Positions 1 through 64,000 of a stretch of DNA of 64,000 nt are shown here, one piece after another; position 1 is the stretch's first letter; every line of letters starts with the position of its first letter. The notes beneath the pieces are model-generated. The model was not told the origin of the DNA. It did not search any database and saw only the letters and a list, made by a program, of their open reading frames with translations. The stretch covers positions 62,001 to 126,000 of the forward strand of contig NZ_VCHA01000003.1 in the NCBI RefSeq assembly GCF_016597815.1, given 5' to 3'. Source of the DNA: Marinobacter sp. DY40_1A1 (GTDB lineage: Bacteria; Pseudomonadota; Gammaproteobacteria; Pseudomonadales; Oleiphilaceae). Both the position numbers and the translations under genes were made by a program.

Positions 1-115
1 CAAGCAGAAAGTCTTCAACCGTTATCACTGCGCCGCCACGGCGATCAACATCTTCGCGGGCATTCAGCAATGCAGTCTGACATTGGGGGGCGAGGCATCC
101 TTGCCAATCTTCCAT
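1..115 (-). CDS. Clp_N-like N-terminal fragment (partial, runs off window)
   Basis: The first 38 codons of a minus-strand gene are visible, starting at an ATG at 115 and open to base 1. The peptide begins MEDWQGCLAPQC and continues with ALLNARE, DVDRRGG and VITVEDFLL. A helix, then a 'R-x-GG' turn, then 'I-T-x-E-D-F-L-L' is the pattern of the first repeat of Clp N-terminal (Clp_N) substrate-recognition domains. The rest of the protein is outside the window, so an AAA+ ATPase cannot be confirmed. It does not resemble the usual ClpV start. The ribosome site is weak (GGGAA about 9 nt upstream). It may belong to the neighbouring type VI secretion genes, but gloA and DUF1853 lie between, so the link is speculative. 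Confidence 0.5.
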   Translation of the reverse strand, partial: MEDWQGCLAPQCQTALLNAREDVDRRGGAVITVEDFLL

Positions 116-158
116 CAAACGTTTCCCTGTTTTATCGCATCATCCTGATGCATGAGGC

Positions 159-174
159 GTTAGTTAAAACTAAC
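159..174. promoter_or_regulatory. 16-bp inverted repeat, possible operator
   Basis: GTTAGTT and AACTAAC flank a central AA: two perfect 7-bp arms. It lies 44 bp upstream of the Clp_N-like start (115) on one side and beyond the end of gloA (240) on the other, so it most likely belongs to the promoter of the partial gene. The size and symmetry suit a TetR- or MarR-type dimer, but no such regulator is in view. Confidence 0.35.
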
Positions 175-239
175 CTTTAAAATCTTCACAATTCTATGGA
201 TGTTTCGGTTGATCTGCAATTCCGACGGGCATGCAGCAC

Positions 240-680
240 TCACCAACTGCCGGTATTCTCCATACTGACCCAAGGCTCTTTAGGCGCCAACGGCTCGCCT
301 TTCTGCAGCAACTCTATGGAAATATTGTCTGGTGAGCGGATAAACGCCATGTAACCATCCCGGGGAGGACGGTTAATCGTAACGCCTCCAGCCTGCAGCT
401 TCTCACAAAGCGCATATATATCATCCACCCGATAAGCCAGATGGCCAAAGTTACGGCCACCCGTGTACTCTTCCGGGTCCCAGTTATAGGTCAACTCCAG
501 CGTGGGTGCCTTATGCTCACGCGCTTGAACTTCGTCCTTTGCCGCTGCGAGAAACACGAGCGTAAAACGCCCTTTCTCACTGTCTCTACGGTCGATCTCA
601 ACCATACCCAGCAAGTCACAAAAAAAATGCAGGGATTTCTCAAGATCCCCTACGCGGATCATCGTATGTAGGTACTGCAT
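240..680 (-). CDS. gloA: Lactoylglutathione lyase (glyoxalase I)
   Basis: A 146-residue VOC-superfamily protein that isomerises the hemithioacetal of methylglyoxal and glutathione to S-lactoylglutathione in the cytosol. The metal ligands of GloA enzymes are all in place: His5 (YLHTMIRV), Glu62 (LELTYNW), His80 (FGHLAYRV) and Glu123 (SIELLQ). The GRNFGH and [11 protein letters not shown] stretches are typical. The ATG at 680 is preferred to an upstream in-frame start at 710 because AGGAGG lies just upstream (4-nt spacer) and the protein then begins [13 protein letters not shown] like its relatives. A single-gene unit, divergent from the DUF1853 gene; 107 bp separate the two starts. The Ni/Co-type loop length (short form) suggests a nickel-class enzyme; that point is inference. 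Confidence 0.93.
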
Positions 681-786
681 ACTGCCTCCTTCCGTATCCT
701 TTTGCTTCAAGCGGTGAACACTGCGCTTTGACTGGCACAGGGCTGCCGCATCTTTATTACCTCACAGTTTACGGTATTCTGGACGG

Positions 787-1692
787 ATGGACGCAAACCT
801 CAAGTCGGAACTGACTAGCCCTTACCAAACTCCAGCGATCAACCATCTCGCCTGGCTGTGCCAGGCACCGCAACTGATGCATTCGCCGATCATTTTTGAG
901 CCTGCAGAGTATCTGCCTTCGAATTATCCTGACCTGCTTAAGCTCTGGGATGAATATCCTGAAGCTTCACCTCCGTTACTGAGAGAGCCGCCACAGCGCC
1001 GACTGGGATTCTATTTCGAACGGCTATATCAGATTTTGCTGGAAGACCTGCTCGGCTGGCCCATTCTGATGAAAAACCAACAGATACAATCTGCCGGGCA
1101 CACCATCGGAGAGCTGGATTTCGTGGTGCACAGCCGTGCAGAAGACCGCATTGAACACCACGAAATTGCCATCAAGTTCTATCTTGGTGTGCCAGAGCCA
1201 AACGGAACAACCCTCTGGTACGGCCCCAATGCCAGAGACCGGCTGGACATAAAAACAACCAGCCTGCTCGAACAACAAAGCAGGCGCACATGGTTGCCTG
1301 AAACCATCGCAATGCTGTCGGAATATGGCATTACAGGACCGCTGACATCACGGATTTTCATGCCAGGATATTTGTTCTATCCCGATGCCTCGCAGGCAGT
1401 CACTCCGGATTATGTTCCCAGTGAGCATCTGCGTGGGCGGTGGATGTATGTGTCCCACGCAAAAGCATTAGACACGTCACATTGGGTTGTGCTCAACAAA
1501 CCGCATTGGATTGGCGGCTGGTTTCAGCGCGAGAAGCCAGATGCTGAGCTTGCTATGGATGCTCTGATGCGCGTAGAAGACAGAGGCGTTCCGCAGCTGT
1601 TTGCCGTGCTGCGGGAAGATCAGCAGGCCGGCAATTGGAAAGAGATGGATCGGGTGTTTGTGGTGCCGGAGGGCTGGCCACTCGTTCGCTGA
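787..1692 (+). CDS. DUF1853 family protein (putative PD-(D/E)XK fold)
   Basis: A 301-residue cytosolic protein of the uncharacterised DUF1853 family. The diagnostic middle section is present: LGFYFERLYQILLEDLLGWP (about residues 77-97), then GELDFVV (near 113) and, about 15 residues on, HHEIAIKFYLG, then WYGPNARDRLDIK. The spacing of Glu, Asp and E-x-K in these segments resembles a PD-(D/E)XK nuclease core, which is inference from pattern only. No signal peptide or membrane segment. The ribosome site is weak (GGACGG directly before ATG). It is convergent with the type VI-associated gene ending at 1726, with only 33 bp between them. No function can be assigned. Confidence 0.85.
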   Translation: MDANLKSELTSPYQTPAINHLAWLCQAPQLMHSPIIFEPAEYLPSNYPDLLKLWDEYPEASPPLLREPPQRRLGFYFERLYQILLEDLLGWPILMKNQQIQSAGHTIGELDFVVHSRAEDRIEHHEIAIKFYLGVPEPNGTTLWYGPNARDRLDIKTTSLLEQQSRRTWLPETIAMLSEYGITGPLTSRIFMPGYLFYPDASQAVTPDYVPSEHLRGRWMYVSHAKALDTSHWVVLNKPHWIGGWFQREKPDAELAMDALMRVEDRGVPQLFAVLREDQQAGNWKEMDRVFVVPEGWPLVR

Positions 1693-1725
1693 CCACAAAT
1701 CCATATACTTCTTTACCAAAACCTT

Positions 1726-2799
1726 TCAGATCGGCCAAGCTCCAACCGGTCGCTGTTTTCGGTATTCTTCCATGGAGATCTTACCCAATTGAGGCGTGAG
1801 TTTGCACCTGCGCTTACTCCAAGGATACTCGGTTTGTCGCTTCAGCCACTCAACCCCTTCGCCCTTTTTCCAAGCATCTATATCCAGGTCACGCCAGAAG
1901 CGGGGGTTGCGGCCGGTTTGCTTATCATGTTCCGCAGTGACCGGATCCAGGTGCCGGAAGGGTTCCAACCTAGGTACATCGGGCAGAGGCCGGGATACAT
2001 CCATATAGGTCTGGAGCACATCCCAGAGTGCCAGCACCTCAGACTTGCTGGATTCGATGGAGCTGAAGGCGGTGTTGTGGAACGATTTTTGAGTATAACG
2101 ATGCAGAAAAATGAGCCGATAAAACACTCCACTTTGCTGGATCACTCGATCCACGTAGGCATCGAATTCCACGAACGGGGCCTCGAAATGCCGCCCTCCT
2201 CCCAGAGCCATGCGAACCTGGCCGGTGGTGCGGTTAAACTCGCTGCAGCCGTCCTCCAAAGTTTTATCCAGCTTTTTGTTGATGGTTTTCTCAAAGGGCT
2301 TCAGAACGAAGCCCATGCCGGTGCTCATAAGCCAGTTGGTGGTTACTGGCGTTGCCCAGATCGCAAAAGCAAACCACGAAAGCGATAATATTCCCCCGAT
2401 AATTACTAAAATCTCGGAAGCAATGTTCAGGTTGTCGTTTGCCGTAATGAGCCCCCAGCCCACAACTGCGATACCGCTGAACCACAAGAAAAAGACCCAA
2501 ATCACCGGAAACAACAAAACCAAAAACTTGAGGCCCAATTTTTCATTCAGAAATCGAATCCGCTGATGGTCCCACCACCAATCTTTAGAAGTGAATTCCG
2601 GGTCGGTTTTTTCGTAATCCTGAAGCGTTTCAGCGTCTTGAATTGTACCCTGATAGGGGATAATGCCCGCATAGCTGCCAACTGGCTGAAGCTCTTCGCC
2701 GATACGCGTGCGTTCTTTTGGCGATTTCGGAAGAGGACTAATTTCCATGGCCCGAAACGCCTTATCCGTGATGTCGGGCATCGGTTTTAGCTCGCTCAT
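1726..2799 (-). CDS. T6SS-associated membrane protein, paralog 2 (unknown function)
   Basis: A 357-residue protein, clearly a duplicate of the protein encoded at 3373-4446. Shared blocks include RTRIGEELQPVG, ETLQD, the tryptophan-rich KDWWWDHQ followed by IRFLN, LEDGCSEFNR followed by TGQVR, and EPFRHLDPVTAEHDKQTGRN. About 90 cytosolic residues are followed by two or three hydrophobic segments (about 93-150) and a soluble C-terminal half. The membrane region is the most diverged part. ATG 2799 is chosen over the upstream TTG at 2814 because it gives exactly the same length as the paralog. The layout (WWW motif, TM pair, 'FNRxTGQV' strand) recalls DUF6708-type proteins near T6SS genes, a family match I cannot verify. 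As last gene of a vgrG-toxin module it may be immunity or adaptor. Confidence 0.8.
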   Translation of the reverse strand: MSELKPMPDITDKAFRAMEISPLPKSPKERTRIGEELQPVGSYAGIIPYQGTIQDAETLQDYEKTDPEFTSKDWWWDHQRIRFLNEKLGLKFLVLLFPVIWVFFLWFSGIAVVGWGLITANDNLNIASEILVIIGGILSLSWFAFAIWATPVTTNWLMSTGMGFVLKPFEKTINKKLDKTLEDGCSEFNRTTGQVRMALGGGRHFEAPFVEFDAYVDRVIQQSGVFYRLIFLHRYTQKSFHNTAFSSIESSKSEVLALWDVLQTYMDVSRPLPDVPRLEPFRHLDPVTAEHDKQTGRNPRFWRDLDIDAWKKGEGVEWLKRQTEYPWSKRRCKLTPQLGKISMEEYRKQRPVGAWPI

Positions 2800-2844
2800 A
2801 CCGGTGTTTTTCAAGATAGATCGCCCTGACTAGCCTTCCTTGCC

Positions 2845-2858
2845 TGGAAGCGCTTCCA
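2845..2858. repeat. 14-bp perfect palindrome in module intergenic gap
   Basis: TGGAAGCGCTTCCA is a perfect palindrome in the 65-bp gap between the zinc-ribbon gene (ends 2865) and the second paralog (starts 2799). On the minus-strand transcript it would form a 7-bp arm with no real loop and no U-run, so it is not a terminator. It could be an operator or chance. Confidence 0.25.
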
Positions 2859-2864
2859 TACCCA

Positions 2865-3212
2865 TCAACCAGAAGCGTCAACACTCTGTAACTGAACAGC
2901 ACCACCGCTCAGTGCTGAACTCATGATTGCAGAAATCAAAATAAATGGAATCGCCACGAAATAAGTAGGGAATCCGGCATCACCAAACATATTGATCAGC
3001 GCTACCACACCAACCGTTGCCGCCCCAATGGTGAGTATTAAAACCGATACTTTTGCTTTTAGCTCTGATTCGGCATCCACTTTAATCTTGACCAGTACCC
3101 CACACTGGGAACATTCAACAGGCTCGGATTTCCCAAGCAATTCCATCTGATCTGCCGTAAGTTGATTCCTACCATCGCAGGCTGTGCATGTCGCTTCTAC
3201 ACAATCACTCAT
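2865..3212 (-). CDS. Small zinc-ribbon membrane protein
   Basis: A 115-residue protein of unknown family. The N-terminus carries two C-x-x-C pairs (Cys9-TA-Cys12 and Cys34-SQ-Cys37), the arrangement of a zinc ribbon. Two hydrophobic helices follow (about 55-76 and 84-105). ATG 3212 is chosen because AGGG lies about 9 nt upstream; the ATG at 3221 abuts that same site. It sits between two copies of a duplicated membrane protein in the vgrG module, 149 bp after one and 65 bp before the other. This position suggests a role with the toxin or its immunity (inference). The zinc-ribbon-plus-two-TM layout is also seen in small proteins of unrelated function, so no activity is proposed. Confidence 0.75.
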   Translation of the reverse strand: MSDCVEATCTACDGRNQLTADQMELLGKSEPVECSQCGVLVKIKVDAESELKAKVSVLILTIGAATVGVVALINMFGDAGFPTYFVAIPFILISAIMSSALSGGAVQLQSVDASG

Positions 3213-3372
3213 TTTCACCATCCCTGGAGTTGAATTATTTTTTAATCTTTGTCTACTGTATTGATTCGTGTGTCACCGCTGAGCCCCCTCTGCCTGGCAA
3301 GCCTCTCAGGCTCTGCGCCTGCCTTGGTTAGCTTCCTGGCCGCAATGTCAGGCCACTAAGGGGCTCTTTGTC

Positions 3373-4446
3373 TCAAATTGGCCAAGACCCATCAGGGCGT
3401 TTCTGGCGATACTCTTCCATCGTAATTCTGCCCAGTTGGGGTGTCAGTTTGCACGCCCTACTATCCCACGGATACTCTCGTTGGCGCCTAAGCACCTCCT
3501 GTCCCTCACCGGTTTTCCATTCCTCCAGGTTCAAGTCACGCCAGTAGCGGGGGTTACGGCCAGTTTGCTTATCATGTTCAGCAGTAACCGGATCTAGGTG
3601 ACGAAAGGGTTCCAGGCGCGGTGTATCTGGCAAGGGCTGAGTCACATCCATGTAGCGCTGAAGCATATCCCACAGAGCCAAAACTTCGTGCTTTTCTGCT
3701 TCAATGGTGCTGAAGGCAGTCTTGTTGAAGGTTTTCTGGGTGTAGCGGTGTACCAACATGAGTCGATAGAAGATACCGCCTTGTTGAACAACCCGCTCAA
3801 CATAGGCATCAAACTCCACTAAAGGCGCCTCGAAGAAACGTTTTCGCCCGAGAGCAATGCGCACCTGACCAGTGAGTCGGTTGAATTCACTGCAGCCATC
3901 TTCGAGGGTGTCGTCCAGCTTCTTGTTGATGGCTTTTTCGAAGGGTTTGAGAAAAAAGCTGAGACCAGTGCTCATTATCCAGTTGGTGGTGGGAGGGATT
4001 ATCCAAAATGCAAAAAACATCCACGCAAATACAATAACCAACCCAAGCACACCAACTAAAAGCCCGGGAAGATCGTACCACCCAGATAACAGGGTGATTC
4101 CCCAAACAATTGAAGCCAAGCCTCCAAATAGAAGCAAAAAAATCCACGTGAATGGCAAGAGCAGGACCAAAAATTTAAATCCTAACTTGCCATTCAGAAA
4201 TCGAATTTTCTGGTGATCCCACCACCAATCCTTATCTTTGAATTCAGGATCTTTTCTTTCCTGATCCTGCAGGGTCTCAATATCTTGGATAGTTCCATGG
4301 TATGGAATAAGCCTAGCGTAAGTGCCAACGGGCTGCAGCTCTTCGCCGATACGGGTGCGCTTGGTCTGGTTTTGTGGCAACGGCCCTATAGCAGTTGCCC
4401 TGAAGGCCGTGCCTACATATTCAGAGACAGCTTTTGGGGCACTCAT
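3373..4446 (-). CDS. T6SS-associated membrane protein, paralog 1 (candidate immunity or partner of the VasX-like toxin)
   Basis: A 357-residue protein paralogous to 1726-2799. About 88 N-terminal residues with RTRIGEELQPVGTYA and KDWWWDHQKIRFLN precede two hydrophobic helices (about 91-121 and 126-150). A soluble C-terminal half has LEDGCSEFNRLTGQVRIALG and EPFRHLDPVTAEHDKQTGRN. Its ATG overlaps the toxin stop codon (ATGA, 4443-4446), and GAGGT lies about 8 nt upstream. It is therefore translationally coupled to the VasX-like toxin, as expected of a dedicated partner. Immunity proteins of pore-forming T6SS toxins are usually inner-membrane proteins, so immunity is the leading idea; adaptor or co-effector remain possible. 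The function is inference. Confidence 0.82.
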   Translation of the reverse strand: MSAPKAVSEYVGTAFRATAIGPLPQNQTKRTRIGEELQPVGTYARLIPYHGTIQDIETLQDQERKDPEFKDKDWWWDHQKIRFLNGKLGFKFLVLLLPFTWIFLLLFGGLASIVWGITLLSGWYDLPGLLVGVLGLVIVFAWMFFAFWIIPPTTNWIMSTGLSFFLKPFEKAINKKLDDTLEDGCSEFNRLTGQVRIALGRKRFFEAPLVEFDAYVERVVQQGGIFYRLMLVHRYTQKTFNKTAFSTIEAEKHEVLALWDMLQRYMDVTQPLPDTPRLEPFRHLDPVTAEHDKQTGRNPRYWRDLNLEEWKTGEGQEVLRRQREYPWDSRACKLTPQLGRITMEEYRQKRPDGSWPI

Positions 4447-7400
4447 GCGGTTACCTCGGTGAAAAACCAGTATGGCGACTTTGGCTGAGCGTATGGATCC
4501 AAGATAGCCCGCTCCTTAGGTGGTGGATTGCTGTGCAGGGCCGAATTATATGGTTCATAATATTCATACACTGGTGCGGGAAATATGATCGGCCCTAATT
4601 CGGTATCTAAAGTAACCTGAAGTCCAACTCGAACCCGTGTCTTCACTGACTCTTGATAAAGCAAACTACGATATTCACGATCTTGAAGCTCGCGTTTTAC
4701 AAGAAACCGAACAGCAGATAGATGTGGCAGTGACTGTCGAGCCACGACTTTCTTCAACGGTGTGGTTTTTACGAGTTGAGTACTGCTAACGGGCGCAATA
4801 GAGCCCGGAGCAACGATGCTTGTATTTGAGGATTGATAGGCGACTTCCTGAACAACCAAGTTGAAAGGGGTCACAGGTATGCCTGCGTTACACTCATACC
4901 CACGATAGAGGTTCAACCGGCTGACCAAAGGGAACTTTACTGTTACCACGTAATCATCAGATTTGGGTGTGTAACTAGGGGGTGATAATGCAGAATCCGG
5001 TTCAATATCTGCATACTTTTGCGCAGTAATCTCAATCGGTGAAAGAAGAGAAAGCAGTTGACTGTAATAGGCTTGATCGTCGTGCCCAACCATTAAGTCG
5101 TCAGGATACGTACCCCACGGACCTCGCTTGAGGAGTTTTTCGAACACATCATCTGCAACAGCAGAGGCATACAAACCACCGCCAATCACCATCGTCATGC
5201 CAAGGATTGCCCACCCCCAGCCAGGTATGGCGAGCAAAGTGCCAAAAAGTGGCTGAGCCACAAAAATCAAGCCACCTATTAATGCTATGGCGTGGCCCGT
5301 GGCGGCATCCAAATCCTGCTGTGACAAACTGATTCGCAATTCCCAGGCGCTCACAACAACATTGATAGCACTTGCAACAAAACTCGCCAAGCCTACAGTA
5401 CGAACCAAGGTAGAAGCATTCAAGCTTTTTAACCTACTACCAATAAAAATCCAGTTTTTCATATCGAACAGTGGTCGAGTAGAAAATTTGTAAAGACGAC
5501 GCTGGTTAGTTAAGTCGCTTCCCATCACAACGCTCAATTTCATGGACGCTGCGAAGAGATCCACGCCAGCACCCGCCAGCAACTTCGTGGTTGCTAGGGG
5601 CATGTTCCCATTACGTGAATCTTGGGCTCGACCATAATTTTGCAGTTCTATAAAAACATTAAACGCCGCCAAAATCACCAGCCCCCGGGACACAGCTGGC
5701 CCATCCACAACTTTCCCGACACGCTTAGCAAAATCCACCTTCAACAGGCTAAGCTTCTGGGCTTCGGAGTGCGCATCGGGCGCAAAGAACACCATGGTTC
5801 CACCAGCTACCTTATTAACAGCTTCCTCCAAAGCATCAGCGGCTCGTGTGGGGCTGCTTGATGCAATTACCTCATCAGAACTGTCCAATAGATCCGCATA
5901 CAAATAGTCTTTTTTTCGTGTGAGCACGCCTTCTGTGTGGTCAAAATCATTTAATCCCCGGTCGAGCCCATTTCCTTTCACACCTAGAATTGAACCGCTG
6001 ATAAGAGCTCCAGCCCGGTCCATCACCTTAATACTTTTCAGCTCGGGATCAGTTAAAGCAAGGTTCGATGAAACGGCCTGCATAACTCTTTGCAATTCGA
6101 CCTGCTGAATTTCTCCCACTTCCATCAGACGCTTACATACTGCCAATATCGCGGAACTCCACTCTGACAAAGCACCGGATACTAACCCTCCAACTTTTCC
6201 CGCATTGGAAATATCCTTAATAACGCTATCACCGCTTTCTGTTTTCTCTTGCAGCTGCTTCTCCAGATAGACTAATGACTGCGTATTCAGGCGGTTTAGC
6301 AGCGCCTCATCAATCTCGACGCCCCCATCAGCAAGCGCTCGCAAGCGTTCATAAGGAGACGGCATCTCGCCCTTCTCATCAGTTGAACTCTCAGAATCAG
6401 GTTGCGGTGACCAATCAGCTAGAAAACTTCCCTTGAGTATCCATTGTTTTAATCCGGTTAAGACCTCGACATCACTGCTTGCACCTTGAGCTTTAAGCAC
6501 GCCGGGGATCTGCTGCAAGACATTGAGTTTATCCGCCACCAACAAATAGGCTTCACAGATCGCATGATCACTGCATGTCCGGTAATCTTCAAAAATTGGA
6601 TCAAGCCCCCCTATCTTGATCGTGGCTATCAGGTCTTCGGCGTGCTGCTCAATGATGCGAATGGCATGATTCTTTTCAGACGTGTGCAACACTTCATCTA
6701 ACTTCTGCCGGTCTATGGCTTCTGCATACTTTGCCAATGATGGTTTTTTACCACCTGCTTGCGGATCAAAAACCGCCTGCCGGATCAGCATTGCAGAATG
6801 AACCATCGGGTTTTTCTGAATAGACACATCAATCGCATCAAGATAATGCAAAGCCAAATGCAACTGAGCAAGCGAATGCCGCAGCTTGAAAAGCGGGTCT
6901 GGCAAGGCAATGCAAGCTAGCCCTTTCTGCCCTCTCAGGTCGGCCAGCCGGTCTTTGTCGGGATCACAGCTAATATCAAGCTCTACGGGCTGCCCACCTT
7001 CTTCCTGAGCTTCACGCAAGCGGGCGGCTAGTTTTACACAGAGTTCGGAATCCGATGGAGTTTCGAAGGCTGGCGTAAAATCTCGCGGATTTTCCAGCAT
7101 TAGCTCAACGCCGAGATCCCTTGCCCGCAGCTCCGGTAGATCCTCAACCCTGGAAGCCGGAAACCCGGTCTTGAAGCTGATGCCCTCTGCGGCAGTTACA
7201 GCCCAGGCATGGCCAATGCCTGTTGTGCGGGCATTCCTGGCCTTATCATCGGCCTCCAGCTTCTGGATATAGCTCCAGTCCCATTGCACCTCACTGTACG
7301 CCATGCGGAAGTCGTGCATAACCGCTTGCCCTTGCAGGAATACGGGTACGAGTACATCGTCGAACCATTCACCTTCCGCTGGGCGCTCAACCCGTAAGTT

Positions 7401-7814
7401 ACTCTCCGGGTTATCAATTTCATTCCGGGCAGCCGTGAGATCAACATCACTCACTTTTGAATCTGGCCCGATCTCCAGCTCACGCCACAAACTGCCTCGG
7501 CGAAACACATATAAGTAGCCTGGCCGGAGCATCGCAACAGCCTTGCCTTGATAGACTGGGGCTCCATAACCTGTAGAGACAGGAAGTGCGCTTTCGATTT
7601 CTGCCAGGGGTTTAATCCTTAACAGGGTGTTCTCCTGATGGTCTTCCCGTTCAATATTCGAACGGGCATTTTTCAGAAGCGGAATAGTAATCTGCCCCCC
7701 TTCCCGCTTGTTGATTGTGAGCACCAGGTCATGGGGATTACTGTCGTCGTATTCTGCTTTACGACGAACTGAACGTTCCCTGGATTCATCGGTAAAAGTT
7801 ACAGTACCTGTCAC
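4443..7814 (-). CDS. VasX-like type VI secretion toxin
   Basis: A 1123-residue protein directly behind vgrG. The N-terminal part (about residues 45-115) has the GYGAPVYQGKAVAMLRPGYL and YVFRRGSLWREL segments typical of 'toxin VasX N-terminal region' proteins. A long helical, mostly soluble middle follows. The C-terminal third has several hydrophobic stretches (about 700-720, 730-750, 803-828 and a long hairpin 841-890 rich in Gly, Ile and Trp), fitting a membrane-inserting or pore-forming domain as in Vibrio cholerae VasX. It starts with GTG in a GTGA overlap with the vgrG stop, with AAGGGGG in the end of vgrG as ribosome site. No DUF4123 or DUF1795 adaptor gene is seen beside it. The gene is visibly more AT-rich than vgrG, suggesting a swapped cargo. 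Toxicity is inferred from family and context. Confidence 0.8.
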   Translation of the reverse strand: MTGTVTFTDESRERSVRRKAEYDDSNPHDLVLTINKREGGQITIPLLKNARSNIEREDHQENTLLRIKPLAEIESALPVSTGYGAPVYQGKAVAMLRPGYLYVFRRGSLWRELEIGPDSKVSDVDLTAARNEIDNPESNLRVERPAEGEWFDDVLVPVFLQGQAVMHDFRMAYSEVQWDWSYIQKLEADDKARNARTTGIGHAWAVTAAEGISFKTGFPASRVEDLPELRARDLGVELMLENPRDFTPAFETPSDSELCVKLAARLREAQEEGGQPVELDISCDPDKDRLADLRGQKGLACIALPDPLFKLRHSLAQLHLALHYLDAIDVSIQKNPMVHSAMLIRQAVFDPQAGGKKPSLAKYAEAIDRQKLDEVLHTSEKNHAIRIIEQHAEDLIATIKIGGLDPIFEDYRTCSDHAICEAYLLVADKLNVLQQIPGVLKAQGASSDVEVLTGLKQWILKGSFLADWSPQPDSESSTDEKGEMPSPYERLRALADGGVEIDEALLNRLNTQSLVYLEKQLQEKTESGDSVIKDISNAGKVGGLVSGALSEWSSAILAVCKRLMEVGEIQQVELQRVMQAVSSNLALTDPELKSIKVMDRAGALISGSILGVKGNGLDRGLNDFDHTEGVLTRKKDYLYADLLDSSDEVIASSSPTRAADALEEAVNKVAGGTMVFFAPDAHSEAQKLSLLKVDFAKRVGKVVDGPAVSRGLVILAAFNVFIELQNYGRAQDSRNGNMPLATTKLLAGAGVDLFAASMKLSVVMGSDLTNQRRLYKFSTRPLFDMKNWIFIGSRLKSLNASTLVRTVGLASFVASAINVVVSAWELRISLSQQDLDAATGHAIALIGGLIFVAQPLFGTLLAIPGWGWAILGMTMVIGGGLYASAVADDVFEKLLKRGPWGTYPDDLMVGHDDQAYYSQLLSLLSPIEITAQKYADIEPDSALSPPSYTPKSDDYVVTVKFPLVSRLNLYRGYECNAGIPVTPFNLVVQEVAYQSSNTSIVAPGSIAPVSSTQLVKTTPLKKVVARQSLPHLSAVRFLVKRELQDREYRSLLYQESVKTRVRVGLQVTLDTELGPIIFPAPVYEYYEPYNSALHSNPPPKERAILDPYAQPKSPYWFFTEVTA

Positions 7815-9931
7815 GCTTTGCCCCCTTCTGAAGAATCCTTGATAACCTCAACTGCTCCCCCGCTGTTATGCCCACCAATCACATCAACGATCAGCTTTCG
7901 ATCTGTGCCCGGCAACTGATCAACCTCCATTTGGTCAGGAGAGGCATTTTTGCGTTGGCCCACCATCGCCAGTTCCGGCGGCTGTAGCATTGCCGCACCA
8001 TCTATACCAAGTACTGCTGGGAGTTCCGGAGTAACGACCGCCTGCCCTGAGCCACTCCCCGGCGCCCCACCCGAATTGATCTTGATCCCCGGCCCACTCA
8101 GCGTTACGCCACTGGGATCCAGCTTGATAAAGCTGCCACCGCCAGAAATGGTAATTTCGGCACCGGCATCCAAAACCACTTTGGCACCGGCTTTATGGTG
8201 AACTTCACTCCCGGCTTCGCAGAGGGTGGCGCTGCCGGATTTCTGGTGCAGGGTGCCGCCGATGGTCTGGCTGCAGTCGGCTCCGATGGTTTGGCGCTTT
8301 TCGCCGTCCACCGTGAGGTGGTCGTTGCTCTTTACGTGGCTGAAGCGGTCGTTCTCGACGGTCAGGTGGCTGTCGTTTTTGATGACTTCGGTACGGTTGT
8401 TTTCCGTGAGCAGATCCAGGTCTTTCTGGGCGTGGATGTAGATCTGTTCTTTATCCGCTTCATCCTCAAACCGCAGTTCGTTGCTGCCCTCGCCCTTGTG
8501 GGTCTGGGTTTTCAGGGTGGTGCGGGTTTTGTGTTCCGGCAGCGGGTAAGGCGGCGTGTTAGTCGCATGATAAGTGCGGCCGGTAATAATGGGCTGATCC
8601 GGGTCGCCATCGAGGAAGGAGACAATCACTTCGTTGCCGATTCTGGGCAGGGCCATAAAGCCATACTGGCCGCCGGCCCAGCCTTGGCTGACTCTTAACC
8701 AGGCGCTGCTGTGTTCGTCGTTCTTGCTGTATCTGTCCCAGGGGAAGCGCACTTTTACCCGGCCAAATTCGTCGCAGTGAATTTCTTCCCCTTCCGGGCC
8801 GGTCACTATGGCGATTTGTGGGCCGTCCATGAGTGGGCGATGGCTAACCGTTGGCCGCCAGGTTTTGTCGGCGGGTACGGCACTGAAGGTGTTGTGGTAG
8901 GTAGTGGGGCCAGAACCGCTCTCTTCTTCCATGGCCTGGGGCTGTTTGCCGGTGTGTGTGACGGCAGTCAGTAGCCAGTCCCGATTCAGTTTGGAGTTGT
9001 CGTGTTCGGTGAGTTCGGTTTTGGCACCGCAAGTGAAGTCGGGGCGGTTGCTCTCGCCATTGGCGGTGCTGGCGTCGTTTCTTAGGGCGTCGAGCCTGGC
9101 TTCGGTAAACGGCTGGCCGCTGGCATCGGCTTTGAAACGGCCGGGGTAGTCAAAGTGCTGGTAATCCTGCCGTTGGTTGGCACTGGCGGCACTGTGTTCG
9201 TGCATCAGGGCGTAGGCGGGATTTTTGAAGGTGTAGTCTTTGGTGGCTACAGACGCGGCGCGAACCCGCTCTTCGTAGCGGAAGCGGAATACGGCGGATT
9301 GCTTGGTACTTCCGCCGGCTTTGCCGTTGTATTCGGCAGTACCCAGCCTTGGTGCATCGCCGTGGTGGTCGGCAATAATCAGGCCGGGTTGTTCGCTGCC
9401 ATCTACGCTGCCGTGCTGATAACTGTAGTGCCAACCTTCTTCGGCAGCCAATCGCCCGATAAAGGCCAAATCGCTTTCCCGGTGCTGTACGCAGTATTCC
9501 CGTTCCTGAGGTGCGCGTTTCAGATCAAATACGGAGTCCACAATGCCCCGCTCTTCCAACAGGGTGCGCACAATGGTGTCTGTGGCTTGGGTCTGGAAGA
9601 TGCGGCTGTTGTGCATCAGCCCCAAGCGCCATACAGGCGGCTCGATAACAATCTCATAGCGGGTGCGGCGGTGGCCGGAATCGCCCCGGGCGAATTCGTT
9701 GACCACGCCGGTGAAGCGGCGAAGAGGCATGCCGTCCTGCCACACCACCAGATCGACTGGCTGCTCCAGAACTTCGGATGCATCAATATCCGGGTCGGTG
9801 CTGGCCAGTTCAAGGCGGCCGTGAAAAAGCTCGGACAGCCGTTCCGTCAGCGTAAAGCCAACAACGGAAAATAGATCAGTGGGGAGTTCGCCAACACGGG
9901 CGGTAAACTGCAGTCCGCTTGCCTGGGGCAT
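7811..9931 (-). CDS. vgrG: Type VI secretion spike protein VgrG (TssI)
   Basis: A 706-residue VgrG. Residues about 1-370 form the gp27-like base (FTARVGELPTDLFSVVGF; REYCVQHRESDLAFIGRLAA). An OB-fold/gp5 region follows with ATVTGPEGEEIHCDEFGRVK-type sequence (here IAIVTGPEGEEIHCDEFGR), SQGWAGGQYGFMALPRIGNE and SFLDGDPDQPIITGRTYHA. The rest is a beta-helix needle with repeated short motifs (EVIKNDSHLTVENDRFSHVK). The tail of about 100 residues is Gly/Pro-rich and ends in a charged segment; it is not a recognisable effector domain, so cargo is probably carried non-covalently. It forms the tip of the T6SS puncturing device. It is first gene of the toxin module and no structural tss genes are in view, so it is an orphan vgrG cluster. 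Confidence 0.96.
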   Translation of the reverse strand: MPQASGLQFTARVGELPTDLFSVVGFTLTERLSELFHGRLELASTDPDIDASEVLEQPVDLVVWQDGMPLRRFTGVVNEFARGDSGHRRTRYEIVIEPPVWRLGLMHNSRIFQTQATDTIVRTLLEERGIVDSVFDLKRAPQEREYCVQHRESDLAFIGRLAAEEGWHYSYQHGSVDGSEQPGLIIADHHGDAPRLGTAEYNGKAGGSTKQSAVFRFRYEERVRAASVATKDYTFKNPAYALMHEHSAASANQRQDYQHFDYPGRFKADASGQPFTEARLDALRNDASTANGESNRPDFTCGAKTELTEHDNSKLNRDWLLTAVTHTGKQPQAMEEESGSGPTTYHNTFSAVPADKTWRPTVSHRPLMDGPQIAIVTGPEGEEIHCDEFGRVKVRFPWDRYSKNDEHSSAWLRVSQGWAGGQYGFMALPRIGNEVIVSFLDGDPDQPIITGRTYHATNTPPYPLPEHKTRTTLKTQTHKGEGSNELRFEDEADKEQIYIHAQKDLDLLTENNRTEVIKNDSHLTVENDRFSHVKSNDHLTVDGEKRQTIGADCSQTIGGTLHQKSGSATLCEAGSEVHHKAGAKVVLDAGAEITISGGGSFIKLDPSGVTLSGPGIKINSGGAPGSGSGQAVVTPELPAVLGIDGAAMLQPPELAMVGQRKNASPDQMEVDQLPGTDRKLIVDVIGGHNSGGAVEVIKDSSEGGKA

Positions 9932-10102
9932 GTCTTCTATCCCTGAAGATTGGTGTGTTATTCATGCTCATCCTGAGCCGGTGCCCGATTATACCCACCA
10001 CGTTTGTGAATGTAACCCCACTGCACCGGAGCGCTTCAAGCATGAGAGCTTGACCACAACTCTATTCTGCGCCACCCTAATCTGGTTTCGTTACGCAACC
10101 TA

Positions 10103-10120
10103 AGTAGCAAAATAGCTACT
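10103..10120. promoter_or_regulatory. Inverted repeat upstream of oxidoreductase gene
   Basis: AGTAGC and GCTACT are separated by AAAATA, 50 bp upstream of the ATG at 10170. The symmetrical, AT-centred form in a promoter region suits a LysR- or TetR-type operator. The rest of the 238-bp gap between vgrG and this gene shows no other clear element. Confidence 0.35.
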
Positions 10121-10169
10121 GCATATCTCAAACTTGGCGGCGTACCCCACCACAGCAAGGAGAAACACC

Positions 10170-11195
10170 ATGAGCCAATACCAAAATCGCGCCATTGTGC
10201 TGAAACAGCGTCCCAACGGCGAAATTCAGGAGGGCGATCTGGCAATGGAAGAGCGCCCGGTGCGTAAGCCCGAAGAGGGCGAAGTGGTTGCACAGGTGTT
10301 ATGGCTTTCGCTGGACCCGTATATGCGCCCGCGAATGAACGATGCGAAAGGCTATATGGATCCCATTGCGATAGACGACCCCATTGTGGGCGAAAGCGTG
10401 GCCCGGATTGTTGAGTCCCGGTCAGACAAGCTCAAAGTGGGCGACCTGGTTACCTGCTATTCCGGCTGGCAGGAGTATGTCACCTTCCCCGCAGATGCGC
10501 CGATGGTGTACAAAATCGATCAAAAAGAGGGCGTTCCGCTGCAAACCTATCTAGGTGTCGCAGGCATGCCAGGTCGCACCGGCTACTGCGGTTTAACCTA
10601 CTTGGGTAAACCGAAATCCGGCGAGACGGTGGTAGTCTCCGCAGCTTCTGGCCCCGTGGGCACAGTAGTTGGTCAAACCGCCAAACTTGCGGGTTGCCGC
10701 GTGGTGGGTGTTGCCGGTGGGTCAGAGAAGTGCCGCTATGTGGTAGACGAGCTGGGCTTCGATGCCTGCGTAGACTACAAAGCGGGCAACCTGGAAGCCG
10801 ACCTGAAAGCCGCCTGCCCCGACGGTATCGATATTTATTATGAAAACGTAGGTGGTGACGTAACCAGAGCCGTTGCGCCACTACTGAACCCCGGAGCGCG
10901 GGTGCCCATTTGCGGTTTCGTCTCGGCTTACAACGCCAAGAGCACAGATAAGGTAGAGACACCGTTTGATATTCTCAAGCGCCTCGACCCGGTTCCGGAA
11001 CACCGTTTCTTTCTGGTAACTGAGTGGCAGGACAAACACCAGGAAATTACCGACATTCTCACCAACCGCATTGCCTCAGGCCAGCTCAAGTACCGCGAAA
11101 CGGTTGCTGAAGGCCTCGAAAACGCTGTTGAGGCATTCAAAGGCATGCTGAAGGGCAAGAATTTCGGCAAGCAGCTGGTGCACATCGCCGATTAA
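10170..11195 (+). CDS. NADP-dependent oxidoreductase, MDR superfamily (CurA/YncB-like)
   Basis: A 341-residue zinc-free medium-chain reductase of the leukotriene B4 dehydrogenase/curcumin reductase group. It begins with the typical Q-N-R-A-I-V-L-K-Q-R-P-N-G strand and contains LDPYMRPRMND, the nucleotide-binding turn (VVVSAASGPVGTVVGQTAK) and YYENVGGDVTRAV. Such enzymes reduce the C=C bond of enones and quinone-like aldehydes with NADPH in the cytosol. ATG 10170 is chosen over an in-frame start at 10134 because AAGGAGA lies 6 nt upstream and homologous proteins begin at this point. It stands alone and is convergent with a second MDR-family gene. The physiological substrate is unknown. Confidence 0.9.
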   Translation: MSQYQNRAIVLKQRPNGEIQEGDLAMEERPVRKPEEGEVVAQVLWLSLDPYMRPRMNDAKGYMDPIAIDDPIVGESVARIVESRSDKLKVGDLVTCYSGWQEYVTFPADAPMVYKIDQKEGVPLQTYLGVAGMPGRTGYCGLTYLGKPKSGETVVVSAASGPVGTVVGQTAKLAGCRVVGVAGGSEKCRYVVDELGFDACVDYKAGNLEADLKAACPDGIDIYYENVGGDVTRAVAPLLNPGARVPICGFVSAYNAKSTDKVETPFDILKRLDPVPEHRFFLVTEWQDKHQEITDILTNRIASGQLKYRETVAEGLENAVEAFKGMLKGKNFGKQLVHIAD

Positions 11196-11200
11196 AGTAA

Positions 11201-11217
11201 CCGGCGTATAACGCCGG
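11201..11217. terminator. Short hairpin between convergent genes
   Basis: CCGGCGT, ATA, ACGCCGG: a perfect 7-bp stem with a 3-nt loop in the 27-bp gap between two convergent oxidoreductase genes. No U-run follows on either strand, so it is a weak candidate terminator at best. Confidence 0.45.
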
Positions 11218-11222
11218 GAAGG

Positions 11223-12191
11223 CTACTCCCCTATTTGGAGAAGTACCTTCCCGGTATTTTTGTTGGCTTCCACATAGGCCATGGCGTCTTCAACCTGCTC
11301 AATGGGCCAGGCACTGTCAATCACCGGCTCAATCTGCCCGGCAACCAGCAACGGCCAAACATGGCGATACAAATCTTGCATTACACGCTCCTTATCCGCG
11401 ACTGAACGGGAACGCAGAGTCGAGCCGATCAGCTTGTGGCGCTTCATAAGCATGAGGCCCAGATCGACTTCCGAAAAACGTCCTCCCAGAAGACCGATCA
11501 GAACAATGCGGCCATCAGCACTCAGGACCTTCTGATCATCCTTAATGTAGCCACCACCAACCGGGTCCAGCACCATGTCTACGCCGCCCCAGCTTTTCAC
11601 CGCATCCACAAACGACCCGTTCTTGCGGTTCCAGGTGCCCGTTGCTCCCAGCTTACGGCACACTTCCAGCTTGTCGTCGTCACCTGCAGTGGCAAACACC
11701 GGATTACCAAACGCTGTTGCTATCTGAATAACTGTGGTACCCAGGCCGCTTCCTGCCGCGTGCAGCAATACACGCTCACCGGGCCTGAGGTCGGCTTCCT
11801 GATATAGGTTCAACCAAGCCGTCGCAAACACCTCCGGAAGCGCTGCGGCTTTTTGCAACGAATACCCCTTGGGTATGGGCAACACCTGAGCTGCGGGAAC
11901 CAACACCTTGGTTGCGTAGCCTCCCCCCGTCAGAAGCGCACAAACTTCGTCGCCCACTTCAAAGCCCGTTACGGCTTCGCCTATGGCTGCAATACGGCCG
12001 CTGACTTCCAGCCCTAGAATTTCCGATGCTCCGGGAGGTGGAGGATAAACGCCCGCCCGCTGAGACAAATCAGCCCGGTTAACGGCAGTCCAGACAACAT
12101 CGATTTCTACGTGGTTTGCAGGCAACTCATCGAAGCTCGCATAGTCTTCCCACACCAGGGAATCACCGACTATCTTGATTGCTTTCATCAT
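11223..12191 (-). CDS. NAD(P)H:quinone oxidoreductase, PIG3 family
   Basis: A 322-residue MDR-family protein of the quinone oxidoreductase/PIG3 type. It has NRADLSQRAGVYPPPPGASE near residue 38-57, GLEVSGRIAAIGEAVTGFEVGDEV, and a nucleotide-binding stretch VLLHAAGSGLGTTVIQIA (about 143-160), then DMVLDPVGGGYI. The zinc ligands of alcohol dehydrogenases are absent. It is expected to reduce quinones using NADPH in the cytosol. Two adjacent ATG codons (12191 and 12188) are both possible; the first is used. It lies 46 bp downstream of the kinase gene on the same strand and may be co-transcribed with it. Confidence 0.88.
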   Translation of the reverse strand: MMKAIKIVGDSLVWEDYASFDELPANHVEIDVVWTAVNRADLSQRAGVYPPPPGASEILGLEVSGRIAAIGEAVTGFEVGDEVCALLTGGGYATKVLVPAAQVLPIPKGYSLQKAAALPEVFATAWLNLYQEADLRPGERVLLHAAGSGLGTTVIQIATAFGNPVFATAGDDDKLEVCRKLGATGTWNRKNGSFVDAVKSWGGVDMVLDPVGGGYIKDDQKVLSADGRIVLIGLLGGRFSEVDLGLMLMKRHKLIGSTLRSRSVADKERVMQDLYRHVWPLLVAGQIEPVIDSAWPIEQVEDAMAYVEANKNTGKVLLQIGE

Positions 12192-12237
12192 GTATCGAAT
12201 CTCGGCACTCGTGGGTGTCCAGCTATTGAATATCCAG

Positions 12238-13194
12238 CTATAAATCGCGTGACTTATCAGGATACCCCATGTGGATGGGTGGTTCGACTTTGAAGCTAAG
12301 GGAATGCGATTCCGATACGTTTATCACCACATCCGCGTGGGCGGGCATTTCCGCATGGGCTGCTCTGGTTATCCGCTCATAGTGCATAATAAACCGTGCG
12401 ATTTCATCATCACTCATAACCTGCAACTGCTTCGATTTATCAGTAGCTGCAACTGCTGTCCTAATTCGCACTGCCAGTTTGTGTTCCTGCAAGATACGCC
12501 ATTCCAGAACGCTTTCCATGGAGGGCGCTTTAAGCATAATCAGGCTATCCAGCTGTCTAAAAAAATTCTTATAAGTAGTACTCAGGCACTGATTCACGTA
12601 GTCGCGCCATACTCCCTTCGAGTCTTCTTGCTCCTCCAATAAATTCACCGGAGCTATAAGTGCCTCCTTGCTTTGCGCCCGAGCTCCCACACACCAACCT
12701 TCCAGCAAAATGACAGCCGGCCTGCCTTTGAATACTGGCCAATCACCTGCTGGCGCCCTGTCATCTATTGATTTATCGAACGCAGGGATGGCCGTTTCAT
12801 CCCCCGGCAGGGCTGAGCGGAGCTGATCTACTACCCGCAGGCCAAGCTCAAGATCGTGTGTACCCGGCACCCCACGGGTTAGCAGTAATGGGTGCACTTG
12901 CTCCGCAAGCTCCCAACGCTCTGCTCTGGTAAGGTAGATGTCATCAAGAGAGAAGCTGGCTGTAGGGCAACTCCAGTGTTTTGAGAGCAGCTCCCTCATA
13001 AACAGGGCCAGGGTAGATTTGCCAGTTCCCTGTGCACCGTGAATGCCTACAACAAGCGTTCGTTGCGCCGACTTATGGAGCTGCAAGACGTAATACACTA
13101 AGGGCGCAATAATCTGCTGCACCGTGTTGGCGTAGCTTTTAGGTAGACCTTCCTGGTCGATTAAAGTGGCGATAGTATTTTCGAGCGCATTCAC
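12238..13194 (-). CDS. P-loop kinase, D-glycerate 3-kinase-like
   Basis: A 318-residue P-loop kinase with the Walker A motif GIHGAQGTGKST near residue 50-61. SFSLDDIYLTRAERWELAEQ follows, then HPLLLTRGVPGTHDLELG and PAFDKSIDDR. This is the signature set of the bacterial/plant glycerate kinase group related to phosphoribulokinase and uridine kinase (COG4240). It would phosphorylate glycerate or a similar small hydroxy acid using ATP in the cytosol. The VILLEGWCVG segment matches the family's second conserved block. It precedes the PIG3-type gene by 46 bp and is divergent from selO, leaving only about 70 bp for both promoters. The substrate is inferred from family. Confidence 0.87.
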   Translation of the reverse strand: MNALENTIATLIDQEGLPKSYANTVQQIIAPLVYYVLQLHKSAQRTLVVGIHGAQGTGKSTLALFMRELLSKHWSCPTASFSLDDIYLTRAERWELAEQVHPLLLTRGVPGTHDLELGLRVVDQLRSALPGDETAIPAFDKSIDDRAPAGDWPVFKGRPAVILLEGWCVGARAQSKEALIAPVNLLEEQEDSKGVWRDYVNQCLSTTYKNFFRQLDSLIMLKAPSMESVLEWRILQEHKLAVRIRTAVAATDKSKQLQVMSDDEIARFIMHYERITRAAHAEMPAHADVVINVSESHSLSFKVEPPIHMGYPDKSRDL

Positions 13195-13265
13195 AAGCAG
13201 AGCTGATTCCCGGTGTTAGTTGGTGGTTTGCAAGCATCCTTGTCGATTTGGAGTATAGGCCTTTT

Positions 13266-14720
13266 ATGAGCAGCAATAGTTTTCGTGTAGAGCATCGCTA
13301 CCTGGAACTCCCCGACAGCTTCTACACCCGCGTTCAGCCCACTCCGTTAAAAGACGCCAAAATGGCGTGTTTCAACCACAAGCTGGCGCAGGAAATGGGC
13401 TTCCACGCTACCAACGAAGCCGACTGGGCAAAAATCGGGGGCGGTGCAGAGCTGCTTGAAGGCATGGACCCGGTTGCCATGAAATATACCGGCCACCAGT
13501 TTGGTATGTACAACCCGGATTTAGGTGATGGCCGCGGGCTGCTGTTGTGGGAGACCATAGGCCCCGATGGCCGCCGATGGGATTGGCACCTTAAAGGCGC
13601 AGGAACAACCCCCTACTCCCGCTTTGGCGATGGCCGCGCGGTTCTTCGCTCTACCATTCGGGAATATCTGTGCAGCGAAGCCATGCATGGGCTTGGCATT
13701 CCAACGACCCGCGCCCTGTTTATGGTCAGCGCCCGGGATCCGATTCGCAGAGAATCCATCGAAACCGCCGCTGCACTGGTGCGAGTCGCCCAGAGCCACA
13801 TCCGGTTTGGCCACTTCGAGTTTGCAGCGCACCATGAAGGCCCGGAAGCGGTAAAAACCCTTCTGGAACACGTCATATCCCTGCACTTCCCACACCTGAT
13901 TCAACTACCCGAGGAAGAACGCCATGCACACTGGTTTGAAGAAGTGGTGGGGCGTACTGCAAGACTGATCGCAGACTGGCAAGCAGTAGGCTTCTGCCAC
14001 GGCGTGATGAACAGCGACAACATGTCCATCATCGGCGACACCTTCGATTACGGGCCTTTCGCGTTTCTGGACGATTTTGATGCCGGTTACATCAGCAATC
14101 ACACTGACCAGGGCGGTCGATATGCCTATAACCGCCAGCCACAAGTCGGCTTTGCCAACTGCCAGTATCTTGCCAATGCGCTGCTACCGGTGATGGACGA
14201 AGATACCATCCGAAAAGGGCTACAGCGGTATGAAGCCGCGTACAACGGGCGCTTCTTACAGAACATGCGGGAAAAGCTCGGCCTGGCCCAGGAAGACGAA
14301 GGCGATCTCAGCCTGGTAATGGACACCTTCAGCATGCTCAACGAACACCATGCCGACTACACAACCTTCTTTCGCGCTCTCTCAAACCTGTATGACCACG
14401 GCCATGCGCCATTGCGGGATTTGTTTGTGGATCGCCAAGTAGCTGATGAATGGCTCGCACGTTATGCGGAACGGCTTGAGAAAGAAACGCGCGCCCGGGA
14501 TGAGCGGGAATATGAGATGCGCAGGGTGAATCCAAAATACATTTTGCGGAACTACCTGGCGCAGAAAGTGATTCTGGAAGCTCAAAATGGCGATTTTGAA
14601 CCCATGAAGGAATTGCTTAAGGTTCTGGAAAGGCCCTTCGACGAGCAGCCGGGTTATGAAAAGTACGCTGCGCTGCCACCGGACTGGGGCAAACACATGA
14701 ACATCAGCTGTTCGAGTTAA
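13266..14720 (+). CDS. selO: Protein adenylyltransferase SelO (YdiU family)
   Basis: A 484-residue SelO pseudokinase. The family hallmarks are present: ELPDSFYTRVQPTPL at the N-terminus, YTGHQFGMYNPDLGDGRGLL, WHLKGAGTTPYSRFGDGRAV, LRSTIREYLCSEAMHGLGIP, the inverted-kinase active-site block FCHGVMNSDNMSI, and DYGPFAFLDDFD. SelO enzymes transfer AMP to Ser/Thr/Tyr of target proteins, with roles in redox homeostasis in other bacteria. ATG 13266 is used; an in-frame TTG at 13248 would add six residues not expected from the family. This short form (about 480 residues) ends without the C-terminal Cys-x-x-Cys-type extension of some relatives, but a Cys occurs at ISCSS-end. It is divergent from the glycerate-kinase-like gene and convergent with fumA. 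Confidence 0.95.
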   Translation: MSSNSFRVEHRYLELPDSFYTRVQPTPLKDAKMACFNHKLAQEMGFHATNEADWAKIGGGAELLEGMDPVAMKYTGHQFGMYNPDLGDGRGLLLWETIGPDGRRWDWHLKGAGTTPYSRFGDGRAVLRSTIREYLCSEAMHGLGIPTTRALFMVSARDPIRRESIETAAALVRVAQSHIRFGHFEFAAHHEGPEAVKTLLEHVISLHFPHLIQLPEEERHAHWFEEVVGRTARLIADWQAVGFCHGVMNSDNMSIIGDTFDYGPFAFLDDFDAGYISNHTDQGGRYAYNRQPQVGFANCQYLANALLPVMDEDTIRKGLQRYEAAYNGRFLQNMREKLGLAQEDEGDLSLVMDTFSMLNEHHADYTTFFRALSNLYDHGHAPLRDLFVDRQVADEWLARYAERLEKETRARDEREYEMRRVNPKYILRNYLAQKVILEAQNGDFEPMKELLKVLERPFDEQPGYEKYAALPPDWGKHMNISCSS

Positions 14721-14746
14721 CGGCGGAGAAATTAGGAAGGGAGAGC

Positions 14747-14776
14747 CGAGGGCCAGATGGTGAAACCTGACCCTCG
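14747..14776 (-). terminator. Stem-loop between convergent selO and fumA
   Basis: CGAGGGCCAG and CTGACCCTCG flank a 10-nt loop. In the minus-strand RNA all ten positions pair (one G-U), while the plus strand has a C/A mismatch, so it more likely ends fumA transcripts. No strong U-run. Confidence 0.5.
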
Positions 14777-14796
14777 ACTTTATAGCTCAGCTAACG

Positions 14797-16311
14797 TCAG
14801 ATGGCTTTCGCAGCAATAATCTTCTCTTGCCATTCCACCGGGCCAGTCTGATGAACCGACGTACCCTTGGAATCCACCGCCACAGTTACCGGCATGTCTT
14901 CCACGTCAAACTCGTAAATAGCCTCCATACCCAGTTCCGGGAAGGCGACCACTTCGGCATGCTTGATGGCCTTGGAGACCAGGTAAGCAGAGCCACCCAC
15001 AGCCATCAGGTACACCGCGCCGAATTCCTTGATGGCATCGATAGCTACCTGACCACGCTCAGCCTTACCAATCATGCCGGTGAGGCCAGTCTTCTCCAGC
15101 ATGGTATGAGTAAACTTATCCATGCGGGTTGCAGTAGTGGGGCCTGCAGGACCAACCACTTCTTCACGTACAGGATCAACCGGGCCCACGTAATAGATGA
15201 AGCGGCCTTTCAGATCCACCGGCAGTTCTTCGCCAGCGTTGATCATATCCACCATCTTCTTGTGGGCTGCGTCGCGACCGGTCAGCATCTTGCCAGACAA
15301 CAAAACGGTTTCACCCGGCTGCCACTCTTTTACTTCTTCCGGTGTAATGGTGTTCAGGTTCACCCGGCGCACGCCCTCACCTACTTCCCAAGTGATTTCC
15401 GGCCAGTCTTCCAGGCTCGGAGGTGTTTGCAAAGAGGGGCCGGTGCCATCCAGAGTGAAGTGCGCGTGTCGAGTCGCCGCGCAGTTCGGAATAATCGCAA
15501 CCGGTTTGTTTGCTGCGTGAGTCGGGTAATCTTTTACCTTCACATCCAGCACAGTCGTCAGGCCACCCAGGCCTTGAGCACCGATACCAAGGTCGTTCAC
15601 CTTATCGAACAGCTCGAGGCGCAGTTCTTCAGCGCGATTGGAGGCACCACGTGCCTGCAGATCGTGGATATCGATTGGGTCCAGCAGGGATTCCTTTGCC
15701 AGCTGCATGGCCTTCTCAGCCGTACCACCAATACCAATACCCAGCATACCAGGTGGGCACCAGCCAGCACCCATTTGAGGCACCATTTTCAGAACCCAAT
15801 CCACTACCGAGTCGGACGGATTCAGCATGGCGAACTTCGACTTGGCTTCAGAGCCACCGCCCTTGGCTGCCACATGAACTTCAACCGTGTCGCCGGGAAC
15901 CATTTTGTAGTGAATGATTGCAGGCGTGTTGTCGCCAGTGTTCTGACGCTTGCCATCCGGGTCTGCAAGAATCGATGCCCGCAGTACGTTGTCCGGATTG
16001 GCATAGGCGCGGCGCACGCCTTCGTTGATTACATCGTCCAGTGGCATCTCGCAGTCCCACTGAACATTCATGCCGATATTGACGAACACGGTCACAATGC
16101 CTGTGTCCTGGCACAGCGGGCGATGCCCCTGAGCACACATGCGCGAGTTAATCAGAATTTGCGCCATGGCATCCTTGGCCGCCTGGGACTCTTCCTTCTG
16201 GTAAGCCTCATGCACCGCGTCAATAAAATCTTTCGGGTGATAGTAAGAAATGAACTGCAGCGCGTCCGCTACGCTTTCAATCAGGTCATCCTGGCGGATT
16301 ACGGTGGTCAT
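14797..16311 (-). CDS. fumA: Class I fumarate hydratase (iron-sulfur)
   Basis: A 504-residue class I fumarase that interconverts fumarate and malate in the TCA cycle. The three cysteines expected to hold the 4Fe-4S cluster are visible: Cys67 (LCQDTG), Cys185 (GAGWCPPGM) and Cys277 (IPNCAATRH). The N-terminal alpha domain (to about residue 290) and the C-terminal beta domain (GKMLTGRDAAHKKM; FIYYVGPVDPV; GPTTATRMD) are fused in one chain as in E. coli FumA. The iron-sulfur enzyme is oxygen- and iron-sensitive, so it is a plausible target of the Fur-linked small RNA proposed at 59120. The ribosome site GAGGCG precedes the ATG. Single-gene unit, convergent with selO. Confidence 0.95.
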   Translation of the reverse strand: MTTVIRQDDLIESVADALQFISYYHPKDFIDAVHEAYQKEESQAAKDAMAQILINSRMCAQGHRPLCQDTGIVTVFVNIGMNVQWDCEMPLDDVINEGVRRAYANPDNVLRASILADPDGKRQNTGDNTPAIIHYKMVPGDTVEVHVAAKGGGSEAKSKFAMLNPSDSVVDWVLKMVPQMGAGWCPPGMLGIGIGGTAEKAMQLAKESLLDPIDIHDLQARGASNRAEELRLELFDKVNDLGIGAQGLGGLTTVLDVKVKDYPTHAANKPVAIIPNCAATRHAHFTLDGTGPSLQTPPSLEDWPEITWEVGEGVRRVNLNTITPEEVKEWQPGETVLLSGKMLTGRDAAHKKMVDMINAGEELPVDLKGRFIYYVGPVDPVREEVVGPAGPTTATRMDKFTHTMLEKTGLTGMIGKAERGQVAIDAIKEFGAVYLMAVGGSAYLVSKAIKHAEVVAFPELGMEAIYEFDVEDMPVTVAVDSKGTSVHQTGPVEWQEKIIAAKAI

Positions 16312-16498
16312 AGGCGCCTCATCAGGTTGGTATCGTTATGATCGGATCGTCAAAAAACAGGAGGCATAGTTTACCAGAAATTCGCGAGCGCGAGGGATTG
16401 GGCAAAAGGCAAAGCTTTTATCTTAACAATCACCTGAAAAAAGGTATCATCCTAACCAAATGACAAAAACCACTTCAGGAAGCACCCCAGGAGAGACA

Positions 16499-17272
16499 GT
16501 GACAGACTTTGTTCAATCCGAAATCAACAACAAGATTTTGACTGTTCGCATTAACCGCCCGGAGCGCAAAAACGCTCTTACTCACGCCATGTACACGACA
16601 CTGGGCGATGCGCTTGAGCAAGCCGAATCCGATGACGGCCTTCGCTGCGTACTATTTACTGGCAGTGAAGACTGTTTTACCGCCGGCAACGACCTCAGTG
16701 ATTTCGCCAGCGGATTGAAAGGCAGCTTCAGAGAAACGCCTGTAGGCCGCTTCCTGATGTTGCTGGCCAAAGCGACAAAGCCAGTCGTGGCATCTGTAAA
16801 TGGCCCAGCCGTAGGCATTGGCACCACTATGCTTTTGCATTGCGATTTCGTCTTCGCAGGCACTAACGCTCGCTTCCAGATGCCCTTTGCAAACCTGGGC
16901 CTGTGCCCTGAGGGTGGCTCAAGCCTTTTACTTCCTTCCTGGGTCGGCCGGGTACGGGCAGCCGAGCTATTGATGCTGGGCGGAGCCTTCACCGCGGAAG
17001 ACGCCTATCGGCTGGGACTGATTAATAGAGTGTGCGATCCCTCCGACACCGAGAAAGCCGCGCTGGAAACTTGTGAAAAGCTCGTCAACCAGGCACCAGC
17101 TGCCATTCGGGCAACGAAAATGCTTCTCAACAAGCCCATCCAACAGGAACTTGAGGCAACCATGCTGGCCGAAGGCGAACTGTTTTCAGCTCGCCTGAAA
17201 TCACCAGAAGCTGCAGAAGCCTTCGGAGCCTTCATGCAAAAGCGCAAACCGGACTTCTCACGTTTTAAATAA
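16499..17272 (+). CDS. Crotonase-family enzyme, probable enoyl-CoA isomerase/hydratase
   Basis: A 257-residue crotonase. It has INRPERKNALTHAMYTTL, the oxyanion-hole segment GNDLSDFASG, SVNGPAVGIGTTMLLHCDFV and LGLCPEGGSSLLLPSWVGR. The first catalytic Glu of enoyl-CoA hydratases (in the G-x-x-x-G-x-G segment) is replaced by Thr. The Glu of CPEGGSS is retained, the pattern of delta3,delta2-enoyl-CoA isomerases. It therefore probably shifts double bonds during oxidation of unsaturated fatty acids. A GTG at 16499 is chosen because AGGAGAG lies immediately upstream; an ATG at 16460 in the same frame has no ribosome site. The fadH fragment near 63.5 kb serves the same pathway. Confidence 0.85.
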   Translation: MTDFVQSEINNKILTVRINRPERKNALTHAMYTTLGDALEQAESDDGLRCVLFTGSEDCFTAGNDLSDFASGLKGSFRETPVGRFLMLLAKATKPVVASVNGPAVGIGTTMLLHCDFVFAGTNARFQMPFANLGLCPEGGSSLLLPSWVGRVRAAELLMLGGAFTAEDAYRLGLINRVCDPSDTEKAALETCEKLVNQAPAAIRATKMLLNKPIQQELEATMLAEGELFSARLKSPEAAEAFGAFMQKRKPDFSRFK

Positions 17273-17279
17273 TCCTCTC

Positions 17280-17312
17280 GCCCGCCAGTTATCTTGCTCT
17301 GGCGGGCATTTG
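17280..17312 (+). terminator. Terminator after crotonase gene
   Basis: GCCCGCCAG and CTGGCGGGC form a perfect 9-bp stem with a 10-nt loop, followed by ATTTGC. It starts 7 bp after the stop codon. From 17313 to 17623 I see no gene, RNA or repeat; only the promoter region of the lipase gene is expected there. Confidence 0.75.
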
Positions 17313-17623
17313 CTACATTTTGTAAAAACCCCCGGATATCGTCAGCTTGGGCTCGACAAACGTCGTGCAGCCATCTATTTTTCATAAAGGCCAAGTTCCC
17401 CTTTGTGCGAGGAGGATCCAAACAGCAAGAATCACACTTTTGGCTGATCAACACGCGCTTTAGTGTCGCTATAGTCATAGATATAGAAATTGGCTTAAAG
17501 CGCTGGCTACAATTTCAGACAACCGTTTATGCAGAACAGGCCACTGACATCGGGTTTACCGCTTCAGACCGGCCCCGTTAGTTGCCGAACATAACGATAC
17601 AACAACAGGAAAAGGTTCCACCC

Positions 17624-20600
17624 ATGTTCAAGAAAACTCTAATAAGTCTTGCCGTGGCGTCTTCCCTTGGGCTAACAGGCTGCCTCAGCGGCGGTGACGA
17701 AGGGGCGAATGCTAATCCGGATTATCCGATCAGTCAGGATAAATTCACAGCTGAATTCGAGGCAAAGTTTGCGGGCAAAGTTTACCCATTGTTTGACCCC
17801 GTACCTGCCGTTTCACAACTGCCAATCCCCAATGACCTGATCTACGCTAAAGCGTCGGGAGATAAAGGGTTGCCGGCCGACGGCTCCTACTCTGTCAGCA
17901 ATCCAGATGACAACCCTGTTATTGCTGCGCTAAATGGCCTGAGCGGATCTTCAACTGTTGCTCCGATAGATATCCAGTTGAGCGGTAAGCTTGAGGCTAC
18001 TGATCCTGCCGTGCTAGCTGGCAACGTATTTTTAATCGAAACCAAGTATGCCAGCGGAGAACCCCTGCGCGGGCTATCAGCTTCCGAGCCGGCAACTGTT
18101 TCTCGAATGTCGGTTCCGGGGCTTCCTGGTGGAGTTATTGGGGTCGACATAGAGATCAAAGAGCTCAAAACGGAAGAAGGCACCCTTACCGACTTTATCC
18201 GGATCTCACCAAAAGAACCCCTAAAGCCCAACACCCGCTATATTGTTGTGATCAAGAAAGGCCTGAATGCTGCAGATGGGAACCCAATTGTAAGCTCTCC
18301 AAGGTATACGGTGCTCAAGGATAACGAATTCCCTGATCCCAATTACCCGGAAATCAACAGTGACAACACAACCGTTGGGCCTGGTCTTGATCCGGTCGTT
18401 AACCTTATCAACAAGCTGTGGGAACCCATTGCTGAAAAAACTGTAGCGCCTAATCGTGCTGACATTGCACTTGCCTACAGCTTTACAACATCAAACGATG
18501 AAAAAGTACTGACTTACATGGCCAACCCGGCCAAATGGTTCGAGGATCAGGTTAAAGCGTTAATTACATCAACAGCGGCGAAGAAAGTCCGTGGCGCACA
18601 ACTGTACTTCCTGAACCAAATTAAAGCGCCTGGTGCACCTAGTATGCCCGGAACCACATGGGACATTGACGGCAACGGAATTGTGAACGCTGCTGACTTT
18701 GCACCATTCTCTGACAGCCCACCAAGTAGCTTCTTGCTAGCTTCCGGTAGCGTCGAAGAGTTTGGATATGCAGATGTTGACCTTGCTGTTCAAGGCGCCC
18801 TAGCGCAATTCGTGCCCAGCGTTCAATTTCCCAAACTAGTGCCCGCTGGCGTGGGAGATTGCGACGCCGCCCCCACTGCAGATTCAAAGCTCGCATGTAC
18901 TGGCGAAGTATTATACGGCACTGCTAGCAACGTATACGGGGCGGAGTTCCCTGCACCTAGCGTGCAAACCGTAGACTTCAGCATTTCTGACCCTACAAGC
19001 GCTCAGCAAGTATCAGCGGTTTTATCATCAGTGATAAAGCCTGCGCCTGCTGTTCAAGTCGACGTACACCAAGCTTCAATTACCCTACCTTACTATCTCG
19101 GCACACCGGTTGGCGGAGATACCGCCAAGGTGAGGGGCAGCTTCTGGACAGCAGATACTCCTCTCGCGAGCATTTTGGCCAAGAAACTAGGATTAAAAGT
19201 CGCACAGTCAGATGCGGATGCATCAACTGTTGTAAACAGCATATTCCCCTTCCCGGAGAAGACAACCGACCAAAGAGTTCCGATGCTGGTTATGACACCA
19301 AAAGGTGTTACCGAGGCAGATCTCACAAATAATGCGAACAATTACAAGGTTGCAATATTCCAGCATGGCATCACAACAGACCGAAGTGCCGCCCTGGGCT
19401 TTGGTAGCGCACTGATCAATAACTCTGATGGCAATCTAATTGTTGTTGCTATTGATCAGCCTCTGCATGGTGTTGCCCCTTTCTCTAGCGAGGAGCAAGA
19501 CAACCTAGCCACAAACCTTCTTACAGCCGGCCAAGGCGCAGGCCTGCCACCAACACTGGCACCCTCAAGCTCCAACAATGCCGCTTTGATAGCTGGTCAG
19601 CTAAACATTGGGTTCGTTATTACAGCAACGCCAGCCACTACCCCAGCACAAGCTCAACAAACAATCGAGTTGGTGCTTGGCGGCGGAACAACCGGCAACC
19701 CCGGTCTGGACAAAGGAATTACCTTCCTAGCCGGAGCGGAAAATGCTGTAGCCAATGCGGGTAGCACGATTCCTGGCCTGGCATCAATTGGCCAAGTTTC
19801 AGAGCGTCACTTCAATCTAGCAACCAATGCGACGAATGATGTTGTTGCGATGAACTTCGACCCTGCAAATGCAGTGGGCGGCTCGGGAGATCTGTTTATC
19901 AACCTCAAAGGCTTCCTGAACTCCAGGGATAACCTTCGCCAAGGCGCGGTTGACCTCATGAACCTGAGAAGGACTATCGCAAGCTGGGACGGCGTTGACC
20001 AAGATAACGTTTTCTTAGTCGGCCATTCACTCGGCACCGTTAACGGTACAAGTTTCGTATCTGCCGTTACCGATAGCGGCGTTGACGAGTTGAAAATTGC
20101 AGGGGCTCACTTGCTGACACCTGCATCGGGCATCGTGAGAATGCTTGAGAACTCTCCATCATTTGCGCCCAAGATTCTTGGAGGTCTGTCTCAGCCAGCG
20201 CCTTTGGGTGCGGGTCTAATGCAAGGGGATGCAAACCTTGAAACATTCTTCAATGTGTTCCAAGCGGCGCTCGACTCAACAGACCCTATCAACTTCGCAG
20301 ACAACTTGGTGGCTTCGGCTGCACCAGTGATGGTATCCCAAGTAACCGGAGACAGAACTACTGTAAATGCGGCTTACGAAGGTTTTGGAAGCGACCCATG
20401 GGTTCTCCCAGCTGAACTGAATATTCCGCAGTTCTTCCCAATCCGGTCGTCCCAAGCACCTTTGGCTGGCTCTCTGCCACTTGCCAAGTTCCTTGGAATC
20501 GAGGGCAGCCCTTTCTTTGCAGACTATGCAGAAGGAGTCCATGGCACACCAGTGCTACCAACAGCTGATGTTACAAAAGCACCGGACTACCAAAAACTAT

Positions 20601-20734
20601 CGTTCAGCTTCTTGAAAGATCGCACGTTCTCAGCTGGCGGTGATGTAGTTGTGACACAACAGGATGCAACTGTCACGTTCGAAGGAATGGTCGGAGCAAC
20701 ACTCACAATGATGGGCTCACTACCCACCCCTTAA
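17624..20734 (+). CDS. Large lipoprotein lipase (VolA-like, virulence-factor lipase N-terminal family)
   Basis: A 1036-residue lipoprotein. The N-terminus MFKKTLISLAVASSLGL leads to the lipobox LTGC, with Cys about residue 20 followed by SGG, so it is exported and lipid-anchored. The N-terminal half (FDPVPAVSQLPIPNDLIY, and IRISPKEPLKPNTRYIVVIK) matches the bacterial 'virulence factor lipase N-terminal' family. The C-terminal half is an alpha/beta hydrolase with the nucleophile elbow GHSLG (Ser802), and an earlier IFQHGITTDRSAALGFG oxyanion-region strand. Members such as Vibrio VolA cleave (lyso)phospholipids at the cell surface to release fatty acids. AGGAAAAGG precedes the ATG. The single-gene unit ends at a strong terminator. 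Surface location and substrate are inference. Confidence 0.87.
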   Translation: MFKKTLISLAVASSLGLTGCLSGGDEGANANPDYPISQDKFTAEFEAKFAGKVYPLFDPVPAVSQLPIPNDLIYAKASGDKGLPADGSYSVSNPDDNPVIAALNGLSGSSTVAPIDIQLSGKLEATDPAVLAGNVFLIETKYASGEPLRGLSASEPATVSRMSVPGLPGGVIGVDIEIKELKTEEGTLTDFIRISPKEPLKPNTRYIVVIKKGLNAADGNPIVSSPRYTVLKDNEFPDPNYPEINSDNTTVGPGLDPVVNLINKLWEPIAEKTVAPNRADIALAYSFTTSNDEKVLTYMANPAKWFEDQVKALITSTAAKKVRGAQLYFLNQIKAPGAPSMPGTTWDIDGNGIVNAADFAPFSDSPPSSFLLASGSVEEFGYADVDLAVQGALAQFVPSVQFPKLVPAGVGDCDAAPTADSKLACTGEVLYGTASNVYGAEFPAPSVQTVDFSISDPTSAQQVSAVLSSVIKPAPAVQVDVHQASITLPYYLGTPVGGDTAKVRGSFWTADTPLASILAKKLGLKVAQSDADASTVVNSIFPFPEKTTDQRVPMLVMTPKGVTEADLTNNANNYKVAIFQHGITTDRSAALGFGSALINNSDGNLIVVAIDQPLHGVAPFSSEEQDNLATNLLTAGQGAGLPPTLAPSSSNNAALIAGQLNIGFVITATPATTPAQAQQTIELVLGGGTTGNPGLDKGITFLAGAENAVANAGSTIPGLASIGQVSERHFNLATNATNDVVAMNFDPANAVGGSGDLFINLKGFLNSRDNLRQGAVDLMNLRRTIASWDGVDQDNVFLVGHSLGTVNGTSFVSAVTDSGVDELKIAGAHLLTPASGIVRMLENSPSFAPKILGGLSQPAPLGAGLMQGDANLETFFNVFQAALDSTDPINFADNLVASAAPVMVSQVTGDRTTVNAAYEGFGSDPWVLPAELNIPQFFPIRSSQAPLAGSLPLAKFLGIEGSPFFADYAEGVHGTPVLPTADVTKAPDYQKLSFSFLKDRTFSAGGDVVVTQQDATVTFEGMVGATLTMMGSLPTP

Positions 20735-20754
20735 TAACCTGTAAGCAATAAATG

Positions 20755-20792
20755 AAAAAAAACCGCGTGACCGAAGAGTCACGCGGTTTTTC
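20755..20792 (+). terminator. Strong bidirectional terminator
   Basis: ACCGCGTGAC, loop CGAAGA, GTCACGCGGT with A-run on the left and T-run on the right, 21 bp after the lipase stop. The A/T flanks allow it to act in both directions, but the next minus-strand gene ends at 20844, also close. Confidence 0.92.
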
Positions 20793-20843
20793 TTACTCCA
20801 CGACAACTAAACTAAGTAATCAGGGCCCATCGAGAAGCTATTA

Positions 20844-21935
20844 TCATTTGCCTGTATAGGAAGCTTCACACCCCGTCTTCTCAAACTTAATCGGAAACCC
20901 AATCTGCTTCTGCAGTATGCCATCGCCCCGATCAACCCCAATCACCATATCCCTGGCTTTTAATTGAGGGTGCTCAGCCGCCTCAGCAATACTCAAAACC
21001 GGCTCTACACAAGCATCCACATCAGCAAAAATAGCCTGCCACTGCTCCAGAGTTTTCAGCTGTATCTTTTCACTGAGCGCAGCTTTGAAGGCTTTCTGGT
21101 GATCCGGGTTCTGGCTCAGGGCAAAGCTCTTCATTTCAGCCAGCTCCAGAATGTCGCACAGTCTTGCGGAGAACTGTGGCTCCAGGCTGCCTACAGAGAG
21201 CCAACGGCCATCCTGCGTTTTGTAGTAGTCATAGAAAGAGCCACCGTTGAGCATGGCGCCTTCAGGCTTCTGCTCTTGGCCGCCAGCCAGGTTAGCGGCA
21301 CCGGCCATGCCGTTGAGTGCGAAGGCGGCGTCGGTCATGCTAATGTCAACAAACTGCCCTTCTCCAGTTTGCTGGCGGTGAATCACCGCTGCCAGTATGC
21401 CCATCACCGCGTGGTGAGAGCCGCCAGCTACGTCGGCAATCTGGATGCCCATTGGAGGGGGGCCGCCTTCTTCACGGCCGCAATGGCTGCTCACGCCGGC
21501 TATGGAGAGGTAATTTATGTCGTGCCCTGCCCGGTCTTTATATGGGCCAGTCTGGCCGTAGCCGGTGATGGCGCAGTATATAAGCTTGGGGTTTATGGTT
21601 TTCAGGGTTTCATAACCAATGCCCAGCCGATCCATAACGCCGGGGCGGAACTGTTCGATCACTATGTCGTAATCCTTCACCAGTTCCAGAATCTTTTCTT
21701 TGCTGCCTTCTTTTTTTAGGTTGAGCGCCAGTGACTGTTTGCCCCGATTTAGAAATGCGTGGGCGGTGCTTACGCCCGCATCGTGGGGCGGCATCACTCG
21801 CGTAAGATCAACCCTGTCTGGCGCTTCTACTCTCAATACTTCTGCGCCCATGTCTGCTAAAAGCATGGTGGCGTATGGCCCGGGCAGCAGCGTGCTGAAG
21901 TCCAGAATTTTCATCGAGGTCAACGGACCTGCCAT
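20844..21935 (-). CDS. CaiB/BaiF CoA-transferase family, alpha-methylacyl-CoA racemase type
   Basis: A 363-residue family III CoA enzyme. It begins MKILDFSTLLPGPYATMLLA and has ADMGAEVLRVEAPD, NRGKQSLALNLK, and the catalytic-region motif RAGHDINYLSIAG. In alpha-methylacyl-CoA racemases the His in this GHD-x-N-Y block and a following Asp act as the acid/base pair. QFVDISMTDAAFAL fits too. It would epimerise 2-methylacyl-CoA thioesters from branched-chain lipids so they can enter beta-oxidation. ATG 21935 has a clear AAGGAG 8 nt upstream; an in-frame start at 22034 is rejected. It is divergent from the AraC-family gene at 22099, which probably controls it (inference). Confidence 0.88.
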   Translation of the reverse strand: MAGPLTSMKILDFSTLLPGPYATMLLADMGAEVLRVEAPDRVDLTRVMPPHDAGVSTAHAFLNRGKQSLALNLKKEGSKEKILELVKDYDIVIEQFRPGVMDRLGIGYETLKTINPKLIYCAITGYGQTGPYKDRAGHDINYLSIAGVSSHCGREEGGPPPMGIQIADVAGGSHHAVMGILAAVIHRQQTGEGQFVDISMTDAAFALNGMAGAANLAGGQEQKPEGAMLNGGSFYDYYKTQDGRWLSVGSLEPQFSARLCDILELAEMKSFALSQNPDHQKAFKAALSEKIQLKTLEQWQAIFADVDACVEPVLSIAEAAEHPQLKARDMVIGVDRGDGILQKQIGFPIKFEKTGCEASYTGK

Positions 21936-22020
21936 AGTGTTCTCCTTGTTTGTGATAGGTTGTTCGTGCTTTCCCCATGCTGCCCGGTTTTGCCAAAAGG
22001 GCCAACCGCCGGTTACGCCA

Positions 22021-22044
22021 TTACAATTAGCCAATTCTTACAAT
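22021..22044. promoter_or_regulatory. Direct repeats in divergent promoter region
   Basis: TTACAAT occurs at 22021-22027 and again at 22038-22044, 17 bp start to start. A partly overlapping inverted repeat GCCATT/AATGGC also spans the site. AraC-family proteins often bind direct repeats about two helical turns apart. It lies between the AMACR-type gene and the AraC-family gene. Confidence 0.35.
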
Positions 22045-22098
22045 GGCTTCGGTTGCATTGTGGTTTGGGGGTTTTATGATGGGTCTGGTTTTTATGGA

Positions 22099-23136
22099 AT
22101 GGCGAAATTAATGTCTGATCTGACAGTTTCACGGCACTTTGTGCAGGCTGCCCTGTCTGGCGCTGAGCGTTTGGGGCTTGATACCGGGGAAATGCTTCGG
22201 GGTGCAGGCATATCACCTGATCTTTTGCGCATTGAGATGGCTCGGGTCAATAGCGATCAATTCAGTTCGCTGCTACAAATTGCCTGGTACCGCATGGATG
22301 ATGAGTTTCTGGGCATGGGGCCACGGCGAGCCCGAGCCGGCACCTTTGCTACCATGTGTGCGCTGGTTATCGACTGCCCTACGCTTGAGGCAGTTTATCG
22401 CCGCGCGTATCAGTTTTCCCGGCTATTTGATCCCATGGCCACAATGGAGCTGGAAGCCGGTGGTCAAAAAGTGCGACTGGTGTCACGCATTGAAGGCGAG
22501 ATTCACGACCCCGACTATTTTCTGCGCGAGAGCATTCTGGTTATCTGGCATCGATTGGGCAGCTGGCTGGTAGGCCAACCGGTAGAGCTGGAAAAAGCCG
22601 AGTTTAATTACCCACGGCCCGCTCATGGCGATGAATACCGTCATATTTTCCATTGTCCCCTCGAGTTTGATTCCGACTCCACCGCCCTCACGTTCGATAA
22701 ACGTTTTCTGTCGGCGCCGGTGATCAGGGATAAACCGGAAATCCTGCAGTTCCTGAAAACGTCACCAGCAGATCTGTTATCTCGCCCAGATGAGAGCAAT
22801 ACATTTACCGGAAAAATCAGGGCGCTCATTGGTCGGGACTTTTCAAAGCCCCTGCCCGATTTCGAATGGATTGCCAGCGAACTACACACCAGCCCGCAAA
22901 CACTGCGCCGCAGACTGAAGCAGGAAAACACATCGTTTCAGGAGATCAAGGATTTACTGCGCAGGGATATGGCAATTTACTATTTAAGCCGGCAAGAATT
23001 GTCTATTAACGATATTGCAGAAAAAGTCGGGTTCACAGAGCCCTCAACGTTTCATCGGGCTTTCAAGAAATGGACTGGGGTTACCCCGGGCGCCTATCGT
23101 GAAGGCGAGCGGGGTAACCTCAAAACCGAAAGCTAG
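22099..23136 (+). CDS. AraC-family transcriptional regulator
   Basis: A 345-residue regulator with the Arabinose_bd-type N-terminal domain of the OruR/MmsR-like group (FVQAALSGAERLGLDTGEML; GISPDLLR; LGPRRARAGTFATMC-like stretch at about 80). A C-terminal AraC double helix-turn-helix is at about 245-335 (HTSPQTLRRRLKQENTSFQE; SINDIAEKVGFTEPSTFHRA; KKWTGVTPGAYR). Such proteins act in the cytosol and often control catabolic genes beside them. ATG 22099 or ATG 22111 can be the start; neither has a convincing ribosome site. The gene end overlaps the convergent gene at 23133-24011 by 4 bp. The divergent CoA-enzyme gene is the natural target. Confidence 0.88.
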   Translation: MAKLMSDLTVSRHFVQAALSGAERLGLDTGEMLRGAGISPDLLRIEMARVNSDQFSSLLQIAWYRMDDEFLGMGPRRARAGTFATMCALVIDCPTLEAVYRRAYQFSRLFDPMATMELEAGGQKVRLVSRIEGEIHDPDYFLRESILVIWHRLGSWLVGQPVELEKAEFNYPRPAHGDEYRHIFHCPLEFDSDSTALTFDKRFLSAPVIRDKPEILQFLKTSPADLLSRPDESNTFTGKIRALIGRDFSKPLPDFEWIASELHTSPQTLRRRLKQENTSFQEIKDLLRRDMAIYYLSRQELSINDIAEKVGFTEPSTFHRAFKKWTGVTPGAYREGERGNLKTES

Positions 23137-24011
23137 GAGCCGGAGGGGGCCTGCAGGTTGCGAATCAGTCGCCCCAGAGTCTGGGCAATCTCTTCTGCCT
23201 GGCTGCGATTCGGTGAAAGCTGGAACAAGCGGGAGCCATCTCGTGGATCGTACACCCAACAGGTCGCCAGAGCTGTGTCACACCGCCACTCGACCTGAGG
23301 GTTTACCCCATACACGGGAATCTGGCCGGCTATCCGTGTGGCGCCGCCAGAGCTATTGCGCCTGATTTCCTGATAGGCGATTGCATCACCGCTAACGCTC
23401 AGGCGATATTCAATATCCGCTGGCCGATCAAGTCGCACAATTGCCTGGTCCTGCCGCCATCCAGCAACCCCAAAAAGGCTATTGAGGTGCAATACCAGAG
23501 CTTCGCGGTCCGTATCGGCCAGATACAATTTGCGCAGAGACTCAAGGCGCTTATCTCCTGCCGGCTCAATCACCGCAACTTTAGCCTCACCTTCAATCTG
23601 AGGGGTAAGAGCTTTCTCTTTCCGCGCCCGCTCAATATCGGTAATCAGTTTCAAGGCGCTTTGGTAATGACTACCGTCAGCTCCGGCTTTGGTGACATAG
23701 CCCTCGAGTGCGGCTTGCGCCTCATTGAGGTGCGAAGACTGAAGCATTACCCTGCCACGGTAGTAGAAGTAATCGGCGGGCTTTTCTGCATCCAGCAGCT
23801 GCAAGCGATTAAGATACTCACTCGCCTCAGCCCAGTTTTCTGCGGCCACTGCTTCTTCAGTCGCCAGCATCAAGCGACGGGTTTCATGCTCCGGTGCCAG
23901 TGCGGCAGCCTGCCCTGCCAGCAAGGCCGAAGCAATAATTGCCACTTTGGCCAGCTGCCGGCCTTTTAATGCCAAGGCGGGTAAACGGCTGTTCCCAAAA
24001 CGTACTGCCAT
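23133..24011 (-). CDS. Exported protein of unknown function with TPR-like helices
   Basis: A 292-residue protein with a basic N-region and hydrophobic core (LAKVAIIASALLAGQAAALA) ending at a likely signal peptidase I site near residue 38, so it is probably periplasmic. Residues about 45-125 form a helical repeat region (ENWAEASEYLNRLQLLDAEK; YYRGRVMLQSSHLNEAQAAL) that resembles tetratricopeptide repeats. The C-terminal half has a beta-rich pattern (IPVYGVNPQVEWRCDTALAT) with two cysteines. AGGAG stands 8 nt before the ATG. It lies 5 bp after rmuC on the same strand and is likely its operon partner. No recognised family; role unknown. Confidence 0.75.
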   Translation of the reverse strand: MAVRFGNSRLPALALKGRQLAKVAIIASALLAGQAAALAPEHETRRLMLATEEAVAAENWAEASEYLNRLQLLDAEKPADYFYYRGRVMLQSSHLNEAQAALEGYVTKAGADGSHYQSALKLITDIERARKEKALTPQIEGEAKVAVIEPAGDKRLESLRKLYLADTDREALVLHLNSLFGVAGWRQDQAIVRLDRPADIEYRLSVSGDAIAYQEIRRNSSGGATRIAGQIPVYGVNPQVEWRCDTALATCWVYDPRDGSRLFQLSPNRSQAEEIAQTLGRLIRNLQAPSGS

Positions 24012-24016
24012 GGTAC

Positions 24017-25435
24017 TTACTCCTGATCGTTATCTGCACCGATTGCCTGATTTTCCGAACCCGGCTCTTCGCGGGGCACGTTCTGCTCAAAATCCACCTC
24101 GGCCTGATCCATGACAGCCTTCGGCAGTTCTTTTTTCACCCGCACGCCAAGCTCCACAAACCTGTTGGCTTGGGAAACAAGGTTTCCACGGCCTCTGGTG
24201 AGTGTGTTCATCGCCGAGTCGTAGGTAACCTGGGCAGTATGCAGTTGCCCGCCCAAGCGCTCCATGGCTTCTACGAATACTCTGAGTTTGTCATAAACAG
24301 CGCCTGCGCGCTCCGCTATCAAACGGGCATTCTGGCTCTGGCGTTCGTACCGCCAGATATTTTCAACCGTGCGCAGGGTCGCCAACAGCGTTGTTGGTGT
24401 GACTACAATAATCTTTCGCTCGAAGGCTTCTGAGAAAAGGTTCTCGTCCTGCTGAAAAGCTGCCACAAAAGCCGGTTCTATGGGCATAAAAAGAAAAACA
24501 AAGTCCGGCGAGTGCAGGCCACCTAATTGGCTGTAGTCTTTTTCACTCAGAGTGCGAATATGGGTCCGCACGGCAGCCACGTGCTCCTTAAGCGCCTCTT
24601 CTCGCGCACTGTCATCTTCTTCCGTGGCCCATGTTTGATAGGCCACCAGTGACACTTTGGAATCAATCACCAGATTTCGGCTATCCGGAAGATGCACCAC
24701 CACATCTGGCCGAAGCAACTGGTTTTCAGCATCCCGGTAACTACCCTGGGTGTCGTACTCAATACCTTTACGCAGCCCGGATTTTTCCAGAACCCGCTCC
24801 AGTATCAACTCTCCCCAGTTGCCCTGGATTTTTTTGTCGCCCTTAAGCGCCCGTGTAAGGTTGGCAGCTTCTTCAGTAATCTGGCGATTAAGGTCCTGAA
24901 GCGATTTAATTTCGCTGCGAAGCGCTTGTCGATCCCGGGTTTCGGTGGTGTAGACATCTTCTACCCGCTTCCGAAAGTCCTGCAACTGATCCCGAAACGG
25001 GTTGAGCAGGGAATCAATACTTGTGCGGGTTTGCTGAGTGAAACGCTCACTCTTCTGCTCAAAAATCCGGTTGGCAAGATTTTCAAACTCCTGTTTCAGC
25101 GCATCCCGATTGCGTTCCAGCAACGCAAGCTTCTCGGCAGCAGACCGCCGCTCCTCTTTCAGCACAACCTGCTGCTCTCGCAGTAAAGCTCGGGCCTCAC
25201 CCAACTCACTCCGGAGGGAGTCAATTTTCAACTGCTGGCTTTGGCGTTCTTCTGAAAGCTCTTCAATTCTCCGGCTGTGGGCCGCCACATCAGATTGCAG
25301 GCCAGCCGCCTTGCTTTCCGCTCTTGCCTTTGCCATGAGCCCAACAATAACAACCAGAGTTGCAAACAACAGAGTAACCAATACAACCAACATCTCTGGC
25401 CGGGATACTGCAAACTCACTTACGGCCTCGGGCAC
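24017..25435 (-). CDS. rmuC: RmuC family DNA recombination protein
   Basis: A 472-residue RmuC. A single membrane helix near the N-terminus (MLVVLVTLLFATLVVIVGLM) is followed by a long coiled coil (about residues 45-165). The RmuC core follows at about 170-430 with GNWGELILERVLEKSGLRKG, LLRPDVVVHLPDSRNLVIDS and KDYSQLGGLHSPDFVFLFMP. RmuC limits inversions at short inverted repeats in E. coli; the core is nuclease-like. GTG 25435 is chosen because AGAGGAGC lies 7 nt upstream; a longer in-frame reading starting at 25492 also begins with GTG but lacks this site. The upstream gap 25436-25719 shows no other element I can name. Confidence 0.9.
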   Translation of the reverse strand: MPEAVSEFAVSRPEMLVVLVTLLFATLVVIVGLMAKARAESKAAGLQSDVAAHSRRIEELSEERQSQQLKIDSLRSELGEARALLREQQVVLKEERRSAAEKLALLERNRDALKQEFENLANRIFEQKSERFTQQTRTSIDSLLNPFRDQLQDFRKRVEDVYTTETRDRQALRSEIKSLQDLNRQITEEAANLTRALKGDKKIQGNWGELILERVLEKSGLRKGIEYDTQGSYRDAENQLLRPDVVVHLPDSRNLVIDSKVSLVAYQTWATEEDDSAREEALKEHVAAVRTHIRTLSEKDYSQLGGLHSPDFVFLFMPIEPAFVAAFQQDENLFSEAFERKIIVVTPTTLLATLRTVENIWRYERQSQNARLIAERAGAVYDKLRVFVEAMERLGGQLHTAQVTYDSAMNTLTRGRGNLVSQANRFVELGVRVKKELPKAVMDQAEVDFEQNVPREEPGSENQAIGADNDQE

Positions 25436-25719
25436 AGGTAAAGCTCCTCTGGTTGGTTCAGTATTTGTTCGGATTAACGTGAGCTTACCCACGCACTACA
25501 TTCTATAGGAACGCAATAACCTTTTCGCCGGCAGTCTTTGCCATGAGGCATATGCACGGCGTACATCACGACTGTTTGGCAATTTGGTAATGCGCTCGAA
25601 TCCGACTATGGACGCGCACCGTAATATCCACTAAAAGAGTATATGTCGCCCAAAACTGGCGGATTACACTTTGTTAACTGCTTATTGGGCCGACACCGAA
25701 CCAAACTGGATCCTTTATC

Positions 25720-26094
25720 ATGCTGAAAGAACTCTGGCGAAAGCTGGGCGCTGATTTCCGACAGACCGACAGCCCTTATAATGAGTGCGGAGAAGGCGAT
25801 CCTCATTTTTATGGTTCAGGCGATTTCAGATTACTGCCTCACATTACCCACACTGGCGAGTTCCACCTTGAACGACTCACGCTCCTGCTCAAGAACCGGT
25901 ATGGCAAGAGCCCCGAAACGTCGGATGCCGCCTCTGACGATGCTATTCGCGATTTAATTGTGTTTGCCGCGCGGATTCAGGATCAGGACATTCAAAAGGA
26001 GCTGCTTCTTTTTTACCTCAACTGCTCACCGGTGATTCAGGAATATTTACGTTCCGATGAGGTTCTGGGCACCAGCCACTTTCTGTTCCGCTAA
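25720..26094 (+). CDS. Conserved-looking small protein of unknown function
   Basis: A 124-residue soluble protein beginning MLKELWRKLGADFRQ, with a Glu/Asp-rich N-terminal loop and an amphipathic C-terminal helix pair (LIVFAARIQDQDIQKELLLF, YLNCSPVIQEYLR). No signal peptide, membrane helix or recognised motif. The reading frame is clean and codon use matches the neighbours. It is divergent from rmuC and precedes the three-gene envelope operon by 164 bp, on the same strand. Real gene probable; function unknown. Confidence 0.65.
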   Translation: MLKELWRKLGADFRQTDSPYNECGEGDPHFYGSGDFRLLPHITHTGEFHLERLTLLLKNRYGKSPETSDAASDDAIRDLIVFAARIQDQDIQKELLLFYLNCSPVIQEYLRSDEVLGTSHFLFR

Positions 26095-26258
26095 GCAGCA
26101 GCCAGAGCAGATAGCAAATCCGTCTTAACCAACTGTAAAACAAATACACACGTCGGTTGTTGTATACTCCTGCCCCGGATATTCTCCGTTAATCTTTTTT
26201 ATGACTGTTACACCCATTCTATTCCAGGTGTGACCGGCAACCGGCTCAGGGGTTTTTA

Positions 26259-27056
26259 ATGCGTTCCAAACAATTGCGAGCTGGTCTATCGACGTTATCC
26301 GTTGTGGTTTTAGCAGGCACTGCTCTGCTGACGGGTTGCTCGGCAGACAGGTATTTCATGGTGCCAAAATCCGATCTTGGCGATCTCAACACATCAGTTC
26401 AGACCCAGCGCGCGACACTGGTCACTATGGAAAACAACGCAACGATTCGCCACGACAAGATTCTGGAACAGAACGAAGTCGCAACACAAAAGGTGCTGGA
26501 TGCCATTGCTACGCAAGTTGCGAAGCCTTCTTGCCCCCCCATCCCTGCGCAGAAAGCCTGCCCCGCTACCGATAAATCGAAAGGCCGGGCTGACAGACTT
26601 AAAGGGAAAGTAATCGTTGGCGAAGTAGAGAACTTTTATCTGGCCGGCCCCGGGCTGATCTACAAAGCCCGCATTGATAGCGGTGCTGAAACGTCCTCCA
26701 TTGATGCTCGCAATATTACCCGTTTCGAACGCGACGGCAGCAACTGGGTGCGTTTTGATGTTCCAGTTCCCGGCACAAAAGATTTCGTTACCCTTGAGAA
26801 AGAGATTTCCCGGCGCGTAAAAGTAATTCAGGCCAGTGCAGATGGCGCAGAAAGGCGCGTAGTAGTAGAACTACAATTCTCCATTGGTGACCATCAACAG
26901 GTAGCAGAGTTTACGCTTTCAGACCGGAGCAACCTCACGTACCAGGCACTCATTGGCCGCAACGTTCTCCGGGATGTCATGCTGATTGATGTTGGCAAGG
27001 AGTACGTAACGGAACTGCCTGACTCCATTCGCACAGATAACGACAACGGGAAATAA
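26259..27056 (+). CDS. Retropepsin-like protease lipoprotein (PF05618 family)
   Basis: A 265-residue lipoprotein with the lipobox LLTGC (Cys about 27) after a hydrophobic leader, so it is anchored in the envelope facing the periplasm. A coiled-coil-like spacer (about 35-90) and a Cys/Pro-rich linker precede the catalytic domain. This carries the retroviral-type aspartic motif I-D-S-G-A-E-T-S-S (Asp140) and the later hydrophobic-Gly block ALIGRNVLRDV near 235-245. The family was long labelled 'ATP-dependent zinc protease', but it has the D-[ST]-G-A motif of retropepsin-like proteases. AGGGG precedes the ATG. First gene of a three-gene unit with the inactive transglutaminase and ATP-grasp genes. 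Confidence 0.88.
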   Translation: MRSKQLRAGLSTLSVVVLAGTALLTGCSADRYFMVPKSDLGDLNTSVQTQRATLVTMENNATIRHDKILEQNEVATQKVLDAIATQVAKPSCPPIPAQKACPATDKSKGRADRLKGKVIVGEVENFYLAGPGLIYKARIDSGAETSSIDARNITRFERDGSNWVRFDVPVPGTKDFVTLEKEISRRVKVIQASADGAERRVVVELQFSIGDHQQVAEFTLSDRSNLTYQALIGRNVLRDVMLIDVGKEYVTELPDSIRTDNDNGK

Positions 27057-27058
27057 TC

Positions 27059-28576
27059 GTGACTAGCCCCTCCCGCCTGCCATTCTATATTGCTGTCTTC
27101 CTGCTGATTACTGCGGGTATCTCACTTGCCATTTGGCGCAACGTTGAACTGGGAATTCCTTGGCTCACCGGGGAACAGCACCCAGTCTGGATGGTTGAGG
27201 CCCGGGTAGACTTTAATGGATCAAATCAACCAATCGTAGCAAGCTTGAATGTGCCTGAGCATCCGCCCGGATTCCGGATTCTGACCGAGCAAGCTGCCTC
27301 GCCAGGTTACGGGTTTTCGATTATTGATAAAGCGGGTAGCCGGCGTGCAGAGTGGACGAAGCGCGAAGTTGCTGGCCCGCAAACCTTGTATTTCAAGGCG
27401 CAGTTCATACCCGACCCGGGCGCAGAGCAAACTCCCCCCGCCCAACCACCAAGAACCCGCCGACTGTTCTGGGAAGAACCCCAGGCGACAGCTGTGCGTG
27501 AAATTCTGGCCCAGGCAGAGGCTCGCTCAAGCACACCTGAAAGTATGACCCGCGAACTGATCCGGTTGATGCAGCCAGATACCCGCGTTCAGAACACAAC
27601 GCTTCTTGTGTCTGAAGATAACTATCTGCAGCTACTGGTAGACATGCTTAACCACTCGGGGATTCCTGCTCGCACGGCCGATGGCCTGAAACTTGAGGAT
27701 GCTCGGCGCCGGCAACAGCTAACACCTTTTCTGCAGATATATAACGGCGAAAAATGGCTTACTCTGAACCCGAAAACTGCTGCCCAAGGCATTCCCGAAG
27801 ATCTGTTACTCTGGCGCCAGGGCTCAGAATCCTTGCTCGACGTTGTGGGTGGTGACAACTCCGAAGTCAGCTTCTCCATACTTCGGCAAACTATCCCGGC
27901 ACTCCAGCTTTCCGCCATGCAATCTGACGGCAATGGCTTGGGCTTCCTGAGTTTCTATGAACTCCCTATTGAAGAACAAAGCATGTTCCGCATGCTTCTG
28001 TTACTGCCGCTCGGCGCGCTTGTTGTTGCATTTATGCGTATTGTTATCGGCATTCGCACATCAGGCACCTTCATGCCGGTGTTGATAGCAGTTGCCTTCG
28101 TTCAAACCACTCTGGTCCCTGGCCTCGTCGCTTTCCTTTCAGTGGTTGCCATTGGACTGGCAATGCGCGGCTATCTCTCCAGTTTGAACTTGCTTCTGGT
28201 ATCACGCATATCAGCCCTGATCATCCTTGTTATCTTCATAACTGCCGGCCTCAGTATCTTCGGTTATCAGATGGGCTTTAACACAGGCATGACAGTGACC
28301 TTCTTCCCGATGGTCATCATCGCCTGGACTATCGAACGTATGTCCATTCTCTGGGAAGAAGAAGGCGGCCAGGAGGTTCTGGTTCAAGGTTCTGGCAGCC
28401 TGTTTGTTGCTATTTGCGCCTACTTACTGATGAGCGCGCCCCTGGCCGGCCATCTGACATTCAACTTCCCGGAGCTGCATTTTTCGATTTTGGGACTGAT
28501 TCTATTGATGGGCCAATATACCGGCTACAAGCTCAGCGAACTCAGACGCTTTACTCCAATGAAGGTCTACGACTGA
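27059..28576 (+). CDS. Inactive transglutaminase with seven-transmembrane domain
   Basis: A 505-residue inner-membrane protein starting with GTG 2 bp after the protease stop. One N-terminal helix (about 7-26) is followed by a periplasmic transglutaminase-like domain (about 40-290). It retains the fold's hallmark region (LLVSEDNYLQLLVDMLNHSG; LQIYNGEKWLTLNPKT) but no obvious catalytic Cys at the usual place. Seven predicted helices follow (about 300-495: IVIGIRTSGTFMPVLIAVAF; VIIAWTIERMSILWEEEG). This matches the family pair 'inactive transglutaminase' and '7TM transglutaminase'. It is always found with the retropepsin-like and ATP-grasp genes in the genomes I know of, so the three probably form one envelope sensing or modification pathway (inference). 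Confidence 0.87.
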   Translation: MTSPSRLPFYIAVFLLITAGISLAIWRNVELGIPWLTGEQHPVWMVEARVDFNGSNQPIVASLNVPEHPPGFRILTEQAASPGYGFSIIDKAGSRRAEWTKREVAGPQTLYFKAQFIPDPGAEQTPPAQPPRTRRLFWEEPQATAVREILAQAEARSSTPESMTRELIRLMQPDTRVQNTTLLVSEDNYLQLLVDMLNHSGIPARTADGLKLEDARRRQQLTPFLQIYNGEKWLTLNPKTAAQGIPEDLLLWRQGSESLLDVVGGDNSEVSFSILRQTIPALQLSAMQSDGNGLGFLSFYELPIEEQSMFRMLLLLPLGALVVAFMRIVIGIRTSGTFMPVLIAVAFVQTTLVPGLVAFLSVVAIGLAMRGYLSSLNLLLVSRISALIILVIFITAGLSIFGYQMGFNTGMTVTFFPMVIIAWTIERMSILWEEEGGQEVLVQGSGSLFVAICAYLLMSAPLAGHLTFNFPELHFSILGLILLMGQYTGYKLSELRRFTPMKVYD

Positions 28577-28577
28577 T

Positions 28578-29525
28578 ATGGACTGGATCTCTCCGCGCGC
28601 ACTGAATCGCTTGGGCATGCTTAACATGAACCGGCGCAACGTTGACTACATTGCCCGTTATAACGAGCGCTCATCATATCCGCTGGTGGACAACAAGCTC
28701 AAAACGAAGCTGGCCGTTGCCGAGTATGATGTGAAAACCCCAAAGCTGCTGCAGGTTGTAAAACAACAACACGAGATCTCTCGCTTTCGGGAAATAGCAG
28801 AAGGGCTTGCGGGTTTCGCCATCAAACCTGCCAAAGGATCTGGCGGCAAAGGCATTACGGTGATCACTGGCCGGGACGGAGATAGCTTTGTAAAGGCATC
28901 CGGTGCGCGAGTGGGGGCTTCTGTACTTGAGCGGCACCTGACCAACATTCTGGCCGGCCTTTACTCACTGGCAGGCACTCCGGATGTGGCTATTGTTGAA
29001 GACCTGGTGGAATCTGCCCCATCGCTGGCTCGCTATTCACACCAGGGCGTACCTGACATACGTATAATCGTATTCCAGGGCTACCCGGTGATGGCTATGC
29101 TGCGCCTTGCAACAACCGACTCTGATGGCAAAGCAAACCTGCACCAGGGTGCAGTAGGTGTTGGCCTGGATCTTTGCACGGGTAAAAGCCTGAATGCAGT
29201 ACAATTCAACCGCCCTATTAAACTTCACCCCGATACCGGCTTACCCCTGGAAAACATCCAAATTGAAGCCTGGGATGAGATGCTGGAGATGGCTTCACGC
29301 TGCTTCGAGGCAACAGGGCTGGGCTACATGGGCGTTGACCTTGTAGTGGATGCTCAGCATGGCCCACAACTTCTTGAACTGAATGCACGGCCAGGCTTGG
29401 CTATCCAGATGGCCAATGGCCGTGGTTTGCTGCCCAGGCTGCGCGCTGTTGAGCGTCTCAAGCGCCCTCACTTCACACCCAGAGAGCGCGCGAACTACGC
29501 TATGAAAAACTTCGCGAGCCTTTGA
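28578..29525 (+). CDS. ATP-grasp alpha-L-glutamate ligase-like protein
   Basis: A 315-residue ATP-grasp enzyme, cytosolic. The nucleotide-binding loop is FAIKPAKGSGGKGITVI (about residues 75-93). The metal-binding C-terminal part has GYMGVDLVVDA and LLELNARPGLAIQ (about 250-268). These belong to the alpha-L-glutamate ligase-like group related to RimK, which join an amino acid to a carboxylate using ATP. The start is ATG 28578, 1 bp after the transglutaminase stop. It ends the three-gene unit at a strong terminator. The substrate is unknown; together with the periplasmic protease and inactive transglutaminase it suggests addition and removal of a peptide-like tag. Confidence 0.87.
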   Translation: MDWISPRALNRLGMLNMNRRNVDYIARYNERSSYPLVDNKLKTKLAVAEYDVKTPKLLQVVKQQHEISRFREIAEGLAGFAIKPAKGSGGKGITVITGRDGDSFVKASGARVGASVLERHLTNILAGLYSLAGTPDVAIVEDLVESAPSLARYSHQGVPDIRIIVFQGYPVMAMLRLATTDSDGKANLHQGAVGVGLDLCTGKSLNAVQFNRPIKLHPDTGLPLENIQIEAWDEMLEMASRCFEATGLGYMGVDLVVDAQHGPQLLELNARPGLAIQMANGRGLLPRLRAVERLKRPHFTPRERANYAMKNFASL

Positions 29526-29543
29526 ACGGAATACAACGAACAT

Positions 29544-29573
29544 AAAAAAACGGAGCCAAGGCTCCGTTTTTTT
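29544..29573 (+). terminator. Terminator of the three-gene envelope operon
   Basis: CGGAGC, loop CAAG, GCTCCG, preceded by an A-run and followed by seven T, 25 bp after the ATP-grasp stop. The A-run lets it also serve the convergent BCCT gene. Confidence 0.93.
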
Positions 29574-29585
29574 ATGCGTCACTTC

Positions 29586-31178
29586 CTATGACATTTCACC
29601 TCGTGCAATCAGCAACTTGCGCTCATGAGCCAGACCTTTCAGCAAGCCCCAGGTCATGATCAGAAGGATCACGGTGAACGGTAAGCCCGCACTCACTGCA
29701 GACGCCTGGATAGCGCTTAACGCATCCGCACCCCCACCAAAGATCAGTGCCGCTGCAATGGCCCCCTCCATGATCACCCAGAATATACGCTGTGCTGTAG
29801 GTGCATCGGTTTTGCCGCCGGCGGTGATGCTATCTATTACCAGTGAGCCTGAATCCGATGAAGTGATAAAGAACACCAGCACCAGCACAATGCCAACAAA
29901 CGACAGGATCTCAGTCAGCGGAAGGTTTGCAAACATCTGGAACATCGCCAGGGATACTTCTGTGATGCCATCTTCTGCCAGCGCACCAATGCCCTGATCA
30001 ATCTGCTCAAGCGCCGCACCACCAAAGGAACTCATCCACACTGCCGTAATAACGGTAGGGATGATCAGAACTGCCGTTACAAATTCACGAACTGTACGGC
30101 CCTTGGAAACCCGGGCGATAAACATGCCCACAAAAGGTGACCAGGAAATCCACCAAGCCCAATAAAACACAGTCCAGCCGCGCATCCATGCTTCGTCATC
30201 ACGGCCGAACGGATTACTGAAGGCCACTACGTTCCCCACATAGCTGGATGTCGTCGCCCAGAGGTTTTGCAGAATACTCATGGTGGGGCCGGCAAAAATA
30301 ACAAAGAACAAAAGAATGCCAGCAAGTGCCATGTTGATATTACTCAACACTTTAACGCCACCATCCAGGCCTCGCAGTACCGACAGAAGCGCAACTGCTG
30401 TTACGCCAACGATGATCGCCATTTGCACGTTGATGCCGGAACCCATACCGAACAGGTAGTTAAGGCCAGAAGCCGCTTGCTGAGCACCGAATCCCAGGGA
30501 GGTTGCCAAGCCGAAAATTGTGGCAACAACTGCTAGTGTATCGATGATATGGCCCGGCCAGCCCCAAACCTTGTCTTTCAATAACGGGAAAAACGCGGAG
30601 CGGATGGTCAGCGGCATGTTCTTGTTATACGCAAAGAACGCCAGAGACAGTGCAACAATGGAGTAAACCGCCCATGGGTGAAGCCCCCAGTGATACATAG
30701 TGCCGCCCATAGCAAGCTTACGCGCTTCAGGCGTGTTCGCCTCCACTCCAAACGGTGTGCCAAACCAGTCAGTGTAATAAGCCACTGGCTCTGCCACTGC
30801 CCAGAACATCAGGCCAATACCCATGCCTGCTGCGAACAACATTGAGAACCACGAAATGGTAGAGAAATCGGGCTTGGCATCCATGCCGCCCAAGCGAATC
30901 TTACCCACTGGCATAAAAATCAATGCAATGCATACAATCACAAACACGTTGGCGCTTAGCAAAAAGAACCAATCGAAGTTTTCAATGATGCTGTCCTTCG
31001 TACCAACCAACAGTTCGTTGGCAGCGGTAGGAAACATGAGTGTCCCCACCACAAAAAGCACAACCAATACCGCTGTGATCGGAAATACCGGTGCGTGAAG
31101 ATCCAGCCCGAATGGTCTTACATTATCCTGGCCGGCTACGTAATCTGTTTGATACTCGTCTTTAACTACGTCGCCCAC
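29586..31178 (-). CDS. BCCT family betaine/choline/carnitine transporter
   Basis: A 530-residue inner-membrane symporter of the betaine-choline-carnitine family with about 12 TM helices. The family signatures are clear: MLFAAGMGIGLMFWAVAEP, then GGTMYHWGLHPWAVY, FGLATSLGFGAQQAASGLNY and the glycine/tryptophan motif VFYWAWWISWSPFVGMFIAR. It imports a compatible solute such as glycine betaine by Na+ or H+ coupling; the exact substrate cannot be read. GTG 31178 is chosen because AGGAGG lies 9 nt upstream; a longer in-frame reading begins with TTG at 31238 without a ribosome site. A perfect 20-bp palindrome 82 bp upstream may be its operator. No long osmosensory C-terminal tail is present. Confidence 0.93.
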   Translation of the reverse strand: MGDVVKDEYQTDYVAGQDNVRPFGLDLHAPVFPITAVLVVLFVVGTLMFPTAANELLVGTKDSIIENFDWFFLLSANVFVIVCIALIFMPVGKIRLGGMDAKPDFSTISWFSMLFAAGMGIGLMFWAVAEPVAYYTDWFGTPFGVEANTPEARKLAMGGTMYHWGLHPWAVYSIVALSLAFFAYNKNMPLTIRSAFFPLLKDKVWGWPGHIIDTLAVVATIFGLATSLGFGAQQAASGLNYLFGMGSGINVQMAIIVGVTAVALLSVLRGLDGGVKVLSNINMALAGILLFFVIFAGPTMSILQNLWATTSSYVGNVVAFSNPFGRDDEAWMRGWTVFYWAWWISWSPFVGMFIARVSKGRTVREFVTAVLIIPTVITAVWMSSFGGAALEQIDQGIGALAEDGITEVSLAMFQMFANLPLTEILSFVGIVLVLVFFITSSDSGSLVIDSITAGGKTDAPTAQRIFWVIMEGAIAAALIFGGGADALSAIQASAVSAGLPFTVILLIMTWGLLKGLAHERKLLIARGEMS

Positions 31179-31260
31179 GTGATGGCGCCTCCTGATTTTT
31201 GAATTTGGTATCGAAAATTCGTAATAATCTGGATTCAAATGTTACAGGCGCGCCATATTA

Positions 31261-31280
31261 ATGTTTTGAGCTCAAAACAT
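31261..31280. promoter_or_regulatory. Perfect 20-bp palindrome, probable operator
   Basis: ATGTTTTGAGCTCAAAACAT reads the same on both strands. It lies 82 bp upstream of the BCCT start codon (31178) and 160 bp upstream of the glutamate-synthase-like start (31441). The length and AT-rich arms suit a dimeric repressor. No regulator gene is adjacent. Confidence 0.6.
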
Positions 31281-31440
31281 CAAAAGCGCTATTAGTACTC
31301 TTTCAGCATAGACCAAACAACGAACTTGAAAGCAAAAAACTCATGCAATCGGCTATAAGTTACGGACCGCATGGATATACTGAAGACCAACCGATTGATG
31401 CACCCTCTTCACAGTATTTACTGAGCCAAGTGAGAAATTC

Positions 31441-33084
31441 ATGGAGAAAACAACCACATTCCCGATGCGGTACTCAGCTTACGCTTTAAGTATTGCAGGC
31501 TTTCTTGTTTCGCTTTCCCTGAGCCTATACTTCGAAGCAGGTTATCTTTTCCCCGGCATATTCGGCGCTTTGGCGATACTTGGCACCTACGACTTGCTGC
31601 AAAAGAAACGCACTATCAGCCGAAACTACCCCATCATGGTGCACTTTCGTTACCTGTTTGAATCTATAGGGCCCGAGATTCGCCAGTACTTTATCCAGTC
31701 CGACAACGATGAGCAGCCGTTCTCAAGGGACCAGCGCACGCTCATCTACCAGCGGGCAAAAAATGTGCTGGACAAGCGGCCATTCGGCTCACAACTGAAA
31801 ATGTACGAAGATGGGTTCGAGTGGATCAACCACTCCCTCCGCCCAACCAAAATACCAGACAGTAATTTCCGCGTGCTGATTGGCTCGCGCTGTGCAAAGC
31901 CATACAGCGCAAGTGTTTTCAACATTTCCGCCATGAGTTTCGGCGCCCTTTCTGCCAACGCTATTCTAAGCCTGAACACGGGCGCAAAAATGGGCGACTT
32001 TTACCACGACACCGGCGAAGGCTCTATTTCCCGCTACCACAAACAACCCGGTGGCGATCTGGTATGGGAAATCGGCTCCGGCTACTTCGGCTGCAGACAC
32101 AAAGACGGAACCTTCAACCCTGAAATGTTCGCGAAGAATGCGACGCTCGACCAGGTAAAAATGATAGAGGTCAAACTATCTCAAGGTGCAAAACCTGGCC
32201 ATGGGGGTATTCTTCCTGGCGCCAAGGTAACCCCGGAAATCGCAGAGGCCCGAGGAGTTTCTGTGGGAGAGGATTGTGTATCTCCATCACAGCACTCGGC
32301 ATTTTCAACCCCCATTGAACTGCTGGAATTTCTGGATCAGTTGCGGGATCTGTCCGGCGGCAAACCTGTGGGTTTCAAACTGGCCATTGGCCACCCATGG
32401 GAGTGGTTCGCCATTGTAAAAGCCATGCTCGAAACCGGTCGTAAACCCGACTTTATTGTTATTGATGGCGGCGAAGGTGGCACTGGCGCAGCACCACTGG
32501 AGTTCATCAATCGCATTGGCACCCCCATGACAGAGGCTCTGCTCCTCGTACACAACACGCTGGTGGGCACCAATCTACGAGAAGACATATCCATAGGCGC
32601 AGCTGGCAAAATCACCTCGGCCTTTAATATCGCCCGTACTCTGGCCCTCGGCGCCGACTGGTGCAACTCTGCAAGGGGCTACATGTTTTCGCTTGGCTGC
32701 ATTCAGGCCCTGAACTGCCATACCGGCCGTTGCCCCAGCGGGGTGGCAACCCAGGACCCCAGAAGGAGTAGCAAGCTTGATGTAGAAGACAAAAGCCAGC
32801 GGGTGTACAACTTTCACAAGAACACCCTGGATGCCCTGCAAAACATGCTGGAAGCCTCTGGCCTGCGCCATCCTGGTGAACTCGGGCCCGAACACATAGT
32901 TCGCCGGGTATCGAAAACAGTAGTGCACTCGTACATCGACCTATTCCCCTTCCTTGCCCCTGGCGCTCTGCTTGAAGGGAAAACCGGCATGGCTGTCTTC
33001 GATAAATACTGGGCCGATTCACAGGCAGAAAGCTTTGATCCACCAGAATTCATCCAAAAACTCAGAGAAACCAAGCTACGCTAA
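31441..33084 (+). CDS. FMN-binding glutamate-synthase-family protein, membrane-anchored
   Basis: A 547-residue protein. Two hydrophobic helices (about 12-30 and 34-50: AYALSIAGFLVSLSLSLYF) anchor it. The rest is the glutamate synthase central/FMN domain fold: SAMSFGALSANAILSLNTGA, GDLVWEIGSGYFGCR, QGAKPGHGGILPGAKVTPEI, PDFIVIDGGEGGTGAAPLEF, and C-x5-C-type Cys region LGCIQALNCHTGRCPSGVAT that binds the 3Fe-4S cluster in GltB. There is no glutaminase domain, so it is not a classical glutamate synthase; these short relatives (YerD-like) have unknown electron acceptors. It stands alone before tRNA-Pro and has no recognisable terminator of its own. Confidence 0.88.
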   Translation: MEKTTTFPMRYSAYALSIAGFLVSLSLSLYFEAGYLFPGIFGALAILGTYDLLQKKRTISRNYPIMVHFRYLFESIGPEIRQYFIQSDNDEQPFSRDQRTLIYQRAKNVLDKRPFGSQLKMYEDGFEWINHSLRPTKIPDSNFRVLIGSRCAKPYSASVFNISAMSFGALSANAILSLNTGAKMGDFYHDTGEGSISRYHKQPGGDLVWEIGSGYFGCRHKDGTFNPEMFAKNATLDQVKMIEVKLSQGAKPGHGGILPGAKVTPEIAEARGVSVGEDCVSPSQHSAFSTPIELLEFLDQLRDLSGGKPVGFKLAIGHPWEWFAIVKAMLETGRKPDFIVIDGGEGGTGAAPLEFINRIGTPMTEALLLVHNTLVGTNLREDISIGAAGKITSAFNIARTLALGADWCNSARGYMFSLGCIQALNCHTGRCPSGVATQDPRRSSKLDVEDKSQRVYNFHKNTLDALQNMLEASGLRHPGELGPEHIVRRVSKTVVHSYIDLFPFLAPGALLEGKTGMAVFDKYWADSQAESFDPPEFIQKLRETKLR

Positions 33085-33233
33085 AAATTCGAACCAGAAT
33101 TCGACAATGCCTGTTTATTTTCAATCCGGGCTAGTGTAGACTTCGCTCCCGCTAAGCCACTGAGATTCCTCTTTTAAGTCTCCGCGGCACACGCCATCAA
33201 AGCCAAGCTTTGTAACGGCATAAATTAGCGAAT

Positions 33234-33310
<77 letters not shown>

Positions 33311-33319
33311 AATATCACG

Positions 33320-33352
33320 AAAAGGGTACATCTTTGGATGTGCCCTTTTTTT
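33320..33352 (+). terminator. Terminator after tRNA-Pro
   Basis: AAAAGGGTACATC, loop TTTG, GATGTGCCCTTTT, with further T: 13-bp stem including one G-T, starting 10 bp after the tRNA. Confidence 0.93.
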
Positions 33353-33473
33353 ATATCTGGCACATCCCCACTTATTCCATATTGATCTGAATAAATCATT
33401 TTATATTCTTTCAAGACTTAAGATGACTTTGGTAAATTACCCACCATCAAATCATCTGGTTTAGGGGATTGTC

Positions 33474-34487
33474 ATGCCAAGTAAACTTAAGGGCCTGGTT
33501 ACCGGTCTTGCGCTAGGCGCTTCACTTTTTGCACAACCGGCTGTGTCCGCCGATCGTGAGCTGCTTAACACCTCCTATGACATTGCCCGGGAACTGTTTG
33601 CGGCTTACAACGTGCACTTCAACCAGTACTGGGAAGAGAAAACCGGTGAAACGCTTGAAGTTAGCCAGTCTCACGCTGGCTCCTCAAAGCAGGCACAGGC
33701 AATCATCCAGGGCTTGAAAGCAGACGTAGCGACCTTCAACCAGGTTACCGACATCGATATCCTGCACACTCGTGGCGGCCTGATTCCGGAGAACTGGGCC
33801 AAGCGTCTGCCTAATAACAGCTCGCCCTACTACTCCACCATGGCGTTTCTGGTTCGCAAGGGTAACCCGAAAAACATTCAAAACTGGGACGACCTGATTA
33901 AAGAAGATGTGGCCCTGGTTATGCCCAACCCGAAAACCTCAGGCAACGGCCGTTACACTTACCTGGCTGCCCTGGGTTATGCCCAGGACCGCTTTGGCGA
34001 CGACCAGACAAAAATTGATAGTTTCCTGCAGGATTTCCTTTCGCACGTAAAGGTATTCGACAGCGGCGGGCGTGGTGCAACCACTACATTTATTGAGCGT
34101 GAAATTGGTGATGTTCTTCTGACATTTGAATCAGAAGTACTGAATTTGGCAGATCGCTACGACAATGGTGAATATGAAGTTGTAACGCCAAAAGTAAGCT
34201 TTTTGGCAGAGTTCCCGGTTACCTGGATCGATGAATACGTGAAGCAGAACAAAACCGAGGATCTTGCGAAAGCCTATCTTGAGCACCTGTACAGTGAAGA
34301 CGCCCAGCGCCTGCTGGCTGGATTCAACTATCGGGTTCATAACGAGACCGTGAAGCAAGAAACTTCAGATCGCTTTCCTGAAGTAAAACTGCTGCCCATC
34401 GATGCCATTGCCGGCAGCTGGGAAAACGCCACCAAAGAGCACTTTGCCAGTGGCGGCAAACTCGACCAACTGCAACGCCGGCGGTAA
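33474..34487 (+). CDS. sbp: Sulfate/thiosulfate ABC transporter substrate-binding protein
   Basis: A 337-residue periplasmic binding protein of the Sbp/CysP type. A signal peptide (LVTGLALGASLFAQPAVSA, cleavage near residue 25) is followed by LLNTSYDIARELFAAYNVHF, SQSHAGSSKQAQAIIQGL, LPNNSSPYYSTMAFLVRKGN, MPNPKTSGNGRYTYLAALGY and the DSGGRGATTTFIEREIGD block, all typical of sulfate binding. It hands sulfate (or thiosulfate) to CysTW. It is the first gene of an sbp-cysT-cysW-cysA unit and is normally regulated by CysB under sulfur limitation; no CysB site can be assigned by eye. Whether it prefers sulfate or thiosulfate cannot be read from sequence. Confidence 0.94.
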   Translation: MPSKLKGLVTGLALGASLFAQPAVSADRELLNTSYDIARELFAAYNVHFNQYWEEKTGETLEVSQSHAGSSKQAQAIIQGLKADVATFNQVTDIDILHTRGGLIPENWAKRLPNNSSPYYSTMAFLVRKGNPKNIQNWDDLIKEDVALVMPNPKTSGNGRYTYLAALGYAQDRFGDDQTKIDSFLQDFLSHVKVFDSGGRGATTTFIEREIGDVLLTFESEVLNLADRYDNGEYEVVTPKVSFLAEFPVTWIDEYVKQNKTEDLAKAYLEHLYSEDAQRLLAGFNYRVHNETVKQETSDRFPEVKLLPIDAIAGSWENATKEHFASGGKLDQLQRRR

Positions 34488-34490
34488 TTC

Positions 34491-35372
34491 ATGTCCACGG
34501 CTAACCAGGCCGGCGCTGCAGTCTCTCAGCGCTGGCCACGGATCGGAAACCGCAGCAAGCGGGTACTACCGGGGTTCGGTTTGAGCCTCGGTATTTCGCT
34601 TTTGTTTATCAGCCTTATCCTGATGCTGCCACTCACTGGGCTGGTGATGGAAGTTTCTGCCATGAGCTTCGATCAGTTCTGGTTTGTAATCACTGACCCT
34701 CGGGTAGTCGCCTCTTACAAAGTTACCGCCCTTGCAGCACTGGCGGCCTCACTGTTTAACGGCATCTTCGGATTACTTCTGGCCTGGGTTCTGGTGCGCT
34801 ACGAATTTCCGGGAAAACGACTGATTGATGCGGTCGTTGATTTACCGTTTGCCCTGCCCACTGCTGTAGCGGGCATCGTTCTCGCTACATTGTTTGCAGA
34901 GAATGGCTGGTACGGGCAATGGCTGAGCAAGCTGGGAATTGAGGTTGCCTTTACGCCTGTAGGAATAGTTGTGGCCATGGCGTTTACCAGTCTGCCGTTT
35001 GTAGTTCGCACAGTTCAGCCGGTTCTTGAAGAACTCGCGCCTGAAGACGAAGAGGCGGCCGTGAGCCTGGGCGCCAGCGATGGCCTGGTGTTCCGCCGGG
35101 TAATCTTCCCTGCCCTTTGGCCGGCTCTGCTGACTGGGGTGGCCTTGTCGTTTACCCGAAGCCTGGGAGAGTTCGGTGCCGTTATCTTTATTGCGGGCAA
35201 CATGCCTTATGTGAGCGAAGTCACCAGCCTGATGATTTTTGTCCGCTTACAGGAATACGACTATGCCGCCGCCAGTGCCATAGCTTCCGTGGTACTGATG
35301 GTGTCTCTGGTAATGCTTTTTGCAATCACCCTGTGGCAGGCCCGTTACCTTAAACGCATAGAGGGGCGCTAA
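34491..35372 (+). CDS. cysT: Sulfate ABC transporter permease CysT
   Basis: A 293-residue inner-membrane permease with six predicted helices. The N-terminus is KRVLPGFGLSLGISLLFISL; the ABC permease family block is EELAPEDEEAAVSLGASDGL followed by FRRVIFPALWPALLTG, which contains the EAA loop that docks on the ATPase. LTRSLGEFGAVIFIAGNMP-type sequence (here FTRSLGEFGAVIFIAGNMPY) is characteristic of CysT/CysU. It pairs with CysW to form the sulfate channel. The start codon is 3 bp after the sbp stop, and the next gene follows after 4 bp, so the genes are tightly coupled. Confidence 0.94.
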   Translation: MSTANQAGAAVSQRWPRIGNRSKRVLPGFGLSLGISLLFISLILMLPLTGLVMEVSAMSFDQFWFVITDPRVVASYKVTALAALAASLFNGIFGLLLAWVLVRYEFPGKRLIDAVVDLPFALPTAVAGIVLATLFAENGWYGQWLSKLGIEVAFTPVGIVVAMAFTSLPFVVRTVQPVLEELAPEDEEAAVSLGASDGLVFRRVIFPALWPALLTGVALSFTRSLGEFGAVIFIAGNMPYVSEVTSLMIFVRLQEYDYAAASAIASVVLMVSLVMLFAITLWQARYLKRIEGR

Positions 35373-35376
35373 TTTC

Positions 35377-36246
35377 ATGAATGCCTCCCAACCTTCCCGA
35401 CACCGGCGTGTTGGCGATAGCCCGGCAATGAAATGGCTGTTGATCGGCATTGCAGTCGCCATAGCGCTAGCTTTGTTGATCGTGCCATTACTTGTGATTT
35501 TTGTTGAGGCTCTGGGCGCTGGCTGGGGAACCCTGGCAGACAACCTGACGGACCAGTACACGCTGCATGCTATCGGCCTGACGCTGTTTGTGGCTGCGCT
35601 TACCGTGCCCCTTAACCTGGTTTTTGGCACTGCACTGGCCTGGCTTGTCACACGCTTTCGTTTTCCCGGCCGCAAACTACTGATCACTCTGATTGATATT
35701 CCGTTTGCGGTATCTCCGGTTGTTGCGGGCTTGTTATACCTTCTGCTCTACGGTCGTAACGGCTGGGTTGGCGGCTGGCTTGCTGGTTACGACATGCAGC
35801 TGATGTTCTCCTGGCCCGGCATTGTGATGGTTACTGTGTTCGTTACCTGCCCATTTGTTGCCCGCGAGTTGATACCGCTGATGCAGCAGCAAGGCAGCGA
35901 AGAAGAAGAGGCTGGTGTGGTGCTGGGCGCTTCTGGCTGGAGAATATTCCGCACAATCACACTGCCCAACATCAAATGGGCGCTGATTTACGGAGTAGTA
36001 CTGACTAACGCTCGGGCAGTGGGCGAGTTTGGCGCTGTATCGGTAGTGTCCGGCAATATCCGCGGACAAACCAACACGCTCCCCCTGCACGTCGAGCTGT
36101 TGTACCAGGATTACAATATTGTTGGCGCTTTTGCGAGCGCCTCGCTACTGGCCGGCATCGCTGTATTTACGCTGGCTGTAAAAGGTTTCGTGGAATGGCG
36201 GCAGACACGCTCCCTGAATCGTCTGCAAACAGAGGAGACAGCGTAA
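35377..36246 (+). CDS. cysW: Sulfate ABC transporter permease CysW
   Basis: A 289-residue permease with six predicted helices, sister to Cys[21 protein letters not shown], the EAA loop with [20 protein letters not shown] and [20 protein letters not shown] are diagnostic for CysW. The stop codon overlaps the cysA start by one base (TAATG at 36244-36248), so cysA is translated by coupled reinitiation. It forms the CysTW heterodimer in the inner membrane. The basic N-terminal tail ([18 protein letters not shown]) precedes the first helix as usual. Confidence 0.94.
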
Positions 36247-37382
36247 TGACTATCACTGTTGATGGCATCAACAAGCGTTTCGGGAAGTTCCAGGCGCTCA
36301 ACAACGTCTCTCTGAATATTCCTGAAGGCAAACTGACCGCACTCCTTGGCCCTTCCGGCTCTGGCAAAACAACGCTCTTGCGCATTATTGCCGGCCTCGA
36401 GTCTGCCGATAGCGGACGAGTCAGTTTCTCGGGCAAAGATGTAACCAAGCTGCACGTACGTGACCGAAACATAGGTTTTGTGTTCCAGCACTACGCCCTT
36501 TTCCGCCACATGACCGTGGCACAGAACATAGCGTTTGGTCTGGATTCACTGCCGCGGAAACAGCGTCCATCCAAAGCAGAGATTCAAAAGCGAGTTGGCG
36601 AGCTGCTGGAAATGATTCAGTTGCCGCATTTGGCCAATCGCTTCCCCGCTCAGCTCTCTGGCGGTCAAAAACAGCGTGTAGCCCTTGCTCGCTCCATTGC
36701 AACACAACCCAAAATTCTGCTTTTGGACGAGCCTTTTGGTGCACTGGATGCCAAGGTGCGTAAAGACCTGCGGCGCTGGCTGCGCAACTTGCACGATGAA
36801 TTCCATTTCACCAGCATTTTCGTGACTCACGATCAGGAAGAAGCTCTGGAGCTATCGGATCAGGTAGCGGTCATGAGCCAAGGCAATGTGGAACAGGTGA
36901 ACGAGCCAACTGAGCTTTACGCCCGACCAGACAGCCGCTTCGTGTTCGACTTCCTCGGGCAGGTGAATGTGCTGTCTGGTGACATCAAGCATGGCACCTT
37001 GAGCCAGGGCAGCGCCTGGGTAACAGTTCCGGACATCCAGCATCAAGGCACTGCTCAGCTCTACCTGCGGCCCCATGAAGTACGCCTGGCCACAGCGCCT
37101 GCCGCACACGCCAATCTTCCACTGCGCATCGAAGCCGTTAGCCTGATTGGATCCGAAGTGCGCGTTGAGCTGCGCCCAGAGGGCTGGGCGAGTGAAGGCT
37201 CAGATAACATCTGGGAAGTTGGCATCAGCCATGCGGAGTTTAACCAGCAACGCCCAACTCGTGGCGATCTGCGTTATGCCATACCAGAGGTTGGGCACCT
37301 GTTTACCGGCAAAGACACTCAGCCGGCAACAGTTAACTGGGATGAGGCTAAGCTGTCACCCAGAATTCGCCTGATCAACTGA
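36246..37382 (+). CDS. cysA: Sulfate ABC transporter ATP-binding protein CysA
   Basis: A 378-residue ABC ATPase. Walker A is GPSGSGKTT, the signature is [15 protein letters not shown], Walker B is [12 protein letters not shown] and the switch His lies in [11 protein letters not shown]. The C-terminal third (from about residue 235) is a TOBE-type regulatory domain ([25 protein letters not shown]). It powers CysTW on the cytosolic face. The ATG at 36246 gives [15 protein letters not shown]; an upstream in-frame start inside cysW is rejected. Last gene of the operon; an 8-bp stem with G-T wobble follows it. Confidence 0.95.
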
Positions 37383-37391
37383 GCACTTTGG

Positions 37392-37422
37392 GCGCTCCGG
37401 ACTAAACCTTCGGGGCGCTTGT
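37392..37422 (+). terminator. Probable terminator of the sulfate operon
   Basis: GCGCTCCG and CGGGGCGC pair (one T-G) around an 11-nt loop, then TTGTAAT. The U-run is weak, so efficiency is uncertain. It is also 5 bp from the end of the convergent Crp/Fnr gene. Confidence 0.55.
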
Positions 37423-37426
37423 AATC

Positions 37427-38050
37427 TTAACCTGAGACATCAATCCTCCCTCGCGCCAAGCTCACCCGCCCCTTGCGCTCAAGCTCCTTCAAAAGCCGGC
37501 TAACAACCTCTCGGGCGGTGCCCAGTTCAACAGCCAGCTCCTGATGGGTGATGTGTATTGGGCTTTTGCGAGCCTGAAGCCACTCTTCAAGGCGCTCATC
37601 CATTCGGCGAAATGCCACTTCCTCTACCAGGAGCATCAGGTCATCCAGCCGGCGTCCGTATGACTCCATTATTCCAAGACGGAAGGCGGCAGACTGGTCC
37701 ATCAGCCGGTCAAATAGCCCCCGGGGAACCATTGCTGCCTCAGCCTCTTCGTCCACGATAGCTTCTGCCCGATAGCCATACCCTGTCATCAGGCAACCGA
37801 TAGACAAGGTGCAAATGTCATCGGCTCCCATGCGATAAAGCACAATACTGTTACCAGACACGCCCGTCATCTGCACTTTGATTGCACCGCTGAGCATCAG
37901 GGGCAAGCCCTGGCAATGCTCTCCGGCCCGGAACAGGATCTTACCTGGCGGGAATCGCATAACCTGAATACTCTCAAGGGCTTCTTTTTGAAGCTCCCGG
38001 GGCAACGTCTCCAGAATACTGTGCTGTAGCATGAACTCTTCCATGGGCAT
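37427..38050 (-). CDS. Crp/Fnr family transcriptional regulator
   Basis: A 207-residue regulator. A cyclic-nucleotide-binding fold is at about 20-125 (FPPGKILFRAGEHCQGLPLM; LSGAIKVQMTGVSGNSIVLY). A winged helix-turn-helix follows at about 150-205 with ITHQELAVELGTAREVVSRL and LERKGRVSLARGRIDV. The N-terminal Cys cluster of FNR is missing; internal cysteines at CTLSIGC (about 79-85) are of interest and might sense redox, but that is inference. cAMP-binding residues are not all present. It is divergent from a DUF2892 gene with a symmetrical site between them. Start uncertain: ATG 38050, 38044 or 38032; the last has GGAAGAG just upstream. Confidence 0.85.
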   Translation of the reverse strand: MPMEEFMLQHSILETLPRELQKEALESIQVMRFPPGKILFRAGEHCQGLPLMLSGAIKVQMTGVSGNSIVLYRMGADDICTLSIGCLMTGYGYRAEAIVDEEAEAAMVPRGLFDRLMDQSAAFRLGIMESYGRRLDDLMLLVEEVAFRRMDERLEEWLQARKSPIHITHQELAVELGTAREVVSRLLKELERKGRVSLARGRIDVSG

Positions 38051-38065
38051 TGAATAATGAAGGGG

Positions 38066-38086
38066 TCAGTGTGACTTTATCACTGA
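38066..38086. promoter_or_regulatory. Symmetrical site between Crp/Fnr and DUF2892 genes
   Basis: GTGACTTTATCAC (38071-38083) is a perfect GTGA-N5-TCAC symmetry; TCAGTG/CACTGA (38066-38086) gives a wider, overlapping symmetry. Crp/Fnr proteins bind 14-22-bp dyads with similar half-sites. It sits 16-36 bp upstream of the regulator's first start and 64 bp upstream of the DUF2892 start, fitting shared control. Confidence 0.5.
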
Positions 38087-38149
38087 ACGGACTCACGGTG
38101 AGGGCTAAAGTGACAACTGTAGCCTCATACCAACACAGGAGAATGGATT

Positions 38150-38338
38150 ATGAGCATTAATATGGGTTCTGCGGACAGAATTATTCGCGCCATTGTCGGC
38201 ATTGTGCTTCTGGCGTTGGTGTTTGTTGGGCCACAAACACCTTGGGGCTGGATTGGTATTGTGCCGCTGGCGACCGCTCTGCTGGGCAACTGCCCTGCTT
38301 ATTCACTGCTCGGCATCAAAACCTGCAAAAAGCAGTAA
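38150..38338 (+). CDS. DUF2892 family small membrane protein
   Basis: A 62-residue protein of the DUF2892 family. It has an N-terminal NMGSADRIIRAIVGI block, two membrane helices (about 11-28 and 32-50) and the family ending CPAYSLLGIKTCK with two cysteines. Such proteins occur alone or fused to rhodanese domains and are often next to sulfur- or redox-related genes. CAGGAGAA stands about 7 nt before the ATG. It lies divergent from the Crp/Fnr gene and ends at a strong bidirectional hairpin. No function is established. Confidence 0.88.
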   Translation: MSINMGSADRIIRAIVGIVLLALVFVGPQTPWGWIGIVPLATALLGNCPAYSLLGIKTCKKQ

Positions 38339-38372
38339 GCAACGAATCTGGCTAAGACCGGATACAAGGTAC

Positions 38373-38411
38373 AGAAAAGCCGAAGTGATGGTAAATCGCT
38401 TCGGCTTTTCT
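38373..38411. terminator. Strong bidirectional terminator
   Basis: AGAAAAGCCGAAGTGAT, loop GGTAA, ATCGCTTCGGCTTTTCT: a 17-bp stem including one T-G, with A- and T-rich ends, between the DUF2892 gene and the convergent merR gene. Confidence 0.93.
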
Positions 38412-38426
38412 ACTTAATTACACGGT

Positions 38427-38792
38427 CTATTTTACTGGGGCGTTGAGCACGTCCAGGACGTCTTCCAGCTCGGTAATCATTTGACGAATAAGCTGCTTGT
38501 ACTGAGTTGTGTCGTCTTTCACTTCGTGGCTACTCAGCTTCTGCTTCGCACCGCCGATGGTATAGCCCTGCTCGTAAAGCAAGCTGCGTATCTGCCTGAT
38601 GGTTATCACATCAGCACGCTGATAATAACGGCGGTTACCGCGACGCTTGACTGGTGACAGCTGCGGAAACTCTTGCTCCCAATAACGCAGTACGTGTGCC
38701 TTAACCGCACACAGCTCTGCGACTTCACCTATCGTAAAGTAACGCTTCCCGGGAATCGTAGGGAGTTCGTTGTTATGACTGGGTTCCAACAT
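38427..38792 (-). CDS. MerR family transcriptional regulator
   Basis: A 121-residue MerR-type regulator with the winged helix [20 protein letters not shown] followed by [20 protein letters not shown] (residues about 17-57), then a short coiled coil. No metal-binding cysteines as in MerR or CueR. It is the conserved last gene after ihfA in this translation operon in Pseudomonas-like bacteria. Its ATG lies inside the last codons of ihfA (20-bp overlap at 38773-38792), so expression is coupled. Targets unknown. Confidence 0.93.
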
Positions 38793-39075
38793 ACGCTTCT
38801 ACTTTCTGTTTCAGTTTCTGTCCCGGGCGGAAAGTAACAACACGCCGTGCGCTTATCGGAATCTCTTCACCGGTCTTGGGGTTTCGGCCGGGCCGCTGCT
38901 TTTTGTCTCGCAGATCAAAGTTACCGAAACCCGACAGTTTTACCTGTTCGTTATGGCTGAGTGCGCCTCTGATCTCATCGAAGAAAGCTTCCACCATTTC
39001 CTTGGCTTCGCGTTTGTTCAGACCCAATTCTTCGTACAAGCGCTCTGCCATTTCCGCTTTCGTCAAAGCCGCCAT
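38773..39075 (-). CDS. ihfA: Integration host factor alpha subunit
   Basis: A 100-residue IHF alpha chain. [20 protein letters not shown] at the N-terminus, [20 protein letters not shown] followed by [20 protein letters not shown] in the arm, contain the intercalating Pro. With IhfB it bends DNA sharply and acts in transcription, recombination and replication. It starts 3 bp after pheT, the usual pheT-ihfA arrangement. Confidence 0.97.
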
Positions 39076-39078
39076 GTC

Positions 39079-41451
39079 TCAACTCCTCAGTGTTGCCCCC
39101 AGCTCTTCCTTCAGTGCGTTGATAACACCATTAAAGAGCGAATGCACTTCATCTTCATTCAACGTGCGTTCAGGATGCTGCCAGAACAAACTGAGAGCCA
39201 GACTACGATTACCCTCGCCCAGACTTTCACCTTCATAAACATCAAACGCACGCAACGCTGTTAATCGCTCGCCGGCATGCTTGCGGGCTACACGCTCTAC
39301 GTCAGCAAACGAGACATCATTACCAATAATGATCGCCAAATCCCGTCGAACTTCCGGGAATTTCGAAATTTCTTTGAAATTAGGCACATATCCCGTAATG
39401 ACCGAATTCAAGGATAGCTCAAACATTAGAATGGTGCCATTAAGTTCAAGATTTTTCTGAACTTGTGGATGCAGTGTGCCCAGCCAGCCTACATGCTCCC
39501 CATCCCGGATTAGCTCGGCAGTCTGACCTGGGTGTAAAGCCGGGTGCCGGCTGCCAACAAACCCGATTTGAATACCCAGCAAACTGAAAAGACCTTCCAA
39601 CTCACCTTTTACATCAAAAAAATCTGCAGTTCTGCGACCGTTTACCCAGTTTTCAGGATATTGGGGGCCAACAACAACACCTGCCAACATGGGCTGTTGA
39701 TCAATTCTCTGGCCATCGTGCAAAAAGCGCAAACCTGTCTCGAACAAACGTATCCGTGGTTGCTGACGATTCTGATTGTGAGCAACCGTTTTCAGCAAAC
39801 CACTCCAGAGGGTGGTTCGCATAACGGACAAATCCGAAGAAATAGGATTCGCCAAAGCAATACCTTCATGCTCGGGATCCACCTGCGCTTGTACTTTCGG
39901 ATCTACAAAACTGTAGGTAATCGCTTCCTGGTAGCCATGAGAAACAAAGTAATTCTGTATGGCAGACACTGGCCGGGTTGCTTCGTCATTTACACGCAAC
40001 CCGAGAGAGCCCGTAGGTTCGGTGACCGGAAGATTGTTGTAACCATAGATGCGGCCAACTTCTTCAATCAGGTCTTCCTCAATGGATATATCCGGACGGA
40101 AGCTGGGCACCATAATCCGCCAGCCATCCTTCAGGAGTTTATCAACACGAAATCCTAGCCGGATAAGAATTTCCTCAACCGTTGTGCGGTCAATTTCCAG
40201 ACCGAGCACATCCGCCAAGCGTTTGGATCGCAAGTCAATTGAGCGCGCCTTTGGCAAATGCTTGGCGCTGGACACTTCAACGATTTCTCCAGGCTCACCG
40301 CCTACGATATCCATCAGCAGCTGGGTTGCTCGCTCCATAGCGTCACGGGCAAGCTCGTAATCTACCCCACGCTCAAACCTATGAGAGGCGTCTGTATGCA
40401 AGCCAAAGTGACGAGCCTTGCCAGCAAGTGTTATCGGGTCGAAATAGGCTGCCTCGAGTACCAAATCACGGGTCTTTGCACTTACACCCGAGTGCTCGCC
40501 ACCCATAACGCCTGCGATGGCTATTGGCTTTTCATGGTCGGCAATCACCAACGTCTGCTCAGTAAGCTCGACTTCCTGCCCATCCAACAGAACCAGCTTT
40601 TCAGCGGGGCGCGCCATACGAACAATAATGCCCGCACTGATTTCATCGCGATCAAACGCATGCATTGGCTGGCCCTGCTCCAGCATCACGAAGTTGGTCA
40701 CATCCACAGCTGCATCAATCGAACGCACGCCGGAACGGCGGAGCTTTTCCTGCATCCACAAGGGTGTTTCGGCTTGGAGGTTCACATTTCGGAGAATACG
40801 CCCCAGGTAGCGGGGGCAACCTTCCGGTGCATCCACGCGGATATCGGGAACTTCTGAGTGCACAGCTTCTACTGGCTCAATCTGCGGAGCCTCTGGAACC
40901 AGGCTGTTCAGAACGCCAACCTCACGGGCAATACCTTTAATTGAAAGGCAATCGCTACGGTTGGGAGTCAAATCCACATCGATGGCCACATCATTCAGCT
41001 TGAGATAGTCACTCAAGGATGCTCCGACGGGTGCATCAAAGGGTAACTCCATCAAGCCCTCATGCCTTTCAGACAAACCCAGCTCAGACTCAGAGCACAG
41101 CATGCCTTCAGACGGCTGGCCGCGAAGCTTGGCCTTGCGGATTTTAAAAGCACCGGGCAACACTGCACCAACCACTGCAAAAGGTACCTTCAGACCCTGA
41201 CGTACATTAGGGGCCCCACACACAACCTGAACAACCTGGGTGCCATCGCTTACCTGGCATACACGCAGTTTGTCTGCGTCCGGATGAGGCTCAACAGATT
41301 GAACCTCTCCAACGACGACGCCCTCAAATTTGCCAGCCACAGGTTCGAAGCCATCGACTTCCAACCCTGCCATGGTTATCTGATCCATCAACTCCTGGGA
41401 GTTGATTTCCGGGTTGACCCATTCGCGCAGCCACTGCTCACTGAATTTCAT
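39079..41451 (-). CDS. pheT: Phenylalanyl-tRNA synthetase beta chain
   Basis: A 790-residue PheT. Domains in order: EMAP-type tRNA-binding domain about 40-148 (VGEVQSVEPHPDADKLRVCQ), B3/B4 editing domain about 210-385 (FVMLEQGQPMHAFDRDEI), B5 about 400-470, catalytic-like core about 490-690 and the FDX-ACB anticodon-binding domain about 697-789 (SKFPEVRRDLAIIIGNDVSF). With PheS it forms the alpha2beta2 enzyme that charges tRNA-Phe. The start is 60 bp after pheS; a weak AAGGCA lies upstream. Confidence 0.98.
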   Translation of the reverse strand: MKFSEQWLREWVNPEINSQELMDQITMAGLEVDGFEPVAGKFEGVVVGEVQSVEPHPDADKLRVCQVSDGTQVVQVVCGAPNVRQGLKVPFAVVGAVLPGAFKIRKAKLRGQPSEGMLCSESELGLSERHEGLMELPFDAPVGASLSDYLKLNDVAIDVDLTPNRSDCLSIKGIAREVGVLNSLVPEAPQIEPVEAVHSEVPDIRVDAPEGCPRYLGRILRNVNLQAETPLWMQEKLRRSGVRSIDAAVDVTNFVMLEQGQPMHAFDRDEISAGIIVRMARPAEKLVLLDGQEVELTEQTLVIADHEKPIAIAGVMGGEHSGVSAKTRDLVLEAAYFDPITLAGKARHFGLHTDASHRFERGVDYELARDAMERATQLLMDIVGGEPGEIVEVSSAKHLPKARSIDLRSKRLADVLGLEIDRTTVEEILIRLGFRVDKLLKDGWRIMVPSFRPDISIEEDLIEEVGRIYGYNNLPVTEPTGSLGLRVNDEATRPVSAIQNYFVSHGYQEAITYSFVDPKVQAQVDPEHEGIALANPISSDLSVMRTTLWSGLLKTVAHNQNRQQPRIRLFETGLRFLHDGQRIDQQPMLAGVVVGPQYPENWVNGRRTADFFDVKGELEGLFSLLGIQIGFVGSRHPALHPGQTAELIRDGEHVGWLGTLHPQVQKNLELNGTILMFELSLNSVITGYVPNFKEISKFPEVRRDLAIIIGNDVSFADVERVARKHAGERLTALRAFDVYEGESLGEGNRSLALSLFWQHPERTLNEDEVHSLFNGVINALKEELGATLRS

Positions 41452-41511
41452 GGTAAATGCCTTGTTCTGATGCGGTTTCGACGTTTGATTCGGATGCCGT
41501 AAAACGTGTTA

Positions 41512-42540
<1,029 letters not shown>

Positions 42541-42560
42541 TCAAAAAAGAAATCTTTAAA

Positions 42561-42594
42561 CAAAAATAGGGGAAGAGCGTGCCCTTCCCCTATT
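42561..42594 (-). terminator. Attenuator/terminator hairpin before pheS
   Basis: On the minus strand ATAGGGGAAG and CTTCCCCTAT form a 10-bp stem with an 8-nt loop, followed by TTTTTG. It lies in the 158-bp rplT-pheS gap, 51 bp before pheS. Two more hairpins precede it (TCGATT-ACG-AATCGA at about 42642-42656; GGTGCC with GGCGCC). This is the position of the pheST attenuator in E. coli. Confidence 0.85.
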
Positions 42595-42668
42595 AAACGG
42601 CGCCTGATACGCGAATAAATCTGCGCTTGGCACCGGCTCGATTCGTAATCGATGAAAGAGCTAAGCGA

Positions 42669-43022
42669 TCAGAGAGATGCTTTTGCCGTCTCAACAACAG
42701 CGGCAAACGCCTGCTGCTCGTTCATGGCCAGATCGGCCAGAACCTTACGATCGATCTCAACATTTGCCTTTTTCAGGCCAGCGATCAAACGGCTGTAAGA
42801 CAGGCCGTTAGCCCGGGCGCCAGCGTTGATACGAGCAATCCACAGTGCGCGGAAAGCACGCTTACGGTTACGACGGTCGCGATACGCATACTGACCGGCT
42901 TTGATAACCGCTTGCTTGGCAACGCGGAATACACGGCTACGAGCTCCGTAGTAACCCTTGGCCTGCTTTAAAATCTTCTTGTGACGACGACGTGCAACCA
43001 CGCCACGTTTAACACGAGCCAT
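42669..43022 (-). CDS. rplT: 50S ribosomal protein L20
   Basis: A 117-residue L20 with [40 protein letters not shown] and [20 protein letters not shown]. It binds 23S rRNA early in 50S assembly and in E. coli represses its own operon. Follows rpmI by 44 bp. Confidence 0.98.
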
Positions 43023-43066
43023 ACCTTAATCCTTCTACCTTAAAACCGTTGAGAGTGTTTGCTGCG

Positions 43067-43258
43067 TTACTTACGGAGCATACGCTTTACGGATGCCACA
43101 TCAGATTTGGCAACCAATGAAGTACCACGCAGCTGACGCTTACGCTTAGGGCTCTTCTTGGTCAGGATGTGACTGGTGAAGGCTGACTTGTGCTTGAAGC
43201 CGGTAGCAGTTTTCTTGAACCGCTTGGCCGCTCCACTCTTCGTTTTCATCTTAGGCAT
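43067..43258 (-). CDS. rpmI: 50S ribosomal protein L35
   Basis: A 63-residue L35 ([37 protein letters not shown]). GCGGAG upstream is its ribosome site. It is the first of the two L20-regulated cistrons in related bacteria. Confidence 0.98.
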
Positions 43259-43316
43259 TTTTTAAAACTCCGCATTCTGTTTTTTTAATACATCAATATG
43301 AACCTGAACGACAAAA

Positions 43317-43336
43317 CCCCTACCGTCAGGCAGGGG
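43317..43336 (-). promoter_or_regulatory. Hairpin in the infC-rpmI gap
   Basis: On the minus strand CCCCTGCC, TGAC, GGTAGGGG pair over 8 bp (one G-U) and are followed by TTTTGTC. It lies between infC (ends 43356) and rpmI (starts 43258). It may be a partial terminator or part of an L20-responsive leader. Confidence 0.5.
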
Positions 43337-43355
43337 ATTCATCACTGAATCAGAT

Positions 43356-43895
43356 TCACTTCTTTTTGCGGGGAGCCACAATCATGGTCATCTGCCGGCC
43401 TTCCATTTTGGGCCGCATTTCTACCTGTGCCAGCGCTTCGATATCTGCCTCGATGCGCTCCATGAGTTTCATACCAATTTCCTGGTGTGCCATCTCACGG
43501 CCACGGAACCGGATAGTGATCTTGCCGCGGTCCCCGCCTTCAAGGAAACGTACCAGGTTGCGTAGTTTTACCTGATAATCCCCTTCTTCAGTTCCTGGTC
43601 GGAACTTAAGCTCTTTGACTTGCGTCTGTTTTTGCTTCTTCTTGGCAGCAGCCTTCGCCTTTTTCTCGTCGAAGACCTTTTTGCCATAGTCCATTATTTT
43701 ACAGACGATCGGATCGGAATCTGTAACCTGTACCAGATCCAGGGTCGCCTCCTCTGCCATCTTGAGGGCCTCTGCGATCGGAACTACACCCACCTGCGTG
43801 CCCTCGGCATCTATCAGGCGGACTTCAGTTGCATCAATATTCTCATTGATCGGCGCCTTTGGAGTACGCCCACCCCGATTCGTTCGCTGTTTAAT
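43356..43895 (-). CDS. infC: Translation initiation factor IF-3 (AUU start)
   Basis: A 179-residue IF-3 if read from the ATT codon at 43895: ATT AAA CAG CGA, then [20 protein letters not shown], the normal IF-3 N-terminus. The next ATG/GTG-type start (43793) would remove the whole conserved N-terminal segment. GGAG lies 8 nt upstream inside the last thrS codons, and only CT separates the thrS TAA from the ATT. E. coli infC also uses AUU, through which IF-3 represses its own translation, so the same feedback is likely. C-terminal domain: [20 protein letters not shown]. Confidence 0.96.
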
Positions 43896-43897
43896 AG

Positions 43898-45823
43898 TTA
43901 AATCTCCGTCTTGATTCTGCCCTTGCGCTCAACATCTTCTTTCAGAAGTTGTTCGAACGCTTCGAGCGATAGGGTTCCCAAATCTTCACCTTTGCGGGTT
44001 CTCACCGCAACGGAGTTGTTTTCGACTTCTTTATCGCCGACAACGGCAAGAAAGGGAACTTTGTTAATTGTATGCTCGCGGATTTTAAAGCCGATCTTCT
44101 CGTTTCTCAAGTCAGCATTAACCCTAAAGCCCAAAGAATCCAACTTTTTCGCTAGATCCTGACAATAATCACGCTGATTATCGGTAATATTGAGAATGGC
44201 GACCTGAGTTGGAGCAAGCCATGTAGGGAACGCGCCCTCATACTCTTCTATCAGGATACCAATAAACCGCTCAAAAGAGCCAAGTACTGCTCGATGCAGC
44301 ATAACTGGCGTTTTACGCTCGGAGTTATCTGCCACATACTGAGCACCAAGGCGGCCAGGCATAGAGAAATCTACCTGAATAGTGCCACACTGCCAAACCC
44401 GTCCGATACAGTCCTTGAGAGAAAACTCAATTTTCGGGCCATAGAACGCGCCTTCGCCCGGCAACAACTCCCAGTCCACACCTTCGCGATTAAGTGCTTC
44501 TTCCAGAGCAGCCTCAGCTTTATCCCAAACTTCATCCGAGCCCACACGTTTTTCGGGGCGGGTAGAAAGCTTGTACAGAATTTCTTCAAACCCGAAGTCT
44601 TCATACACTTCATGAAGAAGCTCAATAAACTTGGACACTTCTGGCTGAACCGCATCTTCCTCGCAGAAAATGTGAGCATCATCCTGAGTAAAGCCACGCA
44701 CCCGCATCAAGCCGTGCAGTGCTCCAGAGGCTTCATTACGGTGGCAGGAGCCAAACTCAGCGAGCCGCAGCGGAAGATCCTTATAGCTCTTCAAGCCCTG
44801 GTTAAATACCTGAATATGGCAAGGGCAGTTCATTGGCTTGATGGCGAAATCGTGCTTCTCAGATTCCGTGGTAAACATATCATCACGGAACTTGTCCCAA
44901 TGCCCGGACTTCTCCCACAAGCTACGGGAGACCACCTGCGGCGTTTTGATCTCTTTATAGCCGTGACGGTGCAGCATTGAGCGCATGTATTGCTCTATTT
45001 CCTGATACACCGTCCAGCCGTCCGGGTGCCAGAACACCATACCTGGCGACTCTTCCTGCATATGGAAAAGATCCAGTTTCTTACCGAGTTTTCGGTGGTC
45101 ACGTTTTTCTGCTTCTTCCAGGCGATGCAGGTAGGCTTTGAGGTCCTTTTTATTACCCCAGGCAGTGCCATAAACCCGCTGCAACTGCTCATTATTGGTA
45201 TCGCCACGCCAGAACGCGCCGGAAACCTTAGTCAATTTAAACGCTTTAAGCTTGCCGGTGCTGGGCACGTGAGGGCCGCGACACAGATCGATAAAATCGC
45301 CTTGGCGATAGAAAGACAGATCTTCATCACCCGGAATATCTTCAATAATCCGAACTTTATACTCCTCGCCCATCTCATCGAACAGCTTTACCGCTTCACT
45401 GCGGGAAAGCACAGAGCGGGATACCGGCATATCCTGTTTCGCAAGCTCTTCCATGCGCTTCTCGATTCTGGCCAGATCCTCATTGGTAAAAGGCCGATCG
45501 AATTTAAAGTCGTAGTAGAAGCCGTTGTCTATAACCGGCCCGATAGTCACCTGAGCCGAAGGAAACAGCTCTTTAACCGCCATAGCAAGCAAGTGAGCGG
45601 TAGAGTGACGAATTACATCAACGCCCTCTTCATCACGCTCAGTGATAATGGCAAGCTCGGAATCCTGTTCGATCCGATAGCTGGTATCCACAAGCTGGCC
45701 GTCTACTTTGCCGGCAAGTGCGGCTTTGGCCAAGCCAGCACCAATGTCAGCGGCAACATCGTGTACGGTAACGGGTTCTGCGAAACTACGGTGACTGCCA
45801 TCCGGCAGGGTTATGACGGGCAT
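43898..45823 (-). CDS. thrS: Threonyl-tRNA synthetase
   Basis: A 641-residue ThrRS. TGS domain about 1-62; editing domain with [16 protein letters not shown] (about 73-88) and [20 protein letters not shown]; class II core from about 240 with [15 protein letters not shown] (zinc Cys), [20 protein letters not shown] (motif 2) and [19 protein letters not shown] (motif 3). Anticodon-binding domain from about 540 ([20 protein letters not shown]). AGGAGC precedes the ATG. First gene of the translation operon; the 177-bp upstream gap holds its leader and a terminator. Confidence 0.98.
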
Positions 45824-45927
45824 GAAAAGCTCCTGTTAAGTACTCAGCGGTGATCTATACCAGAGATCACATGGTGACGGCGTTCCGCGATACAAACCGC
45901 GAGCCGTTTCGGGGCGTAGTTTAACAG

Positions 45928-45958
45928 AAAAAACCCCGACGGGTTAATGCCGGGGTTT
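45928..45958 (-). terminator. Terminator of the TRAP operon
   Basis: On the minus strand AAACCCCG, a 12-nt loop and CGGGGTTTTTTC: 8-bp stem plus U-run, 43 bp after the TRAP permease stop and upstream of thrS. Confidence 0.9.
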
Positions 45959-46000
45959 ACTTAGGGCCTTACTGCGCCTTTACGAGGCTTGCTGGCCTGC

Positions 46001-48610
46001 CTATGGGGAGGGAACGAATGCTGGCCGCTCGCCCTCACCCGCCCTTCGTCGTAACTGCACAAAGGCCAAAAGCGCGAGCAAAAGCAGCGCTGGAATGAAC
46101 ATCAACTCTTTAGGTGGACGTGGGTTTTTCACCTGTACTATATCTATCGTCCAGCCAAAGTTGAGTCCCGCCTTTTCAGCATCGCTGCCAAAATTGACGA
46201 ACTCGACGTTCATCACGTCACCGGCTTCAGATACCTCCAGCCCGGCCGCCGCCAGCCGTTTCTCTGGCGTTTCGGCTGCAGGCAGTGGCAACTTCAGGTA
46301 TTTGGAGACATCGTCACCTGACAGCGACATACCGGTGGCCTGCAGAATAATGGGCTGACCTGGTGCCACTTCATCAATGTGCTGCATTAACTCCGAACCG
46401 GGACGGTCGTTAGTGGGCGGGTATATCTCATCCCACCAGAAACCGGGACGGAACAGAGTGAAGGTAATCAGCAGAAGGCCAATGGTTTCCCACCAACGGG
46501 TTTTGGTAAACCAGAAGCCCTGGGTAGCTGCAGAGAAAACCAGCATTGCAGTCACGGCACTAAATACAGTCACCAACAAGTCGAACCAGCCAGTTAGCCC
46601 GATCAGCAACAACTGAGTGTTGAAGATGAACATGAACGGCAGAATCGCTGTCCGTATGTCGTAGGTGAAGCCTTGTATACCCGTTCTTATCGGATCCGCC
46701 CCGGAAATCGCTGCAGCAGCGTAAGCCGCCAATCCCACCGGAGGCGTGTCATCAGCCAGTATGCCGAAATAGAACACGAACAGGTGCACGGCAATCAGTG
46801 GTACCAACAAGCCGTTTTCTGCGCCCAGAGTAACGATGACCGGCGCCATCAAGGTAGACACCACAATATAGTTAGCCGTAGTAGGCAGCCCCATACCGAG
46901 AATCAAACTGATGACAGCGGTGAAGCTCAGCATCAGAAGCAGGTTACCGCCGGAGATAAACTCTACGAACTGCGTCATAACCAGGCCGATACCGGTCAAT
47001 GTCACAGTGCCCACCACGATACCCGCAGTGGCAGTGGCCACACCAATGCCCACCATGTTGCGGGCGCCAGTGACCAGTGACTGGGTCAGGTCTACTCCAC
47101 CCTGCTTCAGGCCACCAAAATAATCACCGCTGTTTTTGAAGAAAGCTTTCAACGGCCGTTGGGTAATAATGATAAACACCATGAACACCGTGGCCCAGAA
47201 TGCTGACAGCTGCGGCGAGAACCGCTCAACCGTGAGGCACCAAACCAGCACCACAACAGGCAAAAGAAAATACAGACCGGTTTTCACCGTTGGCCCCACC
47301 GGGGGCAATTGATCCATAAGTGCGTTCGGATCATCATCCTCCAGGTCCGGGAACCTCGATCCATAGCCCACAAGTGCGATGTAAATCGCTATCAGCAGGG
47401 GCGTAAGCACCCACATAGCTGCGCTGCCGAACACGTCTTTCATCCAACCCACGCCGTAATACACAGCCAGTGTAAGCACGCTCAGCCCTAGCAGAATCAT
47501 CACCCACACAAGCATGCGCTGAGCGAGTGTCGGCTTGTTCAAGCGCTCCACACCGATCATGTTCATTTTGCAGGCTTCAAGGTGCACGATATAAATCAGC
47601 GCCACGTAGGAAATCATTGCTGGAAGAATGGCGTGCTTGATCACCTCAAGGTAAGAAATACCCACATATTCAACCATCAAAAATGCTGCAGCGCCCATGA
47701 TAGGCGGCGTTAGCTGCCCGTTGGTCGAGGCTGCAACTTCTACCGCACCCGCTTTGGTTGCTGGAAAACCGACCTTCTTCATAAGCGGGATGGTGAAGGT
47801 ACCCGTGGTGACCACGTTGGCAATCGAGGAACCGGAAATAATGCCACTGAGACCACTGGCAACAACCGCCGCTTTGGCGGGCCCTCCACGCATGTGGCCG
47901 AGCATGGCGTAAGCAACTTTGATGAAATAATTCCCGGCGCCGGCACGCTCAAGCAGTGCACCGAACAGCACAAACAGGAATACAAAGCTGGTTGAAACGC
48001 CCAAAGCAACACCGAAAACACCTTCGGTGCCCAACCACTGATGCGAAGCCAACTTATTGAGGCTCGCCCCTTTGTGGGAGATCACATCTGGCATGTGGGG
48101 GCCAGCGAGGGAGTATATGATGAAGACCCCGGCAACAATCGTCAGCGGCAAGCCCAGCGCGCGGCGTGTGGCCTCCAGCAACAGAACCAGGCCCGCCAGA
48201 GCGACCACAAGATCCTGTGTATTAGGGGATCCTGGGCGACTTGCCAGTTGATCATAGAAAACGTAAAGATATGAGGCTGTCCCTGCAGCTGCGAGGGCCA
48301 GCAACCAATCGTAAATCGGCACTTTATTCGTCTGCTTCCCCCGGATCATTGGGAAAGCCGCAAACGCCAGGAATGATGCGAATGCCAAGTGAATCGAACG
48401 CGACTCCGTAGAGTTGAGTACGCCAAATTCGAAAATATAGGGTAGTGGTGATGCTATCCAAAGCTGGAAAAGAGACCAGAGCAAAGGAACACCAAAAAGG
48501 ATGATCGCAGCAGATCCGGTTGCAGCCCTTCCACCGGATTCGGTTTGAAGAAACTCCTCTACCTTCTGCTTATCGATACCATCCCCGGCTCTCGGGTCGC
48601 TATTGGTCAT
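46001..48610 (-). CDS. TRAP transporter permease, fused 4TM/12TM protein
   Basis: An 869-residue inner-membrane protein fusing the small (DctQ) and large (DctM) TRAP subunits. The M-part contains GALLERAGAGNYFIKVAYAM followed by LGHMRGGPAKAAVVASGLSG, VEVAASTNGQLTPPIMGAAA and SLILGMGLPTTANYIVVSTL, classic TRAP-TAXI signatures. From about residue 700 a C-terminal extension with a soluble PDZ-like segment and a last TM helix (ELMFIPALLLLALLAFVQLR) matches the DUF3394 type. It works with the TAXI binding protein encoded just upstream, using a Na+ or H+ gradient. Substrate unknown; other members take up glutamate-like or dicarboxylic acids. Confidence 0.93.
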   Translation of the reverse strand: MTNSDPRAGDGIDKQKVEEFLQTESGGRAATGSAAIILFGVPLLWSLFQLWIASPLPYIFEFGVLNSTESRSIHLAFASFLAFAAFPMIRGKQTNKVPIYDWLLALAAAGTASYLYVFYDQLASRPGSPNTQDLVVALAGLVLLLEATRRALGLPLTIVAGVFIIYSLAGPHMPDVISHKGASLNKLASHQWLGTEGVFGVALGVSTSFVFLFVLFGALLERAGAGNYFIKVAYAMLGHMRGGPAKAAVVASGLSGIISGSSIANVVTTGTFTIPLMKKVGFPATKAGAVEVAASTNGQLTPPIMGAAAFLMVEYVGISYLEVIKHAILPAMISYVALIYIVHLEACKMNMIGVERLNKPTLAQRMLVWVMILLGLSVLTLAVYYGVGWMKDVFGSAAMWVLTPLLIAIYIALVGYGSRFPDLEDDDPNALMDQLPPVGPTVKTGLYFLLPVVVLVWCLTVERFSPQLSAFWATVFMVFIIITQRPLKAFFKNSGDYFGGLKQGGVDLTQSLVTGARNMVGIGVATATAGIVVGTVTLTGIGLVMTQFVEFISGGNLLLMLSFTAVISLILGMGLPTTANYIVVSTLMAPVIVTLGAENGLLVPLIAVHLFVFYFGILADDTPPVGLAAYAAAAISGADPIRTGIQGFTYDIRTAILPFMFIFNTQLLLIGLTGWFDLLVTVFSAVTAMLVFSAATQGFWFTKTRWWETIGLLLITFTLFRPGFWWDEIYPPTNDRPGSELMQHIDEVAPGQPIILQATGMSLSGDDVSKYLKLPLPAAETPEKRLAAAGLEVSEAGDVMNVEFVNFGSDAEKAGLNFGWTIDIVQVKNPRPPKELMFIPALLLLALLAFVQLRRRAGEGERPAFVPSP

Positions 48611-48649
48611 AGCAGAATCCTGTCAGAGGGAAACGATAGAAAGATTAAA

Positions 48650-48674
48650 GCTGCGGGCAGAGATTGCCCGCAGC
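48650..48674 (-). other. Intercistronic hairpin between TAXI and TRAP permease genes
   Basis: GCTGCGGGCA, loop GAGAT, TGCCCGCAGC: perfect 10-bp stem in the 87-bp gap. On the minus strand it is followed by TTTAATCTTT, so it is either a partial terminator or an mRNA-stabilising structure giving more binding protein than permease. Confidence 0.7.
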
Positions 48675-48697
48675 CAACTCAAGCGTCCGGGATCGAA

Positions 48698-49681
48698 TTA
48701 ATCGATCAGGCCAGCTTCTTTGTAGTACTTGGCCGCACCCGGGTGCAAAGGCGCACTCAAGGCATCAGCCACCATTTCACTCTTGTTCAGATTCGCGAAT
48801 GCAGGGTGCAAACGCTTGAAGCTGTCAAAGTTCTCGAATACTGCTTTAACCACTTCATACACCACGTCGTCGGGCACATCCGTTGAGGATACGAAGGTAG
48901 CGGCGACACCAAATGTGGTTACGTCGTTATCAGAACCGCGGTACATGCCGCCTGGAATAACAGCTTTCCGGTAATACGGGTTGTCATCGATCAGCTTTTT
49001 GGCTGAGTTGTTGTAAACATTTACCAGAACGCTGTCGCAAGACGTGGTTGCTTCCTTGATAGCACCAGATGGGTGACCAACGGTGTAGAAGAATGCATCA
49101 ATGTTGCCATCACACAAGGCCTGGGACTGCTCAGCCGCCTTCAACTCGGCCGCCAGAGAGAACTTGTCCATGGTCCAGCCCATTTCATTCATCAGCACTT
49201 CGGCTGTGGCACGCTGGCCTGAGCCCGGGTTACCCACAGAAACCCGCTTACCGGCAAGGTCTTCAAAGTTCTTGATGCCTGAGCCTTTGCTGGCTACCAC
49301 GGTGAACGGTTCAGGGTGCAGTGAGAACACAGCACGAAGCTTCTTGTTAGGGCCGTCGTCTTTGAACTGGCTGGTGCCGTTAAATGCGTGGTACTGCCAA
49401 TCAGACTGGGCAACTGCAAGATCCAGCTCACCTTGGCGGATTGCGTTCAGGTTGTATACAGAACCGCCGGTGCTCTCAACGGAACAGCGGATGCCGTGTT
49501 CTTTGCGATCCATATTGACCAAGCGGCAAATAGCACCACCCGCCGGATAATAAACACCGGTAACACCACCGGTTCCGATAGTAACAAAGCGTTGCTCCTG
49601 CGCAGAAACAGCGGTAGAAGCAGCACCCAAGGTAACAGCCGCAGCAATAGCAAATGCAGAGGCTTTAAGTTTCAGTGTCAT
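48698..49681 (-). CDS. TAXI family TRAP solute-binding protein
   Basis: A 327-residue periplasmic protein. A signal peptide ([20 protein letters not shown], cleavage near residue 28) is followed by [40 protein letters not shown] and [17 protein letters not shown], typical of TAXI (TRAP-associated extracytoplasmic immunogenic) proteins. [20 protein letters not shown] fits too. ATG 49681 is chosen because AAGGA is 8 nt upstream; an ATG at 49690 abuts that site. It is first in the two-gene TRAP operon. Confidence 0.95.
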
Positions 49682-49818
49682 ATGAATCATTCCTTATTAT
49701 CATCGTTGTAATCAACTGCCCGCCTGAGCACGGGGGCAAGTGTCACGCTCACCATAGAACATAGACCACTTTGCGTCATAAATAAAGCTTGAGGTAGCAC
49801 GCTAACCAGTTGAGTGGA

Positions 49819-49855
49819 CAACAAAAAAGCCCGCATAAGCGGGCTTTTTTGTTGT
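49819..49855. terminator. Strong terminator after RND gene
   Basis: AACAAAAAAGCCCGC, loop ATAA, GCGGGCTTTTTTGTT: 15-bp stem with A/T ends, 9 bp past the RND stop (49864). On the other side it also isolates the TAXI promoter region (49690-49818), where I see no further element. Confidence 0.95.
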
Positions 49856-49863
49856 AGACATTC

Positions 49864-52248
49864 CTATTTGGCAGCACGAGCCTTGGCGACCATTTGATCT
49901 GGCCGTAGCAAGAATCGCGCAAGCGCAGGAAGCAGCCAGATTGCGCCAATCATATTCCAGAGGAACATGAAGAACAGCAAGAAGCCCATATCTGCCTGGA
50001 ACTTGATTGGCGAGAAGATCCAGGTCACTACGCCAAGCCCAAGTGTAACACCGGTAAACATAACGGCCTTACCGGTTGAACGCAGAGTTTCGAAGTAAGC
50101 TTCCTGAAGTGGTTTGCCATCCAGCAGATACTTCTCAAGCTTGCTGTAAATATAGATACCGTAATCCACACCGATACCTACACCAAGTGCTATAACCGGA
50201 AGGGTTGCCACCTTGATACCAATACCCGACACGGCCATGATCGCTTCACAAAGAATCGATGTCAGCCCTAACGGGACAACAATACACAGCACAGCTCTCA
50301 CAGAACGGAAGGTCGCAAAGCACAGCAAGCTCACCACACTGTAAACCAGGATTAGCATCATATCCTTGGCGTTGGCGATAACCTCGTTGGTAGCCGCTTC
50401 AACACCAGCGTTACCGGCGCCAAGCAGGAACGTGTGTTCATCGTTACTGTTATTGTTGGCAAATTCTTCCACCCGCTCAACCACTGTCTCCAGGGTCTCT
50501 GCCTTGTGGTCTTCAAGAAAAACCAGCACAGGCGTCAGGCTACACGTGGTGTTGATAAGGCCGGACGGCGCCTCACGGATGGATGCGTTGATGATGGTCT
50601 GGTTGCGGGAAATTTCATACCACTTCCAGTTCCCCTCGTTCAAAGCCTTGGTAACGATTTTGGACACGTCAGCAAGCGAAGCAGAGGATTGAACGCCAGG
50701 AGTGTTTTGAAGCTCCCACTGCAGTGAATCCATAGCACGTAACACATTGTACTGGGTGCACTGCTCTTCTGGAGTTTTCACCATCACAACCAATACATCG
50801 GCACTCGTAGAGTAGTTGTCGATGATGTAGGCATTATCCAGGTTGTAGCGCGAGTCGGCACGAAGCTCAGGAGCGCCCTGATCCAGATCCCCAACTTTAA
50901 GGTCCTGCTTGTAGTAGAGGCCAAGACCCAGACCAACCACAGCAATAAGCAGTGAAATTGGAGCGACACCGGGGTGCGCAAAGTAGGACATCAGGCGCCA
51001 TTTGCGATCCTGCTTTTCGCCGTGATTCTGCACGTGGCGCACGCCACCCTTGGAAATACCAAGGTAAGACATGATCAGTACGTGGAGCACCAGGTTGGTG
51101 ATGATAACAAAAGCCACACCCAAGCCGGCCGCAATGGCCAGATCCCGAATAACATCAATTTCGATGAAGAACAGTGTGAGGAAGCCAAACGCATCGGAAA
51201 CCAACGCCAACATGCCCGGAATATAAAGCGCCCGGAATGCCAGGCGAGCAGCAGTTACAGCATCAAAGCCTTTCGCCGCTTCTACCGCCATGGCATTTAC
51301 AATTTGTACGCCGTGACTGATACCAATGGCAAATACAAGGAACGGCACGAGTACCGAATAAGGGTCGAGCCCGTATCCCAAAAGCCTCAAGGCTCCTAAC
51401 TGCAGGAACACCGCAACAATCGAGGTGAACACAGGCACCAACGTGCCGGTGATGCAGCGGGAGTACCAGAACAACAGCAGGGTTGTCAGTAGAATGGTAA
51501 TGCCAGCAAACCAGGCTATCGACCCAATACCCTCAATCAGGTCGCCAACTTTTTTAGCAAAACCGACGATATGAATTTTTATGTTCGGGTTTTGCGCTTC
51601 GTACTTGGTCCGTATTTTCTCTTCCAGATCCCGGGAAAACGTTGCGTAATCCAGAGGCTCCCCGGTTTCAGGATTCTTTTCATACAGAGGTGCATACACA
51701 ATCGTGGATCGGAAGTTATCTGATACCAGCCGCCCCACTTCATTAGAACGAAGTATGTTCTGGCGAAGATTTTCCAGACTTGCCGGCGAGCCATCGTAGT
51801 CATCGGGAATAACGTTGCCGCCCTGGAAGCCCTGCTCCGTGACCTCTACCCATCGAACGTTTGACGTCCACAGGGTTTTCAGGCCCGAGCGGTCCACACC
51901 GTTAAGATAAAAAACCTCATCGGTGATCTGCTTCAGAGTTTCCATGTACTCCGCAGAAAAGATATCACCGGTTTTGGTTTCCACAGCAATACGTACAAAG
52001 TTGCCAAGGTTTTCCAGGTCGTTCCGGTGATCCAGCATATTGATGATATACGGGTGCTCAAGCGGGATCATTCGCTCAAAACTCGCATCCGGCTGGATTT
52101 TTACAGCGTTATAGCCCAAAAACACCGTCAACAGCAGGAAGCCAATAAGGATTACGGCCCGATTATTGAAAATCAGGCGCTCCAGAAACGGTTCTGCCTT
52201 AGGCGTTGTCAGGTAGTGTTCACCCCTGTCATGGTTCGGGTTGGACAT
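49864..52248 (-). CDS. RND/MMPL superfamily transporter
   Basis: A 794-residue inner-membrane protein with two six-helix blocks and two periplasmic loops. FNNRAVILIGFLLLTVFLGY starts helix 1; VGLGLGLYYKQDLKVGDLDQ starts the second half. SSD-like helices include GTLVPVFTSIVAVFLQLGAL, VLVPFLVFAIGISHGVQIVN (with the G-I-S-H motif of this subgroup) and LPVIALGVGIGVDYGIYIYS. It belongs to the 'predicted exporter/MMPL' group, not to AcrB-like tripartite pumps. Such genes sit with YCF48 and DUF1329 genes and are thought to move lipid-like molecules (inference). GAGGGG precedes the ATG. Confidence 0.92.
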   Translation of the reverse strand: MSNPNHDRGEHYLTTPKAEPFLERLIFNNRAVILIGFLLLTVFLGYNAVKIQPDASFERMIPLEHPYIINMLDHRNDLENLGNFVRIAVETKTGDIFSAEYMETLKQITDEVFYLNGVDRSGLKTLWTSNVRWVEVTEQGFQGGNVIPDDYDGSPASLENLRQNILRSNEVGRLVSDNFRSTIVYAPLYEKNPETGEPLDYATFSRDLEEKIRTKYEAQNPNIKIHIVGFAKKVGDLIEGIGSIAWFAGITILLTTLLLFWYSRCITGTLVPVFTSIVAVFLQLGALRLLGYGLDPYSVLVPFLVFAIGISHGVQIVNAMAVEAAKGFDAVTAARLAFRALYIPGMLALVSDAFGFLTLFFIEIDVIRDLAIAAGLGVAFVIITNLVLHVLIMSYLGISKGGVRHVQNHGEKQDRKWRLMSYFAHPGVAPISLLIAVVGLGLGLYYKQDLKVGDLDQGAPELRADSRYNLDNAYIIDNYSTSADVLVVMVKTPEEQCTQYNVLRAMDSLQWELQNTPGVQSSASLADVSKIVTKALNEGNWKWYEISRNQTIINASIREAPSGLINTTCSLTPVLVFLEDHKAETLETVVERVEEFANNNSNDEHTFLLGAGNAGVEAATNEVIANAKDMMLILVYSVVSLLCFATFRSVRAVLCIVVPLGLTSILCEAIMAVSGIGIKVATLPVIALGVGIGVDYGIYIYSKLEKYLLDGKPLQEAYFETLRSTGKAVMFTGVTLGLGVVTWIFSPIKFQADMGFLLFFMFLWNMIGAIWLLPALARFLLRPDQMVAKARAAK

Positions 52249-52294
52249 TCAAAAGCCCCTCTATTATTTTTTCAGTTGTTGCCACATCAGGGCG

Positions 52295-53443
52295 TTATTG
52301 AAGGTTCTTTCCGCGCGCGTCAGTAATTTTCACGCCGCTTTCACCCACAACAAGAAGATTGGTTCCAGATACCGGAACAACACTCATAATGCCTGCGCGA
52401 TCATTCCGGAAGTGCTCACGAAATGACTCTGCGCCATTGGTGCTCATAAGCACTGTGCCACCATTTCCAACCAGAGTTATCCGGCCGTCATCAGCCACTG
52501 AACCATCATTAAGCGTAGCACCTGCACTGTTAGGCACCATGCGCCAAGTTTTTCCCAGATCGGCTGAAAAGAGCATATTGCCACGCAGGCCAAAGGCCAG
52601 AAGCTCGTTAACCTGACCGGTTCCTATCACTCCAAACAGCGAGCCCTCATACGGACTCTCGCGCCGCTCCCAGGTGTCTCCACCATCGACAGAAACGTGG
52701 ATTTGCCCAGCCTCTCCAACAATAACAAGCGCTCCGCCGGTAATACGAGCCATGCCATTGAGGTGGAAATTCTGAGCATTCTGGATCTGCGATGCCCAGT
52801 CGCTCCAGGTACGACCGCCATCTTCTGTGCGCAGGATCATGCCATAGGCGCCTATGACGAAGCCGTGCTGGTCATCCTCGAACCATACGCCGAGCAATGG
52901 GTTTACCGGGCCGATATCCAGGTCTGACTGCATGTTTTCTATAACAAACACCAGGTCATCCATTGCCCACTCAAGATCGGCCTTTTCGGATTCAGGCGCC
53001 TCTTCAATGCGCTCTTCCATGGCCGCGACCTGCTCTTCCTTACTTTCAATAGCCAGTTTGGAGGCATCGGTTCCGGTTAGCTGAAGGCTCCAGTTCTCTC
53101 CGGCATCTTCGGTATGAAGCACTACGCCGCTATGACCAACGGCCCAGCCGTGTGTCTCGGTACCGAAATCCACAGCGGTCAAGGTAACGGATACGGGCAC
53201 ACTGCCCTGCACCCAGGTTTGCCCGTCATCATCCGAGTATATGATGTGTCCCCGCTCCCCCACTGCAACTATGCGATCGCCTGCGCGCGCGGCGTCATTG
53301 AGGAGTTTCGTGGGTGCCAGATCAGTTTGGCGGGCCGGAGTTTCAATGAGATCCGCAATCGCAAATGCGGCTGGCGCGGTCCAAACCATGGAAAGCCCGA
53401 GGCAGGCTGCCCCCAGCGTCTTGCACATCAACCTTTTAGCCAT
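52295..53443 (-). CDS. Exported YCF48/BNR-repeat beta-propeller protein
   Basis: A 382-residue exported protein. Signal peptide about 1-30 (AACLGLSMVWTAPAAFAIAD). Repeated BNR/YCF48 blades carry variants of 'D-D-G-x-T-W' (YSDDDGQTWVQGS; HTEDAGENWSLQ; RTEDGGRTWSDW; SVDGGDTWERR; SADLGKTWRMV). A long Glu-rich helix (about 130-165) interrupts the propeller. Similar proteins are photosystem II assembly factor relatives in name only. It lies 46 bp before the RND gene and after DUF1329, probably in one operon; it may act as periplasmic partner of the RND protein. Confidence 0.9.
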   Translation of the reverse strand: MAKRLMCKTLGAACLGLSMVWTAPAAFAIADLIETPARQTDLAPTKLLNDAARAGDRIVAVGERGHIIYSDDDGQTWVQGSVPVSVTLTAVDFGTETHGWAVGHSGVVLHTEDAGENWSLQLTGTDASKLAIESKEEQVAAMEERIEEAPESEKADLEWAMDDLVFVIENMQSDLDIGPVNPLLGVWFEDDQHGFVIGAYGMILRTEDGGRTWSDWASQIQNAQNFHLNGMARITGGALVIVGEAGQIHVSVDGGDTWERRESPYEGSLFGVIGTGQVNELLAFGLRGNMLFSADLGKTWRMVPNSAGATLNDGSVADDGRITLVGNGGTVLMSTNGAESFREHFRNDRAGIMSVVPVSGTNLLVVGESGVKITDARGKNLQ

Positions 53444-53510
53444 TCAAATTGCCTATTGTGTTGTTTTTAACTGTAAGTCTCTGGCCGGTAGCTCCGGCAA
53501 TTAACGGCAA

Positions 53511-53540
53511 ACATGCCGGCACCTGGGGTTACCGGCATGT
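53511..53540. other. Hairpin in DUF1329-YCF48 gap
   Basis: ACATGCCGG and CCGGCATGT flank a 12-nt loop in the 162-bp gap. No strong U-run on the minus strand; it may tune expression between the two cistrons. Confidence 0.5.
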
Positions 53541-53605
53541 TGTCCCGCAGACTCAAACATGGAGACTACGGTTTTAGCCCGCTACTGATAAATTGAGCAC
53601 GCGCC

Positions 53606-54994
53606 TTAGCGAACACTCCGACGGCGCAGGGAGGCCGGAGAATAGTAACGCTTGTTCGGAATATCATCGGTCAAGACCCGAGTATTGGGTTCTTCCGTAT
53701 CCAGACCAAGCACATGATAACGACGGGCCTGTAAATCATGATAGACGTCCAGAACCGTCCACACACCTGGAAGTTCATAATAATTTTTTGCGATACCCAT
53801 AGTTACGCGCCACAACTCGCCGCGACCGTCGTACTGGTCCAGTAGTATGGTGTTCCAGCTGTCCTCATCTACGTAAAAGCGACGCTTTCCGTAAATATGG
53901 CGCGCTCCTTTTTTCAGGGTCGCCTCAACCACGTGCACACGATGCAACTCCCAGCGCGTAAGGTCCGGGTTTATGTGCGACATACCCAGTATTTCCGAAT
54001 AACGGGTACCCTTTTCACCAATACGGTAGTTGTTATAAGGAACATAGACTTCTTTCAAACCTTCATAGGTCCAGTCATAACGATCAAGAGCACCGTTAAA
54101 AATATCCGAGTCATCCGCCGTGCGAAGGTTGTCCGCCGATGCAATCGGAGAGTCATAACCCAGGTTCGGAGCTCGTCTTACACGGCGCTGCCCAGCGTTA
54201 TAACCCCAACCATTCCGCGGGCTGATGATCTGGTTCAGGGTTTCATGAATAAGGATGGCGCTGCCCGCGAGGCGGGGCGGAGACTGAGTGAAAGAGATGT
54301 AGTAGAAAATGATATTATCCAGTTCACTTTCATCCGCCTCAGGGTTATAGAAGTTGAAAAATGCTTCCTGCTGAGAGGTCACGAGCGAATAATCACCATT
54401 GCTCTGGACCGCAACTTCACTGGAGCGACGCGTGCCTGAAATTCCGCGCCAGCGGGTCAGGTGATTCCAGATAACCTGCCAGGCTTTTTGCTCATCATTG
54501 CCACTCAAAATGGGGAACGGATAGCCGCCATAGGCACCTTTCAGGCCTTCACCCTTACCAACAATCTCCGCCTGCACCGCATTCTCGCGGGTGTTCTCTG
54601 CCACCCACTCAGGTACTGCATGGGTACGACGGGATTTGTAGACCGGTATGCGGAAGCTTGTCGGGTAAGTTTCAAACATTGCCATAACACCGTCCGTCAG
54701 ATGCTCTGCATACTGATCTTTATTGGACGCGTTGATGGTGAATAGCACTTCGTCGTTCGGGAAGGGGTCAATATGGTGCTGCCCCGACCCCTTATAGCCA
54801 GCCGGAGGCACTGTCAGTCCGCCGGTCCATTCCGGAATAGTGCCGGATTCATTGCCAGCCTTGATGGAGCCAAACGGTGTAAGGTCCTTGCCGAGACGGG
54901 AAGCTTCGCTGGAGGAAACTGCAGCCCAAGAGGGGGATGATGCTATCGTGAGGGCGAGCAAGCCCCCGAGTATCGCACTCTTTTTATGATTCAT
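53606..54994 (-). CDS. DUF1329 domain outer-membrane lipid-associated protein
   Basis: A 462-residue exported protein of the DUF1329 family. Signal peptide about 1-25 (KKSAILGGLLALTIASSPSW, cleavage after AWA-type site SWAA). The fold resembles outer-membrane lipoprotein-sorting (LolA/LolB) proteins by family annotation. Diagnostic stretches: GNESGTIPEWTGGLTVPPAG, DRYDWTYEGLKEVYVPYNNY, LTRWELHRVHVVEATLKKGA and HIYGKRRFYVDEDSWNTILL followed by DQYDGRGELWRV. ATG 54994 gives a proper signal peptide; the earlier start at 55024 does not. In other gammaproteobacteria a DUF1302 gene usually sits next to it; none is in the 153 bp upstream here. Confidence 0.93.
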   Translation of the reverse strand: MNHKKSAILGGLLALTIASSPSWAAVSSSEASRLGKDLTPFGSIKAGNESGTIPEWTGGLTVPPAGYKGSGQHHIDPFPNDEVLFTINASNKDQYAEHLTDGVMAMFETYPTSFRIPVYKSRRTHAVPEWVAENTRENAVQAEIVGKGEGLKGAYGGYPFPILSGNDEQKAWQVIWNHLTRWRGISGTRRSSEVAVQSNGDYSLVTSQQEAFFNFYNPEADESELDNIIFYYISFTQSPPRLAGSAILIHETLNQIISPRNGWGYNAGQRRVRRAPNLGYDSPIASADNLRTADDSDIFNGALDRYDWTYEGLKEVYVPYNNYRIGEKGTRYSEILGMSHINPDLTRWELHRVHVVEATLKKGARHIYGKRRFYVDEDSWNTILLDQYDGRGELWRVTMGIAKNYYELPGVWTVLDVYHDLQARRYHVLGLDTEEPNTRVLTDDIPNKRYYSPASLRRRSVR

Positions 54995-55124
54995 ATATTG
55001 CCCTGAATTCAACTGGAAGCCCATGGGAAGGCTTTTTTATTATTGCCTGATGGAAAGGCAGGCTTTCCACCAGAGTAGCCGATTCGTCAAGGTTGTCTAT
55101 CGATCGAAAGTGCGATTTTGTATC

Positions 55125-55156
55125 TGGCTGTAATCAAGTGCGATCAATCACAGCCA
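55125..55156 (-). terminator. Stem-loop downstream of pepN
   Basis: TGGCTGTAAT and ATCACAGCCA pair over 10 bp (one mismatch, G-U on one strand) around a 12-nt loop, 22 bp after the pepN stop. No U-run, so low efficiency is expected. Confidence 0.45.
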
Positions 55157-55177
55157 GCCCCCTTCCCCAGCCAAACC

Positions 55178-57829
55178 TCAGGCTTCAAGGCTTTTGTGCA
55201 CAACCTCATAAAGATCTGCCGAAAGCTCTGCCTTGTCGCGAATCCGTTCAAGTGCAGTACGCATAAGTGCGCTGTAGGCAGGTGCAAACTTCTTCCAGCG
55301 CGTCAACGGTGCAACCAGCCGTGCCGCAATCTGGGGATTGCTGTCGTCAAGTCGACACACCTGATCAGCAAGGAATGAATAGCCTGACCCGTCGGGATTA
55401 TGGAAGGCCGCAAGATTCTGACCTGCAAACACCCCAATAACGGAACGTATCTTGTTGGGGTTTTTCCAGTCAAAGGCTGGATGTTTCAGAAGTGCCTGAA
55501 TCTGCGGTAACTGACCAGCCCTGTCGCTGGATGCCTGCACGGAGAACCACTGCTCCACAACCTGGGGATCGCTCTGGAAGTGCTCGTAGAAATCTGCCAG
55601 GGCCTGGCTTCTTTCCTCTGCATAATCCGAGTTAACCAACGCTCTCAGCGCACCCATACGATCGGTCATGTTATCGGCCTCGCGGAGTTGCTGAAGAGCC
55701 AGATCGCGCCCGGTATTGTCGTTGATCATCAGCAACCAGGCGAGCGCCGTATTCTTCAGGCTTCGACGAGCGACGGATTCAGGTGTTACCTCGTACTCTC
55801 CGTCATCCATATTACGGTGATAGCAGGCGACCAACTCACCCCTGAGAGAGGTTGCAAGATGGCTCAGCACCTGTTCGCGCGTCCGGTGAATTGCCGCCAC
55901 ATCCGGGCTATCCGCCAGCTCAATCAGATAGGCCTCAGAAGGCAGATGGAGCATTTTCGCCACCAGCGCCTGATCCAGCGTCCTGTCTGCCAGCAAGGTT
56001 CGGTATGCCTCCACCAGGCGAGAATCAATATCAACAGCCCCGGAGGAATCCACCAGTGACTGGATTACATCAACAGCAAGTCGCTGACCGGCATCCCAAC
56101 GATTGAAGCCATCCGGATCATGGCTCATCAAAAATACAAGCTGCTCTCGGCTCCATGGGTAGACCAGCCGCACAGGCGCGGAAAAATGGCGAAGCAACGA
56201 AGGCACGGGCTTCTGCGTCAGACCATGAAACTCAAACGTGTGGCTTGCCTCTGTTAGCTCAAGAACCCGTTCGGTTGGCGCACTCGCCGCATCTTCTGTA
56301 CTCACCAGCCTTAGAGGCAAAGCCTCCCCCTCCGCGCCCAGCAGGCCCAAAGCGAAAGGAATATGCTGTGGTTTCTTGTTCGTCTGCCCTGGCGTATCAG
56401 GAATTGCCTGCTGTATCTTGAGACTGTACACACCGCGCTCGGAATCATAGTCGTCTGACACCGTTAGCACTGGTGTCCCCGCCTGGTCGTACCACAAGCG
56501 GAACTGGGTAAGATCCCGACCGGATGCGTCTTCCATCGCCTTCACAAAATCATCGGTGGTGACCGCCTGCCCATCATGGCGCTCGAAATACAGATCACTG
56601 CCCTTGCGGAAAAGCTCTGGCCCCAGCAGGGTATGAATCATGCGTACCACCTCCGCACCCTTTTCATAAATGGTCAGGGTATAGAAGTTACTTATTTCCA
56701 TGTACGAGGCCGGCCGCACTGGATGTGCCATCGGGCCGGCATCTTCGGCAAACTGAGCCGTGCGCAGCAGGGTTACGTCTTCAATGCGCTTTACCGTTGG
56801 CGAGCCCATGTCGGCAGAGAAGGTAGAGTCCCGGAATACTGTGAACCCCTCCTTCAGGCTCAACTGAAACCAGTCACGGCAGGTTACCCTGTTACCAGAC
56901 CAGTTATGGAAGTACTCATGGGCAACAATGGATTCAATGCGCTGAAACGCAAGGTCGGTTGCGGTTTCCTGGCTTGCCAAGACGCAGGACGAGTTAAAAA
57001 TATTCAGACCCTTGTTCTCCATGGCTCCCATATTGAAGTCATCGACGGCAACAATCATGAAGATATCCAGGTCGTACTCGCGACCATACACCTCTTCATC
57101 CCATCGCATGGAGCGCTTGAGTGAGTCCATGGCATGCTGGCACTTGGCTGCATTACGTGGCTCGACAAATATGCGCAAATCGATTTCCCGGCCGGAACAG
57201 GTTGTAAAGGTATCTTGTTTTTCCACCAGATCGCCGGCCACCAGAGCAAACAGGTAGCTCGGCTTGGGAAATGGATCTTCCCAGGTTACGAAATGGCGAC
57301 CATCTTCGAGATCACCTCTGTCCACGTCATTGCCGTTGGACAGCAACACCGGGCAACTCGCCTTGTCTGCCTCAATACGGGTGCGGTATCGCGCCATCAC
57401 ATCGGGACGATCCGGGAAATAGGTAATGCAGCGGAAACCCTCGGCTTCACATTGGGTACAAAACATTCCCGAAGATTTGTACAACCCTTCGAGACGGGTG
57501 TTGTTCTGCGGCTCAATCCAGGTTACGACTGTTAATTCAAACTGGGCGGGCACCCTGGCTATAACAAGTTGTGCACCGGTTTCATCATAGTCATTACCTG
57601 CCATCAACTCCCGGCCATCCAAAATAACCTGTTCCAGTTTGAGGCTATCGCCATCCAACTCCAGGGGCGCAAACTCCTCAGCGGACTCCGGATTCCGGCG
57701 CACCGTTAAAGTGCTGTGCACCCTTGCACCATTGTCAAAGAGCTCAAAGCGAAGGTCGACGGCATCTACCAGGTGCGCAGGCACCTTGTATTCGCTCAGG
57801 CGGATGGTTGTTGGCTGATTGGTGCGCAT
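55178..57829 (-). CDS. pepN: Aminopeptidase N (M1 family)
   Basis: An 883-residue zinc metallopeptidase. GAMENKGLNIFN (about 266) recognises the substrate N-terminus; the zinc motif HEYFHNWSGN (His301, His305) with the third ligand Glu in LKEGFTVFRD completes the site. The C-terminal superhelical DUF3458 part (from about 450) ends in ALERIRDKAELSADLYEVVH. It removes N-terminal residues from cytosolic peptides. It is 80 bp downstream of the DUF2797 gene and probably co-transcribed with yeaC and DUF2797. Confidence 0.96.
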   Translation of the reverse strand: MRTNQPTTIRLSEYKVPAHLVDAVDLRFELFDNGARVHSTLTVRRNPESAEEFAPLELDGDSLKLEQVILDGRELMAGNDYDETGAQLVIARVPAQFELTVVTWIEPQNNTRLEGLYKSSGMFCTQCEAEGFRCITYFPDRPDVMARYRTRIEADKASCPVLLSNGNDVDRGDLEDGRHFVTWEDPFPKPSYLFALVAGDLVEKQDTFTTCSGREIDLRIFVEPRNAAKCQHAMDSLKRSMRWDEEVYGREYDLDIFMIVAVDDFNMGAMENKGLNIFNSSCVLASQETATDLAFQRIESIVAHEYFHNWSGNRVTCRDWFQLSLKEGFTVFRDSTFSADMGSPTVKRIEDVTLLRTAQFAEDAGPMAHPVRPASYMEISNFYTLTIYEKGAEVVRMIHTLLGPELFRKGSDLYFERHDGQAVTTDDFVKAMEDASGRDLTQFRLWYDQAGTPVLTVSDDYDSERGVYSLKIQQAIPDTPGQTNKKPQHIPFALGLLGAEGEALPLRLVSTEDAASAPTERVLELTEASHTFEFHGLTQKPVPSLLRHFSAPVRLVYPWSREQLVFLMSHDPDGFNRWDAGQRLAVDVIQSLVDSSGAVDIDSRLVEAYRTLLADRTLDQALVAKMLHLPSEAYLIELADSPDVAAIHRTREQVLSHLATSLRGELVACYHRNMDDGEYEVTPESVARRSLKNTALAWLLMINDNTGRDLALQQLREADNMTDRMGALRALVNSDYAEERSQALADFYEHFQSDPQVVEQWFSVQASSDRAGQLPQIQALLKHPAFDWKNPNKIRSVIGVFAGQNLAAFHNPDGSGYSFLADQVCRLDDSNPQIAARLVAPLTRWKKFAPAYSALMRTALERIRDKAELSADLYEVVHKSLEA

Positions 57830-57909
57830 TGATAGTCTCCAGATTTCCAGCCTGAGCAGCCCATACCGGGCCGATCAGGCAATATCAGATAGGGCGGGCA
57901 GCAGGTATC

Positions 57910-58749
57910 TTAAGAACCCATTACCCGGAAACGGACTTCATAACCGGTGAACTTGCGAATATTGATCACCCCGGTGTCGAGAATCAGGTATTGGCCTTTG
58001 ATACCTTCAAGAACCCCCTCCACTTCCGGTGTTTTATCCAGGTTATGAGTCTTGATTTTTTCGGGCCAGGTCTGCACGGGGTAACTGAGCTCGAGCCCCT
58101 GCTCGCCCACCTCGCGAATGGAGTCCTGTCCGTGCTCTTCACGCAGCGCGGCAAGATCGCCGGCAATCAATGCCAGTATCCGCTCTCGTTCTTGCACAAG
58201 GTCCAGCTCCGTAACATCCCCCCTGAGCATGGCACGCCAGTTCGTGCGATCGGCCACATGCTCCTTGCAAGCCACTTCAACAAGGCCCGAAAGATACCGG
58301 GTAGCCACCCTCAGCATGGGAATTGCATCCACCGCCCCCTGATCAATCCAGCGTGTTGGCACCTGGGAGCCACGGGTTATGCCGACTTTAAGGCCTGATG
58401 AGTTGGCCAGGTACACCACATGCTCAATCATGCAATGGGTTTCACCCCATTCTGGCTCACGACAGGTGCCCAGATGATAATGGCACTTCTCAGGACTCAT
58501 AATGCAACTGTCGCACGCCGCCAACTTTCGGAAACAGGGGTAGCAAAACCCCTGATTAAAGCTCTTTTTGGTGGTTCGGTCGCAGTTAATGCAACGTATG
58601 AGACCGTCATAGTCGAAGCGCAAGGGCTTGCCTATAAGTTCATTCATTGCCACCCGGGCATCGCCGATCGCGAGAATATAGGACACAGGGTCGCCAGCTT
58701 CTGCGGGCATTTTTCTGAGTCGCCCGGTTACATCCGTAAGATCACTCAA
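57910..58749 (-). CDS. DUF2797 family zinc-finger protein
   Basis: A 279-residue cytosolic protein of family DUF2797. A Cys-rich block (RCINCDRTTKKSFNQGFCYP, CFRKLAACDSCIMSPEKCHY) holds several C-x-x-C pairs likely to bind zinc, then ARCREPEWGETHC-type sequence (GTCREPEWGETHCMIEHVVY) and LKVGITRGSQVPTRWIDQGA, the family core. That last segment resembles a GIY-YIG-like start in pattern (inference). Its ATG overlaps the yeaC stop by 4 bp (58746-58749). Function unknown; the yeaC-DUF2797-pepN order is common in Pseudomonas-like genomes. Confidence 0.92.
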   Translation of the reverse strand: MSDLTDVTGRLRKMPAEAGDPVSYILAIGDARVAMNELIGKPLRFDYDGLIRCINCDRTTKKSFNQGFCYPCFRKLAACDSCIMSPEKCHYHLGTCREPEWGETHCMIEHVVYLANSSGLKVGITRGSQVPTRWIDQGAVDAIPMLRVATRYLSGLVEVACKEHVADRTNWRAMLRGDVTELDLVQERERILALIAGDLAALREEHGQDSIREVGEQGLELSYPVQTWPEKIKTHNLDKTPEVEGVLEGIKGQYLILDTGVINIRKFTGYEVRFRVMGS

Positions 58750-59039
58750 GACTTGACCTCAACAAACTGATTGGGATCGACGTTGTTCCCGCCTGGCTGA
58801 TTGCGACGCACTGAAGGGTCACATGCAGTGCCGGCTTTGGCTCCACGATCAAGATATCCCACACGCTCCTGCTCAGGGATGCTATGCAGATTTTCGTAGT
58901 AGATGACGGCTTCCAAGCTTATCTCTCGCTGTTTCGGGGTTAGCTTGCGACCATCCGGCCACTTTCCCAGCTCAATAGACTGCTTCAGGTTTTGATAAAC
59001 GTTGGGATCGAGCCGCTCAATAAGTTCTTCGTAAGTCAT
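58746..59039 (-). CDS. yeaC: YeaC family protein (DUF1315)
   Basis: A 97-residue soluble protein of the YeaC/DUF1315 family: TYEELIERLDPNVYQNLKQS, ELGKWPDGRKLTPKQREISL, EAVIYYENLHSIPEQERVGY. AGGAG stands 6 nt before the ATG. First gene of the unit with DUF2797 and probably pepN. A Fur box lies 60 bp upstream, overlapping a plus-strand promoter that faces away from it; whether Fur also controls yeaC cannot be settled by eye. Confidence 0.92.
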   Translation of the reverse strand: MTYEELIERLDPNVYQNLKQSIELGKWPDGRKLTPKQREISLEAVIYYENLHSIPEQERVGYLDRGAKAGTACDPSVRRNQPGGNNVDPNQFVEVKS

Positions 59040-59083
59040 CCGGTTCTCCTGAAAAAACCTTCATGAAAAAGTCGAGTAATCGT

Positions 59084-59113
59084 TTGACAGATGCAAACGA
59101 TAATGATTATCAT
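59084..59113 (+). promoter_or_regulatory. Sigma-70 promoter of the candidate small RNA
   Basis: A perfect -35 TTGACA (59084-59089), an 18-bp spacer and -10 TATCAT (59108-59113, five of six). It points to the right, away from yeaC, predicting a transcription start near 59119-59121 exactly where the first RNA hairpin begins. Confidence 0.75.
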
Positions 59114-59117
59114 TGCC
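59099..59117. promoter_or_regulatory. Fur box
   Basis: GATAATGATTATCATTGCC matches the 19-bp Fur consensus GATAATGATWATCATTATC at the first 16 positions and again at position 19 (17 of 19). It covers the spacer and -10 element of the plus-strand promoter, the ideal place for iron-dependent repression. Confidence 0.88.
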
Positions 59118-59119
59118 TC

Positions 59120-59207
59120 GCCAAATGACGACGGTCGTATCATTTGGTCTCTCTCATCAGAGGCATATTCTGCTTCTTTTATACCCCACCTCTGGTGGGG
59201 TTTTTTT
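59120..59207 (+). ncRNA. Candidate Fur-repressed small regulatory RNA (about 88 nt)
   Basis: Between yeaC and the rhomboid gene a complete small-RNA unit is visible on the plus strand. It has the promoter 59084-59113 under a Fur box. A 5' hairpin pairs CCAAATG (59121-59127) with CATTTGG (59141-59147), extended by ACGA/TCGT around loop CGG. An unstructured pyrimidine-rich linker (59148-59182, with TCTCTCTCATCAG and TTCTGCTTCTTTTATA) follows, then a Rho-independent terminator (59183-59207). There is no credible reading frame. The layout matches RyhB/PrrF iron-sparing RNAs, though the sequence does not obviously match them. Target pairing through the TCTCTCTC tract to GAGAG-type ribosome sites is inference. 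Confidence 0.7.
59183..59207 (+). terminator. Terminator of the candidate small RNA
   Basis: ACCCCACC, loop TCT, GGTGGGGT and a run of seven T. The T-run faces right, so it serves a plus-strand transcript; the only plus-strand promoter nearby is that at 59084. It overlaps the last two bases of the rhomboid gene, which runs the other way. Confidence 0.92.
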
Positions 59208-60069
59208 ATGCTTTCCGATTGTTGCGAGCAGGCAGAATGGCAGCCAGGGCCAAGCCAGCGACGAACCCTCCCAAATGCGCTTCGTTTGCCATGCGCCCCA
59301 AGCCCAGCATTTCCGGTAAAGAGGTAAACCCGATCACCATCCACACCACGGCAAAGGTTACCAGTGCAGACGGGAACTGGAATCTGGGCAGCGCTCTCTG
59401 ACTCAACCAGCAGTATCCCAGAATGCCATACACGACCCCGGAAAGGCCGCCAAAGAACGGCCCGGACACCACGTACTGCAACCCGTTGGACAACAAACTG
59501 GTGACAATAAAAATCAAAACCAGCCGGCCACGGCCATCAAACCACTCCACCTGGCTTCCCAGAAACCACAGCATTACGGAATTGAAAATAATGTGAGTCC
59601 AGCTGAAATGCAGGAAGTCAGGAGTGAACAGCCTCCAGACCTGACCACTGGCAAGGGTTGCCGACAAGGCATCGAGCCGCTCAGCCATGGTGCCCCAGTC
59701 GTAGGCCCGCGGGTCTACAATTAACAAGCTGGCAGTGAGCTGATTACTGCCCAGGCTGGTAAGCCAGGCCATCAACACACCCAGCACAATGATACCAAGC
59801 ACCAAAGGCGCATGGCGGGGGGACGGCTGCCACCGCCCTGCCACAAACACAGGCGAATGATTCTGGCGCTCAACAGCCTGACGGATATCCGGCTCGGCGA
59901 GGAATCGTTCCAGAGCTTCGAGAACCGGCTCGGCGTGCTCTGGATGCTCCAGCCACAACACCTGGAAACCACCTTCTTCACTGATTCTGTGGGGAACTCC
60001 CTGGCTCCTTAGCCACTGGCTGAACCCGCCAAGGTCTAAACTGGCATCTAACTGCTTTACTCGGTACAC
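59206..60069 (-). CDS. Rhomboid family intramembrane serine protease
   Basis: A 287-residue GlpG-like rhomboid. A cytosolic N-terminal domain (about 1-85) is followed by six TM helices. Catalytic features: the HFSWTHIIFNSVMLWFLG helix, the serine in FFGGLSGVVYGILGY (about 208) and the histidine in ANEAHLGGFVAGLAL (about 262). It cuts membrane proteins within the bilayer. The start is ATG 60069 with no strong ribosome site. It lies 50 bp after the metallophosphatase gene on the same strand. Confidence 0.94.
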   Translation of the reverse strand: MYRVKQLDASLDLGGFSQWLRSQGVPHRISEEGGFQVLWLEHPEHAEPVLEALERFLAEPDIRQAVERQNHSPVFVAGRWQPSPRHAPLVLGIIVLGVLMAWLTSLGSNQLTASLLIVDPRAYDWGTMAERLDALSATLASGQVWRLFTPDFLHFSWTHIIFNSVMLWFLGSQVEWFDGRGRLVLIFIVTSLLSNGLQYVVSGPFFGGLSGVVYGILGYCWLSQRALPRFQFPSALVTFAVVWMVIGFTSLPEMLGLGRMANEAHLGGFVAGLALAAILPARNNRKA

Positions 60070-60119
60070 AATCTACCTTTCCTCGCGGGGTAATCAGGCC
60101 AACAACTCGCACCGCCGCA

Positions 60120-61139
60120 TTAGCGGGCAACGCTGTCTTCGCTGGTGGGGTAGTCCGGGGAATCCTTATGATCCCGAGCCACATTCACCCAGACAAACTT
60201 GTCGGGGGAGAGTTCTCGCTCGCCGTCCATCCGGTAAGCCACCAGCCTGCCGTATTTCACAGCACTGAAATCAATGCAGGCGACATTGGATTTGAGCGGC
60301 GCCGGCTCACTGTCCATCCAATAGTGACCGACGAACACCGGCGGTGCATCCAATGGGTAGCTGATCAGTTGCTTGCGCTCGTCCTCACTCAGAACCCGGC
60401 CCGCCACCTCCGGCGGCAAGGGGTCTGGCTGGAAAACCACATCGGCATATGTGTGGGGATTATCGGCCCAGAATTTGGTGCGGAAAAACTCTCGAACGTA
60501 ACCATCCCGCCCGGTTATTTTCATGCCTTGCGGCAAGCGTAAATCTGTACCCCGCAACAAGGTGTCCATAACCTGCCCTGCAAACGATTCAATTGCTGCA
60601 GAAGCGTGCAGAAAATCCTCATCGATGCAGGCGCCACCTTGCACCTGTTTGAACTTCTGAATGAGCTCATCATCCCAGCAGGCGTGAACCGCACGGAAAT
60701 CCTCCTCCTCGATAAACAAGGGAATGGTGTAAAACCACTCGAGAAAGTCATTCCACTCATGAGGGTAGGCTTCAAACTGCTCCAGGGTTTCCCGAATCAG
60801 CCGGTCGTGCCGCGGGTTATGTTCCCGCAACCATGTTTTACCACTGCCAGCCCGCGCCCGTGTACAGTAGCCCAGAGCGTTGTACTCATGGTTTCCCATC
60901 ACAATGCGCGCAGAGCCACGCTCAACCATGTTCCTTACCAGGTGCAGGGCTTCACGAATTCTCGGGCCACGATCAATAATGTCACCAATGAACACTGCTT
61001 GCCGGCGGCGATGCTGATATACGCCATTCACCATGCTGTATCCCATCTGCTCAAGCAACATCGCAAGCGTATTCGCGCAGCCGTGAATATCGCCAATAAT
61101 GTCGTACCCGCGACTTGCAGTATGCTTAATTCCAGCCAT
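60120..61139 (-). CDS. Metallophosphatase (calcineurin-like)
   Basis: A 339-residue phosphoesterase with the dinuclear metal motifs in order: DIIGDIHGC (about 13-21), FIGDIIDRGP (about 50-59), VMGNHEYNALG (about 80) and later VHACWDD and FVGHYWM. The pattern is that of the PrpE/ApaH-like group, so the substrate may be a dinucleotide polyphosphate or a phosphoprotein. ATG 61139 lies 2 bp past the nadK stop, so translation is likely coupled; a TTG 2 codons upstream is the alternative. Substrate unknown. Confidence 0.87.
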   Translation of the reverse strand: MAGIKHTASRGYDIIGDIHGCANTLAMLLEQMGYSMVNGVYQHRRRQAVFIGDIIDRGPRIREALHLVRNMVERGSARIVMGNHEYNALGYCTRARAGSGKTWLREHNPRHDRLIRETLEQFEAYPHEWNDFLEWFYTIPLFIEEEDFRAVHACWDDELIQKFKQVQGGACIDEDFLHASAAIESFAGQVMDTLLRGTDLRLPQGMKITGRDGYVREFFRTKFWADNPHTYADVVFQPDPLPPEVAGRVLSEDERKQLISYPLDAPPVFVGHYWMDSEPAPLKSNVACIDFSAVKYGRLVAYRMDGERELSPDKFVWVNVARDHKDSPDYPTSEDSVAR

Positions 61140-61141
61140 GA

Positions 61142-62026
61142 TCAACTCGCTGCTATTTCACTTGCCCAGCCAAGCTTATCGCGGCAGGTGGCATAGAAAT
61201 TATGGTCTGTAGGGTGAATCAGTCGAATTTTGAAAGGCTTTTTGGCGATGCGGATGATATCCCCTGGCGCGCAGGCAATGTTCATCTGACCATCAAAACT
61301 GATCTGCGGATAGGTTTCGTTGGTTTCCCCAACAACCAGTTTGATCTCACTCTTACCATCTACCACAATCGGGCGACTGCTAAGGGTATGAGGGAACATG
61401 GGCACCAGTACAATGGCATCCAGCTTCGGATGCATTATCGGCCCACCGGCTGAGAGTGAATAAGCCGTAGACCCTGTGGGGGTGGACACAATCAGGCCGT
61501 CCGACCGCTGGCTGTAAACAAAATGCCCATCAATATACAAATCAAAGCCGATCATACGGGTGGATTTGCCCGGGTGTAGCACAACATCGTTTAGTGCCGT
61601 CCCAAAACCCAGCGGCTGACCATTGCGCTCTACATTGCCATCAAGAAGAAACCGGGTTTCCTCAATGTACTCGCCTTCAAGCACCTTACCCAGACGCTCT
61701 TCCAGGTCAACGGGCGAAATATCCGTCAAGAAGCCCAAGCGCCCGCGATTCACACCAAGCAGAGGAATCTTGGATTTAGCCAGCTCCCGGGCTGCACCCA
61801 ACAGGCTTCCATCGCCACCTACGACAATAACCAGATCGCAAATCTCGCCAAGAAGCTTTTTGCTGGCGACCTGCAAGCCGTGGCCAGGCAACATGCTGGC
61901 AGTGTCTTCCTCAAGGATTACGTGGTAATGATTGGCAACCAGATACTGTTTAAGCTGGCGCAATGACTCAACCACCTTAACGCTGCCCATCCGGCCGATA
62001 ACGCCTATGTTTCTGAATTGATCCAT
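61142..62026 (-). CDS. nadK: NAD kinase
   Basis: A 294-residue NAD kinase. VIVVGGDGSLLGAARELA (the G-G-D-G-x-x-L motif, about residue 67) and GFLTDISPVDLEERLGKVLE, ALNDVVLHPGKSTRMIGFDL and DGLIVSTPTGSTAYSLSAGG are all family hallmarks. It phosphorylates NAD to NADP in the cytosol. It precedes the metallophosphatase gene by 2 bp. The 137-bp gap upstream shows nothing further. Confidence 0.97.
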   Translation of the reverse strand: MDQFRNIGVIGRMGSVKVVESLRQLKQYLVANHYHVILEEDTASMLPGHGLQVASKKLLGEICDLVIVVGGDGSLLGAARELAKSKIPLLGVNRGRLGFLTDISPVDLEERLGKVLEGEYIEETRFLLDGNVERNGQPLGFGTALNDVVLHPGKSTRMIGFDLYIDGHFVYSQRSDGLIVSTPTGSTAYSLSAGGPIMHPKLDAIVLVPMFPHTLSSRPIVVDGKSEIKLVVGETNETYPQISFDGQMNIACAPGDIIRIAKKPFKIRLIHPTDHNFYATCRDKLGWASEIAAS

Positions 62027-62163
62027 GAAGCTTCCTGTGATGTCAAAATATGGCGAAAGCAGACAAGCCCGCTGATGCCCATATCAATCTGACCTACAGT
62101 CTAACGAAAGTCATCCCGATACTGAAAATAGTTCTGCGGCACCCTTCCGATTGCCGTTTACCT

Positions 62164-63408
62164 TCAGGGCTGGTGCTGCTCGCAGCGGTCGTCAACCCCG
62201 GGCCGGAACTCCCCGGGCTGGCTGACCCGTAACAGCGGCTCACCACAGGGTGCTTCACTCTCACTTGCCTGCTGACAAACCGGGTTCTCGTAGTGCGCAA
62301 GCCATTGCAGGTATGCAGGCTCGTTCATGCCACAACGTTCCGCCGCATAGGCAGTGGGATTGCTAAAGTAGGTTTCAATTTGATCATAAGGCAGGGTCAG
62401 GTGGCCGACACCGGGGTGGTAGGCCACCAGAAAAACCAACTCGGTCTTGAGGTGCCTCAATACGGTGTTTTCCATGGGTTCCCGGTGCCGGAGCTCGTGC
62501 ACTTCCTGCTCCAGGGCAACCAGCTTTTCATCCCGATGTTCCAGCTCCCGCTGTTTACGATCCAACTGCTCCCGGAGCAAAACCAGTTCTGCCGTCACAT
62601 TGGCATCACCGCGTTCTTTGACGGCTCCACCAGAAGCCATTTGCTCCTGCATGGTGAGGTATTGCTGATTCCGTTCCGCCAGGCGTTGTTTCAGTTGTTC
62701 GTTGTTCAGGCTTTGGCGCTCGCACTTCTGCTCCAGATCACCAATTTCATTACTTAGCGCTCTGATTTCCAGCCGATGCTCTCGCTGCACCTCAGTCAGC
62801 ATGTCGCGGTGTACGCTTTGCAGTGTTTTAATACGCAAGCGTTGTTCACGGATCAGTTGGGCAAGGCGCGCACGATCAGCACCGGTGCGGGATTCATCGT
62901 CCAAAGCAGAATCCTGCTCCCCGGCACGCAGGACAGGGATATTTTCTTCTTCGGGCTCAACAAGGCGGAATTTAAGCGCGTTGGCTTTGACCGCTTTTCG
63001 AATTAGTTGGAAATGGTTGTTACCCGGCGTCATATCCGGGTCCCATAACTCAGAGGCATATTGGGGGTCCGGGCAAAGGCTTCGACAGACCAGGCGAATC
63101 GCGCCGCCTCCCATATTCGGACCTTTTGCACCTTTGCGCGCAAGCTCTTCAATAGGCACATTCCAGCTGCTGTCAGCTCTGCCTTCCTCATCAAACCAGA
63201 TGCGGAAAAACACAAGCGAACGCACGAGAAGGTCGCCGCCAACCTCCACAAGAACGGCTTTCACATCCGTTTCAGCAAGGTCTGATAGCCCTACATAGCC
63301 GTCCAGAAAAGCGCCAAACTCGCTGGCCCGCATCTGCCGAGCCACCTCGTTGCCCTCTATAAAGAAAACCGCCGAATAATCATCCGTTGCCTGGCGGGCA
63401 GATACCAT
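62164..63408 (-). CDS. Coiled-coil protein of unknown function
   Basis: A 414-residue soluble protein. The N-terminal globular part (about 1-150) has LVRSLVFFRIWFDEEGRADS, AKGPNMGGGAIRLVCRSLCP and PGNNHFQLIRKAVKANAL. The middle (about 175-320) is a long coiled coil (REHRLEIRALSNEIGDLEQK; LREQLDRKQRELEHRDEKLV). The C-terminal part (about 325-380) has HLKTELVFLVAYHPGVGHLT, then IETYFSNPTAYAAERCG. No signal peptide or membrane helix. GGGGAG precedes the ATG. It probably belongs to a conserved marine/Pseudomonas-type family, but I recognise no name. It stands alone between nadK and fadH. Confidence 0.8.
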   Translation of the reverse strand: MVSARQATDDYSAVFFIEGNEVARQMRASEFGAFLDGYVGLSDLAETDVKAVLVEVGGDLLVRSLVFFRIWFDEEGRADSSWNVPIEELARKGAKGPNMGGGAIRLVCRSLCPDPQYASELWDPDMTPGNNHFQLIRKAVKANALKFRLVEPEEENIPVLRAGEQDSALDDESRTGADRARLAQLIREQRLRIKTLQSVHRDMLTEVQREHRLEIRALSNEIGDLEQKCERQSLNNEQLKQRLAERNQQYLTMQEQMASGGAVKERGDANVTAELVLLREQLDRKQRELEHRDEKLVALEQEVHELRHREPMENTVLRHLKTELVFLVAYHPGVGHLTLPYDQIETYFSNPTAYAAERCGMNEPAYLQWLAHYENPVCQQASESEAPCGEPLLRVSQPGEFRPGVDDRCEQHQP

Positions 63409-63429
63409 TACAGACTCCCCAAAATCGAA

Positions 63430-63467
63430 AAACTCTCTGACAGACTAAAAGTCTACTCAGAGAGTTT
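63430..63467 (-). terminator. Terminator of fadH
   Basis: AAACTCTCTGA and TCAGAGAGTTT form the outer stem; AGACT-AAA-AGTCT forms an inner one. On the minus strand it is followed by TTTTTCG, 35 bp after the fadH stop. Confidence 0.88.
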
Positions 63468-63501
63468 CCGATGCAAAGGTAAAAACTGCAATGTTTTGTG
63501 A

Positions 63502-64000
63502 TCAGATCTGAGATGCCAGTCGGCTACCCTGATCAATCGCACGTTTGGCATCCAGTTCTGCCGCAACATCTGATCCGCCGATCAGGTGCACTGGCAGCGC
63601 TGCCGCTTCAAGCCCACCTTGCAGTTCACGCAACGGCTCCTGGCCGGCACACAAAATGATGGTATCTACCGGCAACACCCGGTCTTCACCCTGCTCTGCA
63701 CCCTTCGCGGTGACTGTGATGTGCAGGCCTTCGTCATCAATCTTGCGGTAAGCCACACCCGGCACCATCTGAACCTTACGGTTTTTGAGGGACGTTCTGT
63801 GAATCCATCCGGTGGTTTTACCCAGGTTCTTACCCACTTTGGACGCCTTACGCTGCAGCAGGAAAACTTCGCGGGCAGGCTCGGGAACTTCAGCCTTCAT
63901 ACCCTGAACACCACCACGATGTTCCACTGTCAGATCCACCCCCCACTCGCGCATGAAGTGGTCAGTATCCAGTGCGGCTGAGGTGCCCTTGTGCACGATA
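63502..64000 (-). CDS. fadH: 2,4-dienoyl-CoA reductase (3' part, runs off window)
   Basis: The last 165 residues of an FAD/FMN/4Fe-4S enzyme that reduces 2,4-dienoyl-CoA with NADPH during oxidation of unsaturated fatty acids. The visible end has LLQRKASKVGKNLGKTTGWI, HRTSLKNRKVQMVPGVAYRK, VDTIILCAGQEPLREL and HLIGGSDVAAELDAKRAIDQ, typical of the C-terminal NADPH/FAD domain of FadH. The frame is open to base 64000. The N-terminal TIM-barrel and iron-sulfur parts lie outside. It links functionally to the crotonase-type gene at 16499. Confidence 0.9.
   Translation of the reverse strand, partial: IVHKGTSAALDTDHFMREWGVDLTVEHRGGVQGMKAEVPEPAREVFLLQRKASKVGKNLGKTTGWIHRTSLKNRKVQMVPGVAYRKIDDEGLHITVTAKGAEQGEDRVLPVDTIILCAGQEPLRELQGGLEAAALPVHLIGGSDVAAELDAKRAIDQGSRLASQI

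Follow-up and report, generated by a model that had tools for sequence, protein, structure and literature searches.

A conserved, predicted Fur-box small RNA gene beside yeaC in Marinobacter and its probable kinship with Pseudomonas PrrF

RyhB of enterobacteria is repressed by Fur and lowers the level of iron proteins, and RNAs of the IsrR, HrrF and NrrF type make up an iron-sparing functional class. In Pseudomonas the corresponding RNAs are PrrF1 and PrrF2, which combine a Fur box over the promoter, a 5' hairpin, a CUCAUCAG core and a terminator. According to one account, PrrF was originally found through a Fur box together with a terminator and is not homologous to RyhB in sequence (PMC4211561); in another, PrrF complementarity overlaps the Shine-Dalgarno sequence and start of brnD (PMC13104616). 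Here we examine a 64 kb window, the whole 64,000-nt stretch of Marinobacter sp. DY40_1A1 DNA that was analysed, in which a short intergenic element very probably represents a stand-alone gene for a Fur-controlled, iron-sparing small RNA of about 88 nt that is distantly related to the PrrF RNAs known from Pseudomonas.

The element lies in a 166-nt gap (59040-59205) between a yeaC-like gene (DUF1315; 58746-59039; Pfam PF07023, E 1.8e-25) and a rhomboid protease gene (59206-60069, its start codon as listed mechanically; PF01694, E 7.1e-29), both on the minus strand. On the plus strand, a -35 element TTGACA (59084-59089) and a -10 element TATCAT (59108-59113) are separated by an 18-nt spacer and together match 11 of 12 consensus positions. 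A Fur box overlapping the spacer and the -10 (59099-59117, plus strand) agrees with the Fur 19-mer at 17 of 19 positions and is the only match with three or fewer mismatches in the window, where shuffles lead one to expect 0.01. A first-pass annotation had described the gap with its minus-strand neighbours, the promoter and the Fur box in these terms, and all three descriptions held when recomputed. Simple scans for promoters (2 found versus a mean of 0.9 in shuffles) and for terminators (2 versus 1.7) barely exceed chance; it is conservation that carries the case for a gene. The only match in the window at the Rfam gathering level is a tRNA (33234-33307, plus strand).

The predicted transcript, whose +1 is placed from the promoter, runs from 59120 to 59208 on the plus strand and folds into three hairpins at -32.2 kcal/mol. 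Shuffles average -16.7 (z -5.84), and not one in 200 reaches so low an energy. Hairpin 1 (59120-59148) is built on CCAAATG/CATTTGG within 59121-59147 and is extended outwards by a G-U pair between 59120 and 59148. It is followed by the segment CUCUCUCAUC (59149-59158), unpaired in the fold, by hairpin 2 (59159-59177), and by an intrinsic terminator with a T run (59183-59207), whose 8-pair stem spans 59183-59201. The 5' hairpin at the predicted +1 and the 8-bp terminator stem with its T run had both been seen in the first pass and reappear in the fold. The open pyrimidine-rich linker proposed there survives only at 59149-59158, because the rest is taken up by hairpin 2, which that annotation had not recognized. 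We propose UCUCUCUCAUCAG (59148-59160, plus strand) as the pairing seed, on the grounds of its invariance, its open fold and its kinship to the PrrF core; within it, 59150-59160 reads UCUCUCAUCAG and is identical in 67 of 67 distinct sequences.

Conservation of promoter, hairpin and terminator in related species, which had been named as one test of the proposal, was found: a strong match to the 127-nt element (E at most 1.1e-7) is carried by 120 of 124 Marinobacter genomes. Genome G021 retains only the terminator and some hairpin remnants, the sRNA gene having been deleted; in G067 a contig ends at the element's place, in G076 the copy is cut by a contig end, and G064, which is 62% complete, has no strong match. 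For the alignments, a yeaC-neighbour protein search kept 80 of 176 named loci, one of which (L093) starts inside yeaC, and 72 of the other 79 gave a parsed element at most 260 nt upstream of yeaC; the locus-by-locus comparison of gene neighbours covered the yeaC side. Locus L104 carries the element by eye and by model R2 (defined below); its seed runs across the end of the 260-nt stretch, which is why it went unparsed. In six loci no element was found within 260 nt upstream of yeaC; one (L092) is the deleted copy, and the others (L105, L106, L108, L109 and L110) lie outside Marinobacter by title. The promoter and Fur box were compared in 73 sequences (the window and 72 loci) and the structure in 67 distinct ones (the window and 66 loci, the distant L107 left out). 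Judged from these alignments, the predicted Fur-box sRNA gene is real and genus-wide.

In the 73-sequence alignment, TTGACA is kept in 67 sequences, TATCAT or TATTAT in all 73 and the 18-nt spacing in 71, while 72 match the Fur 19-mer at 15 or more of 19 positions. These figures bear on whether the box instead serves the minus-strand yeaC operon, with the plus-strand hairpins as terminators or by-products. The box is indeed a palindrome, placed 60-78 nt upstream of where yeaC begins, yet it is locked to the plus-strand -35 and -10, and an invariant seed and covarying hairpins extend beyond it, outside any yeaC leader. Control of yeaC alone was rejected on this alignment evidence and is in our estimate very improbable; the Fur box may, for all that, control both the sRNA and yeaC.

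The fold of the predicted sRNA is likewise maintained across the 67 sequences. Standard pairs occupy 94.8% of cells, while slid controls are at most 51.9% paired; since the structure tested is the window's own fold, this percentage is favoured, and the changes on both sides of a pair are the stronger part of the evidence. Such changes occur in 7 pairs, compared with 3.8 in shuffles, of which 3 in 500 have as many; for the covariation score, 0.147 compared with 0.103, none of 500 is as high. They are found in all three hairpins: one pair in hairpin 1 (where 97.6% of main-stem and 83.2% of upper-stem cells are paired), two in hairpin 2 (91.6%) and four in the terminator (98.5%). The same alignment speaks to the notion of a short plus-strand protein-coding gene, for which open frames do exist; single-base length differences among relatives, in the hairpin 1 loop and the linkers, break any frame, whereas the seed letters are invariant. 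A coding gene was rejected on account of these frame-breaking differences, and we give it next to no credence.

How, then, is this RNA related to those already described? When 351 bases were scanned permissively against Rfam, the highest bit score went to PrrF (RF00444; 28.6 bits, full length, E 0.0049), far short of its gathering cut-off of 90 bits; anti-hemB scored fewer bits (24.0) yet had the better E-value (0.0014). RyhB (RF00057) gave 17.9 bits against a cut-off of 55 (E 0.69), with no similarity beyond chance; RyhB is like the present RNA in presumed regulatory logic only. Down to E 10 the scan gave 13 Rfam matches, none of them IsrR, HrrF or NrrF, and the likeness to them is one of functional class alone. 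Across the genus, with E allowed up to 1, the PrrF model matches 72 of 124 genomes and finds nothing in 52; this locus is the best match in 70 of those 72, and none of the 124 genomes reaches 90 bits, the genus maximum being 47.2. At the same threshold it also matches 3 of 14 control genomes, each time below the cut-off. In the 293 genomes of the order, searched at E up to 0.1, 58 have matches and 12 of these exceed the cut-off, compared with 0 of the 14 controls. PrrF-like loci at about 50-84 bits occur in many genomes of the order (families f2, f7, f16, f34, f36, f37 and f38), below the 90-bit limit, from which it appears that PrrF is probably under-annotated outside Pseudomonas-type genomes.

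The reverse comparison was made with two models of the Marinobacter RNA. The transcript-only model R1, which lacks the promoter, scores 95.2 bits at 59120-59208, the window being one of its training sequences. At E up to 0.1 it has matches, for the most part weak ones, in 124 of the 293 genomes; most of these weak matches are probably chance, and only coincidence with PrrF places was counted. Among 132 matches listed outside the window's family, 23 places in 16 genomes coincide with PrrF places (98 rows were computed and the other 34, none of which coincides, were compared by eye), including PrrF places in at least 7 of the 12 genomes with over-cut-off PrrF. Because R1 and the PrrF model both contain a terminator, model R2 was built without promoter or terminator. 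R2 still matches the PrrF position in 7 of 30 PrrF loci, at E from 0.00035 to 0.13: L161 (five tandem copies), L168 (three), L141, L144, L169, L170 and L155. At L157, L158 and L160 it matches near PrrF on the opposite strand, and at the other 20 of the 30 it has no match or one elsewhere. R2 also matches upstream of yeaC in two Oleiphilaceae MAG loci outside Marinobacter, L104 (E 1.1e-6) and L107 (E 4e-5). In L161 (G373:C3), all in one genome belonging to the same order, the five tandem PrrF-like RNAs are matched at 997-1038, 1299-1340, 1576-1617, 1853-1894 and 2130-2171; the Marinobacter-type seed UCUCUCUCAUCA is seen in three aligned copies and one that was read, and the rest score alike.

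R2 finds PrrF loci because there are intermediates in which a Marinobacter-type seed is linked to what remains of the PrrF core. L161 and L169 carry UCUCUCUCAUCAAGCUAAUCACGGUU, where the PrrF remainder follows on the Marinobacter seed, and L170 has this arrangement with ACUCUCUCAUCA, whereas the over-cut-off PrrF loci carry cores of the UAUCUCCUCAUCAGGCUAAUCACGG type. The first-pass annotation had found no core pairing segment of PrrF or RyhB here; for PrrF this must be revised, as a variant is present, UCUCUCUCAUCAG(G), nearly invariant in the genus, in place of UAUCUCCUCAUCAGG. The two seeds differ on the 5' side, UCUCUCU in Marinobacter and UAUCUCC in PrrF. Downstream, the second PrrF core part GCUAAUCACGGUU is absent from the Marinobacter RNA, which has a covarying hairpin instead; this small hairpin replaces the PrrF segment GCUAAUCACGG. 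The Marinobacter RNA is also short, at about 88 nt, the PrrF model having 150 positions with the promoter included. Shared with PrrF are the Fur box overlapping a sigma-70 promoter, present in Marinobacter by sequence match, the 5' hairpin, the CUCAUCAG core, the terminator, a predicted pairing with iron-protein mRNAs around their starts and, in at least one Marinobacter genome (G121), a tandem pair. In that genome, locus L475 (G121:C4:50400-51500) holds two copies of the element separated by 233 nt, both having a promoter and a Fur box of their own, an arrangement that resembles prrF1-prrF2 of Pseudomonas.

These similarities could in principle have arisen twice, in that a Fur-regulated sRNA analogous to PrrF and RyhB evolved independently and shares CUCAUCAG since both bind Shine-Dalgarno regions. 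Seeds resembling an anti-Shine-Dalgarno sequence could converge, no PrrF score in the genus reaches the Rfam cut-off and GCUAAUCACGG is missing. Yet the order of parts is identical to that of PrrF, intermediates have the Marinobacter-type seed followed by AGCUAAUCACGGUU, and the R2 matches at 7 of 30 PrrF loci and the 23 coinciding R1 places likewise speak against separate origins; we consider independent origin unlikely. Since the cut-off and the second core part set the RNA apart, it is, on these sequence comparisons, a divergent relative of PrrF that should not be filed as RF00444. The covariance-model search proposed in the first pass has yielded a reciprocal link to PrrF, below the cut-off, and for RyhB no match beyond chance. 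Descent from a PrrF-type ancestor would have kept the promoter-Fur layout and the CUCAUCAG core and changed the 5' side of the seed.

By analogy, a mode of action can be suggested. When iron is plentiful, Fur-Fe bound to the box over the -10 would block transcription, and when iron is short the RNA would be made. Its open seed UCUCUCUCAUCAG could then pair, presumably with the help of Hfq, with segments of the CUGAUGRGAGAG type over the Shine-Dalgarno sequence or start codon of iron-protein mRNAs, which would block translation and probably speed up decay. Fewer iron-using proteins would be made and iron would be spared.

Genus-wide, the target side of this scheme was searched as TGATGRGAGAG with an ATG 3-12 nt downstream, which has matches in 116 of 124 genomes. 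Most of the rows listed are the RNA gene's own antisense; there are 57 other sites among the matches listed (G001-G102), and 30 of these qualify as gene starts by a rule, set after the table had been seen, that calls for an open frame of at least 50 amino acids from the site, longer than any frame through it. By Pfam name alone, 21 of the 30 are iron proteins: Rieske (7), radical SAM/4Fe-4S (5), HiPIP (3), 2Fe-2S (3), rubredoxin (2) and di-haem peroxidase (1). Two PhoX, one FA_desaturase-type protein and one phosphogluconate dehydratase, which we take from general biochemistry to be iron proteins as well, bring the iron-type total to 25 of 30. The FA_desaturase-type protein, which had no NCBIfam match, is in our own reading a putative alkane-monooxygenase-like enzyme, and one radical SAM protein scanned against NCBIfam was closest to NirJ (500.5 bits against a cut-off of 515.45, for a truncated sequence). 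The remaining five (TetR, zinc dehydrogenase, ABC permease, SutA-like and one without a family) are unexplained, and a 4Fe-4S ferredoxin (L356) that failed the gene-start rule was left out of the count. Many of these matches are orthologous, and counted by family there are 9 iron and 5 other, for which p is about 1e-6 if the iron fraction is assumed to be a tenth and 4e-4 if a fifth. In the same 124 genomes, two control patterns that kept the Shine-Dalgarno part and permuted the 5' letters gave 16 and 14 matches, with 3 (FHIPEP, FliE and one without a family) and 0 passing the gene-start rule and iron-type proteins in 0 of 3 and 0 of 0; the reversed pattern gave 7 matches.

In the window's own genome, the seed complement CTGATGAGAGAGA has 74 matches with at most two mismatches, one being the RNA gene itself, compared with 29 for the reversed pattern, a weak control given how often CTGATG occurs in coding DNA. 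A mechanical screen for nearby starts covered all 74, and 14 were read. PetA, the Rieske subunit, has the complement with one mismatch 19 nt before its ATG. Other sites at plausible starts belong to a protein with cytochrome c and d1 domains that we read as a likely NirS, a CysI-type sulfite reductase hemoprotein and PrpB (methylisocitrate lyase), and there are also non-iron sites, at Tsf, LpxA and phasin, that are unexplained. Duplex scores are circular for genes picked by their complementarity and were not counted for these; in the leader shuffle test only sodB and sdhC had been chosen without regard to pairing. The sodB leader has an 11-nt match, and its duplex gives z -3.2 and p 0.007 when the leader itself is shuffled; against random 90-nt windows the duplex is not outstanding (-17.0 versus a mean of -13.5, sd 3.0). 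Of 16 sodB leaders from the genus, 10 contain an uninterrupted pairing run of at least 8 nt, at a different place within the leader in one case, and the other 6 a run of only 7 nt. The leader of sdhC, a textbook target, is GA-rich but gave no signal (z 0.0 against its own shuffles), and with a shorter RNA core neither sodB nor sdhC was separated from random windows. Non-iron leaders also score in the duplex shuffles (lpxA, p 0.008; tsf, p 0.043).

The negative result for sdhC and some of the non-iron matches would suit an RNA whose main job is something other than iron sparing, such as protein sequestration or a single narrow target. With 25 of 30 gene-start matches of iron type and a Fur box in place, such a role appears quite improbable, and the Marinobacter RNA is most likely an iron-sparing regulator, as far as sequence can tell. 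The idea in the first pass of a functional analogue of RyhB and PrrF, perhaps without similarity to either, is thus sustained as to function by conservation, structure and target-side enrichment, and is not supported as to a lack of similarity to PrrF, given the variant core and the intermediates. If correct, this provides an iron-sparing regulator with concrete predicted targets for a genus in an iron-poor habitat. The intermediates between PrrF and its re-seeded relative would moreover make the evolution of an sRNA seed traceable, together with its targets, across one bacterial order. No description of the RNA was found among the best-ranked open-access papers on PrrF and those on Marinobacter sRNAs and iron; the accessible text of PMC8233155 mentions no such RNA, and the one mention of Marinobacter met in an open-access PrrF paper is a petrobactin reference. 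The RNA is thus probably undescribed so far.

Marinobacter is a genus noted for breaking down hydrocarbons in the sea and for its biofilms on electrodes. The complementarity-based candidates PetA (bc1 Rieske), HiPIP, rubredoxin, NirJ, NirS and the alkane-monooxygenase-like enzyme prompt a more speculative reading, to which we incline less than to its opposite: that this is a re-seeded PrrF lineage whose seed and targets changed together after the split from Pseudomonas, and whose regulon shifted to electron transfer, denitrification and alkane oxidation, so that iron shortage would directly halt hydrocarbon use and nitrite respiration.

The petA site lends itself to closer inspection. In 30 of 30 genomes examined, of 124, the motif at -19 is CTGATGGGAGA (29) or CAGATGGGAGA (1), and the sequence upstream is more variable than the motif itself. 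The motif also persists in G021, whose RNA gene is destroyed, so that selection on it need not come from the RNA. This genome (loci L473 and L092), in which the terminator adjoins yeaC and the petA target-like motif remains, amounts to a natural knock-out. In genome G097 (L476), the loop of hairpin 1 is enlarged and hairpin 2 is altered, and the element matches in G049 and G074 are as long as that in G097. A common PetA start, MKNGDVSH, is found in G097, G049, G074, G021 and G067, which suggests that these five genomes may form one clade where the RNA is undergoing change or loss.
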